Position numbers and translations under genes: made by a program. Below the pieces are notes generated by a model. That model made no database searches and was not told the DNA's origin. It saw only the letters and a list, made by a program, of their open reading frames with translations. Shown one piece after another: positions 1 to 45,066 of a DNA stretch of 45,066 nt (positions within the stretch are counted from its first letter, which is position 1; every line of letters begins with the position of its first letter). Location of the stretch: positions 1 to 45,066 of the forward strand of contig JACPPM010000330.1 in the NCBI GenBank assembly GCA_016191015.1. The letters run 5' to 3'. The DNA is from Acidobacteriota bacterium. GTDB lineage: Bacteria > Acidobacteriota > CAIWXX01.

Positions 1-103
1 AGGAATGCAGGAACGGAGCAGTCATCTCCGGAGCTCAGGGTGGCATCGAACAGACCCCTTCCTGCCTTCCTAACTTCCTGCTTTCCTGAGAGGAGTTCGG
101 AAG
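1..103. repeat. Dispersed repeat, left copy
   Basis: Bases 1-103 match the reverse complement of 44902-45004 at about 99 of 103 positions by eye (differences near 39, 82, 94 and 96). The repeat is rich in TTCCTGC/GCAGGAA blocks. The bases just after it (GATCT, then TTGCCATTT further on) also occur in direct orientation at the right end of the window, so the family probably extends past the 103 bases. No open reading frame in it looks like a protein. It is most likely a dispersed palindromic element, and its position at base 1 suggests that the assembly broke inside it. Confidence 0.8.
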
Positions 104-155
104 ATCTAGCAGCCTCAAATTTCTTGCCATTTTGCGTCAACACTCAACTTCCTAG

Positions 156-332
156 ACACTATGCTCATTCGACGGCTGCGCCTCGAATGAGAGGCTCGCT
201 TCGCTCGCAGCCGAAATCCGCAAGCTCGCGGTCGACGCATGCCTCCGAGCCCTCCGCTACCGCGGCCTCCAGTTCGTCGCCGCTGGGATCACGTCATTGG
301 AAGAGGTCCACAGGCACACGATCGAGCGGTAG
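156..332 (+). pseudogene. Remnant of GspE/PilB-type secretion ATPase, C-terminus only
   Basis: In one plus-strand frame, ending at TAG 330-332, the last 40 or so codons read like the C-terminus of type II secretion/type IV pilus assembly ATPases: AAEIRKLAVDACLRALR, then FVAAGITSLEEVHRHT. Family members typically have AAEIRRLA...GMRTLREDGLRKV.AG.TTLEEVLRVT. A stop at 153-155 closes the frame upstream, and neither the Walker motifs nor the tetracysteine region is present. The fragment sits next to the repeat at the left edge, so rearrangement at the repeat may have removed the rest. It is convergent with the ATPase gene at 350. Recognition rests on about 40 residues. Confidence 0.5.
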
Positions 333-349
333 TGACGGGATTCCGGCTC

Positions 350-1747
350 TCAGCGTTCGGCCAACGACGGATCGTAGAGATCGTCAAGGCAGTGGCATCG
401 GGCCTTGCCGGCGATCTTTCCCGATGTGAGACGCTGGCGCGTGAAGATCCGCCGGCCGATCGTGGCGTTGCGGGGGTTCGGATAACAGGCGACCTTCTCC
501 TCTAACTCAGCCATGATGGCCGGTGCCCCGCGAACCTGGCCCCATTTGCATTCTCCGAGGTCCGTCCAGCCATCGTCGCGGTATCCGACGACGTCGATCT
601 GGGTTTTCTTGTCCCAGTATTCTCCAACCTGAGAGGCCACGGCGCTCCCTTCCTTCCGATAGAGGGACGGGAGAGCTTCGCGGCAGAGCTGCTCGAAGCA
701 ACTCCCGAAATACGATGGCAGATCCGGACGGATTCTGTCGGCCATGGCGCGCGAGGGACCCATCTGTCTCAGGTAGCTGGTGTTTGGATATACGAAGCGG
801 AACCAGAAGCGAAGCAGCGGATCGTCGAGGACGTACCGGACGTGCCTGGCAGTGGGAGCGGCGCCTGTCAGCGGGTAGCGCTGGGCCAAGTATCCGAGGT
901 CGCAGAGTTGCTTGAGGTAGTAGTGGAGGCTCCGCTCGCCCACACCCGTTTGCTCGGATATCTCGCGGTTGGTGAGGTGCCGGTGGGCGACGGCCAGGAG
1001 GACTCCGTAGTAGTTGTGGACATCGCGGAGCTCTTCGCGAAGGAGGAAGTCCGGTTCGCGATGGAGGGGTCCGTACTCGTCGAGGAGCGTCTCCGCGATG
1101 TTCGCCTCCACCGACCTCTTTTCGGAAAAATTCCGCAGGTAGAGCGGAATGCCTCCGCAGATGAAGTAGGCCCGCGCGCGATCGACCAGCGAGTATTGCG
1201 GATGAAAGGCTCCGGCCTCGAGATATCCGAACGGTTTCAGGAGAATCTGGCCTGTCCGTCGGCCGAACAGCGGGCTCCGTGCTCCAAGTACCTCTCGCTC
1301 CATGAAGCCGACGTACGAACCGCAGAGAATCAGAACAACCCGGCCCGATGCTTTCCATTCGCGGTCCCAGCGCTCCTGGAGAACGGAGGGCAGATCTGGA
1401 GAGGCTTCGGCCATCCATTGGAACTCGTCGAAGGCGAGGATGAGCTTCTCCGATCCGCGCCACCTGCCGGTAACCGCCAGGAGCGCAGATTTCCACCCGT
1501 CTGCCGGAAAGGTCGCCAGAAGTGGCTCGGCGAGGAGCCCGGCTGCCTCCTGCAGGAACTCGCGGATCTGTAGATGAGCCGCCGATTGCTTCCCCAGGAA
1601 ATAGACACCGGGCTTGCCCCTCATGAACCGGAGAATCAGCTCGCTCTTGCCGACGCGCCGCCGCCCGTAGATGGGCAGGAATGCACTCGCGCCCGATGAG
1701 AATGCCGTCTCCAGCACCGCAAGTTCCCGCTCCCGCCCGATGAACAT
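350..1747 (-). CDS. AAA family ATPase with C-terminal DUF234 (PD-(D/E)XK-like) domain
   Basis: This 465-residue protein opens with MFIGRERELAVLE, typical of the archaeal-type ATPase family. It has a Walker A GRRRVGKS (about residues 28-35) and a Walker B-like LILAFDEFQW. The C-terminus carries the DUF234 signature, including a QIDVVGY...GECKW segment that resembles the PD-(D/E)XK nuclease core. An upstream in-frame ATG exists at 1813, but the ATG at 1747 is preceded by GGAGGAGGGA at good spacing, so I chose it. These ATPases are widespread and often in mobile or defence contexts; their substrate is unknown. The gene lies downstream of a HAD phosphatase, with a 56-bp palindrome between them that holds two promoter-like sequences. 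It is convergent with the GspE remnant. Confidence 0.85.
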   Translation of the reverse strand: MFIGRERELAVLETAFSSGASAFLPIYGRRRVGKSELILRFMRGKPGVYFLGKQSAAHLQIREFLQEAAGLLAEPLLATFPADGWKSALLAVTGRWRGSEKLILAFDEFQWMAEASPDLPSVLQERWDREWKASGRVVLILCGSYVGFMEREVLGARSPLFGRRTGQILLKPFGYLEAGAFHPQYSLVDRARAYFICGGIPLYLRNFSEKRSVEANIAETLLDEYGPLHREPDFLLREELRDVHNYYGVLLAVAHRHLTNREISEQTGVGERSLHYYLKQLCDLGYLAQRYPLTGAAPTARHVRYVLDDPLLRFWFRFVYPNTSYLRQMGPSRAMADRIRPDLPSYFGSCFEQLCREALPSLYRKEGSAVASQVGEYWDKKTQIDVVGYRDDGWTDLGECKWGQVRGAPAIMAELEEKVACYPNPRNATIGRRIFTRQRLTSGKIAGKARCHCLDDLYDPSLAER

Positions 1748-1797
1748 TCCCTCCTCCTCGCCAGTCATCGCTCGATCAGAGTACGGGATGCGATGAT

Positions 1798-1853
1798 AAT
1801 TGTCAAGTCGCATTATGACGAGTCTAAACTCGTCGTAACGTGACTTGTCAATT
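1798..1853. promoter_or_regulatory. Long imperfect palindrome with promoter elements before the ATPase gene
   Basis: Two 26-base arms (1798-1823 and 1828-1853) flank a 4-base centre; 22 of 26 positions are complementary and the innermost 7 pairs (GACGAGT/ACTCGTC) are perfect. On the minus strand TTGACA (1851-1846) lies 17 bases from TTTAGA (1828-1823). The mirrored arm gives a second TTGACA (1806-1801), 17 bases from TACTCT (1783-1778). Both would drive the ATPase gene. No T-run follows, so a terminator is less likely than an operator-promoter or a mobile palindromic repeat. The right arm reaches the HAD stop codon. Confidence 0.6.
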
Positions 1854-2518
1854 CACTCTCCGCACGCAGCCTCGATCTGCTCGATGAGCGCCGGAATCTC
1901 GCTCACGCCTTCGATCGTGTAGTCGGCGTAGGCGGCGGCATCGGTCGAGTGATCGTTGCGGACCCAGACCGCGGCGGTCCCGGCGGCCCTGGCCGCCATG
2001 AGCCCCACCCGCGAGTCTTCGACGACCAGGGTCGTGGGCGCGGGGAGCGAGAGGAGCTCCAGCGCCCGCAGGAAGATATCAGGTGCCGGTTTCCCGTTCG
2101 GAACCGACTCGGCGGAGACCACGTGGGAGAAGTACTGGAGAATGTCGTGCCGCTGCAGGGCGAGGGTGACGAGCCTGGCGGGAGTGCTCGACGCCACGGC
2201 CAGATCGTATCCGGCAGCCTGAAGCTGCTCCAGGACGCGGGACGCTCCCGGAAAAAGGGGGATCTTCTCGCGGTAATACGCCTCCATCATATTCGCGCGC
2301 TGAGCCTCGGAGGCCGCCGGATCGCCCTCGACTCCGTGGAGCGACAGGAGCATCCGTACGGCATCATCCGGACGGACCCCGATGACCGCTTTCTTCGTAT
2401 CGTCATTCAGTGTCACTCCGTACGATTCCAGAATCCGTCGATCAGCTTCACGCCAAAACGGCTCGCTGTCGACGAGAACCCCGTCGAAGTCGAATATCAG
2501 CCCTTTGATGCGCCCCAT
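1853..2518 (-). CDS. HAD superfamily hydrolase, beta-phosphoglucomutase-like subfamily
   Basis: This 221-residue cytosolic phosphatase/phosphomutase-type enzyme belongs to HAD subfamily IA. Motif I is DFDGVLVDSE with nucleophile Asp10 and acid/base Asp12. Motif II is the Ser/Thr in VASSTPARL. Motif III is the Lys of NGKPAPDIF, and motif IV the acidic pair in VVEDSRVGL. The helical cap follows motif I, as in beta-phosphoglucomutases and small sugar-phosphate phosphatases. The exact substrate cannot be read from the sequence. Length and all four motifs are complete. It is followed on the same strand by the ATPase gene, but the palindrome between them suggests separate control. Confidence 0.9.
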   Translation of the reverse strand: MGRIKGLIFDFDGVLVDSEPFWREADRRILESYGVTLNDDTKKAVIGVRPDDAVRMLLSLHGVEGDPAASEAQRANMMEAYYREKIPLFPGASRVLEQLQAAGYDLAVASSTPARLVTLALQRHDILQYFSHVVSAESVPNGKPAPDIFLRALELLSLPAPTTLVVEDSRVGLMAARAAGTAAVWVRNDHSTDAAAYADYTIEGVSEIPALIEQIEAACGE

Positions 2519-2577
2519 CCGATCGGAAATATAACCGATCGACTCGGCGATGGCGAGGTCCCTCCTGAACCGGTGGG

Positions 2578-3144
2578 CTAACCCCGGTGAAAGACGTGGA
2601 CCGGGATTCTCCCGGTGACGCTCACCGACGTGCCCGACAGGTCCCGTCCGAAGAGAGTCACGACGAGGGTCCCGCGCAGGTCGACCGTTTCATTGCCTTG
2701 AGCGAGTTGGACAAGCGGCGGCTCGGTGAAGGCGATCGCCCGCACGAGTCTCATCCTGATAGGAACGACCGCGGAAGGGCCCACGACAGCATCGAGCGTG
2801 GCGTCGAATGGGTAGGGGACATCCAGGCCCACTCGCGCTTTGCCATCGTCGCGAATCCAGGTTACGCGATACCGACTCAGAATCACGACATGGTCCGCCG
2901 TTTCCTCGCCAGCAGGATTCACAACCGTCGCCACTCCTGCTGCATCTGGCGGGATGGAGCTGCCTACCTCGATCTCCAACACGTCACTCTCTACCCCTGC
3001 GGCATTCAGTCCGACCAGGCGTTGGATGAGCAGGGTGGCACCGGGTGTGGAGATTTGAGGTGCGGTGTTGCAACTGAGCGCCGTGAAGGCCAGCAGCAGA
3101 CTCGCCGCCACGGCGATCCGTGCTGAGCTCACAATGTGTCTCAT
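2578..3144 (-). CDS. Probable lipoprotein of unknown function
   Basis: The protein has 188 residues. A charged start (MRHIVSSAR), a hydrophobic stretch (AVAASLLLAFTA) and a cysteine at position 25 (TALSC) form a signal peptide with a lipobox-like end, although Ala rather than Leu at -3 makes it imperfect. The mature part is beta-rich, with alternating hydrophobic residues and phrases such as VVLSRYRVTWIRDDG and LRGTLVVTLFGRDLSG, resembling a small immunoglobulin-like or lipid-binding-like fold. I do not recognise a family. It lies 60 bp upstream of the HAD gene on the same strand and 27 bp downstream of the MshEN gene, so the three may be one transcript. Confidence 0.65.
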   Translation of the reverse strand: MRHIVSSARIAVAASLLLAFTALSCNTAPQISTPGATLLIQRLVGLNAAGVESDVLEIEVGSSIPPDAAGVATVVNPAGEETADHVVILSRYRVTWIRDDGKARVGLDVPYPFDATLDAVVGPSAVVPIRMRLVRAIAFTEPPLVQLAQGNETVDLRGTLVVTLFGRDLSGTSVSVTGRIPVHVFHRG

Positions 3145-3171
3145 CAGCTCACCTCCCGGATGACATCCGAA

Positions 3172-3735
3172 TTAGCTCGCGGACAACTCTCGTTCGATCT
3201 CGTCGAGGATTCGTCTCGCCTGTGTGATCTGGTCGAGCAAACGTCGGCGCGTTGCGGCGTCGGCGAACGCGCCGGAGGCAGATCCATTGCCCGTCGGATA
3301 GAGTCGTTTGAGCGCCGTGTAGATCGATGTTTGCGGTGCGATGAGCGCCCGCACTTTCAGGCCGGCCTCTCTCTCGAGAGTAGCAAGCGCTTCCCTGTCC
3401 TCTGGATCGACGAGGACAACCGTCAGCACCTCGCCCGCGCGCGAGACCGGGATCGCTCCGAACCGGTAGGCGTTGGCGGTAGAGACGAGCCCGAGGACCT
3501 GGGTCGGGATGTCATGTTGAGAAAGGTCGATGGCATCGGTGCCTCTCTGCATCGCGAGAAAAGCGCCCAAGACGTTCTCGTCGATCGCACCGGTTTTCAG
3601 CAGGGCTGTACCCAGCTTGCCGCCGTCTCTGCCCTGCAAGTCGAGCGCCTCTTTGAGCTGCGGCTCGGAGATGATGCCGGCTGACATCAAAATCTCGCCG
3701 ATCTTGCCCGGTTCGATGTCTCGTTTTTGATTCAT
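3172..3735 (-). CDS. Standalone MshEN/GspE N-terminal domain protein, probable c-di-GMP receptor
   Basis: This 187-residue protein resembles the N-terminal domain of type II secretion/type IV pilus ATPases without the ATPase. Two copies of the MshEN c-di-GMP-binding motif are visible: K11-Q34 (KIGEILMSAGIISEPQLK, continuing to Q34) and K40-Q63 (KLGTALLKTGAIDENVL, continuing to Q63), separated by exactly five residues. This is the arrangement known for MshE. A GspE_N-like alpha/beta domain follows (about 75-145), then a helical tail. It has no signal peptide, so it is cytoplasmic. It may act as a separate second-messenger sensor. The GspE/PilB C-terminal remnant lies about 3 kb away. Confidence 0.85.
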   Translation of the reverse strand: MNQKRDIEPGKIGEILMSAGIISEPQLKEALDLQGRDGGKLGTALLKTGAIDENVLGAFLAMQRGTDAIDLSQHDIPTQVLGLVSTANAYRFGAIPVSRAGEVLTVVLVDPEDREALATLEREAGLKVRALIAPQTSIYTALKRLYPTGNGSASGAFADAATRRRLLDQITQARRILDEIERELSAS

Positions 3736-4011
3736 CCTGATCTGGTACTCCCCGTTTGTGTACGCTCAATCTAGCGGGGACCGATCGAAACGTCAACTCG
3801 TACTGGGCGCGGAGCATCCGATGAGCCAGGCCACGGAACGCTCTCGACAGAGCTGATGGCCGTGGTACGATACAAGTGGCCGCTGGTGATGTCAGAACTG
3901 ATGGGAGAGGTGCCCGAGACTGGACGGGGCGCCGGACTGGTCTTTGATCGATCGCACTCGCCCGTGCACTGCAGGCGGACAGTCAATCAGAGCCGGCAGC
4001 TCGAAGCTCCG

Positions 4012-5058
4012 ATGATCACGTGCGACCGAAAAGAGACGCCCGTGGTCTCGGATCCGTCGGTTTCGGTGGTGATGCCTGTCTGGAACGGCGCCCGGTACCT
4101 CGACGTGAGCATCCGCAGCATTCTGCAGCAAACGTTCCGTCGTTTTGAGCTCGTGATCGCGGACGACGGGTCGACGGACGGGACATGGGAGATTCTGAGT
4201 CGATGGGCAGCGCGGGACGCGCGTATCCGGCTGTTGCGTTCGCCACAACGCCTCGGCCCCGTGGGTTCCTCCAACCTCGTCGCGCGCGCGGCCCGGGCGC
4301 CGCTGGTTGCGCGAATGGACGCCGACGACTGGTCGCATCCCGACCGGTTGGCTCGGCAAATCGACGTCCTCCGACGCTACCCCGACGCAGTCCTCGTCGG
4401 CACGCTTTTCCACGGCATGGACTCACGCGGCACGATCACCCGACCTCTCGATCGCTGGCGCTTGAAACGGCCCGGCGCTTCGCCGCCGTTTGCGCACGGG
4501 TCGACGATGTACCGGCGCAAGGCGTTCGAGATCGTCGGGGGTTATCGCGAGGCATGCGTCTACTGGGAGGATCTCGATCTCTACAGAAGGCTCCGTCCAC
4601 TCGGACGGCTGCTGGTAATCCCCGAGGGGCTCTACGTGTTGCGTTATCATTCCGGCAGCGCAAGGGCTGTCGATCCGTCGGCGGATGTCATCCGAGCCCT
4701 ATCGCTGATGGCGAGATGCAGCGAGGCATACCGGGCCACAGGCGACTACGAAGCGCTCCTGAGCGCATCATCGACCCCTGACGCATCGCCCCATCTCCCA
4801 ACCGGCAAGTCCGCGCTGCCGTCACTGCTCTGGGGCGGACAGCCGCTGGATATGAGGCCCCGATCTGCTCTGTCTCAGATCGCACGATTCCCGGAGAGTG
4901 CGCTCATCATGGCCGTTGATCTTCTGGAGCGTGTACACGGGGGCACCGCGCCGTTTCTGGCGCGGTCGTTCGTCGCCACGCGGGACTGGCTGGCCGGCTG
5001 GTCGATCGACGGCTCGCCGGTCGAGTGGCAGACGACGGCACCCGCCTCAGGCCGCTGA
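4012..5058 (+). CDS. Family 2 glycosyltransferase (GT-A fold)
   Basis: The enzyme transfers a sugar from a nucleotide donor, most likely for a surface polysaccharide or glycolipid. The GT2 core begins at VSVVMPVWNGARYL. It continues with VIADDGSTDGTWEIL (donor-binding Asp pair) and ARMDADDWSHPDRL, which holds the DXD-type metal site, and later has YWEDLDLYRRL, the acidic acceptor-site region. The length is 348 residues. The frame is open upstream to 3856, but the GT2 fold normally starts within 15-20 residues of the N-terminus, so I chose the ATG at 4012; its ribosome site is weak. The next gene starts 10 bp after the stop. There are no membrane segments. Confidence 0.85.
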   Translation: MITCDRKETPVVSDPSVSVVMPVWNGARYLDVSIRSILQQTFRRFELVIADDGSTDGTWEILSRWAARDARIRLLRSPQRLGPVGSSNLVARAARAPLVARMDADDWSHPDRLARQIDVLRRYPDAVLVGTLFHGMDSRGTITRPLDRWRLKRPGASPPFAHGSTMYRRKAFEIVGGYREACVYWEDLDLYRRLRPLGRLLVIPEGLYVLRYHSGSARAVDPSADVIRALSLMARCSEAYRATGDYEALLSASSTPDASPHLPTGKSALPSLLWGGQPLDMRPRSALSQIARFPESALIMAVDLLERVHGGTAPFLARSFVATRDWLAGWSIDGSPVEWQTTAPASGR

Positions 5059-5068
5059 CGGTCCTCCG

Positions 5069-6076
5069 ATGCGGCTCGCTGTTGTCGGACTCGGCCCGCG
5101 AGGGCGTGAGTGGATCGCGCTCGCACGCGCGCATGGGCACGACGTCGCGGCCGCGATCGATCCGAAGCGAGAAGCACGCGATGCGGCCTCCGGCATCGGC
5201 GTCGACCCCGCGATCGTCTTCGACACCCTCGCCGCCGCCCGGCGTGACAACAGCGTCGATGTCATCATCGTCGCCACTGCTCTCGACACCCACATCACTG
5301 TGGCGCGCGAGGCCCTTGCGTGGCGACGTCCGCTGCTCGTCGAAAAACCGCTCGCTCTCGACTTCGCATCCGCATCTGCCTTTGTCACGGAGGCCGATGC
5401 GGCGGGGGTTCCCGTCGTGGTCGTCCAGAATCACCGCTTCGTCCGGCACTGGCGATCCCTCCGCGCGGCACTCCGCACGCTGCCGCTCGGTATCGTCGAC
5501 GGCGTGACGATCCGCCGCTACCGTCCACTGCCCCCTCCTTCGCCGGCGCTCGAGGCACTCCGCGACGCCGTGCTCTGGGAAACGATCGTGCACGATGTGG
5601 ACGCGGTCCGTGCTGTGCTGGGGTCCGAGCTCACCTGGGTACAAGCTGAGGTCTCCGGCGTGGCCTGGCGACCGGCTCTCCCGGGTACCCGCGCCACGAT
5701 CTCTGCGGCGCTCGCAAACGGGCTGCGCATGACCTACGAGGTCGTGTGGGACACGCGCGGTCATGAGTTTTTCCGCGGGGGCGACGAGCTCTACGTCCGG
5801 GTGCACGCCGAGCGTGGAACTGTGCACATGTTGTATGGCTGGTTGATATACTGCGAGCGCGGTCGCTGGCCCCGCCCGCTCGCACGCGCACCGCGCGGTG
5901 AGTTGGGCGAGGTCACACTGCTGAGACAGTTGGGCGCGGACCAAACCGGGTCCACGCCCCTGCTTTGTTCGGCCCGCGACAACCTGCGTACGATCGCGGT
6001 GCTCGAGGCCTGCGCCCGCTCAGCGGCCGAGGGGCGCCGGGTGAATCTCGCCGACGTGTATCCCGATGTCTCGTGA
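5069..6076 (+). CDS. Gfo/Idh/MocA family NAD(P)-dependent oxidoreductase
   Basis: This 335-residue enzyme has an N-terminal Rossmann fold, MRLAVVGLGPRGREW (GXGXXG), a second strand ending in AAAIDPKREA, and the family's EKP motif in LLVEKPLAL, whose Lys usually contributes to catalysis. The C-terminal half is the alpha/beta substrate domain; HDVDAVRAVLG carries the expected His-Asp pair. Such enzymes oxidise or reduce sugars, inositols or nucleotide sugars, and next to a glycosyltransferase a sugar-modifying role is likely. An upstream extension overlapping the glycosyltransferase is possible, but ATG 5069 sits directly before the fold. The last 11 bases overlap the next gene, supporting an operon. 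Confidence 0.9.
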   Translation: MRLAVVGLGPRGREWIALARAHGHDVAAAIDPKREARDAASGIGVDPAIVFDTLAAARRDNSVDVIIVATALDTHITVAREALAWRRPLLVEKPLALDFASASAFVTEADAAGVPVVVVQNHRFVRHWRSLRAALRTLPLGIVDGVTIRRYRPLPPPSPALEALRDAVLWETIVHDVDAVRAVLGSELTWVQAEVSGVAWRPALPGTRATISAALANGLRMTYEVVWDTRGHEFFRGGDELYVRVHAERGTVHMLYGWLIYCERGRWPRPLARAPRGELGEVTLLRQLGADQTGSTPLLCSARDNLRTIAVLEACARSAAEGRRVNLADVYPDVS

Positions 6077-7538
6077 ACCGCGGGTGATCGCATTCGGGAT
6101 CGACGCGGGTGATCCGCTGGTCCTGCGATCACTTCTCGCGAGCGGCGATCTGCCGACGCTCGGACGGTTGGGGGCGGCCGGGGTGACCGGCCGTGTCGAG
6201 GCCGGGGCGTGGATTGGCAGCGGCGCCGTCTGGCCGACGTTCTTCATGGCGAGGCGTCCGGAGTGTCACGGGTTTTACAGCGCGTGGCCATGGAACCCGC
6301 AAGCGATGGACCTGGCCCGCGCAGACTGCGGCGTGCTCGAACCTTGGTGGCGCGTGAATCCGCGCGCGGGCTGGCATGCGGCAATCATCGACGTCCCATT
6401 CGCGCCGGTTGTGGGCCTGACACACCTCGACGAGATCGCCAATTGGGGAACCCACGATTGGCTCGGGCCGGCACCACTCGTCTCGCCGCCGTCGCTCGCC
6501 TCTCTGTGGAACCGAAACACCGGCGTGCCGCGAGAGCATCCTTTGCGGAGGGCGGCGGCGGAGATGCCCGACGAGAAGGTGTCGGCCAGTGAGGTTGGGC
6601 GCCTGATCGACGCATGTGTCGAGGGGGTCTCTGCCAAGGGCGCGCTTGTCGGTCGCCTGGCCCAGTCGCGGCCCGCGGATCTGGTTCTGGCTGTATTCGG
6701 TGAGGCGCATCGGGCGTGTCACTATCTCATGGGGAGTGGCCCGGATCTCATCACCTCCGGCATCCGGGACGTGTTGCGCGCCATCGATCGCGCGATCGGC
6801 GAGGTGATTGCCATCGTCCATCCCCAGCACATCCTGGTCTTTTCACTCCACGGGATGCGTCCTACGCGGGGCACAGTCGACGTGCTCGACGATTTGCTGG
6901 GGAGCTGGGGCGAGTACGCGCGTGGCATGAAGCCGAATGCGTCACTCGGTCGCTCACTGCGAGCCGCGTTAACAGCCGCCAAGTCCCACGCGCCGGCGTG
7001 GTTGAAAAGCCGGTATCATCGGTCGGTCCCGCTTTCCGTCCGCGTCCGGGTCGGCGCTGCCACGAGCAGATTTCCCGGCGTCGACTGGTCGCGCACCCGC
7101 GCTTTCGCGATCCCGACGGATCAGCATGGCTGGATACGTCTCAACCTCCGCGGCCGCGAAGCGGCCGGGATCGTTGATCCCGTCGACTATGCCCGATTGT
7201 GCGCATCATTGCGCGACCGCCTCATGATGTTGAGGACGACCACGGGGATCAGGCTCGTCGACGACGTCGTGCTCCTTGCGGAGCATCGCGACGGAGAGCC
7301 GCCCGCGACCCAGCCCGACCTGGTCGTCCACTGGTCACCGGAGGTGTGTGAAGGTCCGCACCAAATCGTCGCCCCGCGCATCCCACTTCGGCGGATTGCC
7401 CCGCAAGTGCGCGGCCAGCATGCGGCCGAGGGGTTCTACATCTGGGCCGCGATGTCCGCCGGTTGTCCGCTCCCCTCGCTGCCGGGGACGGTCGGAGCTG
7501 CCGAGCTCGGTGAGATCATACGCGACACCTCGATCTGA
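6066..7538 (+). CDS. Alkaline phosphatase superfamily (type I phosphodiesterase-like) protein with altered metal site
   Basis: The 490 residues follow the layout of type I phosphodiesterase/nucleotide pyrophosphatases: VIAFGIDAGDPLVL near the N-terminus (first metal Asp), VWPTFFMARRPECHGFY (nucleophile Thr and HG), VFGEAHRACHYLMG (middle metal site), FSLHGM (normally SDHG) and GQHAAEGFYIW (final His). The middle site has Glu for the usual Asp, and SDHG has become SLHG, which removes one metal ligand. It may therefore bind fewer metals or be inactive. It overlaps the oxidoreductase gene by 11 bases and forms an operon with the glycosyltransferase. The protein appears cytoplasmic. Its substrate is unknown. 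Confidence 0.7.
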   Translation: MSREPRVIAFGIDAGDPLVLRSLLASGDLPTLGRLGAAGVTGRVEAGAWIGSGAVWPTFFMARRPECHGFYSAWPWNPQAMDLARADCGVLEPWWRVNPRAGWHAAIIDVPFAPVVGLTHLDEIANWGTHDWLGPAPLVSPPSLASLWNRNTGVPREHPLRRAAAEMPDEKVSASEVGRLIDACVEGVSAKGALVGRLAQSRPADLVLAVFGEAHRACHYLMGSGPDLITSGIRDVLRAIDRAIGEVIAIVHPQHILVFSLHGMRPTRGTVDVLDDLLGSWGEYARGMKPNASLGRSLRAALTAAKSHAPAWLKSRYHRSVPLSVRVRVGAATSRFPGVDWSRTRAFAIPTDQHGWIRLNLRGREAAGIVDPVDYARLCASLRDRLMMLRTTTGIRLVDDVVLLAEHRDGEPPATQPDLVVHWSPEVCEGPHQIVAPRIPLRRIAPQVRGQHAAEGFYIWAAMSAGCPLPSLPGTVGAAELGEIIRDTSI

Positions 7539-7564
7539 GCTGGTGACAGGACGGTGGTGCTCTC

Positions 7565-9757
7565 CTATTCCCACGCCGCCAAATAGTATTGTCCAAACCG
7601 GCTCGACCACCCGTGGATCTTCGATTCCGTGCCGACGTAGATCACCGAGTTGAAGCATGCTGGAGTGCGCAATCGGGTGTTCACATAGGAATCGCCGCCT
7701 GCCACGCCTACGTATCTGACGTAGTCCGAGAACGCGGCACGAGCGTAGTCGCGATAGGACTGTGTGCCGGTCGCGAGATAGCAGAAGCCGGCGGCGTTGG
7801 CGGCCATGAGGCAGTATGGCGGCTGCCCTTCGACGGCGTTAGGTTGAGTGAGATCCATCCAATACGGGATCTGACGCGGGCGGTAGAGCCCCTGGCCGTT
7901 GGTGTCTCCTCCGTACGTGATCGACATGACCCAGTCGGTCATGCGGAGGATGAGAGCCTTGAGCTTCGCTGCATAGGCGGCATCGCGCCCGAGGAAAACT
8001 TCATCGTAGGCGTGGATCAATGGCTCGAGGATGTACATGTTCATGAGTGGCTGTCGTTGATTTGGGTCCGGGGGATCCCCGGCGTATACGTAGCCCTGCT
8101 TCCCAGCCGCCTCCTCGCGATCGAAGACCGACTGCAGAATGTCCTTGATCGCGTTTGGTATCGTCTTTTTCCCGTAGGAGGAGGTCCTCAATGTGGCCTT
8201 CGGATTGATCCGGTAGAGGGTCACGAGGTTCTCGGTGAGCCAGCCCTGGGTGCGGATTTCGTTGGTGTCGACGTAACCCTCGCCGTTGAACGACTCATAC
8301 GTGTACTGGCGGATCCCTTCGATCAGCTCTTCGTATCCGTCTCGGCCACGCGGATCTCCCGTCAAGAGCCAGTGGAGCGCATAGCCCGTCGCCCAGGTAT
8401 GCGTCGGCCGCCCGCCGCCGAAGCAGTTGTCGGGGTTGTCGTGCGAGGGGCGGGTCTCCCAGTTCTTCATGTAGTTGAAGGCCGCGCCATCCGCGCTGGT
8501 GTGGTAGATGTCCAGATCGATCTCGTGGCGTGCGAGGACGGATGCGGCGTCGGCGAAAGGGAGCTTCCCTGTTCGTAGGAATTGGAGATACATTCCGTAG
8601 CTCCAGTCGTAATGGTTCCCAGAGAGCTCCCCGCAGTCGCCGCCCCATCTGATGTCTCCGTAGTCATTCCAGCTCCGGATGTCCTGGTTGAGGTGCTCCC
8701 AGAGTGTGATCCCGCGCGTGTTCGGAGGGTTCTGCACATCTTTCTGTATGACCTTGGCGCGCTGGATTCTCTCGAACAGATCGAAATCGGCCTGTTGATC
8801 TGAGGGAAAGCCTGTGAGGGGCGGGGTGACGAGTCCCCAGGCTTTCGTCGATGCGTAGTATTGCGGTTGAGCGGCTGCCAGGGGACGCGGCGCCGTGTAT
8901 CCCGCTGCGAGAACGCCTTTTGAGGTGTATCGGCTGTCCTGAAGGACGGGTGATCCTGTCTGGGGAACGACCATCTCCCAGGTCTTCTCGACGCCGCTGC
9001 CAAACACATACCTGCCGCCGGGGGCCAGCAGGCTGATCCCGAACGTGGCCCCCGTCAGGACAAGATCATCCACGCGCGGATCGCCGCTCGACGGATCCCA
9101 GCCAAAGGAATTATTGTTGCGAAACGTCACGAAAAGTCGCACGTAGTTCTTGTCGCGGTAAAAAACGAGCCGCGCGCGGAATCGGTTGAGACTGTTGGCG
9201 ATCGTCTTGTTCCACCCCCCGTCAACTCGCACCACCACCTTCATCGGGCCACGTTCTTCGACGGTCCACCCGCTCGAGGACGGCACGGCGCGATAGGTAC
9301 TGCCACCCGAAGACACCTCGAACGGTGTCCCATTCAGCAAAAACTCCGACTTCGTGAATGAGAAGGTAGCGGCCCGAGTGTTGATCGTCAGAGCACCCGA
9401 CTGGTCGGTAACCGTGATGCCAGAGACGGCGGCAGGGGTCTTGCCGGTTTGGAGCGTCACGGCCGAGGAGCCCGACGCCGCGAGATCAACCTGGAAATCA
9501 CACAGCACCCACCGGATGCTGCCATCGGGCCACGATGCCGTCGGCAGGAACTGGGCCGGAACCTCCACCCCATTGGTCAGCAGACGCACCTGGTTGGCTT
9601 TCTTCACAACGCCCCGGGCGAACGGAACGCCAGTTGTCACGGGTTCCGCTGTCTTCGCGGACTTCTCCCGGTTCGCCACAGAAAGAGGCACGTCGAGCGC
9701 ATGTGCCATCCCGCCGGTCAAAACCACGATCACTGCCGCCACCCTAGCTGCACGCAT
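7565..9757 (-). CDS. Secreted PcRGLX/YetA-like protein, possible rhamnogalacturonan lyase
   Basis: A signal peptide (MRAARVAAVIVVLTGGMAHA) is followed by a RIFT-barrel-like N-terminal domain with TTGVPFARGVVKKANQVRLL and the characteristic WPDGSIRWVLCDF. A long middle and C-terminal region contains many Trp/Tyr and helical repeats (WNDYGDIRWGGDCGELS, then HYDWSYG; TWATGYALHWLLTGDPRG), as expected for an (alpha/alpha) toroid. This order matches the PcRGLX/YetA family, whose characterised fungal member is an exo-rhamnogalacturonan lyase (PL26). Activity here is inferred from the fold only. In-frame TTG, ATG and ATG codons follow one another; AGGAGG is best placed for the ATG at 9757. The gene stands alone and is convergent with the glycosyltransferase operon. 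Confidence 0.75.
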   Translation of the reverse strand: MRAARVAAVIVVLTGGMAHALDVPLSVANREKSAKTAEPVTTGVPFARGVVKKANQVRLLTNGVEVPAQFLPTASWPDGSIRWVLCDFQVDLAASGSSAVTLQTGKTPAAVSGITVTDQSGALTINTRAATFSFTKSEFLLNGTPFEVSSGGSTYRAVPSSSGWTVEERGPMKVVVRVDGGWNKTIANSLNRFRARLVFYRDKNYVRLFVTFRNNNSFGWDPSSGDPRVDDLVLTGATFGISLLAPGGRYVFGSGVEKTWEMVVPQTGSPVLQDSRYTSKGVLAAGYTAPRPLAAAQPQYYASTKAWGLVTPPLTGFPSDQQADFDLFERIQRAKVIQKDVQNPPNTRGITLWEHLNQDIRSWNDYGDIRWGGDCGELSGNHYDWSYGMYLQFLRTGKLPFADAASVLARHEIDLDIYHTSADGAAFNYMKNWETRPSHDNPDNCFGGGRPTHTWATGYALHWLLTGDPRGRDGYEELIEGIRQYTYESFNGEGYVDTNEIRTQGWLTENLVTLYRINPKATLRTSSYGKKTIPNAIKDILQSVFDREEAAGKQGYVYAGDPPDPNQRQPLMNMYILEPLIHAYDEVFLGRDAAYAAKLKALILRMTDWVMSITYGGDTNGQGLYRPRQIPYWMDLTQPNAVEGQPPYCLMAANAAGFCYLATGTQSYRDYARAAFSDYVRYVGVAGGDSYVNTRLRTPACFNSVIYVGTESKIHGWSSRFGQYYLAAWE

Positions 9758-9900
9758 CATCAACCTCCTGGAACGGGACAGATTTGCTCTCTTAGCCTAA
9801 TTATCGGCAAATGTGCGCAGAAATCCTGAGACTTTTCTTTGAATTCGCTGAGAATTTGTTCCCAGCGCATTCCAAAGACTGACAGTCACGAAGCTGCGGT

Positions 9901-10557
9901 CTACCTCCAGAGATAGCTTTTGAGCTTCGTGAAGGCCCGGTCGACCTGCTTCTTCTCGAGAATCATCGTGAACTCGGTGTAGGTGGAAACAACCTCCACG
10001 ACATTGATGTTGTCCCAGGCGAGCTGCTTCATGATCGCGTAGTGGATGCCGGGAGTCGAGATCGATTTGGCCGGTAGCCTGAGCGTGATCGCGGACAGGT
10101 CGCCCACGCGCGAGATCATCTTCTCCCGCGCGAATACCTGCTTCACGACCTTCTCCAGGCTCGAGCTGACGATCACCGTGGTCTCGAAGACCCCTTGCGT
10201 GAATGTCATGAACTGATCGTGACTGACGGCGCTGTGATGGAGCAGCCGTTTTTGGCTTTCGAGGATCGTCGCCGAATTCAGGAACGTGAATTCCGTCAGA
10301 CTCGACCGCACCGTCATGTCGCCCATGCTCTTCAGGATCTTCCTGGTCTGCGACCCCCGGTCGGTCAGCTTCGGCGTCAGTCTCTTCAGGGCCATCACCA
10401 GAGCTGCATCGCTCACCTTCTTCCCCAGCTCGGCAGAAACGGCCGGCCGGATCTTCCGAGCGAGCGCGGAGAGGTTGATCAGGCCGGCCGCAAGTGCCTC
10501 CTCGAGCAGCGGAGACTCTTTGACGATTCGTTCCACGACCGCCGGAATCGTCAGCAT
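9901..10557 (-). CDS. ACT-domain protein divergent from the lysine operon
   Basis: This 218-residue protein has a helical N-terminal part (about 1-70) of a kind I do not recognise. The C-terminal half resembles the paired ACT domains of aspartate kinases: LSAITLRLPAKSISTPGI, then IMKQLAWDNINVVEVVSTY and TEFTMILEKKQVDRAFTKL. There is no kinase domain. ACT domains commonly bind amino acids. Because it is transcribed away from lysW across a 106-bp AT-rich region, it may sense lysine and control that operon, but no DNA-binding motif is obvious. No Shine-Dalgarno precedes the ATG, and a TTGACA/TAGATT pair close to it suggests a very short leader or leaderless start. Confidence 0.75.
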   Translation of the reverse strand: MLTIPAVVERIVKESPLLEEALAAGLINLSALARKIRPAVSAELGKKVSDAALVMALKRLTPKLTDRGSQTRKILKSMGDMTVRSSLTEFTFLNSATILESQKRLLHHSAVSHDQFMTFTQGVFETTVIVSSSLEKVVKQVFAREKMISRVGDLSAITLRLPAKSISTPGIHYAIMKQLAWDNINVVEVVSTYTEFTMILEKKQVDRAFTKLKSYLWR

Positions 10558-10663
10558 GTTATAAATCTAACAATTAGTCATAAAACTGTCAATTATTGCA
10601 TTAAATTTGACTTCCCTGTTCTCCCGCGAATAATACGACCACAATGAACGTTCGAAGGAGGTT
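10558..10663. promoter_or_regulatory. Divergent promoter region of the ACT gene and lysine operon
   Basis: This region is AT-rich compared with its surroundings. Toward lysW, TTGACT (10607-10612) is 18 bases from TAATAC (10631-10636), followed by a strong GGAGG ribosome site. Toward the ACT gene, TTGACA (10592-10587, minus) is 17 bases from TAGATT (10569-10564). CAATTA occurs twice about 20 bases apart between the two promoters, a spacing suited to a regulator binding one face of the helix. The repeats and promoter hexamers are seen directly; regulation is inferred. Confidence 0.6.
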
Positions 10664-10849
10664 ATGACGATGATCGCAGTTGGAACTGCAGCGTGTCCTG
10701 TTTGCGATTCCCCCGTTTCGCTGGCCGCCGATCTGACGGAATCCGAGATCATCCGCTGTCCGGATTGCGGGAGCGAGCTGGAGGTGAGGAGCATGGAGCC
10801 GGCCGAGCTGGTCGAGGCTCCGGTCGAAGAGGAAGACTGGGGGCAGTAA
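10664..10849 (+). CDS. lysW: LysW-type amino-group carrier protein ending in glutamine
   Basis: LysW is a small zinc-binding carrier. LysX joins 2-aminoadipate to the side chain of its C-terminal Glu so that later intermediates stay protein-bound. This 61-residue copy has the two zinc knuckles CPVC (11-14) and CPDC (32-35), an acidic tail and the family ending EDWG. The last residue, however, is Gln (codon CAG before TAA at 10847-10849), whereas LysW/ArgW proteins normally end EDWGE. Without deamidation the usual attachment carboxylate would be blocked. Two in-frame ATGs (10664, 10670) follow AAGGAGG; the second has the better spacing and would shorten the protein by two residues. The homocitrate synthase ATG follows the stop directly. 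Confidence 0.93.
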   Translation: MTMIAVGTAACPVCDSPVSLAADLTESEIIRCPDCGSELEVRSMEPAELVEAPVEEEDWGQ

Positions 10850-12004
10850 ATGCTCAGAATCCTGGATAGCACGCTCCGGGAAGGCGAACAGACTCCGGGC
10901 GTCTACTTCGACGTCCACATCAAGATCGCGATCGCGGATCTTCTCGACTCGATCGGAATCGACATCATCGAGGCGGGTCACCCGGTAGTCACCGAGAACA
11001 TCCGTCAGGCTGTTGCCGGGATCGCCGCGAGAAACCTGAGCGCGCGAGTCGGGGCGCACGCGCGATCGATCGAGAGAGACGTCGACGTGGCCCTCGAGTG
11101 CGGGGTCGGCTTTCTGGGCATCTTCTACTGCGTCTCGGATGCGCGGTTGAGCCACCATTCCCAGAGTTTGCCACAGGCCATCGACCGCATCTCGCGCGTC
11201 ATCCGAATGGCCAGGGGCAAGCGGCCCGATCTTCTGATTCGCTACACGCCCGAAGACGCCGTCCGCTCTCCCTATGCGAATGTTCTGACGGCCGCGACCG
11301 AGGCGGTCCGGGCTGGAGCCGACATCATCAGCATCGCCGACACGACCGGCGTGATGATTCCCGGCTCCGAACGAAACATGTTCGACTACGTCAGTCGCCT
11401 GAAAGACGATTTGGCACGACGCGATCTCTTTCCCGACATCGCCGTCCATTGCCATAACGATCGAGGCCTCGCACTCGCCAATGCCCTCGACGCCTTCCGT
11501 GCCGGCGCATCGATCATCGACGCGACGGTCCTCGGGCTCGGCGAACGTGCGGGCATCGTGGACCTGGCCACCCTGCTGGCGGTTCTCGCGCACGATTTCC
11601 GCGTAGATCGCCAATGGAACCTTGTGCGAATCCCTGAGCTCTACGAGCTCGTCAGCAGGTATGCCCGGGTACCAATCCCGGTGAACCTGCCCGTCACCGG
11701 CAAGAACGCCTTTACGCACTGCGCCGGTGTACACACGCAGGCCGCGATGAAGAACCCGCTCCACTACCAAAGCCTCGACCCCGGCGTAGTCGGGCGGCAC
11801 TCTGAGGTATCCCTTGACCACATGTCCGGGATGGCTGCCCTGATGCACTGTCTGGAACAGATCGGCGAGATGGAGGTGGACGACGATCTGGCCGGCAAGG
11901 TGTTGAAGAAGGTCAAGGAGGTGGGCGAGACGGGGCGCACGGTCGATCTCCTCGAGTTGCGCTACATCGTCAAGTACCTCCGCGAGCACCGGGCGGCCGC
12001 CTAG
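10850..12004 (+). CDS. Homocitrate synthase (LysS/NifV family)
   Basis: The enzyme condenses 2-oxoglutarate with acetyl-CoA, the first step of the aminoadipate route to lysine. The 384-residue protein has the DRE-TIM signature [12 protein letters not shown] at the N-terminus and metal-binding His residues in [16 protein letters not shown]. It also has [16 protein letters not shown] and the C-terminal [16 protein letters not shown] segment typical of homocitrate synthases, while the long regulatory domain of isopropylmalate synthase is absent. The motif [11 protein letters not shown] replaces the RFS.ED form of Thermus homocitrate synthase. Its presence directly after lysW argues for lysine rather than arginine as the operon's product. 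The start codon abuts the lysW stop, so translation is probably coupled. Confidence 0.88.
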
Positions 12005-12020
12005 CGGGGATGGAGGCTCA

Positions 12021-12911
12021 ATGTTGAAAATAGGATTTCTACACTCAGTGATCCGCAAGGACGAGAAGCTCCTGTTGGATGAGCTGCAATCAAGGCCGGG
12101 CATCGAGGTGGTGATGATCGATGACCGCATGCTCACGTTCACGCTCGGGCGGAACGGCTTTGGCGTGGACGTGGTTCTCGAGCGGAGCATCAACCACTCG
12201 CGTGCGCTCCACGCGCTTCGTCTCTTCGAAGCCGTCGGGATTCCGTGCGTGAATCAATCCCGGGTCGCCACGGTCTGCGGCGACAAGCTGCTCACCTCCG
12301 TCGCCCTTGCCGAGCACGGTGTCCCGCAACCGGAGGTTCGCGTGGCTTTCACCGAAGAGTCGGCACTCCAGGCAATCGAGGAGATGGGATATCCCGTGGT
12401 CCTGAAGCCGGCCGTCGGCTCATGGGGCAGGCTGCTGGCCAAAGTGAATGACCGCGACGCGGCCGAGGCGCTGCTCGAGCACAAGACAACCCTCGGCAGC
12501 TACCACCACTCCATCTTCTACATCCAGAAGTACATCGAAAAGCGCGGGCGGGACATCCGCGCGTTCGTGGTCGGCGACGAGTGCATCTGTGCGATCTATC
12601 GGACCTCACCGCATTGGATCACAAACACGGCGCGTGGGGGAGTCGCGAGCAACTGCCCAGTGACATCTGAGCTGAGTGAGATCGCGTTGCGCGGGGCGCG
12701 GGCTGTCGGGGGCGGAATCGTCGCCCTCGATATTTTCGAGACCCAGCAGGGCTACCTCATCAACGAGATCAACTACACGATGGAGTTCAAGAACAGCATC
12801 CAGCCTACCGGGGTGGACATCCCGAGAAAGATCGTGGACTACGTGCTCAGAGTAAGTCCAAGGCCCACGGTCCGAAATCGAAAGTCGACGCAGGCTCCCG
12901 TGGGTGCCTAG
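12021..12911 (+). CDS. lysX: LysX-type ATP-grasp ligase (LysW--aminoadipate ligase)
   Basis: This RimK/LysX-family ATP-grasp enzyme uses ATP to couple the amino group of 2-aminoadipate to the gamma-carboxyl of the LysW C-terminal Glu. The 296 residues show [17 protein letters not shown] (nucleotide-binding Lys and glycine loop), [17 protein letters not shown] and the metal and substrate region [14 protein letters not shown] near the C-terminus. A GGAGG precedes ATG 12021. A short basic tail after residue 275 is probably disordered. The neighbouring LysW ends in Gln, so this ligase would need a deamidated carrier, or would have to differ from its relatives. Substrate choice is inferred from the homocitrate synthase in the operon. 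Confidence 0.9.
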
Positions 12912-12917
12912 CGGATC

Positions 12918-13961
12918 ATGGATAAGGTGCGGGTTTCGATTGCGGGTGGGTCGGGGTACGGCGGAGGCGAGCTGCTGCGTCTCCTTCTGTTCCATCCTCA
13001 CGTCGAGGTCCTTCAGGCGACCTCGGAGCGGCACGCGGGGCAGCCTGTGTCGCGGGTGCATCCGAATCTCCGCAAGCAGACCCAGCTCCAGTTTGCGGCG
13101 CTAGCTGACCTGCAGCCGTGCGACCTGCTCTTCCTGGCCCTCCCGCACGGTGAGGCTGTGCGGCAGATCGATCACTTCATCTCCCTGGCACAGCGCATCG
13201 TGGACCTGAGCGCCGACTTCCGGTTGAAACGGCCCGAGGACTATCGTGAGTGGTACCATGCCGAGCATCCGCGCCCTGAGCTCTTGCACGAGTTCGTGTA
13301 CGGGATACCCGAAATCCATCGCGATCAAATGCGGACGGCGCGATTTGTCTCGAGCGCCGGGTGCAATGCCACGGCTGCGATTCTGGGGCTTTACCCCCTC
13401 TACAAGCACGACCTCGTGAGCGGCCCGGCCATTGTGGAGGTGATGGCCGGATCGAGCGAAGGGGGGAATGCCGCATCCGAATCTTCTCACCATCCCGAGC
13501 GCAGCAACTGCCTGCGTTCGTACAAGCCCACGGGCCACCGGCACGCGGCCGAGGTTTTGCAGGAACTGCCTGCGGGCGACGGGAGATCGATCCATTTCTC
13601 GGCCACTTCCGTCGACATGGTTCGTGGGATTCTCGCGACGATGCATGTCTTCCTGAAAGATGATCTCGAGGAACGCGAGGTCTGGAAGATCTATCGGCGC
13701 GCCTACGCGGATGAACCGTTCGTCAGGATCGTCAAGGAGCGCGACGGCAATTACCGATACCCTGAGCCGAAGCTGCTTGCGGGAACCAACTTCTGCGACA
13801 TCGGCTTCGAGCGCGAACGCGGGTCGAGGAGGCTGGTCGTGATGAGCGCGATCGACAATCTGATGAAAGGCGCCGCGGGCCAGGCCGTGCAGGCGTTCAA
13901 CATCATGCACGGCTTCCCTGAGAGGACAGGCCTCGAATTCCCGGGCCTGCATCCGATCTGA
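12918..13961 (+). CDS. lysY: LysY-type LysW-aminoadipyl-phosphate reductase (ArgC family)
   Basis: The enzyme reduces the LysW-bound acyl phosphate to the semialdehyde with NADPH. The 347 residues start with a Rossmann motif, VSIAGGSGYGGGELLRLL, and contain the active-site cysteine in SSAGCNATAAILGLYPL. GCNAT is the LysY-like form; classical acetylglutamyl-phosphate reductases usually have GCYPT. The LMKGAAGQAVQAFNIM segment near the C-terminus is also conserved in the family. It begins 7 bases after lysX, and the following amidotransferase-like gene begins one base after its stop. It is complete and of usual length. Confidence 0.92.
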   Translation: MDKVRVSIAGGSGYGGGELLRLLLFHPHVEVLQATSERHAGQPVSRVHPNLRKQTQLQFAALADLQPCDLLFLALPHGEAVRQIDHFISLAQRIVDLSADFRLKRPEDYREWYHAEHPRPELLHEFVYGIPEIHRDQMRTARFVSSAGCNATAAILGLYPLYKHDLVSGPAIVEVMAGSSEGGNAASESSHHPERSNCLRSYKPTGHRHAAEVLQELPAGDGRSIHFSATSVDMVRGILATMHVFLKDDLEEREVWKIYRRAYADEPFVRIVKERDGNYRYPEPKLLAGTNFCDIGFERERGSRRLVVMSAIDNLMKGAAGQAVQAFNIMHGFPERTGLEFPGLHPI

Positions 13962-13962
13962 T

Positions 13963-14601
13963 ATGTGCCGCCTGCTGTTGGTGAAGTCGAAGGCTCCGTT
14001 CGAGCCTCAGGAGCATCTTTCGTATTTCGCGGACGTCGCGCGCGGGAGCAAGGTGTATCAAGGGCACGGCTGGGGTTGCGCCTGGATCTCAGACGGGCGC
14101 TGGCATCTGTACCGGAGCGTCCGGCCGATCTGGGAGGACGACCTGATCCGTTTCGGTCCCACGCACTTTCTGATCGCCCACGCCCGCAGCGCCTTCAGGG
14201 ATGAAGGGATCGACGTGACGAACAACATGCCTTTCTCGGACGGCACGCATGTGTTCGTGTTCAACGGGGAGCTGCGCGGTGTGAGGATCCGGGAGGAGGG
14301 GCGGATCGGAGCGGAAAAGATCTTCAATTTCATCAGGCGGTTCGACCGCGGCGACATGGGGGCTGCCATTCTGCGAGGTGTCGGCGCGATCGAGGCACGC
14401 AGCGCCTCGGTCAGAGCCATGAACTTCATCGTGGCCGACAGCGACAGGGCGTACGTCAGCTCGCGGTTCACCGACGACCCCGAGTATTTCACGCTCCGAA
14501 TGAACCGCAACGGAAGGCGGGTCATTGTCTGTTCGGAGGAGTATCCGGCTTCGGCGCCGTGGACTCCGGTCAGAAACGGCTCGATCGAGGTGGTCCGATG
14601 A
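13963..14601 (+). CDS. Class II glutamine amidotransferase-like amidohydrolase (YafJ/EgtC type) in the lysine operon
   Basis: This 212-residue N-terminal nucleophile hydrolase starts Met-Cys-Arg (MCRLLLVKSK), so Met removal would leave Cys as catalytic N-terminus. Further family motifs are HGWGCAW, LIAHARSAF (substrate-carboxylate Arg), NNMPF (equivalent of N.HPF) and VFNGEL (oxyanion Asn-Gly). There is no synthase domain, so it is probably a hydrolase of gamma-glutamyl amides; EgtC is a characterised relative of that kind. It lies one base after lysY and originally overlapped lysZ by ATGA (see the element at 14602). Inferred roles are deamidating the C-terminal Gln of LysW, releasing lysine from LysW in place of the absent LysK, or both. 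None of these is proven. Confidence 0.88.
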   Translation: MCRLLLVKSKAPFEPQEHLSYFADVARGSKVYQGHGWGCAWISDGRWHLYRSVRPIWEDDLIRFGPTHFLIAHARSAFRDEGIDVTNNMPFSDGTHVFVFNGELRGVRIREEGRIGAEKIFNFIRRFDRGDMGAAILRGVGAIEARSASVRAMNFIVADSDRAYVSSRFTDDPEYFTLRMNRNGRRVIVCSEEYPASAPWTPVRNGSIEVVR

Positions 14602-14811
14602 TCGTAACTACTCAGGTGGCCTAGAAACTGAAGTGGGATTCACCGCAGAGGCGCTGAAGAGGGCAGAATTGGCGGATGGACCGTTGGCTTTGGCTGCTCA
14701 ATTTGAATGTGCCGGTTCTCAAGGACGGAATCAAGAAAGACATCTCCGCGTCCTCTGCGTCTCTGCGGTGAGAGGAAGGGCCCTCATTGCGCAAGAGCTG
14801 AGTAGTTACCA
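14602..14811. mobile_element. 210-bp MITE-like element with terminal inverted repeats and 4-bp target duplication
   Basis: The ends are 14-base inverted repeats (14602-14615 and 14798-14811) that match at 13 positions; the core GTAACTACTCAG/CTGAGTAGTTAC is perfect. ATGA flanks it on both sides (14598-14601 and 14812-14815) and fits a target duplication. A second, inner inverted repeat (CACCGCAGAG near 14641; CTCTGCGGTG near 14762-14771) resembles dispersed repeats seen in many environmental genomes. It encodes no transposase, so it would be moved in trans. Removing it and one ATGA leaves an ATGA overlap of the amidotransferase-like stop and the lysZ start. It contributes no obvious ribosome site for lysZ. 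Confidence 0.75.
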
Positions 14812-15666
14812 ATGATCCTGATCAAGATCGGCGGGGGCGCCGGCATCAACCTGAAGGGGATCGCCGCCGATCTCGGTCAGCTTCGCGCGCCCTTCATCAT
14901 CATCCATGGCGCCAATGCTGCGCGCGACGATCTTGCGGAAAGGCTGGGGTTGAGCAAGAGGGTCGTCACGTCGGTCTCAGGCTACTCCAGCGTCTTCTCC
15001 GATCCCGATGCGATCGACCTGCTGATGATGGCGTACGCGGGACTCCGCAACAAGCGCATCGTCGAGCTCTGTCAACAGCACGGCATCAACGCCGTGGGCC
15101 TCACCGGCCTCGATGGCCGCCTCATCCAGGGACGAAGGAACCGCGGTGTCCGGGTGCGCGAAGAGGGGCGGACGAAAATCGTGCGAGATCTGTCGGGCAA
15201 GCCCGAACGGATCAACGTCAGTCTGCTGCAGACTCTGATGGACGCCGGTTACGCGCCTGTCCTGACCGTCCCGATCATCGATGAGACAGCTTCGGCGATC
15301 AACTCGGAGAACGACGACATCACCGCCCTTGTGGCGCGCGAGACGGGAGCCGACCTCGTGCTGCAGCTCATCGAGGCGCCGGGGTTCATGAGAGACGTCA
15401 GGGACCCGTCGTCCCTGATTCCGCATCTCAGCCCTGAGGACATCTCGGACTGGGAGATGCGCGCTGAGGGACGGATCAAACGGAAGCTGCACGCGCTGAG
15501 GAAGCTTCTGGAGTCCGGTGCGCGGTCGGTTGTCATCGCCGATGGGCGGCGAGAACGGCCGGTGCTTGATGCGTTGGACGGCCTGGGGACTCGCGTGGGA
15601 GATGATCACTCGCGAGACTTGCGGGGGATCCTTCGTCAGCCGCCGGTGGCGGCCACCACGGGTTGA
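14812..15666 (+). CDS. lysZ: LysZ-type LysW-aminoadipate kinase (ArgB family)
   Basis: This amino acid kinase phosphorylates the side-chain carboxylate of LysW-bound aminoadipate. The 284 residues begin with the nucleotide-binding MILIKIGGGAGIN and include IIIHGANAARDDLAERLG, the substrate loop GLTGLDGRLIQG and the INSENDDITALVARETGAD motif that corresponds to the ArgB-type NADD.A..VA.. segment. The start is immediately right of the inserted element, and its ATGA is the presumed target duplication. No Shine-Dalgarno is visible, so translation may have become weaker since the insertion. It is of normal family length. Confidence 0.92.
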   Translation: MILIKIGGGAGINLKGIAADLGQLRAPFIIIHGANAARDDLAERLGLSKRVVTSVSGYSSVFSDPDAIDLLMMAYAGLRNKRIVELCQQHGINAVGLTGLDGRLIQGRRNRGVRVREEGRTKIVRDLSGKPERINVSLLQTLMDAGYAPVLTVPIIDETASAINSENDDITALVARETGADLVLQLIEAPGFMRDVRDPSSLIPHLSPEDISDWEMRAEGRIKRKLHALRKLLESGARSVVIADGRRERPVLDALDGLGTRVGDDHSRDLRGILRQPPVAATTG

Positions 15667-15706
15667 TGTTTCCCGCGGGAAAGGTATCTCCCTACGAAGA
15701 AGAATC

Positions 15707-15832
15707 AGCCACAAAATGCACAGAAGTCACAGAGACGGGTCAGGCTCAAAGGCGGTTTGCCGCACAGTGTCGCAAATGCTCAGATTCTCTGGGTCGTTTT
15801 TTCCTTTTGGGCCTTTTGTGCTTTTTGTGGCT
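15707..15832. repeat. Dispersed inverted-repeat element between lysZ and lysJ
   Basis: About 20 bases at 15707-15726 (AGCCACAAAATGCACAGAAG) match the reverse complement of 15812-15832 at 18 positions. The bases between do not look coding and include a T-run at 15796-15802. No clear target duplication is visible. The form (AGCCACAAAA...TTTTGTGGCT) resembles dispersed palindromic repeats of environmental bacteria. It could fold in RNA and slow or partly end transcription before lysJ, which then has its own good ribosome site. Confidence 0.6.
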
Positions 15833-15885
15833 AGTCGTCTCGGGGGACCGGCCCGCGGGGTGGCGGGAATTCTGGAAGGAAGGAA

Positions 15886-17067
15886 GTGGAAAACAGCATG
15901 ATCTCTGAAGTCGGGTTGGCCGAGCGGAGTTGTCAGGTGGACACGTATCTGAACCGGCGGCTGGAGCTCGTGCGCGGCGAAGGCGTGTATCTCTACACGG
16001 CTGCGGGCGAACGGTATCTCGACATGATGAGCAACTACGGGGTGAACATCCTCGGTTACGGCCACCCTGCGGTGACTCGCGCGCTCACGGCACAGATCTC
16101 CCATCTGCCCGCGCTCCATTGCAGCTTCAACAACGATGTGCGTGCCGCTGCGAGCAGGGCACTGATCGATCGGCTCGGGGGCAGCTACCGCAGGCTCTAC
16201 TGGTCCAACTCAGGGGCCGAAGCCATTGAGGCGGCGCTCAAGTTCGCCGTCCTCGCAACCGGGCGGAAGCGGTTCATCGCCTGTCGCGACGGGTATCACG
16301 GCAAGACTCTCGGCGCGCTCTCCGCGACCCACGGAAGCAAGTACCGAGCCGCGTTCGAGCCGCTTCTTTGGGAGTTCTGTCACATCGATTTCGGATCTGC
16401 GGAAGCGCTCGAATCCGCGATCGACGATGAGACAGCCGCATTTCTCGTCGAGCCGATTCAGGGCGAGAGCGGCGTTCTCATACCCGACGCCACCTACCTG
16501 CGCGCAGTGCGGGAGATCTGCGACCGCACGGGAGTCCTGCTGATTCTGGACGAGATACAAACGGGAGCCGGCAGAACCGGCACGTTCCTGGCTTCGCGGC
16601 ATTCCGGCGTCGATGGAGACATCGTGTGTCTGGGAAAAGGGATCGCAGGCGGAGTGCCCATCGGAATCACGGCGACGACGGCGGAGGTGGCCGATCGGAT
16701 CGGCAGGTCCGCACACACCTCGACATTCGGCGGCAACCCGCTTGCCTGCGCCGGCGTCCTCGCCGTTCTCGGCGTGCTGGACGACTCCTTCCTAGCGGAA
16801 GTCGCGGCGAAAGGCCGCGTATTCATGGAGCGCCTGAGCGAGCTCGACTCTCCTCTGGTCAAGGCTGTCCGCGGATCAGGACTGATGATCGGAGTCGAGG
16901 TCTTCTCCAAGCGCAACGAGATCCTGCAGAGTCTCCAGAGGGCTCGAATCCTGACGATCCCAGCCGGCGAGAACGTCGTCCGGTTCCTGCCGCCGTATGT
17001 CATTGACGAGGCACACCTCGAATCGGTAGTCGAGACACTGAACCGAACTTCTCCCTGGCGCCGCTGA
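15886..17067 (+). CDS. lysJ: LysJ-type LysW-aminoadipate-semialdehyde aminotransferase
   Basis: This PLP-dependent class III aminotransferase (ArgD/LysJ family) aminates the LysW-bound semialdehyde to LysW-lysine. Its 393 residues contain YWSNSGAEAIEAALKFA (phosphate binding), YHGKTLGALSATHG, LVEPIQGESGV, LILDEIQTGAGRTG and the PLP-binding Lys in VCLGKGIAGGVPIG, then HTSTFGGNPLACA. The start could be GTG 15886 or ATG 15898; GGAAGGA lies upstream of both. It closes the visible operon. The final enzyme, LysK (LysW-lysine hydrolase), and the aconitase-like and dehydrogenase enzymes of the upper pathway are not in this window. Confidence 0.92.
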   Translation: MENSMISEVGLAERSCQVDTYLNRRLELVRGEGVYLYTAAGERYLDMMSNYGVNILGYGHPAVTRALTAQISHLPALHCSFNNDVRAAASRALIDRLGGSYRRLYWSNSGAEAIEAALKFAVLATGRKRFIACRDGYHGKTLGALSATHGSKYRAAFEPLLWEFCHIDFGSAEALESAIDDETAAFLVEPIQGESGVLIPDATYLRAVREICDRTGVLLILDEIQTGAGRTGTFLASRHSGVDGDIVCLGKGIAGGVPIGITATTAEVADRIGRSAHTSTFGGNPLACAGVLAVLGVLDDSFLAEVAAKGRVFMERLSELDSPLVKAVRGSGLMIGVEVFSKRNEILQSLQRARILTIPAGENVVRFLPPYVIDEAHLESVVETLNRTSPWRR

Positions 17068-17137
17068 GTGCCTCGGTTCGCAAATTCGGCAACGCATCCT
17101 GAGAGCGGGGTGGAGCACGGATCGCATTTCGGGCCGA

Positions 17138-17193
17138 TAGCCGCAGGCCTTAGCCTGCGGTCCCGGCCGAACGCGGGCTAAAGCCCGCGGCTA
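17138..17193. repeat. Double-hairpin dispersed repeat downstream of lysJ
   Basis: TAGCCGC (17138-17144) and GCGGCTA (17187-17193) form an outer inverted repeat. Inside lie two perfect hairpins, CCGCAGGC-ctta-GCCTGCGG and GCGGGC-taaa-GCCCGC. Without a T-run it is a poor terminator; the form suggests a REP-like dispersed element. It may still limit read-through after lysJ. Confidence 0.6.
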
Positions 17194-17339
17194 CCAGTTG
17201 AGAATGGAAAAAGGCCGGTTCCAACAATCATCCGCAGCCGTATTTGTGCGGTGGGGGTACGAAGCTGCGACCTATTTGGCTGCCGCTTTGCCGTTGTGGA
17301 GCTCGTCGAGTCCGAGAGCGAAAAAGAGGCCTGGGCGTA

Positions 17340-17591
17340 TCACATCTCATCCGGCCAGTCGCCGCCCCCTTCGATCGGCCCCTGCGGCCCCACCTCCACC
17401 CATTCCTGCCACCGCCGTGCGCTTTCCTCCGGGGACAGCACGAGATCAGGATTCTCGATCGGCTCCACGGTAACCCGAACACGTCTCCCATCCAGCGGCG
17501 GAATGGGACTGTCAAGCACGGTACTATCCCCGTGCACGACACCCGTGATCGGCCTCGACTTCCTGAATCTCCCGTAGCATCGAGGTAGCAT
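17340..17591 (-). CDS. Small antitoxin-like protein (DUF104/AF2212-like)
   Basis: The protein has 83 residues. RPITGVVHGDSTVLDSPIPP, then RVRVTVEP, has the short beta form of DUF104/AF2212-like antitoxins (ITGV..G..VVLDEP.PLP.GTRV.V.V), followed by an acidic tail with LSPEESARRWQEWVE. The start is uncertain: ATG 17591 has no clear ribosome site and the frame continues upstream to 17699. No PIN-domain toxin is seen downstream, where the sequence down to the repeat at 17193 looks non-coding. It is probably an orphan or decayed antitoxin, if it is expressed. Confidence 0.5.
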   Translation of the reverse strand: MLPRCYGRFRKSRPITGVVHGDSTVLDSPIPPLDGRRVRVTVEPIENPDLVLSPEESARRWQEWVEVGPQGPIEGGGDWPDEM

Positions 17592-17716
17592 GGAGTCAGT
17601 CCAGCGCCTGACCACGGTGATGTCAAGCAGCTTGTGTAGAAGCCGAAGGGCGCGCTGGTTCCCCGTCGTGGGGGTTTCCTGGTAAAGTGTCGGCGTCACA
17701 ACGCAGGGAGGATGCC

Positions 17717-18505
17717 GTGGATTTCAGGCGAGGAACCCTCGGTCGAACCGGGCTCTCCGTGTGCCGCTTGGGGGTATCGGGCGGGTATGGCGCACCCGCT
17801 GAAGCGTTTGAGATGGCATTCGAGCGCGGGGTGAACTACTTCTATCACGGGTCGCGCCGCGCTTCAGGGATGAATCAGGCCATCAGGAACATCGTGGCCA
17901 GCGGACGGCGAGATGACCTGATCGTTGTCGCCCAGAACTACTGGCGAGCATTTGAATGGCCGTTCAGACGGAGCTTTGATGCCTTCCTCAGAAAGACGGT
18001 GCTCGAGTACGTGGATGTGCTTCTGCTCGGCTGGCACAACAGCCAGCCTGCCGAGAGGTTTCTGGACATTTGCCGCGATCTCAAGACCAAGGGCTTGCTC
18101 CGATTCCTGGCCATCTCAGGCCACAGGCGCCCGGCCTTCCCGGAGTTTGCCCGGTCGGGAATCTACGATGTGTTTCACATCCGCTACAATGCCGTGCACA
18201 CCGGTGCTGAGAAAGAGGTCTTCCCTCTTCTGCCTTCTGATTCACGCCCGGGAATCGTCATCTACACTGCCACATCTTGGGGACAGCTTCTCAAGCCGGG
18301 CAGTGTCCCCGCCGGTGACCGGCTCCCGCGGGCTTCCGACGCCTATCGCTTCGTCATGACGAACCCGGCCGTAGACGTCTGCATGACCGGCCCGAAGAAC
18401 CTCGAACAGATGAAAGGGGCGTTGGAGAGCCTTGAGCGCGGCCCGATGTCCGAAGATGAACTGGCCTGGATGCGCCGCGTCGGTGCGCACATCCACGCCC
18501 GATAG
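17717..18505 (+). CDS. Aldo/keto reductase-fold protein lacking the usual catalytic residues
   Basis: The protein has 262 residues. The opening RRGTLGRTGLSVCRLGVSGG is typical of the family, and the later VDVLLLGWHN and GLLRFLAISGHRRPAF follow the TIM-barrel pattern. The catalytic tetrad is altered: the usual FFDTA..YG (Asp and Tyr) reads YFYHGSRRASG, and the strand that normally ends in TK reads VVAQNY, without Lys. NADPH-dependent reduction is therefore doubtful, and it may belong to a subfamily with a different role. GTG 17717 was chosen because GGGAGG precedes it at five bases; an earlier GTG at 17687 is possible. It is convergent with the next gene. Confidence 0.75.
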   Translation: MDFRRGTLGRTGLSVCRLGVSGGYGAPAEAFEMAFERGVNYFYHGSRRASGMNQAIRNIVASGRRDDLIVVAQNYWRAFEWPFRRSFDAFLRKTVLEYVDVLLLGWHNSQPAERFLDICRDLKTKGLLRFLAISGHRRPAFPEFARSGIYDVFHIRYNAVHTGAEKEVFPLLPSDSRPGIVIYTATSWGQLLKPGSVPAGDRLPRASDAYRFVMTNPAVDVCMTGPKNLEQMKGALESLERGPMSEDELAWMRRVGAHIHAR

Positions 18506-18517
18506 CACGAGGCTGGG

Positions 18518-21500
18518 TCAGGCTGCAGGCAGCGGAGGAGGCGGTGCCGGCGGAGGCGGCAGATCCTTCCTGGGCTCGCGCGAGCGCCAGTACCCGCCTT
18601 CTGTGAAGCACGCCCAGCCCCACTTCAGCCAATTGATCAGCGACAGGGCGATCCAGAGGGCCCAAGCGAGCATGACGCCACGGTACACCATCAGCGGCAC
18701 TGACACGACCCACGCTATCGGAAGCTTCTCCGGCGACCGGTCCTGATACCACCGCAGCTCACTCGCGCTCGAGCCGTTCCCGTCGATCTGCATATCGGGA
18801 AGCCCGAGGAGCCCCTGTGTGATCGAGCCGACCAGACAGGCGAGTGCGACGATCGTGAGCAGCGCCAGCCCGATCTGGCCGAAGTTGAAAGCGAGCTGCC
18901 CGGCATCAGGCCGATGCTTTCTCCATCCAAGCGCCAAAAGCCAGACCACGATGATCGCGGCCACGACGATCGAGGCCTGGGTAAGCCCGAGCGAGAGCAG
19001 GAACCAGTGGAGGGTACGGAGCGGGGTGAGGTGCAAACGGCCCAGACCGACGCATACCAAGAGGAGCACCACGAGGACGCTCCAGAAGAGCACCGCCGGA
19101 CCAAGCGGTGGGCCGTTGAGGAGCAGCGTCCAGCGATCCGCCGGCATCGAGAGGACGATGTCTGAATTGACGCTGGTGAGCCCCAGATCGATTTCCGGTG
19201 TCCGCGTGCGAAGGGTCATTCCCCCGGGCTGCCTCCAGGTGAGCTGTGCGACGTGCTGGCCCGGCGAAACCGGGATTGTCACGCGGCGCCCCTCCTGCCG
19301 TATCGGCTGCGTCGTCGAGTCGATCGACACCGATTGAAGCTCGGCTTCTTCGGGAAGCGTCATCGCGTGCACCCCTCCCCGGCTGCTGCGCAGACGGATC
19401 TCGAGTGTGGCGTCGGTGGCGCGCAGGCCGGGAGTCACTATGATCTGGTTGTGATCGATCGTCAACGTCTGGCCCGCCACGCCGCCGGGACGGCTGATGC
19501 CGATCGTGATCGATTCGCCTGGCCACGGGCGCCATTCACGCACGCGCATCTCCGCGGAATCCGCCGCGTGGATCGCAGGAATGCCCGCCGGCTCGGCGTG
19601 CCAGATCGGGTTCACGTTCAGCCGCCACACTTCGACCCAGGAAACGGCGGGTGGAGCGGTCAGCGTAATCTCCGGCGTATTCTGCAAGACGGATGTCCAC
19701 TGGACCGCTTCGAGCTGTGGGCTCAAGGTGACCGTCGCCTTGCCGTCCGTGACGCGCACGTCGGCGCTGGTCACCGACTCACCCGCGATCAGCGGCACAT
19801 CCAGAACGATCGCGCTCCCGAGCGGCGTCAGTCTCATGACCCGCGTCTGGACCTGCCATGCGAGCCCGAGCAGGAGCTCCCGTTCGACGCGGACGAATGG
19901 AGGCAGCGCCTCCTGCTCAAGCATCTCGGATCTCCCGCCCGCGCCTCGCACACGCGTCAACTGCAGCGTATCCTCCGCAAGGCCGTCTTCATGGAGACCG
20001 TCGAGGATCCAGCCGGACACGTCCGCCTCGACGCGGTGAGGTTTGAGCGGAAGTGGGATCATGACGGTCTCACGATCAGGGAGCGAGCCTTCGAGGATGA
20101 TCTGGTGAGTACCGGCCGACACCGGGATCCACAGGATACCATCTGAGGTACGCAGGAGCCCGCGCGCTGGGCGCTCGTCGATCAGCACGCGTGCAGGGGA
20201 CCATTGCTGCGCTCCTCCCGGCAGCGGCACGCCCGTCTCGGTCGCGGCGTCGATATCGATCCGGGCGCGTAAGGTGGAGGGTGTGACCTCGATCTTCATC
20301 CTCGGGCTCTGCGCGCAGTTCGGAAGGCAGTCGGGCTTCGCCAGAAGCCGCTTCTGCAGCTCCTGCAGCATCTCCGGTGACGGGTTGTCCGCGCGCGCGG
20401 AGGAGCAGAGGACCAGGATGAGCAGTGCGGCGCCGATCGCCGATCCGGGTCCTCTGAAGCGCTTCAGAATCCTCTCCGCGTGGGGACCGACCGAGATTCC
20501 GAACACGCAGAGAACGAGCAGGCAGATGAGCACGATTCTCAGAGCGGAGAGCAGGAAGCTCATCGCAGGCGAAAGGAGGAACAGGTGCATCTTCTGCGAG
20601 GCTCCTACCGGCCCACGCCACGTCATCTCCACGTCGCTCCAGCTCCAGCTCGGCAGTCCCGGACCAGTCGAGACGCGCGCGTTCGGGTCCGGGGCGTTCA
20701 TCTGAGAGATCACGGCGGATTTCCGGGAAGGCGCGTACCCAAGCTCGACGGGTACCCGCGCCTTCGCCTCTTGTTGAACCTCCTCTTCGGGCGACGGAGC
20801 TGTCTCAAGCATCGGGGCGTTCACTGTCTGTGGTGGCGGCGCAGCCGCGTACCGTCCGGTTCCGAAGATGTCGAAGCCGACGCCGGTCCAGGGGGCTTCG
20901 AGCTGCGGATAGAGTGCCTGGCGCGCCTGCAGGATCAGGAACGGAATCGCGATCAGGACGAGGATGCTCCGCACGACCAGTCTGTAGACACGGACGGTGC
21001 GCAGGAAGACGCCCTCAGGCAGGACGCGCGAGAGTGCTTCGCCGGCTAGAACAAACAGCCAGATCCAGCGTGGCGCGAAGGGCTCGTGCCATGTCAGGGC
21101 AGCGGTCGCGAGAGCGAGGGCGCCCCATGTCGGGTCGAAAAGCTTCCCGATCGAAAGGCCGATGATCAGCACGAGGAAGAAATCGAGGAGGCTCCAGGCG
21201 GTGATCCAGGAGGGTGAGGCCCGATCGACGCCGGTGGCATGAATCAGTCGCCAGCCCGGTGGAAGATGAAGGCGGCCTGACACGCTTTCGAAGTCGTGGT
21301 TCCATCCCACTGCCGGGATGCTCCGTACACCGCTCTCAATCCGGCTGTCCGCATCCATTGATAACTGTCCCTGTCGCACCTCGATGCCGGCCTCACCGCC
21401 TTTCGTCAGCTCGGTGATGAACTGGTCCTGTCCCGCGACGCCAGCTCGACCGAGCTTCGTGCCGGGTGCCATCTCCAGCCGCCAGCTCCGACTGAGTGTC

Positions 21501-22621
21501 CCCGAAATCATGTCCCTCACGGTGAACCCGCCGCCGTCGAAATCGAGCCAGAGAGTACGGTTGAGGCTGAGGCGATCCGGAGCCGGGTCGGCGTCGCCGC
21601 GGCGCCGTTCGACCAGTTGCATCGCGTCGTTCGGGCGCATCAAGTACGCGGGGAGAGACTGCCAGTCACCTGGGAGCTGCGTCTGCTGCGGGTCGATGCT
21701 ACTGACACCTTCGACCGCCACGATCCGAAGATCGTTTCGCGCGTCAAAGACCCAGACTTCGTCCGAGTCCCATTGCCCGCGCGGGGACGGCGCGGTCAGG
21801 GTGGTTGCGGGGCCGTCATGCCGCGCGACGAGCTCGATATTCCACGTCCCGGGCCTGACCTGCACACGCAGGCCGCCATCGGGCTCGATGCGACACGGCA
21901 GCGGCCCCGTGATGGACATCGGGACAAAATGCGACGGGAGTGCGGGCCCGAGGACCTCCTCGCGGTTCTTGCCGGAAACTTTCAGCTCGATCCGGGTGAT
22001 GAGCTGCAGCGGAATCTCGTCGATCACTCGTCGGTGGACAGCCACGTCCAGCCGGACGACTCCTTCTTCGGCGGCACGTGCCCTCTGCAGCCAGAGCCGC
22101 CCCTGCTCATCGCGATTCGGGAAATCCACGTGCTTGCCCCTCACGCTCAGCGACAGCAGACCCGTCTCGGGCGGAACCTGCAGCAGCTCCGGCGGGCTGT
22201 CCCACTCGAAAGCCCCGGAGATCGTATGGGAGCCGACAGACAATCTCACGCCGGGCCCGCCACCAGCCATGATCACCGCGGCCGGCGCCCCGTCGACGCG
22301 AACACCCTGCGGCCAGCACCGTTTGGCATCACCCGCCAGGGGGACCCACGTCTCCGCGAAGACCTTCCACTCCTGGGTGAACTCAGCACCCTTATCCTCG
22401 AGCTGCAACGACAGACTCCCGGGCCAGGCACATCGCGCCTGATCGGTTGCACCGAGCAGATACGGGCACAGCTCGCCCTCATGCCCGGACAAGACCCAGC
22501 TCACCCAGGGGGCGAGCGGTTCCGGCACCTTCTCCCGTGGAAGCGGATCGGCGTACGAGGCGGCGCCCCACAGAAACATTCCAGCGAGGGCGAGATGAAG
22601 AGAGACGCACATCTTTCTCAC
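18518..22621 (-). CDS. Giant membrane-anchored protein of unknown function
   Basis: The protein has 1367 residues, with a signal peptide (MCVSLHLALAGMFLWGAAS). It then has a large beta-rich extracytoplasmic region to about 475, a cluster of hydrophobic segments (about 475-590, e.g. LLDFFLVLIIGLSIGKLF) and a second soluble block. A further membrane segment (IVLICLLVLCVFGISV) is followed by ILVLCSSARA, which looks like an internal signal-type segment. A long beta domain follows, then about five C-terminal membrane helices and a proline-rich tail. The repeated plan suggests duplication or fusion of two signal-plus-ectodomain units. I recognise no family and no catalytic motif. GTG 22621 was chosen because GGGAGG lies six bases before it. 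Confidence 0.8.
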   Translation of the reverse strand: MRKMCVSLHLALAGMFLWGAASYADPLPREKVPEPLAPWVSWVLSGHEGELCPYLLGATDQARCAWPGSLSLQLEDKGAEFTQEWKVFAETWVPLAGDAKRCWPQGVRVDGAPAAVIMAGGGPGVRLSVGSHTISGAFEWDSPPELLQVPPETGLLSLSVRGKHVDFPNRDEQGRLWLQRARAAEEGVVRLDVAVHRRVIDEIPLQLITRIELKVSGKNREEVLGPALPSHFVPMSITGPLPCRIEPDGGLRVQVRPGTWNIELVARHDGPATTLTAPSPRGQWDSDEVWVFDARNDLRIVAVEGVSSIDPQQTQLPGDWQSLPAYLMRPNDAMQLVERRRGDADPAPDRLSLNRTLWLDFDGGGFTVRDMISGTLSRSWRLEMAPGTKLGRAGVAGQDQFITELTKGGEAGIEVRQGQLSMDADSRIESGVRSIPAVGWNHDFESVSGRLHLPPGWRLIHATGVDRASPSWITAWSLLDFFLVLIIGLSIGKLFDPTWGALALATAALTWHEPFAPRWIWLFVLAGEALSRVLPEGVFLRTVRVYRLVVRSILVLIAIPFLILQARQALYPQLEAPWTGVGFDIFGTGRYAAAPPPQTVNAPMLETAPSPEEEVQQEAKARVPVELGYAPSRKSAVISQMNAPDPNARVSTGPGLPSWSWSDVEMTWRGPVGASQKMHLFLLSPAMSFLLSALRIVLICLLVLCVFGISVGPHAERILKRFRGPGSAIGAALLILVLCSSARADNPSPEMLQELQKRLLAKPDCLPNCAQSPRMKIEVTPSTLRARIDIDAATETGVPLPGGAQQWSPARVLIDERPARGLLRTSDGILWIPVSAGTHQIILEGSLPDRETVMIPLPLKPHRVEADVSGWILDGLHEDGLAEDTLQLTRVRGAGGRSEMLEQEALPPFVRVERELLLGLAWQVQTRVMRLTPLGSAIVLDVPLIAGESVTSADVRVTDGKATVTLSPQLEAVQWTSVLQNTPEITLTAPPAVSWVEVWRLNVNPIWHAEPAGIPAIHAADSAEMRVREWRPWPGESITIGISRPGGVAGQTLTIDHNQIIVTPGLRATDATLEIRLRSSRGGVHAMTLPEEAELQSVSIDSTTQPIRQEGRRVTIPVSPGQHVAQLTWRQPGGMTLRTRTPEIDLGLTSVNSDIVLSMPADRWTLLLNGPPLGPAVLFWSVLVVLLLVCVGLGRLHLTPLRTLHWFLLSLGLTQASIVVAAIIVVWLLALGWRKHRPDAGQLAFNFGQIGLALLTIVALACLVGSITQGLLGLPDMQIDGNGSSASELRWYQDRSPEKLPIAWVVSVPLMVYRGVMLAWALWIALSLINWLKWGWACFTEGGYWRSREPRKDLPPPPAPPPPLPAA

Positions 22622-22770
22622 GGATGACCTCCCGGTGTCTCGACAGCGGGGGTAGCGTATCACAGCGCAGCGGAACTTTGCGCTCCTCGAGGCCGTATAC
22701 GATCAAGGATGTGACGGCCGCTTCGTCCAGATCATCTCGCACGCCTCGTCCAACTGAGAGGGGGAATCAG

Positions 22771-23643
22771 ATGCAATCGATGCACGTGACGTCTGCGGTA
22801 TCGACTACGAGGGATGACGGCTGGGTTGCGCGGCATCCCGTTTTCGCCTTCATTCTCATCTGCTACGGTTTCTCGTGGGGGCTCTGGAGCCTGATGATAC
22901 TTTCATCGCAGGGTATGCTGCCTTTCAGGTTTCCGACGAATCCACTCGGGTCGTTCGGACCAGCGGTCGCGGCTATTGGCCTGACGGCTGTTCTGCATGG
23001 GAGGGAAGGACTGCGCCGGCTTCGGCAGCGGTTATTTCAGTGGAGGGAGAGCGGGGCTCAGTATCTATTCACCATTCTCAGCACCGCTGCCATGTACGCC
23101 GTCGCGATCTCGCTGGCGGCTCTGACTGGATCTCTGCCTCAGCCTGTCTTCCAAAACCTGGACCGGTGGCATCTGGTGTTCCCTCTGGCTCTGTATGTCC
23201 TCATCCTCGGGGGTCCGTTGGGAGAAGAGATCGGATGGCGCGGGTATCTCCTGCCCGCTCTCCAGCGAAGAACAAACCCACTGGCGGCGGCTCTCCTCGT
23301 CGGTCTCGCTTGGTCCGTCTGGCACCTTCCGGATTTCTGGCTCGAAGGCGCCGCGCAGAAGGGGTCGTCCATCCTCTTGTTTGCCGTCACGACAATCGCA
23401 CTGTCGGTCGTCTTCACCTGGGTCTTCAACAAAACCCACGGCAGCCTACTCGTGGCGGTTCTCTACCATTTCTTCGTCAACATGACGAGCTTCTGCCTGG
23501 CTTTGACCGTGCCCACGCTCATCGATTCGACCGCCGTCGGTCTTCTGTTCGTCGGCGCGACCTGCGGAACAGCCATCATCGTGGCGGCTTCCACTCGTGG
23601 CAGGTTGGGCCGCGGCGAGATTGCGTGCTCGTCCGCGGTCTAG
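22771..23643 (+). CDS. CPBP family intramembrane glutamic-type endopeptidase
   Basis: This is a CAAX-protease/bacteriocin-processing (Abi) family membrane protein of 290 residues. The catalytic motifs are GEEIGWRGYLLPAL (Glu152/Glu153, Arg157), WSVWHLP (His185) and LLVAVLYHFFVN (His late in the sequence). About seven or eight hydrophobic segments are visible. Such proteins cleave or modify membrane substrates, but the partner is unknown here. ATG 22771 follows GAGAGGGGG, and the longer upstream frame overlaps the start region of the divergent giant gene and looks non-coding. It is transcribed divergently from the giant membrane protein. Confidence 0.9.
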   Translation: MQSMHVTSAVSTTRDDGWVARHPVFAFILICYGFSWGLWSLMILSSQGMLPFRFPTNPLGSFGPAVAAIGLTAVLHGREGLRRLRQRLFQWRESGAQYLFTILSTAAMYAVAISLAALTGSLPQPVFQNLDRWHLVFPLALYVLILGGPLGEEIGWRGYLLPALQRRTNPLAAALLVGLAWSVWHLPDFWLEGAAQKGSSILLFAVTTIALSVVFTWVFNKTHGSLLVAVLYHFFVNMTSFCLALTVPTLIDSTAVGLLFVGATCGTAIIVAASTRGRLGRGEIACSSAV

Positions 23644-23700
23644 TATGCTCGCTGCTTCGGGTGGCATGGACGGCCGCCACTGTATACGAGGAGGACTCAC

Positions 23701-25728
23701 GTGTGGAATATCGTTCGCGCCGCGGCTCTGGCTGCGATCTTCATTGTCCCGGCTCGCGCGCAGGTCCAGCCGGCGATCAACCGCGTCTACCCGGCACTCG
23801 TCCGGATCCACGTCGTCATGGTCGACTACGCACGGGGGCGCGAGCAGAAGTTCGAAGCGAGCGGGAGCGGGGCGATCATCACGCCTGAGGGTCACGTCAT
23901 CACGAATCACCATGTGGCCGGGAAGGCGACGCGGATCACGGTCACGCTATCGACGAAGGAGGAGGTCGAAGCGAGCCTGATTGGCAGCGACGCCCTTGCC
24001 GACATCGCCATCATCAAGCTCGACCTCGGCGCCAGGAAGGACCCGTCACAGCCGATCCCTGTCGCGGTCTTCGGCGACTCAGACGCGCTCCGTGTCGGCG
24101 ACCCCGTTCTCGCGATGGGAAGCCCACTGGCGCTCTCGCAGTCGGTCACCATGGGCATCGTGAGCAACCTCGACATGATGATCCCGCGCGCGATGTCCTC
24201 GGGCGGAGGGTTCAAGCTCGACGGTGAGGACGTGGGGAGCCTCGTGAAGTGGATCGGGCACGACGCGCAGATCTTCCCGGGTAACTCCGGTGGGCCCCTG
24301 GTCAACCTGAAAGGTGAGATCGTCGGCATCAACGACATCGGGTTCGGTCTCGGGGGCGCCATTCCCGGGAACCTGGCAAAGCAGGTCGCCGCCGAGATCA
24401 GGGGGCGGGGCGAGGTGCGCCGGAGTTGGACGGGGCTCGAGCTGCAGCCTCTCCTCAAGGGCAACGGAGATCAGGGCGTCCTCGTATCGGGCGTGATCGA
24501 TGGATCACCTGCGGCGCGTGCCGGTATCCAGGCAGGCGACATCATGCTCTCGTATGACCGCCAGCCGCTCGCCGTGCGCTTCTACGAACAGATCCCGCCC
24601 GTGAACCGAATGCTCCTGCAGACACCGATCGGAAAGCAGATCGAGGTCGTGATCAGGCGCGACAGGGCCGGTGCGGTGGTAGGAGAGCGCAAGATCGTCG
24701 AGCTGACGACCGAGCTCCGGCCGAAGGTACAGGGCCGCGAGATCGAGCTGCGGAGCTGGGGGCTCACGGGCTGTGAGCTGACGCCGCTTGTCGCCAGGGA
24801 GCTCCAGCGCACGGGGGCGACGGGGGCGCTCGTCACGAGCGTTCGGCCGGGAGGTCCTGCCGCAGAGGCGAAGCCGCCGATCGCCGAAGATGATGTGGTG
24901 GTCGAGGTCCGAGGGCAGAAGGTGGAGAGCCTCGACGCGCTCGTTGCGTTGACGGACGCGATCGCGAAGGGGATGGCAAAGCCTGTTCCGGCGCTGGTCG
25001 CATTTGAGCGCGGGGATGAGCGGTTCGTCACTGTTGTGAAGCTCGGGCCGGCCCCGCCCGAGGAGCGATCGATGGAGGCCCAGAAGGCCTGGTTCCCAGC
25101 GGGGACGCAGGTGCTGACCGCGCCGTTGGCTGAGGCGCTCGGGCTCAGCGGCAAGGCCGGCGTGCGAGTGACGCAGGTTTATCCCGGAACTGCGGTGGAG
25201 GCGGCCGGGATCCAGGTGGGCGATATCGTTCTCGCGATCGACGGGGAACCGATCCCGGCCACGCAGCCCGAGGATGTCCAGGTCCTCCCGGCAATGGTCC
25301 GCCAAAGAAAGATAGGATCGAAAGCGGAGCTGACTATCGTTCGCGCCGGGAAGGAGCTGGAGGTGGAGATCGAGCTTCCTGCGAGGCCACCCGAGGGGAA
25401 GGAGTTGCCTGATTACAAGAACGAGCCCTTCGAGTTCACGGTCCGTGAGATTGCGTTCAAGGACCGCGTTGAGAACCAATGGCCGGCTGAGGTCGAAGGA
25501 GCCTTGGTTTCGTCGGTCGAGACGGGAGGGTGGGCTGCGCTCGCGAACTTGAAGGTCGGCGACCTGATCCTGGCGGTCGACTCGATGCCGATCCCGGATG
25601 TGAAGTCATTGACAGCGGCCATGGAGGATGTGGCCAAGCGGCGACCGGCGTGGCTGATCTTCCAGGTTCGACGCGGTATTCACACGATGTTCGTCGAGCT
25701 CGAGCCCACCTGGCGCGTCGAGCCATAG
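23701..25728 (+). CDS. HtrA/DegP-type serine protease with four PDZ-like domains
   Basis: This secreted or periplasmic protease has a signal peptide (about 1-21). The trypsin-like domain has the full triad: His71 in TNHHVAG, Asp101 in LADIAIIKLD and Ser196 in FPGNSGGPLV. Four PDZ-like units follow, marked by GVLVSGVIDGSPAARAGI (about 260), ALVTSVRPGGPAAEAKP, GVRVTQVYPGTAVEAAGI and ALVSSVETGGWAALANL near the end. Typical HtrA proteins have one or two. It starts at GTG 23701 after GAGGAGG. The next gene, a protease-like protein without the triad, begins 11 bases after the stop, so the two are probably made together. Confidence 0.92.
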   Translation: MWNIVRAAALAAIFIVPARAQVQPAINRVYPALVRIHVVMVDYARGREQKFEASGSGAIITPEGHVITNHHVAGKATRITVTLSTKEEVEASLIGSDALADIAIIKLDLGARKDPSQPIPVAVFGDSDALRVGDPVLAMGSPLALSQSVTMGIVSNLDMMIPRAMSSGGGFKLDGEDVGSLVKWIGHDAQIFPGNSGGPLVNLKGEIVGINDIGFGLGGAIPGNLAKQVAAEIRGRGEVRRSWTGLELQPLLKGNGDQGVLVSGVIDGSPAARAGIQAGDIMLSYDRQPLAVRFYEQIPPVNRMLLQTPIGKQIEVVIRRDRAGAVVGERKIVELTTELRPKVQGREIELRSWGLTGCELTPLVARELQRTGATGALVTSVRPGGPAAEAKPPIAEDDVVVEVRGQKVESLDALVALTDAIAKGMAKPVPALVAFERGDERFVTVVKLGPAPPEERSMEAQKAWFPAGTQVLTAPLAEALGLSGKAGVRVTQVYPGTAVEAAGIQVGDIVLAIDGEPIPATQPEDVQVLPAMVRQRKIGSKAELTIVRAGKELEVEIELPARPPEGKELPDYKNEPFEFTVREIAFKDRVENQWPAEVEGALVSSVETGGWAALANLKVGDLILAVDSMPIPDVKSLTAAMEDVAKRRPAWLIFQVRRGIHTMFVELEPTWRVEP

Positions 25729-25739
25729 AGGAGGCGGGA

Positions 25740-26582
25740 ATGGTCCGTACAGATCGTTGGGCATTCGGGCTGGCCGCGGTGTTTCTGTTGGCAGGTGCAG
25801 CGGCTGCGCAGCCTCAGGAGCTCAAGGCGAAGGCTCGCGAGGTCCTGGAGAGATACCAGGACGCGGTCGTCAACGTGAAGATCGCGTTAAAGCTGAAGAG
25901 CATGAGGAATGGACAGCAGATGCAGTCCCAGGACCAGCAGCTCGAGGTCGCGGGGACGATCATCGACCCGTCGGGGTTGCTCGTCGTGGCGGAATCCGAG
26001 ACCGATCCAGGCGGGATGATGAAGGCGATGAGCGGCGGGCGGATGCAGGGATTGGACATCGAGAGCGAGGTCGGCGAGGTGAAGATCATCCTGAAGGATG
26101 GAAAGGAGATCGCCGGCCGCCTCGTCATGCGCGACAAAGACCTCGACCTCGCCTTCATCGCACCCATGGAGAAGGGTCTCACTTTCACTCACGTCGCGCT
26201 CGAGAAGGGGAAGGGACCTGAGCTGTTCGATGATATCCTGCTTCTCGGGAGGCTCGGCCGCAACCTCGACCGCGCCCCCTCGGTCACGGCCGACAAAATT
26301 CGCGCGATTGTGAAGAAACCGAGGACCTTCTACGTCTGCGCTGACACACTCGCGGCGCTGACCGGCGGGTTCGGGTGCCCGGCATTCGATGCCCAGGGGA
26401 AGCCGATCGGGCTCCTCGTCATGCGTCGCGGCCCCGCGATCTCGGCGAGCGGCGGCTTGAGCTCGGCCTTCTCCAGCATGACGCCAGTCGTGCTGCCGTG
26501 CGAGGACATCGCCGAGGTGGCGCGACAGGCGCTGGCCGAGGCAGCGAAGGCGCCCGAGAAGAAGGCCGACGAAGCGCCGTAG
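25740..26582 (+). CDS. Secreted protease-fold protein that lacks the catalytic triad (pseudoprotease)
   Basis: The 280 residues start with a signal peptide (RWAFGLAAVFLLAGAAAA). The rest follows the trypsin-like domain of its neighbour: GTIIDPSGLLVVAESET where HtrA has ITPEGHVITNHHV, KDLDLAFI where HtrA has ADIAIIKLD, and GGFGCPAFDAQGKPIGLL where HtrA has GNSGGPLVNLKGEIVG. The His is gone and Phe211 replaces the Ser; only the Asp position (136) survives. No PDZ domain is present and the tail is helical and charged. It could regulate the protease or bind its substrates. ATG 25740 follows GAGGAGGCGGG. Confidence 0.85.
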   Translation: MVRTDRWAFGLAAVFLLAGAAAAQPQELKAKAREVLERYQDAVVNVKIALKLKSMRNGQQMQSQDQQLEVAGTIIDPSGLLVVAESETDPGGMMKAMSGGRMQGLDIESEVGEVKIILKDGKEIAGRLVMRDKDLDLAFIAPMEKGLTFTHVALEKGKGPELFDDILLLGRLGRNLDRAPSVTADKIRAIVKKPRTFYVCADTLAALTGGFGCPAFDAQGKPIGLLVMRRGPAISASGGLSSAFSSMTPVVLPCEDIAEVARQALAEAAKAPEKKADEAP

Positions 26583-26599
26583 TGCCGTTTCGCGGGGAA

Positions 26600-26986
26600 T
26601 TATTCGCGGTGGTCACGAATCCATCTGGCCAGGCCTGCTTCCATGGCTTCGCCCTTGGCGAGGCGCAGGAACATGAGGTACTTCTCTTCCTGGGAGGCAG
26701 CGATGTCCCATCCGTTCAGTTTGAGAAACGTCCGGCATACCGTGAAGGCCGTCCGCTTGTTGCCGTCAACAAAGGGATGGTTCGAAACGATGCCATACGC
26801 ATACGCGGCGGCAAGCGCTGCGATGTCGGGCTTGGGATCACCATAGGCGAGACGGTTCTTGGGTCGGGCCAAGGCAGATTCGAAGGCAGCCCGATCCCGG
26901 ACGCCTTCGGTTCCGCCGTGCTCTACGAGCTGACGCTCGTGAATCGCAATGACCACGTTTTCCCGGATCCAGATCGGTTTCCTCAT
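26600..26986 (-). CDS. doc: Doc-type toxin (death-on-curing, Fic fold)
   Basis: The protein has 128 residues. The Fic/Doc motif is HPFVDGNKRTAF. In Doc proteins this motif supports phosphorylation of elongation factor Tu, which halts translation. The conserved N-terminal segment HGGTEGVRDRAAFESAL and the length fit the family. The ATG overlaps the antitoxin stop by four bases (ATGA), so translation should be coupled. Nothing suggests decay. Confidence 0.93.
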   Translation of the reverse strand: MRKPIWIRENVVIAIHERQLVEHGGTEGVRDRAAFESALARPKNRLAYGDPKPDIAALAAAYAYGIVSNHPFVDGNKRTAFTVCRTFLKLNGWDIAASQEEKYLMFLRLAKGEAMEAGLARWIRDHRE

Positions 26987-27207
26987 TTCGCGAGCCGGCG
27001 CAGGACATCGCGGTCTTCGCGCATGACTCTCTCGGCAATATCCATCTGTTGCTCGAAGACAGGGTCATAGGGCGTCAGCTCCACCCCCTCCGACGTTTCG
27101 AGCGCGAAGAGCGTGTCTCCCTTGTCGATCCGCAGGCGCCGCAGCATCTCTTTGGGCAACACGACCCCGAGTGAATTGCCCACTCTGGTTACCTTCAGTT
27201 TTGTCAT
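26983..27207 (-). CDS. AbrB/MazE-family antitoxin
   Basis: This 74-residue SpoVT-AbrB swapped-hairpin protein (MTKLKVTRVGNSLGVVLPKE, then LRIDKGD.LFALE) has a C-terminal tail (QQMDIAERVMREDRDVLRRLAK) likely to bind and block the Doc toxin. ATG 27207 follows GGAGGCGAGG. The first gene of a two-gene toxin-antitoxin operon, it is expected to repress its own promoter with help from the toxin. The palindrome at 27225-27242 overlaps the -10 box and is the likely operator. Confidence 0.9.
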   Translation of the reverse strand: MTKLKVTRVGNSLGVVLPKEMLRRLRIDKGDTLFALETSEGVELTPYDPVFEQQMDIAERVMREDRDVLRRLAK

Positions 27208-27224
27208 CCTCGCCTCCGAGCAGA

Positions 27225-27242
27225 TTATAACATGGGTTATAA
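27225..27242 (-). promoter_or_regulatory. Operator palindrome over the -10 box of the toxin-antitoxin operon
   Basis: TTATAAC (27225-27231) and GTTATAA (27236-27242) are a perfect inverted repeat around ATGG. On the minus strand the left arm contributes to TATAAT at 27229-27224, a consensus -10 box 17 bases before the antitoxin ATG. A protein bound here would block the promoter, as is usual for autoregulated antitoxins. The right arm includes the stop codon of the upstream SnoaL-like gene. Confidence 0.7.
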
Positions 27243-27662
27243 CCTCTGGCGTGTCTCTCGCCTGATCCCCATGCTGCGCGTCATCGGCTCGATATCCGAC
27301 CATACGCGCCACTCCGTTACGTGGCCGTCGCGCGTCCTCGCCCTCCACGCGGCCGGAATCCGCCATGTTTTCGGCGCGTCGCTTTCGCTGGTACCACTGT
27401 ACGTTCCGCTGGCCCATCCGAAAACTGCAACGACGCCATCGTCGACCATCTCTTCTTCGATGTCGACTCGATAGTCCGGGAAGCATGCGAAATACTGCTC
27501 CCAGCCCCCGCGCATCTCTTCTCGGCCGCAGTGACACGCTCCCGTAGCGTCGATAAACCGGTGATCCTCGCTCATGAGATCCGCGAGCGCACTCGCGTCA
27601 TGCGCGTTGATGTGGTCGATGAACTGATGGACGAGCTCCCGTGGATCCTGGCGATTCACCAT
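27237..27662 (-). CDS. SnoaL/NTF2-like domain protein
   Basis: This 141-residue protein has the cone-shaped NTF2-like fold of SnoaL relatives: LVHQFIDHINAHDASALADL, then an HRFIDATG segment, YRVDIEEEMVDDGVVAVFG and a C-terminal VTEWRVWSDIEPM. Members range from polyketide cyclases to proteins of unknown use, and no specific substrate can be inferred. It lies 36 bp downstream of the giant kinase gene and may be its co-transcribed partner. Its stop codon is inside the toxin-antitoxin operator. Confidence 0.8.
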   Translation of the reverse strand: MVNRQDPRELVHQFIDHINAHDASALADLMSEDHRFIDATGACHCGREEMRGGWEQYFACFPDYRVDIEEEMVDDGVVAVFGWASGTYSGTSESDAPKTWRIPAAWRARTRDGHVTEWRVWSDIEPMTRSMGIRRETRQRL

Positions 27663-27698
27663 CTCGATGTCCTTCCGACCCGCGCGTTGATCCGCCCC

Positions 27699-30600
27699 CT
27701 ACCGCCTGATCCACAGTTTCTCGTAGATCACATGTGGTCCCGGGAAGCTCAGCTCGAAGTCCATCACTTCCGGGCGCGCGAAGCGGCAGATCTGCTCGTG
27801 GAAGAGCGGCAGCAGAAGCGCCCGGTCGGCGATGATCTGTTCGACCCGCCCGTAGATGCGGTGACGAGCTTCGGCATCGGGTTCGGCGCGGGCCTGCTCA
27901 CTCAGCTCATCCACCTCCCGCAGCCCGCAGCGATGACCCTGGTAGCCCTGCTGTGTGTGCAGGAGTCCGTGAACGAATGAATCCGCGTCAGCGTAGTCGG
28001 CCATCCAGCGGATCAGCACGAAGTCCGCGGCTGTGTCCCGGCCTCCCGGCGTTTCGGGATGCTGTTCAAGGATCTTGATGCTGAAACCTGCCGCGCGCAG
28101 CGCATCGAACAGGTCTGCGGCCAGCCCTGCATACGGACCCTCATACAGGGAGTGGATCATTCCGACGAGCGCGATGGCGCTGGTATCGGGGCGTATCGAC
28201 GCAGCTCGCGTCGAGGAGCCGAGGGGGGGTTCGTGGCCGAGCAGCCCCGGCGGGATCAGGCTGCGTGCTGGGGTGGCGAGGCGGCCGAGAGCTCGTCTGA
28301 CGATGAGCGGCACATCCACGGCCTCGAGGAAACGGTGCCGCAACGGCTCTTCCGCCAGCGGGCCGTCGTGAATGTTGAATGCGACAAGGTGTGTCGAGAG
28401 GCTTGGAGATTCGCGGAAACATCGCGCGTACTCGATGTCGCGCCGCAGCGCATTGACATCTGCAGGCGCCAGGTTCCACGCAAGAGAATACCGCCCGGCA
28501 CGGAAACCTTCGAGGATCTCACTGGGCGGGACGCGGTATGCGAAGCTGAGTCCGTCGCATTTCGGCAGTCCCGGCCGCCAGTAGTCCGGATTCGCTTCCA
28601 GCACAAGCCGCCGACCCGGCTCGTGACGAACGACCCGGAACGGGCCCGTCCCGACGCAGCCTTCGCGCCAGCTCGATCCAGGATGTTCCATCCCCGCTGG
28701 GGTCATGGCAGGGTAGTGTGTGACCAAGGCCGGAAAAAACGTCATTGGCTCGCGAAGCCGAACCGTGAATTCCCGTTCTGAGAGGATCTGGAGTCCGGTC
28801 AACTCGCGACCGTCACCATTCAGCAACGCGTCAGCGCCGATGATGGGGGAGAGGAGCCAGCGCGCGTCGCTGTGAGGATCCAGTAGCATCCGTTCAAACG
28901 AATGCCGCACGTCACGAGAGGTCAGGCGGCGGCCATCGTGGAAGCGTACTCCTTCGCGCAGCCTGAAGTGGAAGACCCGTCCATCACCCTCCATCTGAAT
29001 CTCGTCGGCGAGCCATGGAATGACCCGCGCCCCTTCACCCTCCTGTGTCAGGGTCTCAAAAACCGTCTGGCACGCCTCGTACTCCTCCAGCGTCCGCACT
29101 CGCGCGGGATCCAATGTGAGGATCTCGCCGGTGAGAGGCACGGTGATAATCCCGCCGCCTGCCGATCGGTCTGATGTCCATATTGCGCTCTCGACCTTCC
29201 CGATCTCCGCATAGTTGACATACGGCGGTGTGCTGCGCATGGCGAGGCCGCGGATCCGCGCGCTCGCGACCCGGCAGTCGATCTCGTGGAAGAGAGGCAG
29301 AATCACGTCGTCGTCCAGAAGGACGTTCTCGATCTTGCGGTACAGCTTCTCGCGTTCTCCGAGCCATGTTTCCGCGCGTGCCCTCTCGATCAGCTCATCC
29401 AGCGCGGGGAACGAATAGTACCGCCCGTAGCGGCCGAAGGTCGAGTGAAAGAGCTGATAGCAGAAGTTGTCTGGATCGTCGTAATCGGCAACGTGGCGCC
29501 CCAGCAGCAGGTCGATCCCTTCGTTGGCGGTTTCGCGGGCGATGAAATCGTCGATGTCGGTGGTAGCGACCTCCACGTGGACGCCGATCTCGGCCCAGAC
29601 GCGAAAGAGCTCGTCTGTGACGGCCGCGTAGCGATCCCGCAGGATCGGGTGAACAGCGGCACGGAGGCGGAAAGGCGTGCGAGATCTTCCGAGCAGCTCC
29701 GCGGCTTCATCGACGCTCATCGAGTGGTGTCTGCGGACGGGGTCGTGCCCGAGGAAGCCGGGTGGAAGCAGTCCCTCGGCCGGCTCGGCGAACCTCCCCA
29801 TCGTCGCCCGCACCAGATCATGCGTGCGCACGACATGACGGAGTGCCCGGCGGACGTCGGGTGAACGCACCGCCGGACTGTTTGTGTTGAAAACCACGAG
29901 GTAGATGTTCTTCTTCAGGGTATCGACGACTGTGGCGCCTGCGGCGGCGTGACTGTCGCGCAGAGTCTCCTCCATGTCTGCCGGGCGCACGTCGCGTGCA
30001 AGATCGATCTCTCCGCTGCGCAGCCCCCGCGCGATATCGCCTGAGCTCAATCCGGAACGGAAGACGACGGCATCGAGCAAGGCATCCTTTCCGCGCCAAT
30101 ATCCCGTCTGCCGTTCAATCATGATGCGCTCTGGCTGCGCCGACTGCAGCCGGAAGGGCCCCGTCGCCATCGCTCCGCTGCTGTGCGATGTGACCGCGTC
30201 GGCTCGCGCGATGCCGGTACGCACGTGGGTCAGGAGCGCGGGAAAAATCGGGAGCGGTTCGACGAGGCTTACTTCCAGTGTGGCCTCGTCGCGCACGATC
30301 AACCCGGCGACCTCCGGCGCGGAGCCATCGAGGAACACGTCCATGCCTGAGATGGCTGCGTGGGCGGGCGCGAGCCCATGGCGTGATCGCCGGGCGGAGG
30401 CTTCGATGGACGCCTTCACGCAGGCCGCGGTGACCGGGGAACCATCATGCCAACGAGCACCGGGGCGCAGATGGAACACGAACGAGCTGCCTGAGCCGAT
30501 GGGTTCCCACCGGTCGGCCAGCAGGGGGAGCAGATTGCCACGTGCGTCGGATTGCACGAGCGTTTCGAACACGTTGGAGAGGATTTCGGCCTCCTCATCC

Positions 30601-33329
30601 AGGCGGATATCGGCCGGATGAGTGGCCTGCGCGGCCACGGTCATGGCCACAACCAACCTCCCTCCGGCGTGCGCGTGCTCGCTCGTCTCCTCCCTCGCGC
30701 GAGGCCGATGCTCCTCGGCTTCCTCCATGAACGCATGCGCCCTGGCGTACTCGCCTCGCAGCATGGCGACGGTGGAGCCGAGTGACAGCAGCCGCACCAG
30801 AATCGGGGCGTTACCGAGCGCTCGAGCGACCGCGAGCCCGCGCTCGACCCATTTGCGCGCCTCGTCGATCCTGCGTCCATCCCAGGCTGTCTCTGCTGCC
30901 GTGACCAGTGCGTTGGCGAGCGAGCGAGTGTCGGGTCCCTTCTCCAGGAAGTCAATCACCGAGGCGGACGCGCGGAGAGACCCGTCGAAGTCTCCTTCCA
31001 ACCGAAGGGCGGCGGCCAGGATCACCCGGGCGTCGGCCCCGATCTGCTCGTGTCCCGGCTCCCCTTCATCGAGGAATTCCAGGACGGTGCGGACCGCGCG
31101 CACGGCATTCTCCGAGCCGAATGCAGCCATATGCTTCCTGGCTTGCTTCATGCCATATTCGATGACCTTCTCGGGCACGTCACCCTGAGCATAGTGGTGG
31201 ACGAGCAGCGGATAGAAACGCTCGAGGCGGCGCGCGTTTTTCCGCTCGATCTCCTCCGCGTACTTTCGATGAAGCCAGCGCCGTTTCCTGCGGGACATGC
31301 CCGCGTAGAGGACGTCGCGCACGACACCGCTCGAATACATCATGCGGTCGCCACGCGATCCCGCCTCCTCCTGGATGAAGCCCGCCTTCGTCAGATTCTC
31401 GATAGCATTTTCGAGCTGCGGTTCATTTGTTCCGGAGAGTGCCAGAAGATCTTCGAATTCGAAAGTCTTTCCGATCACGGAGGCGATTGCCAGGGTCTCG
31501 CGCAGATCCTCCGGCAGGCGCTCAACGCGTTTCTCCACCGTCTGCAGGATCGTCGGCGGCAGCACGGGAATCGCACTGTCCGAGAGCAATCTCCATGTGC
31601 CCGATTCTCCCTTGACGATTCCACCGGCATCGGAGAGCGTGCGGACAAGCTCGATGGTGAAGTACGGGTTCCCTTCCGACGCCTCGTAGATCCGGTCGAC
31701 GAGGGAGGGTTCGACGTTCGATCCCCCGAGCATCGCCTCGATGAAGGCACGGTGCTCGACGTGTGAGAAAGGCTCGACGCGGACGAGCGTGAAACGCCTG
31801 TCCCCGTGAAAACTCTCGATCAACGAGATGAGTGGATGGCCACGCTGAACGTCCGAGGCGCGGTAGGTGGCGGCGACGAAAGTCGGGGTTGGTCCGAGCC
31901 GGCGCACGACGTACTGCAGCGCCTCGACCGACACATCGCCCGCGTGGAGGTCCTCCAGGAGCAAGGCCAGCGGCTGGCCGCCTGCGATGCGCGTGAGCGT
32001 CCGCGCGATCAGCTCGAAGACGGCGATCCGGTCTGCCGGCCGTTGGACATCGCCTGGGGTCAGGGGGGGCGTGGTACTGGTGGAGCTGAGGCGGATCTCG
32101 CCGATCTCGGCAAGGGCCGGGAAGAGCGCCGCGAGCTCGGGGGCCAGATCGGAGAAATCGGCCGAGGCCGACCAGGATCCGCCCGATTTCTGCCGGTAGT
32201 AATCCTGGATGGCTTCGCAGAATCCCTCGTAAGGGAATGCCCGGTCGCGTTCGACAAACCGCCCGTGGAGGACATGAACGTGGTGTGAGACTGCCAGCTT
32301 CTCCGCCTCCTCCAGCAGGCGACTCTTTCCCGTCCCCGCCTCGCCGGCAACTAACACGAACTGGCACTCACCCGACAGAGCGAGGTTGATTCGGCGCTGG
32401 AGAACTCCGATCTCCGATGCGCGACCGATCAAAGGCGCGCTGCGGGCGCGGTGATGCGGCGCTGTTCGTGGACCGTGTCCGATGGGTGCCGCGGACTCCT
32501 CCTCACGGATCTGCGAGCGCACTCTGAGGAGCGCGTCGGCGATATCGCCGCCCCGTTGCGGCCGCTTCCATCTGCTCTTCTCGAGACACTGCATGATGAG
32601 ATCGTCCAGGTCTGCGGGAATCGCGGTGCCGCGCGCGCGCGGTGAGAGCGGGACTTCGTTGACGATACTGTAGAGAACCGCTGGCACGCTGCCGGTGAAC
32701 GGAGCGTCACCGAGAGCGCACTCATAGAGGACAGTGCCGAGCGAATAGATGTCGGTGCGGCCGTCGATCTCCTCGGTCGTGACCTGCTCCGGGCTGAAGT
32801 AGGTGGCGGTCCCCACGAGCGCGCCTGTGCGCGTGAGGCGGTCCTCGGTGAGGGCCATGGCCAGGCCGAAGTCGGTGACCCGAGCGCGGATGAGATCCGG
32901 CGGTTCGCGCTCCACCAGAATGTTCTCCGGCTTGATGTCGCGGTGGATGACCCCCCGCGCGTGACTGTATTCCAGCGCTTCGCCGACCTGGATCCCGACC
33001 TCGATCATCTCGCCGAGCCGGAGAGAGCGCTCCCGGATGAGAGCCCGGAGGCTCGTGCCCCGCACGAAAGGCATCACGAAGAAGAGCGCGCCTGCGTGCA
33101 TACCGATGTCGTGCACAGCCACGATCGACGGATGATCCATCCCCGCAACCACGCGCGCCTCGCGCTTGAACCGCTCTTCCGTCTCCGGCGTGAAAAGCGT
33201 CGGAGGCAACAACTTGATCGCGACCTCACGGCCCAGGAGCGGGTCCTGCGCGAGATACACCACTCCCATCCCACCCCTACCGATCTCTCTCAGGATCTCG
33301 TAGCGGTCCGACAGCTTCTCGCCAATCAT
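27699..33329 (-). CDS. Giant Ser/Thr kinase - AAA ATPase - helical repeats - two SBP_bac_5 domains fusion
   Basis: The protein has 1876 residues. Domains in order: Hanks-type kinase (about 12-270) with GRGGMG (18-23), Lys39, HRDIKPEN (Asp131) and DFG (153-155); AAA ATPase (about 298-560) with Walker A GEAGTGKS (329-336) and LLLEDLHAGD (457-466) as Walker B; a helical TPR-like region (about 600-885); and two complete peptide/nickel-type solute-binding domains (about 890-1385 and 1390-1876). These carry FHLRPGARWHDGSPVTA and FRLREGVRFHDGRRLTS. No signal peptide or membrane segment is evident, so the binding domains appear cytoplasmic and may sense an internal ligand that controls the kinase. 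All kinase and ATPase motifs are intact. A SnoaL-like gene follows. Confidence 0.9.
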   Translation of the reverse strand: MIGEKLSDRYEILREIGRGGMGVVYLAQDPLLGREVAIKLLPPTLFTPETEERFKREARVVAGMDHPSIVAVHDIGMHAGALFFVMPFVRGTSLRALIRERSLRLGEMIEVGIQVGEALEYSHARGVIHRDIKPENILVEREPPDLIRARVTDFGLAMALTEDRLTRTGALVGTATYFSPEQVTTEEIDGRTDIYSLGTVLYECALGDAPFTGSVPAVLYSIVNEVPLSPRARGTAIPADLDDLIMQCLEKSRWKRPQRGGDIADALLRVRSQIREEESAAPIGHGPRTAPHHRARSAPLIGRASEIGVLQRRINLALSGECQFVLVAGEAGTGKSRLLEEAEKLAVSHHVHVLHGRFVERDRAFPYEGFCEAIQDYYRQKSGGSWSASADFSDLAPELAALFPALAEIGEIRLSSTSTTPPLTPGDVQRPADRIAVFELIARTLTRIAGGQPLALLLEDLHAGDVSVEALQYVVRRLGPTPTFVAATYRASDVQRGHPLISLIESFHGDRRFTLVRVEPFSHVEHRAFIEAMLGGSNVEPSLVDRIYEASEGNPYFTIELVRTLSDAGGIVKGESGTWRLLSDSAIPVLPPTILQTVEKRVERLPEDLRETLAIASVIGKTFEFEDLLALSGTNEPQLENAIENLTKAGFIQEEAGSRGDRMMYSSGVVRDVLYAGMSRRKRRWLHRKYAEEIERKNARRLERFYPLLVHHYAQGDVPEKVIEYGMKQARKHMAAFGSENAVRAVRTVLEFLDEGEPGHEQIGADARVILAAALRLEGDFDGSLRASASVIDFLEKGPDTRSLANALVTAAETAWDGRRIDEARKWVERGLAVARALGNAPILVRLLSLGSTVAMLRGEYARAHAFMEEAEEHRPRAREETSEHAHAGGRLVVAMTVAAQATHPADIRLDEEAEILSNVFETLVQSDARGNLLPLLADRWEPIGSGSSFVFHLRPGARWHDGSPVTAACVKASIEASARRSRHGLAPAHAAISGMDVFLDGSAPEVAGLIVRDEATLEVSLVEPLPIFPALLTHVRTGIARADAVTSHSSGAMATGPFRLQSAQPERIMIERQTGYWRGKDALLDAVVFRSGLSSGDIARGLRSGEIDLARDVRPADMEETLRDSHAAAGATVVDTLKKNIYLVVFNTNSPAVRSPDVRRALRHVVRTHDLVRATMGRFAEPAEGLLPPGFLGHDPVRRHHSMSVDEAAELLGRSRTPFRLRAAVHPILRDRYAAVTDELFRVWAEIGVHVEVATTDIDDFIARETANEGIDLLLGRHVADYDDPDNFCYQLFHSTFGRYGRYYSFPALDELIERARAETWLGEREKLYRKIENVLLDDDVILPLFHEIDCRVASARIRGLAMRSTPPYVNYAEIGKVESAIWTSDRSAGGGIITVPLTGEILTLDPARVRTLEEYEACQTVFETLTQEGEGARVIPWLADEIQMEGDGRVFHFRLREGVRFHDGRRLTSRDVRHSFERMLLDPHSDARWLLSPIIGADALLNGDGRELTGLQILSEREFTVRLREPMTFFPALVTHYPAMTPAGMEHPGSSWREGCVGTGPFRVVRHEPGRRLVLEANPDYWRPGLPKCDGLSFAYRVPPSEILEGFRAGRYSLAWNLAPADVNALRRDIEYARCFRESPSLSTHLVAFNIHDGPLAEEPLRHRFLEAVDVPLIVRRALGRLATPARSLIPPGLLGHEPPLGSSTRAASIRPDTSAIALVGMIHSLYEGPYAGLAADLFDALRAAGFSIKILEQHPETPGGRDTAADFVLIRWMADYADADSFVHGLLHTQQGYQGHRCGLREVDELSEQARAEPDAEARHRIYGRVEQIIADRALLLPLFHEQICRFARPEVMDFELSFPGPHVIYEKLWIRR

Positions 33330-33815
33330 GTCTCTACCAGTGCAGCCTCAGGTGCGCCGAAGTGAGGCTAATCTACATCCGGCCCTGCCGCGATGCAAAA
33401 CAGAGCGAGCGGTGTTTAACAGTGCTGGTGGTCGGTCGCACGGACATCCCGGGTGCGGACGAGAGCGTGAGGCGATTAGAAACTGTTGCCGTTCACCACG
33501 GAGAGCACTGAGCTCCACGGAGAGGAACGTTGTGAAAACTTCCCGAGCTCCGTGGTCGGATGGATATCTGAGCACAGCTGTGTTCGCAGCAATGCGTCCG
33601 TTCGTACGGACGGATGAACGATAGAATTGGAGCGCCGGCAGATGGATTCGCACCACGAATCGGTGCGCTCGAGGGTTCCGTCGGTGGAAGAGCTTGTCGG
33701 TTCACCAGATTTCGATGGCGATCGAGGCGATTCATGCTGCGTGTCGTGCCGCGCAGCCCTCCTGGTCGAGAACTCGGAAAGTGCTTGACCCCATGACACA
33801 CTTCAGGACGTCGGG
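33330..33815. other. Intergenic region with degenerate palindromic repeat
   Basis: No convincing gene is seen in these 486 bases. They hold the inverted repeat at 33495-33556, a short palindrome (GTCCG-ttcgta-CGGAC, about 33597-33612) and a hairpin CGCACC-acgaatc-GGTGCG (33649-33667). The sequence lies between the divergent kinase gene and a possible truncated gene starting at 33816. A promoter for the kinase gene should be near 33340-33400, but no clear consensus boxes are visible. Confidence 0.5.
33495..33556. repeat. Inverted repeat of the CACGGAG dispersed type
   Basis: ACCACGGAG (33495-33503) is the exact reverse complement of CTCCGTGGT (33548-33556), with a further GCTCCACGGAG copy between them. 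The spelling resembles dispersed TTCACCACGGAG-type repeats of environmental bacteria and the inner repeat of the element at 14602. Boundaries are uncertain. Confidence 0.5.
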
Positions 33816-34202
33816 ATGAAGCAGGCGCTGACGAAATCTCTCATGAACGGTGGCACTGGTCAGGCCGAGCTGAAAGTGGCACGTGTGAACCCTCAGGAGG
33901 GGGACGCCGAGATCGAGTTGATGGAGATTCAGTTCCCCGGACAGGGAGGGCTCCACGAGCGTCAGAGTGCGCTGCTTGCGAAGCTCTTTGGAGCCGAGGA
34001 CTCGATCACGTATGCCGAGCATGACGCGGAGTTGCTCGCGGCGAGCAACCGTGCGAGGCAGAAGCTGTCGGAGTTTGCCGAGCGATTCCGCAAGGAGTTA
34101 CCACTGGGAGAGCGCCTGCTCGTGAAGGCGCCGTTTCGGACTGCAGATGGTGGCAACGATGAGTGCGCCGATCACGCGCTACCGAATAGCTATTTCTCTA
34201 CA
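33816..34202 (+). pseudogene. Possible 3'-truncated gene with DUF2314 (YegJ)-like region
   Basis: The frame from ATG 33816 has protein-like composition and, near residues 68-116, AEHDAELLAASNRARQKL followed by LSEFAERFRKELPLGE and LLVKAPFRTADGGN. This fits DUF2314/YegJ proteins, where the segment is normally followed by EHMWV. Here the match stops after DGGN, and the frame runs on without a stop into the antisense of the next gene's 3' end. It looks as if the C-terminus was lost by rearrangement. Recognition is weak and a chance frame remains possible. Confidence 0.4.
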
Positions 34203-36971
34203 CTAGTGGAACGGCGGCAGCGCGAAGAGCTGCACCTCGCCGATGTCGTGCCACACGACCGCGAGCTCACGCCCTCGCAGGAACACGGATATCCTGCGCT
34301 GCGTCCCCGAACCCGTCGCAAACCACTCGACAGGACGGCCTGTGCTGTCAAGGAACCAGAGATCACCGTTATTCGAAACCAGGGCAAGATTGCCGCCGAA
34401 CAGAAGAGAGGAGTAGGCGAAGGCCCTCTCTATGTTGACAGTCCTGATCGGTGCGCCGGCAGCCGTGTAGATATTCACAGCGCAGGAATCTACCTCGAGA
34501 GAATCGCCATGATGCACGAGGACCGCGAAGGAGCCATCAGGAGCCACGCTTGCGCTCTGGAGATGTCCGAGCCATCTGCCGTCCGGCTGCTTTTCGATCG
34601 TCCGGATGGCTTTGCCCGAGCCATCCACGATGTAGATCTTGTCATAAGCGAGCATGAGCAGCCGGTCGTTGCCGATGGATCCGATCAATTCCCGTCGTGA
34701 CTCGTCACCCTGAAATCGCCAGTCATCACGACGCTTCCCGTTGGAATCGAAGTGCATGTACCGGTCTCTCGAGTGCTTCTCGGAATTCAGATAGACGTGG
34801 CCTTCGTCCGATACAGCGAGCGAGGCCCATGACAGTTTGCCGGGAAGGTCTGCGGCGGCGGGCTCGCAGGTGCGAAGAGGCAGCCCCGAGTGGTCGAATA
34901 CGTGGACGACCCCCGTTTCGCTGTCGAGCGCGTAGAGACGGCCAGACCGATCGGCGACAACTTGCGCAATCGAGCCGAGCAGGGGTGATGCAGGCGGTTC
35001 GCCCAGAATCTTGTCGACGATCCCTTCATCCGACAGGCGCATGATCGTTCTGCCGTCGCTGACCCAGATCCGGTCGTCAGGGGAGATGTTGAAGCCGGCG
35101 CTGAGAGCTATGGGCCGACCATTCGTGTAAGACGGCTGGATCTCCGACTGAACTCCGCCATCGGCGCGCATGCGGACCAATGGCTTCGGACCTTCAAAGT
35201 CGTGAACTGTGACGCCGCCATCGGCGTCTGCCGCGATGTCTGTGGGATAACTTGGTTCCCGACCCCACGCTGATCCAAGGTCGATGGTTCTGACATGCCC
35301 GCCGTCGCTGTCGTAAAACTGTATGTTATGCATGATCACATCGAGAACCGCGATCTCTCCTGTCGCAGTCACGGTGAGGTCCTTGGGCGAAAGCAGATAG
35401 GATTCGGTCGATGGGCCCCCCTCCGTTGCTCGCCGATTCTGGGTCGACCTTGCCGAGAGCGACCAGCGCCGCGTGCCATCCTTGCCAAATGATAAGATCT
35501 CCTCATCGGCTGTGAAGCTGGCTACTGCGTCCCGTTCCTCGCGCGTGACGATAGCGACGAAACCGCCATGTCCATCTCCGGCGATGGCATTGAAGGGCGG
35601 GCAGTCGAGATCCCCGGCTGCCGTCGACATCCCGCTTTCGCCGTCGACCCACCAGGTGGAGGCCTTGGAGTCGCGTCTGTACGATCCGTAGCTGACGACC
35701 CAACGGCTGTCGCCTGCCCATGCGCAGAAAACCTCGTGCGTTTCGGTCGGTGATTCGAGGCGGCTCGTGCGGATGACGCGTCCCTGCTGATCGGCGATCA
35801 CGAAGCTGTGTGATCCGTCTTTTTCGGCGCGGACAAACCCGATACGTCCTTCGTCGTCGAAATCAAATGCGCAGATATCACGTATCGGCGTGCTCACAGT
35901 GTCGGCCTTACCCGCAAGTGAGAATCCGCCGATGCGCTTCAGAGGGCGCTCCGGGGTCATGACTCGGATGGCATCGTAGTCAGGATCGTCGGCGTACGGA
36001 AGACGTCTGATTTCCTCTACGATCCAGTGTCCGGTTTCCTTCTGAAGACTGGCGTTGTATGTGACGCGTTCCGAGACGGAAGCAAACCTCAGTTCGAATT
36101 TGCCGAGCTGGCCGGTACTGAGGATGGCGCCGGTACGACGAACCGTACTGATCAGCCGTGACTCTGCAGTCGCGTTCCCAGGCACGTCATAGTCATGTGG
36201 GCGATCAATCGACCAGATCACGCCGCCAAGCGGATCCACGAGTGCAAAACGCGCGCCGGACGATTGCGTACTCGCCTCATAGAGCAGGCAATGCGTGATG
36301 ATGAGTGGGGTCCCAGGAACCGATCGCGCGTCGAGAAGGTCGTCCAGAAGGCTCCCCCCCGGGGACAATTCCGAGAGCAAAACCTTCTTCGCCAGGTGGC
36401 CGGTTGAGAGATTGTAGATCCGCCAGACTTCGCCAGCCGTAACGTCATGAGTCAGGCGAACGATGAAATGGTCAGAGACAGGAACTAAAATGAGTCCGAG
36501 CACGCAAGGATGAGGCGGAAGATCGATGGGGATTAGGGGCCTATCCACAAGCTCCTCCATGCGCGTGGATCCATCGGGAGTGAGAATGACGATCCGGATC
36601 TTCCCGGGGTCACGATAACCCTGGAGCCCTTCCGTGTACGCATACCCGGCGGCGACCCCCTCGTCAGTTACGACGGCATCGAAAAGAGTGAAAGGCCGCT
36701 TCCCCGCCCACCGCTCCTTCCCGTCACGCAGCATCCGATACGTAGCCGGTCCGCGGCCATCTTTCTCGCTCGGGTCGACGCTCAGAACTGCCACACCTGA
36801 CGGCGATCGGTAGACTTGTGGATCCAAAATCGAGGTCAACGTCCGAGCTTCCGCCGCGACGGAGCAGTTTAGAACCAGCGCGACACGGACAGAGGTACCG
36901 GTGATTCCCGCAACGAGACATCGAAACGGTGGCACCCAGCAACCGCGCGCTCCAGCCGCATGCCTATTCAT
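34203..36971 (-). CDS. Secreted beta-propeller (NHL/six-bladed-like) protein
   Basis: The 922 residues start with a hydrophobic signal-like segment (CLVAGITGTSVRVALVLNCSVAAEA). From about 450 on, repeats of about 45 residues have the form ...DITVTADGEIAVLD....IQFYDSDG, for example PTDIAADADGGVTVHD, GFNISPDDRIWVSDG and QVVADRSGRLYALDSETG. This is typical of NHL or six-bladed propellers used for binding. The N-terminal part may be a second propeller or a beta sandwich. No enzyme motif is visible. ATG 36971 overlaps the stop of the preceding small gene by eight bases and is the first Met before the signal segment; the longer upstream frame overlaps that gene. Confidence 0.75.
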   Translation of the reverse strand: MNRHAAGARGCWVPPFRCLVAGITGTSVRVALVLNCSVAAEARTLTSILDPQVYRSPSGVAVLSVDPSEKDGRGPATYRMLRDGKERWAGKRPFTLFDAVVTDEGVAAGYAYTEGLQGYRDPGKIRIVILTPDGSTRMEELVDRPLIPIDLPPHPCVLGLILVPVSDHFIVRLTHDVTAGEVWRIYNLSTGHLAKKVLLSELSPGGSLLDDLLDARSVPGTPLIITHCLLYEASTQSSGARFALVDPLGGVIWSIDRPHDYDVPGNATAESRLISTVRRTGAILSTGQLGKFELRFASVSERVTYNASLQKETGHWIVEEIRRLPYADDPDYDAIRVMTPERPLKRIGGFSLAGKADTVSTPIRDICAFDFDDEGRIGFVRAEKDGSHSFVIADQQGRVIRTSRLESPTETHEVFCAWAGDSRWVVSYGSYRRDSKASTWWVDGESGMSTAAGDLDCPPFNAIAGDGHGGFVAIVTREERDAVASFTADEEILSFGKDGTRRWSLSARSTQNRRATEGGPSTESYLLSPKDLTVTATGEIAVLDVIMHNIQFYDSDGGHVRTIDLGSAWGREPSYPTDIAADADGGVTVHDFEGPKPLVRMRADGGVQSEIQPSYTNGRPIALSAGFNISPDDRIWVSDGRTIMRLSDEGIVDKILGEPPASPLLGSIAQVVADRSGRLYALDSETGVVHVFDHSGLPLRTCEPAAADLPGKLSWASLAVSDEGHVYLNSEKHSRDRYMHFDSNGKRRDDWRFQGDESRRELIGSIGNDRLLMLAYDKIYIVDGSGKAIRTIEKQPDGRWLGHLQSASVAPDGSFAVLVHHGDSLEVDSCAVNIYTAAGAPIRTVNIERAFAYSSLLFGGNLALVSNNGDLWFLDSTGRPVEWFATGSGTQRRISVFLRGRELAVVWHDIGEVQLFALPPFH

Positions 36972-37230
36972 CGCTGATGACTCCGCGGTCAAGGCCGGCG
37001 TGCGAAAAACGTTCACGACAGTACCGGGCCCGCTCCTCGGCCACGTAGAACACTGCGCCGGAAGCCGGAGAGGTGAGGATCCCCGATACGAACTCCTCGA
37101 TTCCAATCACGTAGTCGACGCCCTCGTCGGTCAAGATTCGTTCGACAGCTGTCGCCTCGTTCAAAGAAGCTGCGAGAAAGACGGGGACGAGCTCGTGTCC
37201 TTCGAAATGTTCGGGTCCGACGCGCGCCAT
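36964..37230 (-). CDS. Small DUF2007-like protein
   Basis: The protein has 88 residues. VPVFLAASLNEATAVERIL followed by TDEGVDYVIG matches the opening of DUF2007 (putative signal-transducing protein) members, in which the chain compares a residue or ligand position across two short helices. Function is unknown. A strong AAGGAGG site lies not before this ATG but before a seven-codon frame (ATG 37260 to TGA 37237) that ends six bases upstream, so re-initiation may set its expression. Its stop overlaps the start of the beta-propeller gene. Confidence 0.65.
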   Translation of the reverse strand: MARVGPEHFEGHELVPVFLAASLNEATAVERILTDEGVDYVIGIEEFVSGILTSPASGAVFYVAEERARYCRERFSHAGLDRGVISDE

Positions 37231-37581
37231 GATCGATCAGCTCGCTCGACCGCCGGTCATGATTCGCCTCCTTGCCATCGCGTTCCTCGCCCACTCACTC
37301 TAGGGCATCTTGTCAGGATGAACAAGGCCCGGATCTGCCAGGCATCCTCGGTGCTTCGAGCCCGTAATCGACGTATACGAGCGCAGGGTCGCGGGGCGCC
37401 GGGCGAAGGGGAATACTATGCGGGATTGTGGAGTAATGCCGAGGGGAAACCGGAGCCGTGGAGCGGGCGGGGCGGCTCGTTCCCCGTGCTAGAATACCTC
37501 GGCTGATCGTCGACGGGCGGGCGGGGTGAGAGCTTAGGAATTTTCTCTTACACGGGTGAGAGATATCGAAGGGGGGATTTC
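37231..37581. other. Intergenic region between divergent DUF2007-like and MoxR genes
   Basis: The region contains a seven-codon minus-strand leader frame (37237-37260, MTGGRAS) preceded by AGGAGG, and a TAGAAT box at 37490-37495 that may be the -10 of the MoxR operon, although no good -35 is visible. GGGGGG lies just before GTG 37582. I see no further gene or repeat. Confidence 0.4.
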
Positions 37582-38562
37582 GTGGACGATGTGAAGCAGG
37601 CAGCCGAAGCGCTGCAGAAAGCTCTGGGGCAGGTAATCTACGGCAAGCAGGGAATTATCCAACTGGTCCTGACGTGCCTTCTGGCCGACGGGCACCTCCT
37701 CCTGGAAGACGTCCCTGGCACCGCCAAGACTATGCTGGCGAAAGCGCTCGCGAAGGCGCTCGGCGGGAACTTCCGCCGCCTGCAATGTACCCCCGACCTT
37801 CTGCCTGGAGACATCACCGGGTCGAGTGTCTACAACCAGAAGTCAGGTGAGCTCACCTTCATCCCCGGTCCGGTCTTCACACAGGTTCTCTTGGCCGATG
37901 AGATCAATCGAGCAACGCCTCGAACGCAGGCAGCCCTGCTGGAGTGCATGGCCGAACGGCAGGTGAGCGTCGAGAACCGTACGTATGCTTTGAAGCGCCC
38001 CTTCTTTGTGCTCGCGACGCAGAACCCCGTCGAGCACGAGGGCACGTTCCCACTGCCCGAGGCGCAGCTCGATCGATTCCTGATGCGCATCTCGCTCGGC
38101 TACCCGAGTCAGAAGGCCGAAGAGCACATGCTGACCCGCTGGCAACGGGCGAACCCGCTGGATGAGGTGACCGAGGTGCTCAATCTAGATTCCCTCTCAC
38201 GGCTCCAGGATCGAGTCCGCGAGGTGAACGTCGCGGCCGAAGTGCGTTCGTACGTCGTTCAGCTTGTCGCGGCGACCAGGACCACGAAGGATTTGGTGCT
38301 CGGAGCGAGCCCGCGCGCCAGCCACGCGCTTTATCGTGCCAGCCAGGCATTCGCCGCCATGTCTGGTCGCACATACGTGCTCCCCGACGATGTGAAGCGG
38401 CTCTACCCGTCGATTCTCTATCACCGGGTGATTCTCGGCGCCGAGGGGAGGCTGGCACGCCGGAGTCCCCGCCAGTCAGTGGATCAGGCCGTGGGCCTCG
38501 TGCCGGTCCCGATCATCGGCGGACCACCGCTCGAGATCGAGCGTCCGGAGACGGGACTGTGA
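37582..38562 (+). CDS. MoxR family AAA+ ATPase
   Basis: This 326-residue AAA+ chaperone-like ATPase has Walker A EDVPGTAKT (42-50), Walker B VLLADEINRA (102-111), the sensor segment ATQNPVEHEGTFPLPEAQLDRF and a C-terminal lid. MoxR proteins help fold or activate partner complexes, usually those with DUF58 and von Willebrand-type domains. The start is GTG 37582 after a G-rich ribosome site. It is followed by DUF58 and DUF4129 genes, a standard arrangement. Confidence 0.95.
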   Translation: MDDVKQAAEALQKALGQVIYGKQGIIQLVLTCLLADGHLLLEDVPGTAKTMLAKALAKALGGNFRRLQCTPDLLPGDITGSSVYNQKSGELTFIPGPVFTQVLLADEINRATPRTQAALLECMAERQVSVENRTYALKRPFFVLATQNPVEHEGTFPLPEAQLDRFLMRISLGYPSQKAEEHMLTRWQRANPLDEVTEVLNLDSLSRLQDRVREVNVAAEVRSYVVQLVAATRTTKDLVLGASPRASHALYRASQAFAAMSGRTYVLPDDVKRLYPSILYHRVILGAEGRLARRSPRQSVDQAVGLVPVPIIGGPPLEIERPETGL

Positions 38563-38645
38563 GGGTGCAAGCCGGCTGCCTGGATTTCCTCTTGGACGCA
38601 TCGGCACGGGATGCCAAGGCGTTCGTCAGAATTCGCTGACATCGT

Positions 38646-39995
38646 ATGGCCCGGGTTCCCGCATCCGATGTGCTGCGCTCGCAGACCGCAGCCGCTGCGC
38701 GGAGACAGCGCTTGTTCTTTGCGGCTTTCGCAACAGCGGTGCTCGGGCTTCTCTCGCTCTATTCCGCCGGCTTCTTCCTGTATTCCGCGGCCGTCGTGCT
38801 CGCAGCGCTGGCTTTCGCCGCAGCGTTCACGTCGGTCAACCTGCAGGGGGTTGAGGTCTCCAGGCAGATCAGCCGGGAGACGATCGAGCTGGGGGAGGCG
38901 ATCGATGCGCGCCTGACGCTGCGCAACAACAAGGGCTGGCCGGCCATGTGGCTGAAGTGGCGCGAACACATTGGCGATGGGCTCGATCGCGAGGGCACCG
39001 GCGATTGCATGCAGTCGATCCACGCGCGGGGGCGGGAGGTCCTGCCGATGACACTTCATAGCAAACGCCGCGGTCTTTTCCGGGTCGGTCCTGCACTGAT
39101 CGAATCCACCGACCCATTCGGCCTCTCGCGCAGATTCCTGCTGGACCGCGACGTCCGGTTCGTCACGGTGATGCCGCGGCGTGTCGAGCTGGGTCGTGGT
39201 TGGCCCCTGGGTCGCCGGCCGGTCCACGAAACGCCTCGACGGTGGAGCCTGTTCGAGGATCCATCGCGCTTCATCGGCACGCGCCCGTATCGACCGGGGG
39301 ACGGCCCACGCCGAATTCACTGGCGCGCGACAGCGCGCAGCGGCGAGATCCATGTGAAGAAGTTTGAGCCCAGCGTGCTCGACGGCCTGGTGTTGGCTGT
39401 CGAAATGTCCGAGGCGGCCTATCGCTCCGAAAGACCGGCCTGGAGCCGCGAGGAAGAGCCGCCCCATGAGCTGGCCGTGACGACCGCGGCATCAATGGCC
39501 GAGTATGTGCTTGCGGGCGATCAGGGCGTGGGTCTCATTTCGAACGGAGCCGACGCCGCGGAGGGATTTGCCGAGGACTGGACCGGCGGAACGTTTCGAC
39601 GTGCCGAGGAGGCGATCCACGCAATCGATCGACGCATCCGGCCTCAGGCCACGCGGCCGTTCGAGGTGCTGCCACAAAAAGGTGCATGGCAGCACGACCG
39701 CATGATGACCGCGCTCGCGAGACTCGTCCCGGCCAGCGGAGTGGCCCTTTCCGATCTTCTCGAGATGGAGTTGCCCAGACTCCCACGGTCCTACGTGCTC
39801 ATGATTCTGACACCGACGCTCGACTCGGCGCTCGGCAACGTCATCCACGGCATCCGCCTCGCCGGCATCGAGGTCGGCATCGTTCTGATCGGAGGTGTAG
39901 CCGAAGGCGCGGGCGAGGCGCTGCCCGATGGAGTGCCGGTCTATCAGGTTGGGGACGTATCCGACATCGAGGCGTTGGGAGCCCGACGGCTGTGA
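38646..39995 (+). CDS. DUF58 domain membrane protein
   Basis: The 449 residues have two N-terminal hydrophobic segments (LFFAAFATAVLGLLSLYSAG; FLYSAAVVLAALAFAAAF) and then a beta-sandwich part. The DUF58 signature follows: GTRPYRPGDGPRRIHWRATA with FEPSVLDGLVLAVEMSE, related to a von Willebrand A fold. It is expected to be the MoxR client. The spacing from MoxR is 83 bp. Its stop overlaps the next start (GTGA, 39992-39995), giving tight coupling. Confidence 0.92.
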   Translation: MARVPASDVLRSQTAAAARRQRLFFAAFATAVLGLLSLYSAGFFLYSAAVVLAALAFAAAFTSVNLQGVEVSRQISRETIELGEAIDARLTLRNNKGWPAMWLKWREHIGDGLDREGTGDCMQSIHARGREVLPMTLHSKRRGLFRVGPALIESTDPFGLSRRFLLDRDVRFVTVMPRRVELGRGWPLGRRPVHETPRRWSLFEDPSRFIGTRPYRPGDGPRRIHWRATARSGEIHVKKFEPSVLDGLVLAVEMSEAAYRSERPAWSREEEPPHELAVTTAASMAEYVLAGDQGVGLISNGADAAEGFAEDWTGGTFRRAEEAIHAIDRRIRPQATRPFEVLPQKGAWQHDRMMTALARLVPASGVALSDLLEMELPRLPRSYVLMILTPTLDSALGNVIHGIRLAGIEVGIVLIGGVAEGAGEALPDGVPVYQVGDVSDIEALGARRL

Positions 39996-41533
39996 AAGAC
40001 CTCTCCGTCTACGATCCTCTCGACCCGAAGTCGGCGGATCCGCTCGCCCATCCCTTCATCTTCCTGGTCAACCACGTCTTCGTGCCGGCAGCGATCATCG
40101 GAATGGTCGCAGCAGTGCTCTTCTACCTCATCGAGCTGCGTTCCGTGCTCTTCCCGGGCGGCGCGACTCTGCAATGGGTGGGGTTCTGTTTCGTGAGCGC
40201 GAATGTCCTCATTGTGAGATACCGAAAGATGATGGAGGGTGGGGGCGGCGACCTGATCTACTCGGTTGCTCTGGGCGCTGCGACGCTTGTCGTCGTGCTC
40301 GTGGCGCCGTGGGACCCTGAGCACAGGCGCGGCCTGGGCGAGGTACTCGTCTCGATCGGTATCCTTGCTGCACTCTGGTGGTACTGCCGCGCCGTGGCGA
40401 GCTCGTTGAGCATGGAAGATGCGTGGTCGCTGCCGGACGAGCGTCGCCTGTTCGGCGAGGAGGCGGAGAGCCTGGCACGGTGGCGCAGACGACGCGCGGA
40501 GGAGTTGGGCCTCAGCGGGCCTCTCAATGAGAAGCCGCCCGGGGCAGTGCCCGCAGCAGCGGCCCTGGAACCGAGTCGACGCGTGACGCGGCTGATCATG
40601 ATAGCTCTCGTGGCATTCGCGGCCGGAGAGCCGCTTGTTCTGAAGGGCCCACCCGACGCCGGCGTTCATGCGCTCATCGCCGTTGCCACCTTTCTCCTCT
40701 GCTCAGGGTTCGTTCTCGCCGCCGCGAACATCATCGCTTCAATCCGCAGCGTGACGCACGCATCCGGGCGATACCGTTACGCTGTGCTCTGGCAGCGCCT
40801 CGGCTTCGCATTCGCCGTCTCATCGGCTCTGTTGCTCGGAGCACTCTCGCTTCCCGGGATCACATATAGGGGCAGCGGGCTGCTGCGCCCGGAGAGCACG
40901 TCCGGGCACGACGCGGCCGACAGAACGGGTGAGGAGGTAGAGGAGGAATTGGAAGAGGAGCGCGGGTCCGAGAGCGATCAGTCGAGCTCGCCGCCCGCTC
41001 TGACAGCTCCGGGCGGCGCAGGCATATATGGAGGAATCCTGTGGCTGAGCCGGATCGGGTTGATACTGATCGCCGTACTCACGGCGCTGTTCTTACTTTT
41101 CGCGGTTGTGAAAGGACGGCGCCGCCTGGCGAACCTCGTCCTCCATTTCCACCGTCGATTGCTCTCGATGCTTCAAGCGTTCGTGCGTCGCCTCTTCGGG
41201 TCACGGGACTCTGAGCCCGCGCGGCGCGTGCAGTCGGTCGACCCGTTCGAGCGGATGGATGAATTGCGGAGCCTGGATCCGGTTGCGGCTGTGACAGAGA
41301 GCTACAGACGGCTGCTGGTCGCAATCGAGCAGGACGGGCACCCACGCCTGCCGCGTCAGACGCCGCATGAGTTTCTGGGATCGCTGCCCACTGAGCTCAG
41401 ACACCTGCGCCGGCCGCTCGAGGCGCTTACCGCCCTGTATGTCAGGGCCGCATACGCGGAGGAGCCGATGGGCAGCAATGAGCGCGATGCCGCGATCGGG
41501 GCGCTCATGGAGCTGCGCGCCGCTAGAACCTGA
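39992..41533 (+). CDS. Membrane protein with C-terminal DUF4129 domain
   Basis: The protein has 513 residues. Several membrane segments occur, e.g. IIGMVAAVLFYLIELRSVLF, LIYSVALGAATLVVVLVAPW and ILIAVLTALFLLFAVVKG. An acidic low-complexity loop (EEVEEELEEERGSESDQ) lies in the middle, and the end (DPVAAVTESYRRLLVAIEQD, then PRQTPHEFL) is typical of DUF4129. Related MoxR operons often add a transglutaminase-like protein; none is seen here. GTG 39992 was chosen because of the GTGA overlap. The role is probably envelope stability or polysaccharide-related, but this is only inferred from the operon type. Confidence 0.85.
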   Translation: MKDLSVYDPLDPKSADPLAHPFIFLVNHVFVPAAIIGMVAAVLFYLIELRSVLFPGGATLQWVGFCFVSANVLIVRYRKMMEGGGGDLIYSVALGAATLVVVLVAPWDPEHRRGLGEVLVSIGILAALWWYCRAVASSLSMEDAWSLPDERRLFGEEAESLARWRRRRAEELGLSGPLNEKPPGAVPAAAALEPSRRVTRLIMIALVAFAAGEPLVLKGPPDAGVHALIAVATFLLCSGFVLAAANIIASIRSVTHASGRYRYAVLWQRLGFAFAVSSALLLGALSLPGITYRGSGLLRPESTSGHDAADRTGEEVEEELEEERGSESDQSSSPPALTAPGGAGIYGGILWLSRIGLILIAVLTALFLLFAVVKGRRRLANLVLHFHRRLLSMLQAFVRRLFGSRDSEPARRVQSVDPFERMDELRSLDPVAAVTESYRRLLVAIEQDGHPRLPRQTPHEFLGSLPTELRHLRRPLEALTALYVRAAYAEEPMGSNERDAAIGALMELRAART

Positions 41534-41568
41534 GAAGTGGCAGGTGGGAACCACCGCCCCGGGCGAGG

Positions 41569-42504
41569 TTACTTCTCCTGTCGCAGGTTGATCTCCCCGA
41601 TTCCGCCCGCGACACTCAGCCGCAGGGTTGTGGCAGATTTCCCGTAGGCCTCGTTCACGTAGGCGCCACCGGACTTCATGAGGTCCCCCGGATTGATCGC
41701 ACCGAGGCCCCCCACCGCGTTCACGCGGACCCCGACGTCCCGAGGCAAGCGTATCGTCGCCGACCCGACCCCGCCCTGGATAGTGGCATCGAGATCGTGC
41801 TTCCAATCGCCGGTCAGATCCGCCTCCAGCTCGCCCGCGCCCATCTTGATGTCCAGCCGGGTCAGTGAAAGCCCTTTTAGCCGGAGATCGGTGCGGCCGG
41901 CGCCCATCCGGAGCTTCAGATCCAGCGGCACATCATTGTTGAGACGAAGATCCCAATCGTTTCGGGTCGGCCCCACGTTGAAGCCGGAAAAGTGATTCTC
42001 CTGCTGAATGATCGTGAGATCGCCTTGGCCCCCTGACGCCTCATATTTGACTCGCGGCTTTCCTTCGGCCTCGGCGTAGTCGAAATCCGCCTCCAGCAAC
42101 TTGGTAGCGCCACCCGACAGTCTGAGCTCCCCCGCGTTCATCTCGATCCGGGCACGGACCGCTTCCATGCCGCGTCGCTCCACACTCTGCGACTCGTGGT
42201 TCACCCGTCTGCTGACCCGGCCGCGGGTGAGCCCGATTCCGATGAAGACGACTGCGAGGATGAGCACGATAATTCCTGCGCTGAGCCCGCGGCTCGGGGT
42301 GGAATCGGGGTGCGTCCGCAGCCAGAGGTAGTCCCATAGCTTCGCGAGCCCTAGAAGAATGAGCAGCACGGGCCAGTAGCGGGCCACTAGCGGCCACGGA
42401 TCCCACGCGGGATGGAAGTTCCCGTAGAGGAAGAACGCGCCGACCCCGATCAGCAAAACGGCTCCGAGAACCGCACTCGGGCGATAGATCTTGTCTTTAG
42501 ACAT
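41569..42504 (-). CDS. LiaF-like membrane protein
   Basis: The 311 residues have N-terminal helices in the LiaI/LiaF style (AVLGAVLLIGVGAFFLYGNF; ARYWPVLLILLGLAKLWDYL; LSAGIIVLILAVVFIGIGL). A beta-rich domain with repeated patterns follows (LDLKLRMGAGRTDLRLKGLS; LDIKMGAGELEADLTGDW; VGGLGAINPG), as in toast-rack/DUF2154-type adhesin-like domains. Relatives take part in cell-envelope stress responses or remain unassigned. It is convergent with the DUF4129 gene (35 bp between stops). Confidence 0.85.
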   Translation of the reverse strand: MSKDKIYRPSAVLGAVLLIGVGAFFLYGNFHPAWDPWPLVARYWPVLLILLGLAKLWDYLWLRTHPDSTPSRGLSAGIIVLILAVVFIGIGLTRGRVSRRVNHESQSVERRGMEAVRARIEMNAGELRLSGGATKLLEADFDYAEAEGKPRVKYEASGGQGDLTIIQQENHFSGFNVGPTRNDWDLRLNNDVPLDLKLRMGAGRTDLRLKGLSLTRLDIKMGAGELEADLTGDWKHDLDATIQGGVGSATIRLPRDVGVRVNAVGGLGAINPGDLMKSGGAYVNEAYGKSATTLRLSVAGGIGEINLRQEK

Positions 42505-42639
42505 CGGTGAACCTCATCATTGCACTGCGGTCACCGTCAGGCAACCGCGTTTCGGTCCGGGAATAACTCCCGACAAATGAGGTACGTAAACGCTCAGGAA
42601 GGAGTTCCATGCCGCCCCTCGACAAGACCCAGGATGCCA

Positions 42640-42744
42640 GTACCCGTACCCGCGCTCAAGCGCGGCGGGTACGGGTACCATTGTGGATGGACGGAGGTGT
42701 CAGGCGGACACGCCCTTGCTCCGGTACCTCGGGCGTGTCCCGCC
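42640..42744. repeat. Two large hairpins in tandem
   Basis: Hairpin one: 14-base perfect arms 42640-42653 (GTACCCGTACCCGC) and 42665-42678. Hairpin two: GGCGGACACGCCC (42703-42715) pairs with GGGCGTGTCCCGCC (42731-42744) with one bulged base. They lie between the stop of the secretin-like gene and the start of the LiaF-like gene on the minus strand. No T-run follows, so dispersed repeats or attenuator-type structures are more likely than a classical terminator. The 42505-42757 gap contains nothing else I can name. Confidence 0.6.
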
Positions 42745-42757
42745 AAGAAGTAGTCCC

Positions 42758-43537
42758 CTACTCGACGACGCCCGCCATCACCACCAGGAAGAAGGCGCTA
42801 TCCGATCCGTCCACGTTCGCCTTCCCTACCACGACCTTCTGCCCTTCCCGAATGTCGATGTCCGTGTTGATGCGACCTTTTACGTAATGGAAGTCGCGGG
42901 TTTTGGGGTCGCTGTTGCGAGGGATCGGGACAACCAGCGAGAGCTCGAGTCCGTCGAGCCGAATCATGCGAGGAGCGTCACCTGGCGAGACGGTCACCGT
43001 GCTATACCCGAACTCGTAGTCGACCTTCTCCGGGGCATCGGGCAGCGACGGGGACGGAGCGTGGCCCATGGTGCTGCCGTTCTCTCCCTCCCGCCCGCGC
43101 AGGACGAAGCTCTCGAGGAGCCGATAGCCCAGATAGGCGAAGACGGGTTTGAGCTGCTTCACCACCGAGTCGAGCGCCGCGGGGAGGCTGCCGGTATCGG
43201 AGGCCTTCGGCGAGGCGACGATCATGTACGCTGTGAGCTCGACGTTTCTCCGTGGCTGGGCGGGCACGTCGAGCTGGCGGATGGCTTCTGCAACGGCCTC
43301 CACCCGCTCTTTGGGCCCTGAGACGGCGAGGACGCGGGGCTCGTCGTTCGCGACGATGTTGACGCCGAAAATGCCGAGAAGATCTCTGAGATGCCGCACG
43401 TCCACATTCTTGACCGGGAAGATCCGTTGAACGATCTGCACGGGGGCGGATGAGGCGGGCTTCTCCTCCTCAGCTCCACTGTTGACGGCACTCAGGCTCA
43501 AGGCGGCGAACAGTGCTAATACGAGATGTCTCTTCAT
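42758..43537 (-). CDS. Secreted secretin N-domain-like protein in a sigma factor operon
   Basis: The 259 residues start with a signal peptide (MKRHLVLALFAALSLSAVNSG). Then comes IVQRIFPVKNVDVRHLRDLL followed by NIVANDEPRVLAVSGPKERV, the pattern of secretin NHR-type domains (...VKNVDA..L...L......V...........G.......V...I..LDVP), ending with IRQLDVPAQPRRNVEL. The remaining part is beta-rich and lacks the secretin pore domain, so it may be a periplasmic scaffold. ATG 43537 follows AAGGAG and overlaps the anti-sigma stop by four bases, making it part of that operon and possibly of the sensor system. Confidence 0.75.
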   Translation of the reverse strand: MKRHLVLALFAALSLSAVNSGAEEEKPASSAPVQIVQRIFPVKNVDVRHLRDLLGIFGVNIVANDEPRVLAVSGPKERVEAVAEAIRQLDVPAQPRRNVELTAYMIVASPKASDTGSLPAALDSVVKQLKPVFAYLGYRLLESFVLRGREGENGSTMGHAPSPSLPDAPEKVDYEFGYSTVTVSPGDAPRMIRLDGLELSLVVPIPRNSDPKTRDFHYVKGRINTDIDIREGQKVVVGKANVDGSDSAFFLVVMAGVVE

Positions 43538-44112
43538 TGCTTTTCTCCTTCTGAATCGACAAGCCAATAGATGACGACGTCCGGGTCGTCGGTAAGCATT
43601 TTCACGACCAGAGGCTCGGCCGCCTTCGCGCCGGTGAGCGGGGAGCTGTGAGGGGCTTGGACGCGGGCGATCTGAGTCACCGATTGAGTTTGGGCAGCAA
43701 GATTCTCCGCGGGAGACGCGGACGGTTCCGCAGCGCGGACTGTCGGTGCGGGCTGAGGATGCTGTGTCGTCGAGACAGGTCGCTGATCGTGCGGGTGTTT
43801 CAGAACAGCCACCGAAACCAGGATCGCCCCGATCGCCGCAGCAGCCGCCCACGCCCATCGCCATGCACCGGTGCGATGCGCGCGCGGCTCAATCCGCGCC
43901 ATCACTCGGCGGCGGACCGACCGCAGGACCGCGTCGTCGACGGCCTCGTCTGCGAGACCAGCGAGCACTTCGCGATGCGATCGCAGCTCCTCCACGATCG
44001 CACGGCAGCTTGAACAGGTCGCGATGTGAGCTTCAATCCGCTCCTCCTCGCTCGCGCCCAGATCGCCGCCGGCAAACAGCGCCAGCAGATCGTCGTATTT
44101 CTGACAACTCAT
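43534..44112 (-). CDS. Zinc-binding anti-sigma factor (ZAS type)
   Basis: The 192 residues start with the anti-sigma zinc motif Cys3...His29-x3-Cys33-x2-Cys36 (HIATCSSC). A single membrane helix (WAWAAAAAIGAILVSVAVL) and a periplasmic Pro/Ala-rich part follow. It should hold the ECF sigma factor inactive at the membrane until a signal arrives. Its ATG overlaps the sigma gene stop by four bases (44109-44112) and its stop overlaps the next gene, so all three are coupled. Confidence 0.92.
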   Translation of the reverse strand: MSCQKYDDLLALFAGGDLGASEEERIEAHIATCSSCRAIVEELRSHREVLAGLADEAVDDAVLRSVRRRVMARIEPRAHRTGAWRWAWAAAAAIGAILVSVAVLKHPHDQRPVSTTQHPQPAPTVRAAEPSASPAENLAAQTQSVTQIARVQAPHSSPLTGAKAAEPLVVKMLTDDPDVVIYWLVDSEGEKQ

Positions 44113-44720
44113 GACTGCCTCCGCAAACAAGCGTCCACGAAACTCTTGAGCTTCAGGCGGGCCCTGCAGATGTGACTCCGGACGGTTACCTGCGAGGTTT
44201 GCAGAGCCTCGGCCACTTCCCCGGTCGACAGGCCCTCAATGTCCCTGAGCACCACCGCCGCCCGCTCACCTGCCGTAAGCTGTTCGAGCCCGGCCAGGAG
44301 AATGCGGCGCATCTCCTGTTCTCCCAATCTCTGATCAGGGCGGTCGTTCACAGCGACATCGGGAACGGCGTCGAGCGAGATCTTCGCCGGCCGTTTTCTG
44401 AGAAGATCACGGCAGACGTTGACGGTCATCCGATACAGCCACGGGGCAAACTCACGGCCATCCTCAAACCGGTGAAGGTACCGATGGAGACGGACCAGCA
44501 CTTCCTGGGACGCGTCCTCGGCATCTTCGAGATTCCCGAGGATTCTCCGCGCCGTCAGCAAGACTCTCTTCTCGTGCATCATCACGATCTGTTCGAACGC
44601 CTCGAGATCTCCACTCTTCGCCCTCGTCAGCAGTTCTTCCAATTGGCACCTGTTATCTGCATGATACCGGATCTCCCTGAAGCTGACGGCGCTTTCTCCA
44701 ACGGCTGCCTCCACGCTCAA
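44109..44720 (-). CDS. ECF-family RNA polymerase sigma factor
   Basis: Region 2 is visible as FEQIVMMHEKRVLLTARRIL, then NLEDAEDASQEVLVRLHRYL and FAPWLYRMTVNVCRDLLRKR. Region 4 is LTAGERAAVVLRDIEGLSTG, then EVAEALQTSQVTVRSHICRA. There is no extended C-terminus. The start is uncertain: TTG 44720 gives 203 residues, and GTG 44714 is an alternative. An ATG/TGA five-codon frame ends across the TTG, which could couple translation. It heads an operon with the anti-sigma factor. A palindrome about 45 bases upstream may be an operator or part of an autoregulated promoter. Confidence 0.93.
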   Translation of the reverse strand: MSVEAAVGESAVSFREIRYHADNRCQLEELLTRAKSGDLEAFEQIVMMHEKRVLLTARRILGNLEDAEDASQEVLVRLHRYLHRFEDGREFAPWLYRMTVNVCRDLLRKRPAKISLDAVPDVAVNDRPDQRLGEQEMRRILLAGLEQLTAGERAAVVLRDIEGLSTGEVAEALQTSQVTVRSHICRARLKLKSFVDACLRRQS

Positions 44721-44762
44721 TCTGTTTTACCCATCCTCACCTATAGATACTCACGGGGCCTG

Positions 44763-44784
44763 GAAAACGTTGAGACACGTTTTC
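44763..44784 (-). promoter_or_regulatory. Perfect palindrome upstream of the sigma factor gene
   Basis: GAAAACGT (44763-44770) and ACGTTTTC (44777-44784) are exact reverse complements around TGAGAC. The site lies 43 bases before the sigma gene's likely start. ECF promoters often contain an AAC-type -35; the AAAACGT blocks could serve as one, but no clear -10 of a known kind is recognised. A repressor site is the other possibility. Confidence 0.5.
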
Positions 44785-44901
44785 AGTGTACGGGGGGGCA
44801 GTTGTGAGTGTTGGCTCGTTTCGGCCTGGGTTTTGAAGGCGGCTGGCCTAACGCGGCGGAGCCGCAACCAAACAGGCAAGACCCAGGCACGCTGCAAGAC
44901 C

Positions 44902-45036
44902 CTTCCGAGCACCTCTCAGGAAGGCAGGAAGTTAGGAAGGCAGGAAGGGGTCTGTTCGATGCCACGCTGAGCTCCGGAGATGACTGCTCCGTTCCTGCAT
45001 TCCTCCCTTCCTGCTTTCCTGAGAGGGGTTCCGAGG
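44902..45036. repeat. Dispersed repeat, right copy, with its own inverted arms
   Basis: Bases 44902-45004 match the reverse complement of 1-103. This copy extends to a second arm: CTCTCAGGAAGGCAGGAAG near 44914-44932 pairs with CTTCCTGCTTTCCTGAGAG at about 45008-45026 with one or two mismatches, so the element is a large palindrome around GAGCTCCGGAG. The stretch 44785-44901 before it shows a GCGGC-gga-GCCGC hairpin and nothing coding that I can support. Confidence 0.75.
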
Positions 45037-45066
45037 ATCTCACCCACTCGAACGTTTTGCCATTTC

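Follow-up and report, generated by a model that had tools for sequence, protein, structure and literature searches.

A candidate Cys-type Ntn amidohydrolase encoded within LysW operons that may act on the LysW C terminus in place of LysK

The stretch of DNA analyzed here (the window) comprises 45,066 nucleotides of contig JACPPM010000330.1 from an Acidobacteriota bacterium (assembly GCA_016191015.1) and carries a LysW-type operon whose genes all lie on the plus strand in the order lysW-hcs-lysX-lysY-NTN-lysZ-lysJ. The first gene (10664..10849, +) encodes a LysW-type amino-group carrier protein that scores 59.3 bits against PF21344 (Zn_ribbon_LysW; cut-off 27) and falls short of the TIGR01206 equivalog cut-off for LysW (47.0 versus 53.2 bits). 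The homocitrate synthase-like gene that follows (10850..12004, +) belongs to the HMGL family (homocitrate/isopropylmalate synthase family; PF00682, PF22617), scores 326.6 bits against TIGR02146, below the cut-off of 413.6, and probably provides step one of the AAA route. LysX, the ATP-grasp ligase that loads substrate onto LysW (12021..12911, +), is well above threshold (TIGR02144, 348 bits; cut-off 275.6) and contains the GSWGR motif. Downstream are a LysY/ArgC-type reductase (12918..13961, +; TIGR01850, 399.7 bits), the gene termed NTN here (13963..14601, +), the [LysW]-aminoadipate kinase LysZ (14812..15666, +; NF010659, 254.8 bits; cut-off 223), and a LysJ/ArgD-type class III aminotransferase (15886..17067, +; PF00202; NF042418, 346.7 bits, below cut-off). 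The start of NTN lies 1 nucleotide beyond the lysY stop. Its open reading frame is intact and encodes a 212-residue candidate Cys-Ntn hydrolase of class II glutamine amidotransferase fold with the motifs MCRLLLV, AHARSA and FNGEL, which bears out the first-pass description of a standalone class II glutamine amidotransferase-like gene between lysY and lysZ.

Between NTN and lysZ is a MITE-like dispersed repeat (14602..14811, assigned to neither strand) with perfect 12-nucleotide terminal inverted repeats, GTAACTACTCAG/CTGAGTAGTTAC. It matches 48 places in its own genome, itself included, among them ∼10 long copies with 79-88% identity, and it is no part of the LysW/NTN system. In the gap separating lysZ from lysJ is a second inverted-repeat element (15707-15832), its 25-nucleotide arms showing 84% complementarity. 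Divergent from lysW is a gene for a 218-residue protein (9901-10557, −) whose C-terminal part weakly resembles the C-terminal (ACT) region of aspartate kinase and which is possibly a regulator. Several LysX/RimK-like ATP-grasp matches are also clustered in the genome of the window (G000:C133:317-6083), and like clusters occur in G218, G234, G274 and G290.

In the Thermus, Sulfolobus, Thermococcus and Natrinema systems, product release from the carrier is assigned to LysK/ArgE. The LysW/ArgW proteins of these organisms have EDWGE-type C termini, LysX links the amine of the substrate to the γ-carboxyl group of the C-terminal Glu, and the GSWGR motif of LysX is reported to recognize the EDWGE tail (PMC10433800). 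The carrier encoded in the window ends in EDWGQ rather than EDWGE (GAA GAC TGG GGG CAG TAA; pattern match at 10832-10849), the CAG codon for the terminal Gln (10844..10846, +) being one base from GAG (Glu). Since LysX needs a terminal carboxylate, something in Gln-ending lineages must make it, and NTN is the sole candidate linked to the Gln-ending state.

Sequence profiles place NTN at the margin of established families: Pfam GATase_6 gives a weak match of 20.9 bits against a cut-off of 27, and the NCBIfam EgtC cut-off (TIGR03442) is missed by a wide margin (52.7 versus 218.65 bits). AlphaFold2 predicts the structure with high confidence (pLDDT 94.9, pTM 0.92), and the best Protein Data Bank matches to this model by Foldseek are the EgtC structures 4zfl and 4zfj (E 1e-13, TM 0.80, 21-23% identity), followed by 3mdn, 1te5 and the glutaminase domains of PurF and GlmS. 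A Foldseek probability of 1.00 against EgtC and the PurF and GlmS glutaminase domains indicates the four-layer Ntn fold, with which sequence-profile comparison is consistent. That the nearest solved structure is a γ-glutamyl amidohydrolase agrees with the chemistry anticipated in the first-pass annotation, hydrolysis of a γ-glutamyl amide.

Alignment of 89 family members revealed a Cys2 directly after the initiator Met in every sequence, along with invariant Arg75, Asn101 and Gly102 (89/89), which correspond to the substrate Arg and the oxyanion Asn-Gly pair of class II glutamine amidotransferases. Four differences from YafJ/EgtC-like outgroups lie near the active-site motifs, namely Asp to His35 (84/89), HPF to MPF (His to Met89; 87/89), HNG to FNG (His to Phe100; 89/89) and TDSE to IGAE (Asp to Gly116; 89/89); Lys119 is almost invariant, and 3mdn retains both HNG and TDSE. 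No alignment column was found that cleanly splits lineages with Gln-ending LysW from those with Glu-ending LysW. The last of the four differences removes the Asp with which free-glutamine amidotransferases, through their S/T-D-T/S-E motif, bind the free α-amine. In GlmS the residue corresponding to Gly116 of NTN is Asp123, which binds the α-ammonium group of glutamine. In the LysW tail the α-nitrogen of the last residue is part of a peptide bond, so a loss of charge and a roomy Gly116 would be expected of a hydrolase acting on it; judged from these residues, the invariant Gly116 would fit a substrate that is a protein C terminus.

In the phylum of the window, 9 of 297 genomes encode a clear NTN relative (E below 1e-10), in all nine cases within a LysW operon. 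When 84,980 species genomes were scanned with the family alignment, the 80 best matches corresponded to 80 loci, at every one of which lysX, lysY, lysZ or lysJ adjoins NTN, usually in the order W-(HCS)-X-Y-NTN-Z-J. Because this placement is kept at 80 other species-level loci, that seen in the window is not due to chance. The loci include representatives of Gammaproteobacteria, Acidobacteria, Calditrichota, KSB1, Ignavibacteria, Melioribacter, Binatia, "Deltaproteobacteria," Phycisphaerae, Gemmatimonadota, Aminicenantes and the archaeon GW2011_AR15 (AR15), the majority of the genomes being MAGs. NTN is thus a standing member of the pathway in many bacterial phyla and one archaeon.

On a divergent branch of the family (G295, G063 and G605) the gene follows lysJ instead of lying between lysY and lysZ. 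Loci L030, L031 and L299 carry a divergent NTN (∼29-37% identity) after lysJ, together with a Glu-ending LysW. L067 (10001-13547), which belongs to a chromosome record of 5.7 Mb, and its relatives L063, L066 and L068 have LysX (where detected), LysY and NTN, with no lysZ or lysJ following NTN.

LysK, scored with the M20 family profile TIGR01902, is absent above cut-off from the whole genome of the window (best M20 match 57.8 versus 163.1 bits), and neither LysK nor another gene for release was found in the NTN operons. LysX exceeds its cut-off in 34 of the 297 phylum genomes; 23 of these have LysK over cut-off, nine have NTN, none has both and two have neither. This exclusion is significant by Fisher test (p 1e-6 by genome; 0.002 with families counted once). 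It extends to 35 further NTN genomes, also without LysK over cut-off, which brings the total to 0 of 44, and the absence of LysK noted in the first pass from the window alone is upheld on this wider scale. The two genomes with LysX and neither enzyme over cut-off (G073 and G130) were considered as counter-examples and set aside, as their operons lie at or near a contig end and break after lysY; the LysX of G073, moreover, groups with LysK lineages. Only two changes between the NTN and LysK states were found on the LysX tree, and the exclusion, consistent as it is, therefore rests on few independent evolutionary events.

M20 relatives below threshold (ArgE/DapE-like), which are possible product releasers, occur in most NTN genomes. 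The exception is AR15, the record of which is a single 1.16-Mb chromosome with an unbroken ten-gene AAA-lysine operon, lysW-hcs-lysT-lysU-hicdh-lysX-lysY-NTN-lysZ-lysJ (lysT-, lysU- and hicdh-like genes included). No M20-family match of any kind was obtained from this chromosome with a profile that was positive in 12 of 14 control genomes, which leaves the release step there with no evident candidate other than NTN. The AR15 homocitrate synthase (L107, 3987-5375) also has a match to the LysM regulator in its C-terminal region (residues 375-455, NF040947), and this similarity suggests built-in lysine sensing.

The Gln ending of LysW is itself associated with NTN. In the 297-genome sample it was found in five of the nine NTN genomes and in none of the 23 LysK genomes (p 6e-4), all 23 of which have a Glu-ending LysW. 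A wider pattern search covering 396 genomes added one genuine Gln ending, also accompanied by NTN (G647), and within the phylum NTN accompanies all six genuine Gln-ending LysW proteins. Three other hits, two from the phylum (G185 and G241) and one from another class (G485), were rejected as chance pattern matches, having no LysW or lys genes around them. The class around G319 (245 genomes) contains 23 genuine LysW proteins, five Gln-ending and 18 Glu-ending. All three Gln-ending operons that are complete have NTN; in the other two the contig ends ahead of the place where NTN would lie. Every operon of this class that is complete on its contig, Glu-ending ones included, carries NTN. The link from Gln ending to NTN rests on these two samples, the phylum and the G319 class, neither of which was selected by NTN.

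The converse is not found. LysW is readable at 57 of the 80 scan loci, with 10 Gln and 47 Glu endings. The co-occurrence envisaged in the first-pass annotation thus stands in one direction, in that Gln endings come with NTN (6/6, and 3/3 in complete operons) and with none of 23 LysK genomes; it does not hold in the other, as NTN is mostly paired with a Glu ending, and so the Gln ending does not define the module. At least 13 switches between Glu and Gln were counted on the LysX tree, on which all LysK rows are Glu. LysK lineages account for ∼18% of the branch length, and the chance of none of 13 switches falling there is ∼0.08, so that the absence of Gln from LysK lineages on this tree is no more than suggestive. 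As NTN persists whichever residue LysW ends in, its core role should be one required with either ending, which points to release.

With regard to the pathway product, neither a DAP decarboxylase (lysA) nor an ArgJ homologue was found in the genome of the window. These absences, together with the homocitrate synthase-like gene of the operon, make lysine the likely product; ornithine is a possible second one. The LysX signature motif for AAA/Glu specificity was given no weight in this assignment, its exact register being uncertain. In several other NTN genomes, among them that of Candidatus Thioglobus MED-G25 (G315), lysA and argJ are both retained, so the product is perhaps not always lysine or arginine. 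Loci L105 (Candidatus Thioglobus MED-G25), L092 and L139 (both Binatia) and L127 have the arrangement W-X-Y-NTN-Z-J in an operon without homocitrate synthase, in genomes that also have lysA and argJ, and the LysW module at these four loci may serve another product. In lineages with full DAP-lysine and acetyl-arginine routes, the NTN module may more generally make a different amino acid.

In the model that best explains these observations, NTN works as an N-terminal-nucleophile amidohydrolase of the Cys type whose target is the LysW C terminus. Once the initiator Met has been removed, Cys2 would attack the γ-carbonyl of the C-terminal glutamyl residue, with Arg75 holding the free α-carboxylate and Asn101-Gly102 forming the oxyanion hole. 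The resulting glutamyl thioester on LysW would then be hydrolyzed to yield LysW-Glu. If the nitrogen of the amide is that of a completed lysine (or ornithine), this step would constitute product release and stand in for the metallopeptidase LysK; if it comes from the side chain of a C-terminal Gln, inert LysW-Gln would become LysW-Glu that LysX can load. With a deamidating activity of this kind, NTN lineages could tolerate either GAR or CAR as the last codon and drift from one to the other, much as Dop allows for Pup.

Several other roles for NTN were weighed against this model. Were NTN only a deamidase of LysW-Gln, with an ordinary M20 deacylase (ArgE/DapE-like) encoded elsewhere releasing the product, its constant company with Gln-ending LysW and the frequency of M20 proteins below threshold in NTN genomes would both be explained. 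The 47 of 57 readable operons from the scan that are already Glu-ending would, however, offer nothing to deamidate; NTN is nevertheless present in all complete Glu-ending operons of the sampled G319 class, and AR15 combines a Glu ending and NTN with zero M20 matches. We give this reading a slim chance. The opposite restriction, in which NTN serves release alone and deamidation of LysW-Gln is spontaneous or the work of a different enzyme, or its Gln is used in some other way, is unlikely but carries rather more weight, as NTN is equally constant in operons of either ending and the alignment holds no column that separates the two groups. Against it, the attachment of substrate by LysX to the γ-carboxyl of a terminal Glu (PMC10433800) requires some source of that group, each Gln ending came with NTN wherever the contig continues, and both chemistries are possible in one active site.

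Because NTN shares its fold with class II glutamine amidotransferases, it might instead be a stand-alone glutaminase supplying ammonia or glutamate to a neighboring step, or a small-molecule hydrolase of the YafJ/EgtC kind, incidental in the operon. The replacement of the TDSE Asp by Gly in 89 of 89 sequences and of the HNG His by Phe argues otherwise, since YafJ/EgtC-like outgroups and 3mdn keep both; the operon, moreover, lacks any conserved ammonia-using enzyme, and all 80 matches fall within LysW operons, which makes this reading quite improbable. Least credible is a role in editing or recycling misloaded LysW (e.g. LysW-Glu-Glu) with release achieved by other means. A carrier amidohydrolase would be capable of such proofreading, but AR15 would be left without a release enzyme and the exclusion of LysK would stay unexplained, and we regard it as very improbable.

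We therefore return to the model in which NTN both releases the product and deamidates LysW-Gln, each on the LysW C terminus, in replacement of LysK, and consider it fairly likely. Taken by itself, the release role has genomic support that warrants good confidence; the additional deamidation, which would concern only lineages with Gln-ending LysW, is favored by a modest measure. Release is probably what NTN chiefly does, with deamidation as an additional, permitted activity. The initial proposal of deamidation and/or release accordingly withstood the genomic comparisons, with release the better supported half, and gave up the Gln ending as the mark of the module. NTN is probably a widely distributed stand-in for LysK, unrelated to it, and broader in scope than first envisaged. 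We regard as evenly balanced the larger proposition that one Cys-Ntn enzyme replaced LysK in numerous bacterial phyla and in one or more archaea, both activating the carrier (LysW-Gln to LysW-Glu) and releasing the product, an unrelated parallel to Dop/Pup that would have left the terminal residue of the carrier free to change between Glu and Gln on at least 13 occasions.

If the model is right, the missing release step of LysW-dependent lysine biosynthesis would be filled in many uncultured lineages, where NTN is currently annotated only as "glutamine amidotransferase," and auxotrophy predictions for several phyla would be corrected. The Ntn amidohydrolases with a protein C terminus as substrate would also gain a family, and it would become clear how a pathway can retain a carrier when the gene specifies an inactive form of the attachment residue. 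In Caldithrix abyssi, LysWXZYJ and Hcs are described in one locus of eight locus tags; LysK or an amidotransferase is not named, and other pathway proteins are left open (PMC5317091). Undefined genes in a LysW pathway are suspected in a study of Thermoflexus (PMC8129789). Searches of openly accessible papers that paired LysW with LysK, with glutamine amidotransferases or with arginine found no description of an amidotransferase-like enzyme in the LysW release role.

The window shares with the canonical LysW route its carrier, ligase, kinase, reductase and transaminase; it differs by the lack of LysK, the presence of NTN and a Gln-ending carrier, an ending that recurs in many scattered lineages. 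LysK (the [LysW]-lysine/ornithine hydrolase of the M20 family; Thermus and Sulfolobus) and NTN share the proposed step, hydrolysis of a LysW-γ-glutamyl amide, and an operon context in which each replaces the other. By contrast, LysK is a metal peptidase of different fold encoded after lysJ, whereas NTN has an N-terminal Cys nucleophile and is encoded between lysY and lysZ (after lysJ on the divergent branch).

EgtC of ergothioneine biosynthesis is a γ-glutamyl amidohydrolase with no ammonia transfer. It offers the nearest solved fold to NTN, the same MCR start, and a reaction, γ-glutamyl amide hydrolysis without amide transfer, of the kind proposed for NTN. EgtC, however, keeps HNG and acts on a small-molecule substrate with a free glutamyl α-amine, whereas NTN has FNG, IGAE and MPF, is only 21-23% identical and occurs in LysW operons.

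Dop is both a depupylase, cleaving the γ-glutamyl isopeptide bond to lysine, and a deamidase of Pup-Gln, Pup ending in Glu or Gln depending on the species. The analogy to NTN as proposed is that of one enzyme for C-terminal Gln deamidation and γ-glutamyl cleavage on a small carrier or tag. Dop has a glutamine synthetase fold, depends on ATP/Mg and has no homology to the Ntn-fold NTN, for which the amine released would be the α-amine of a free amino acid. The NTN module is thus a variant of the LysW pathway in which NTN would function like LysK and, by analogy, like Dop, while belonging to neither family.
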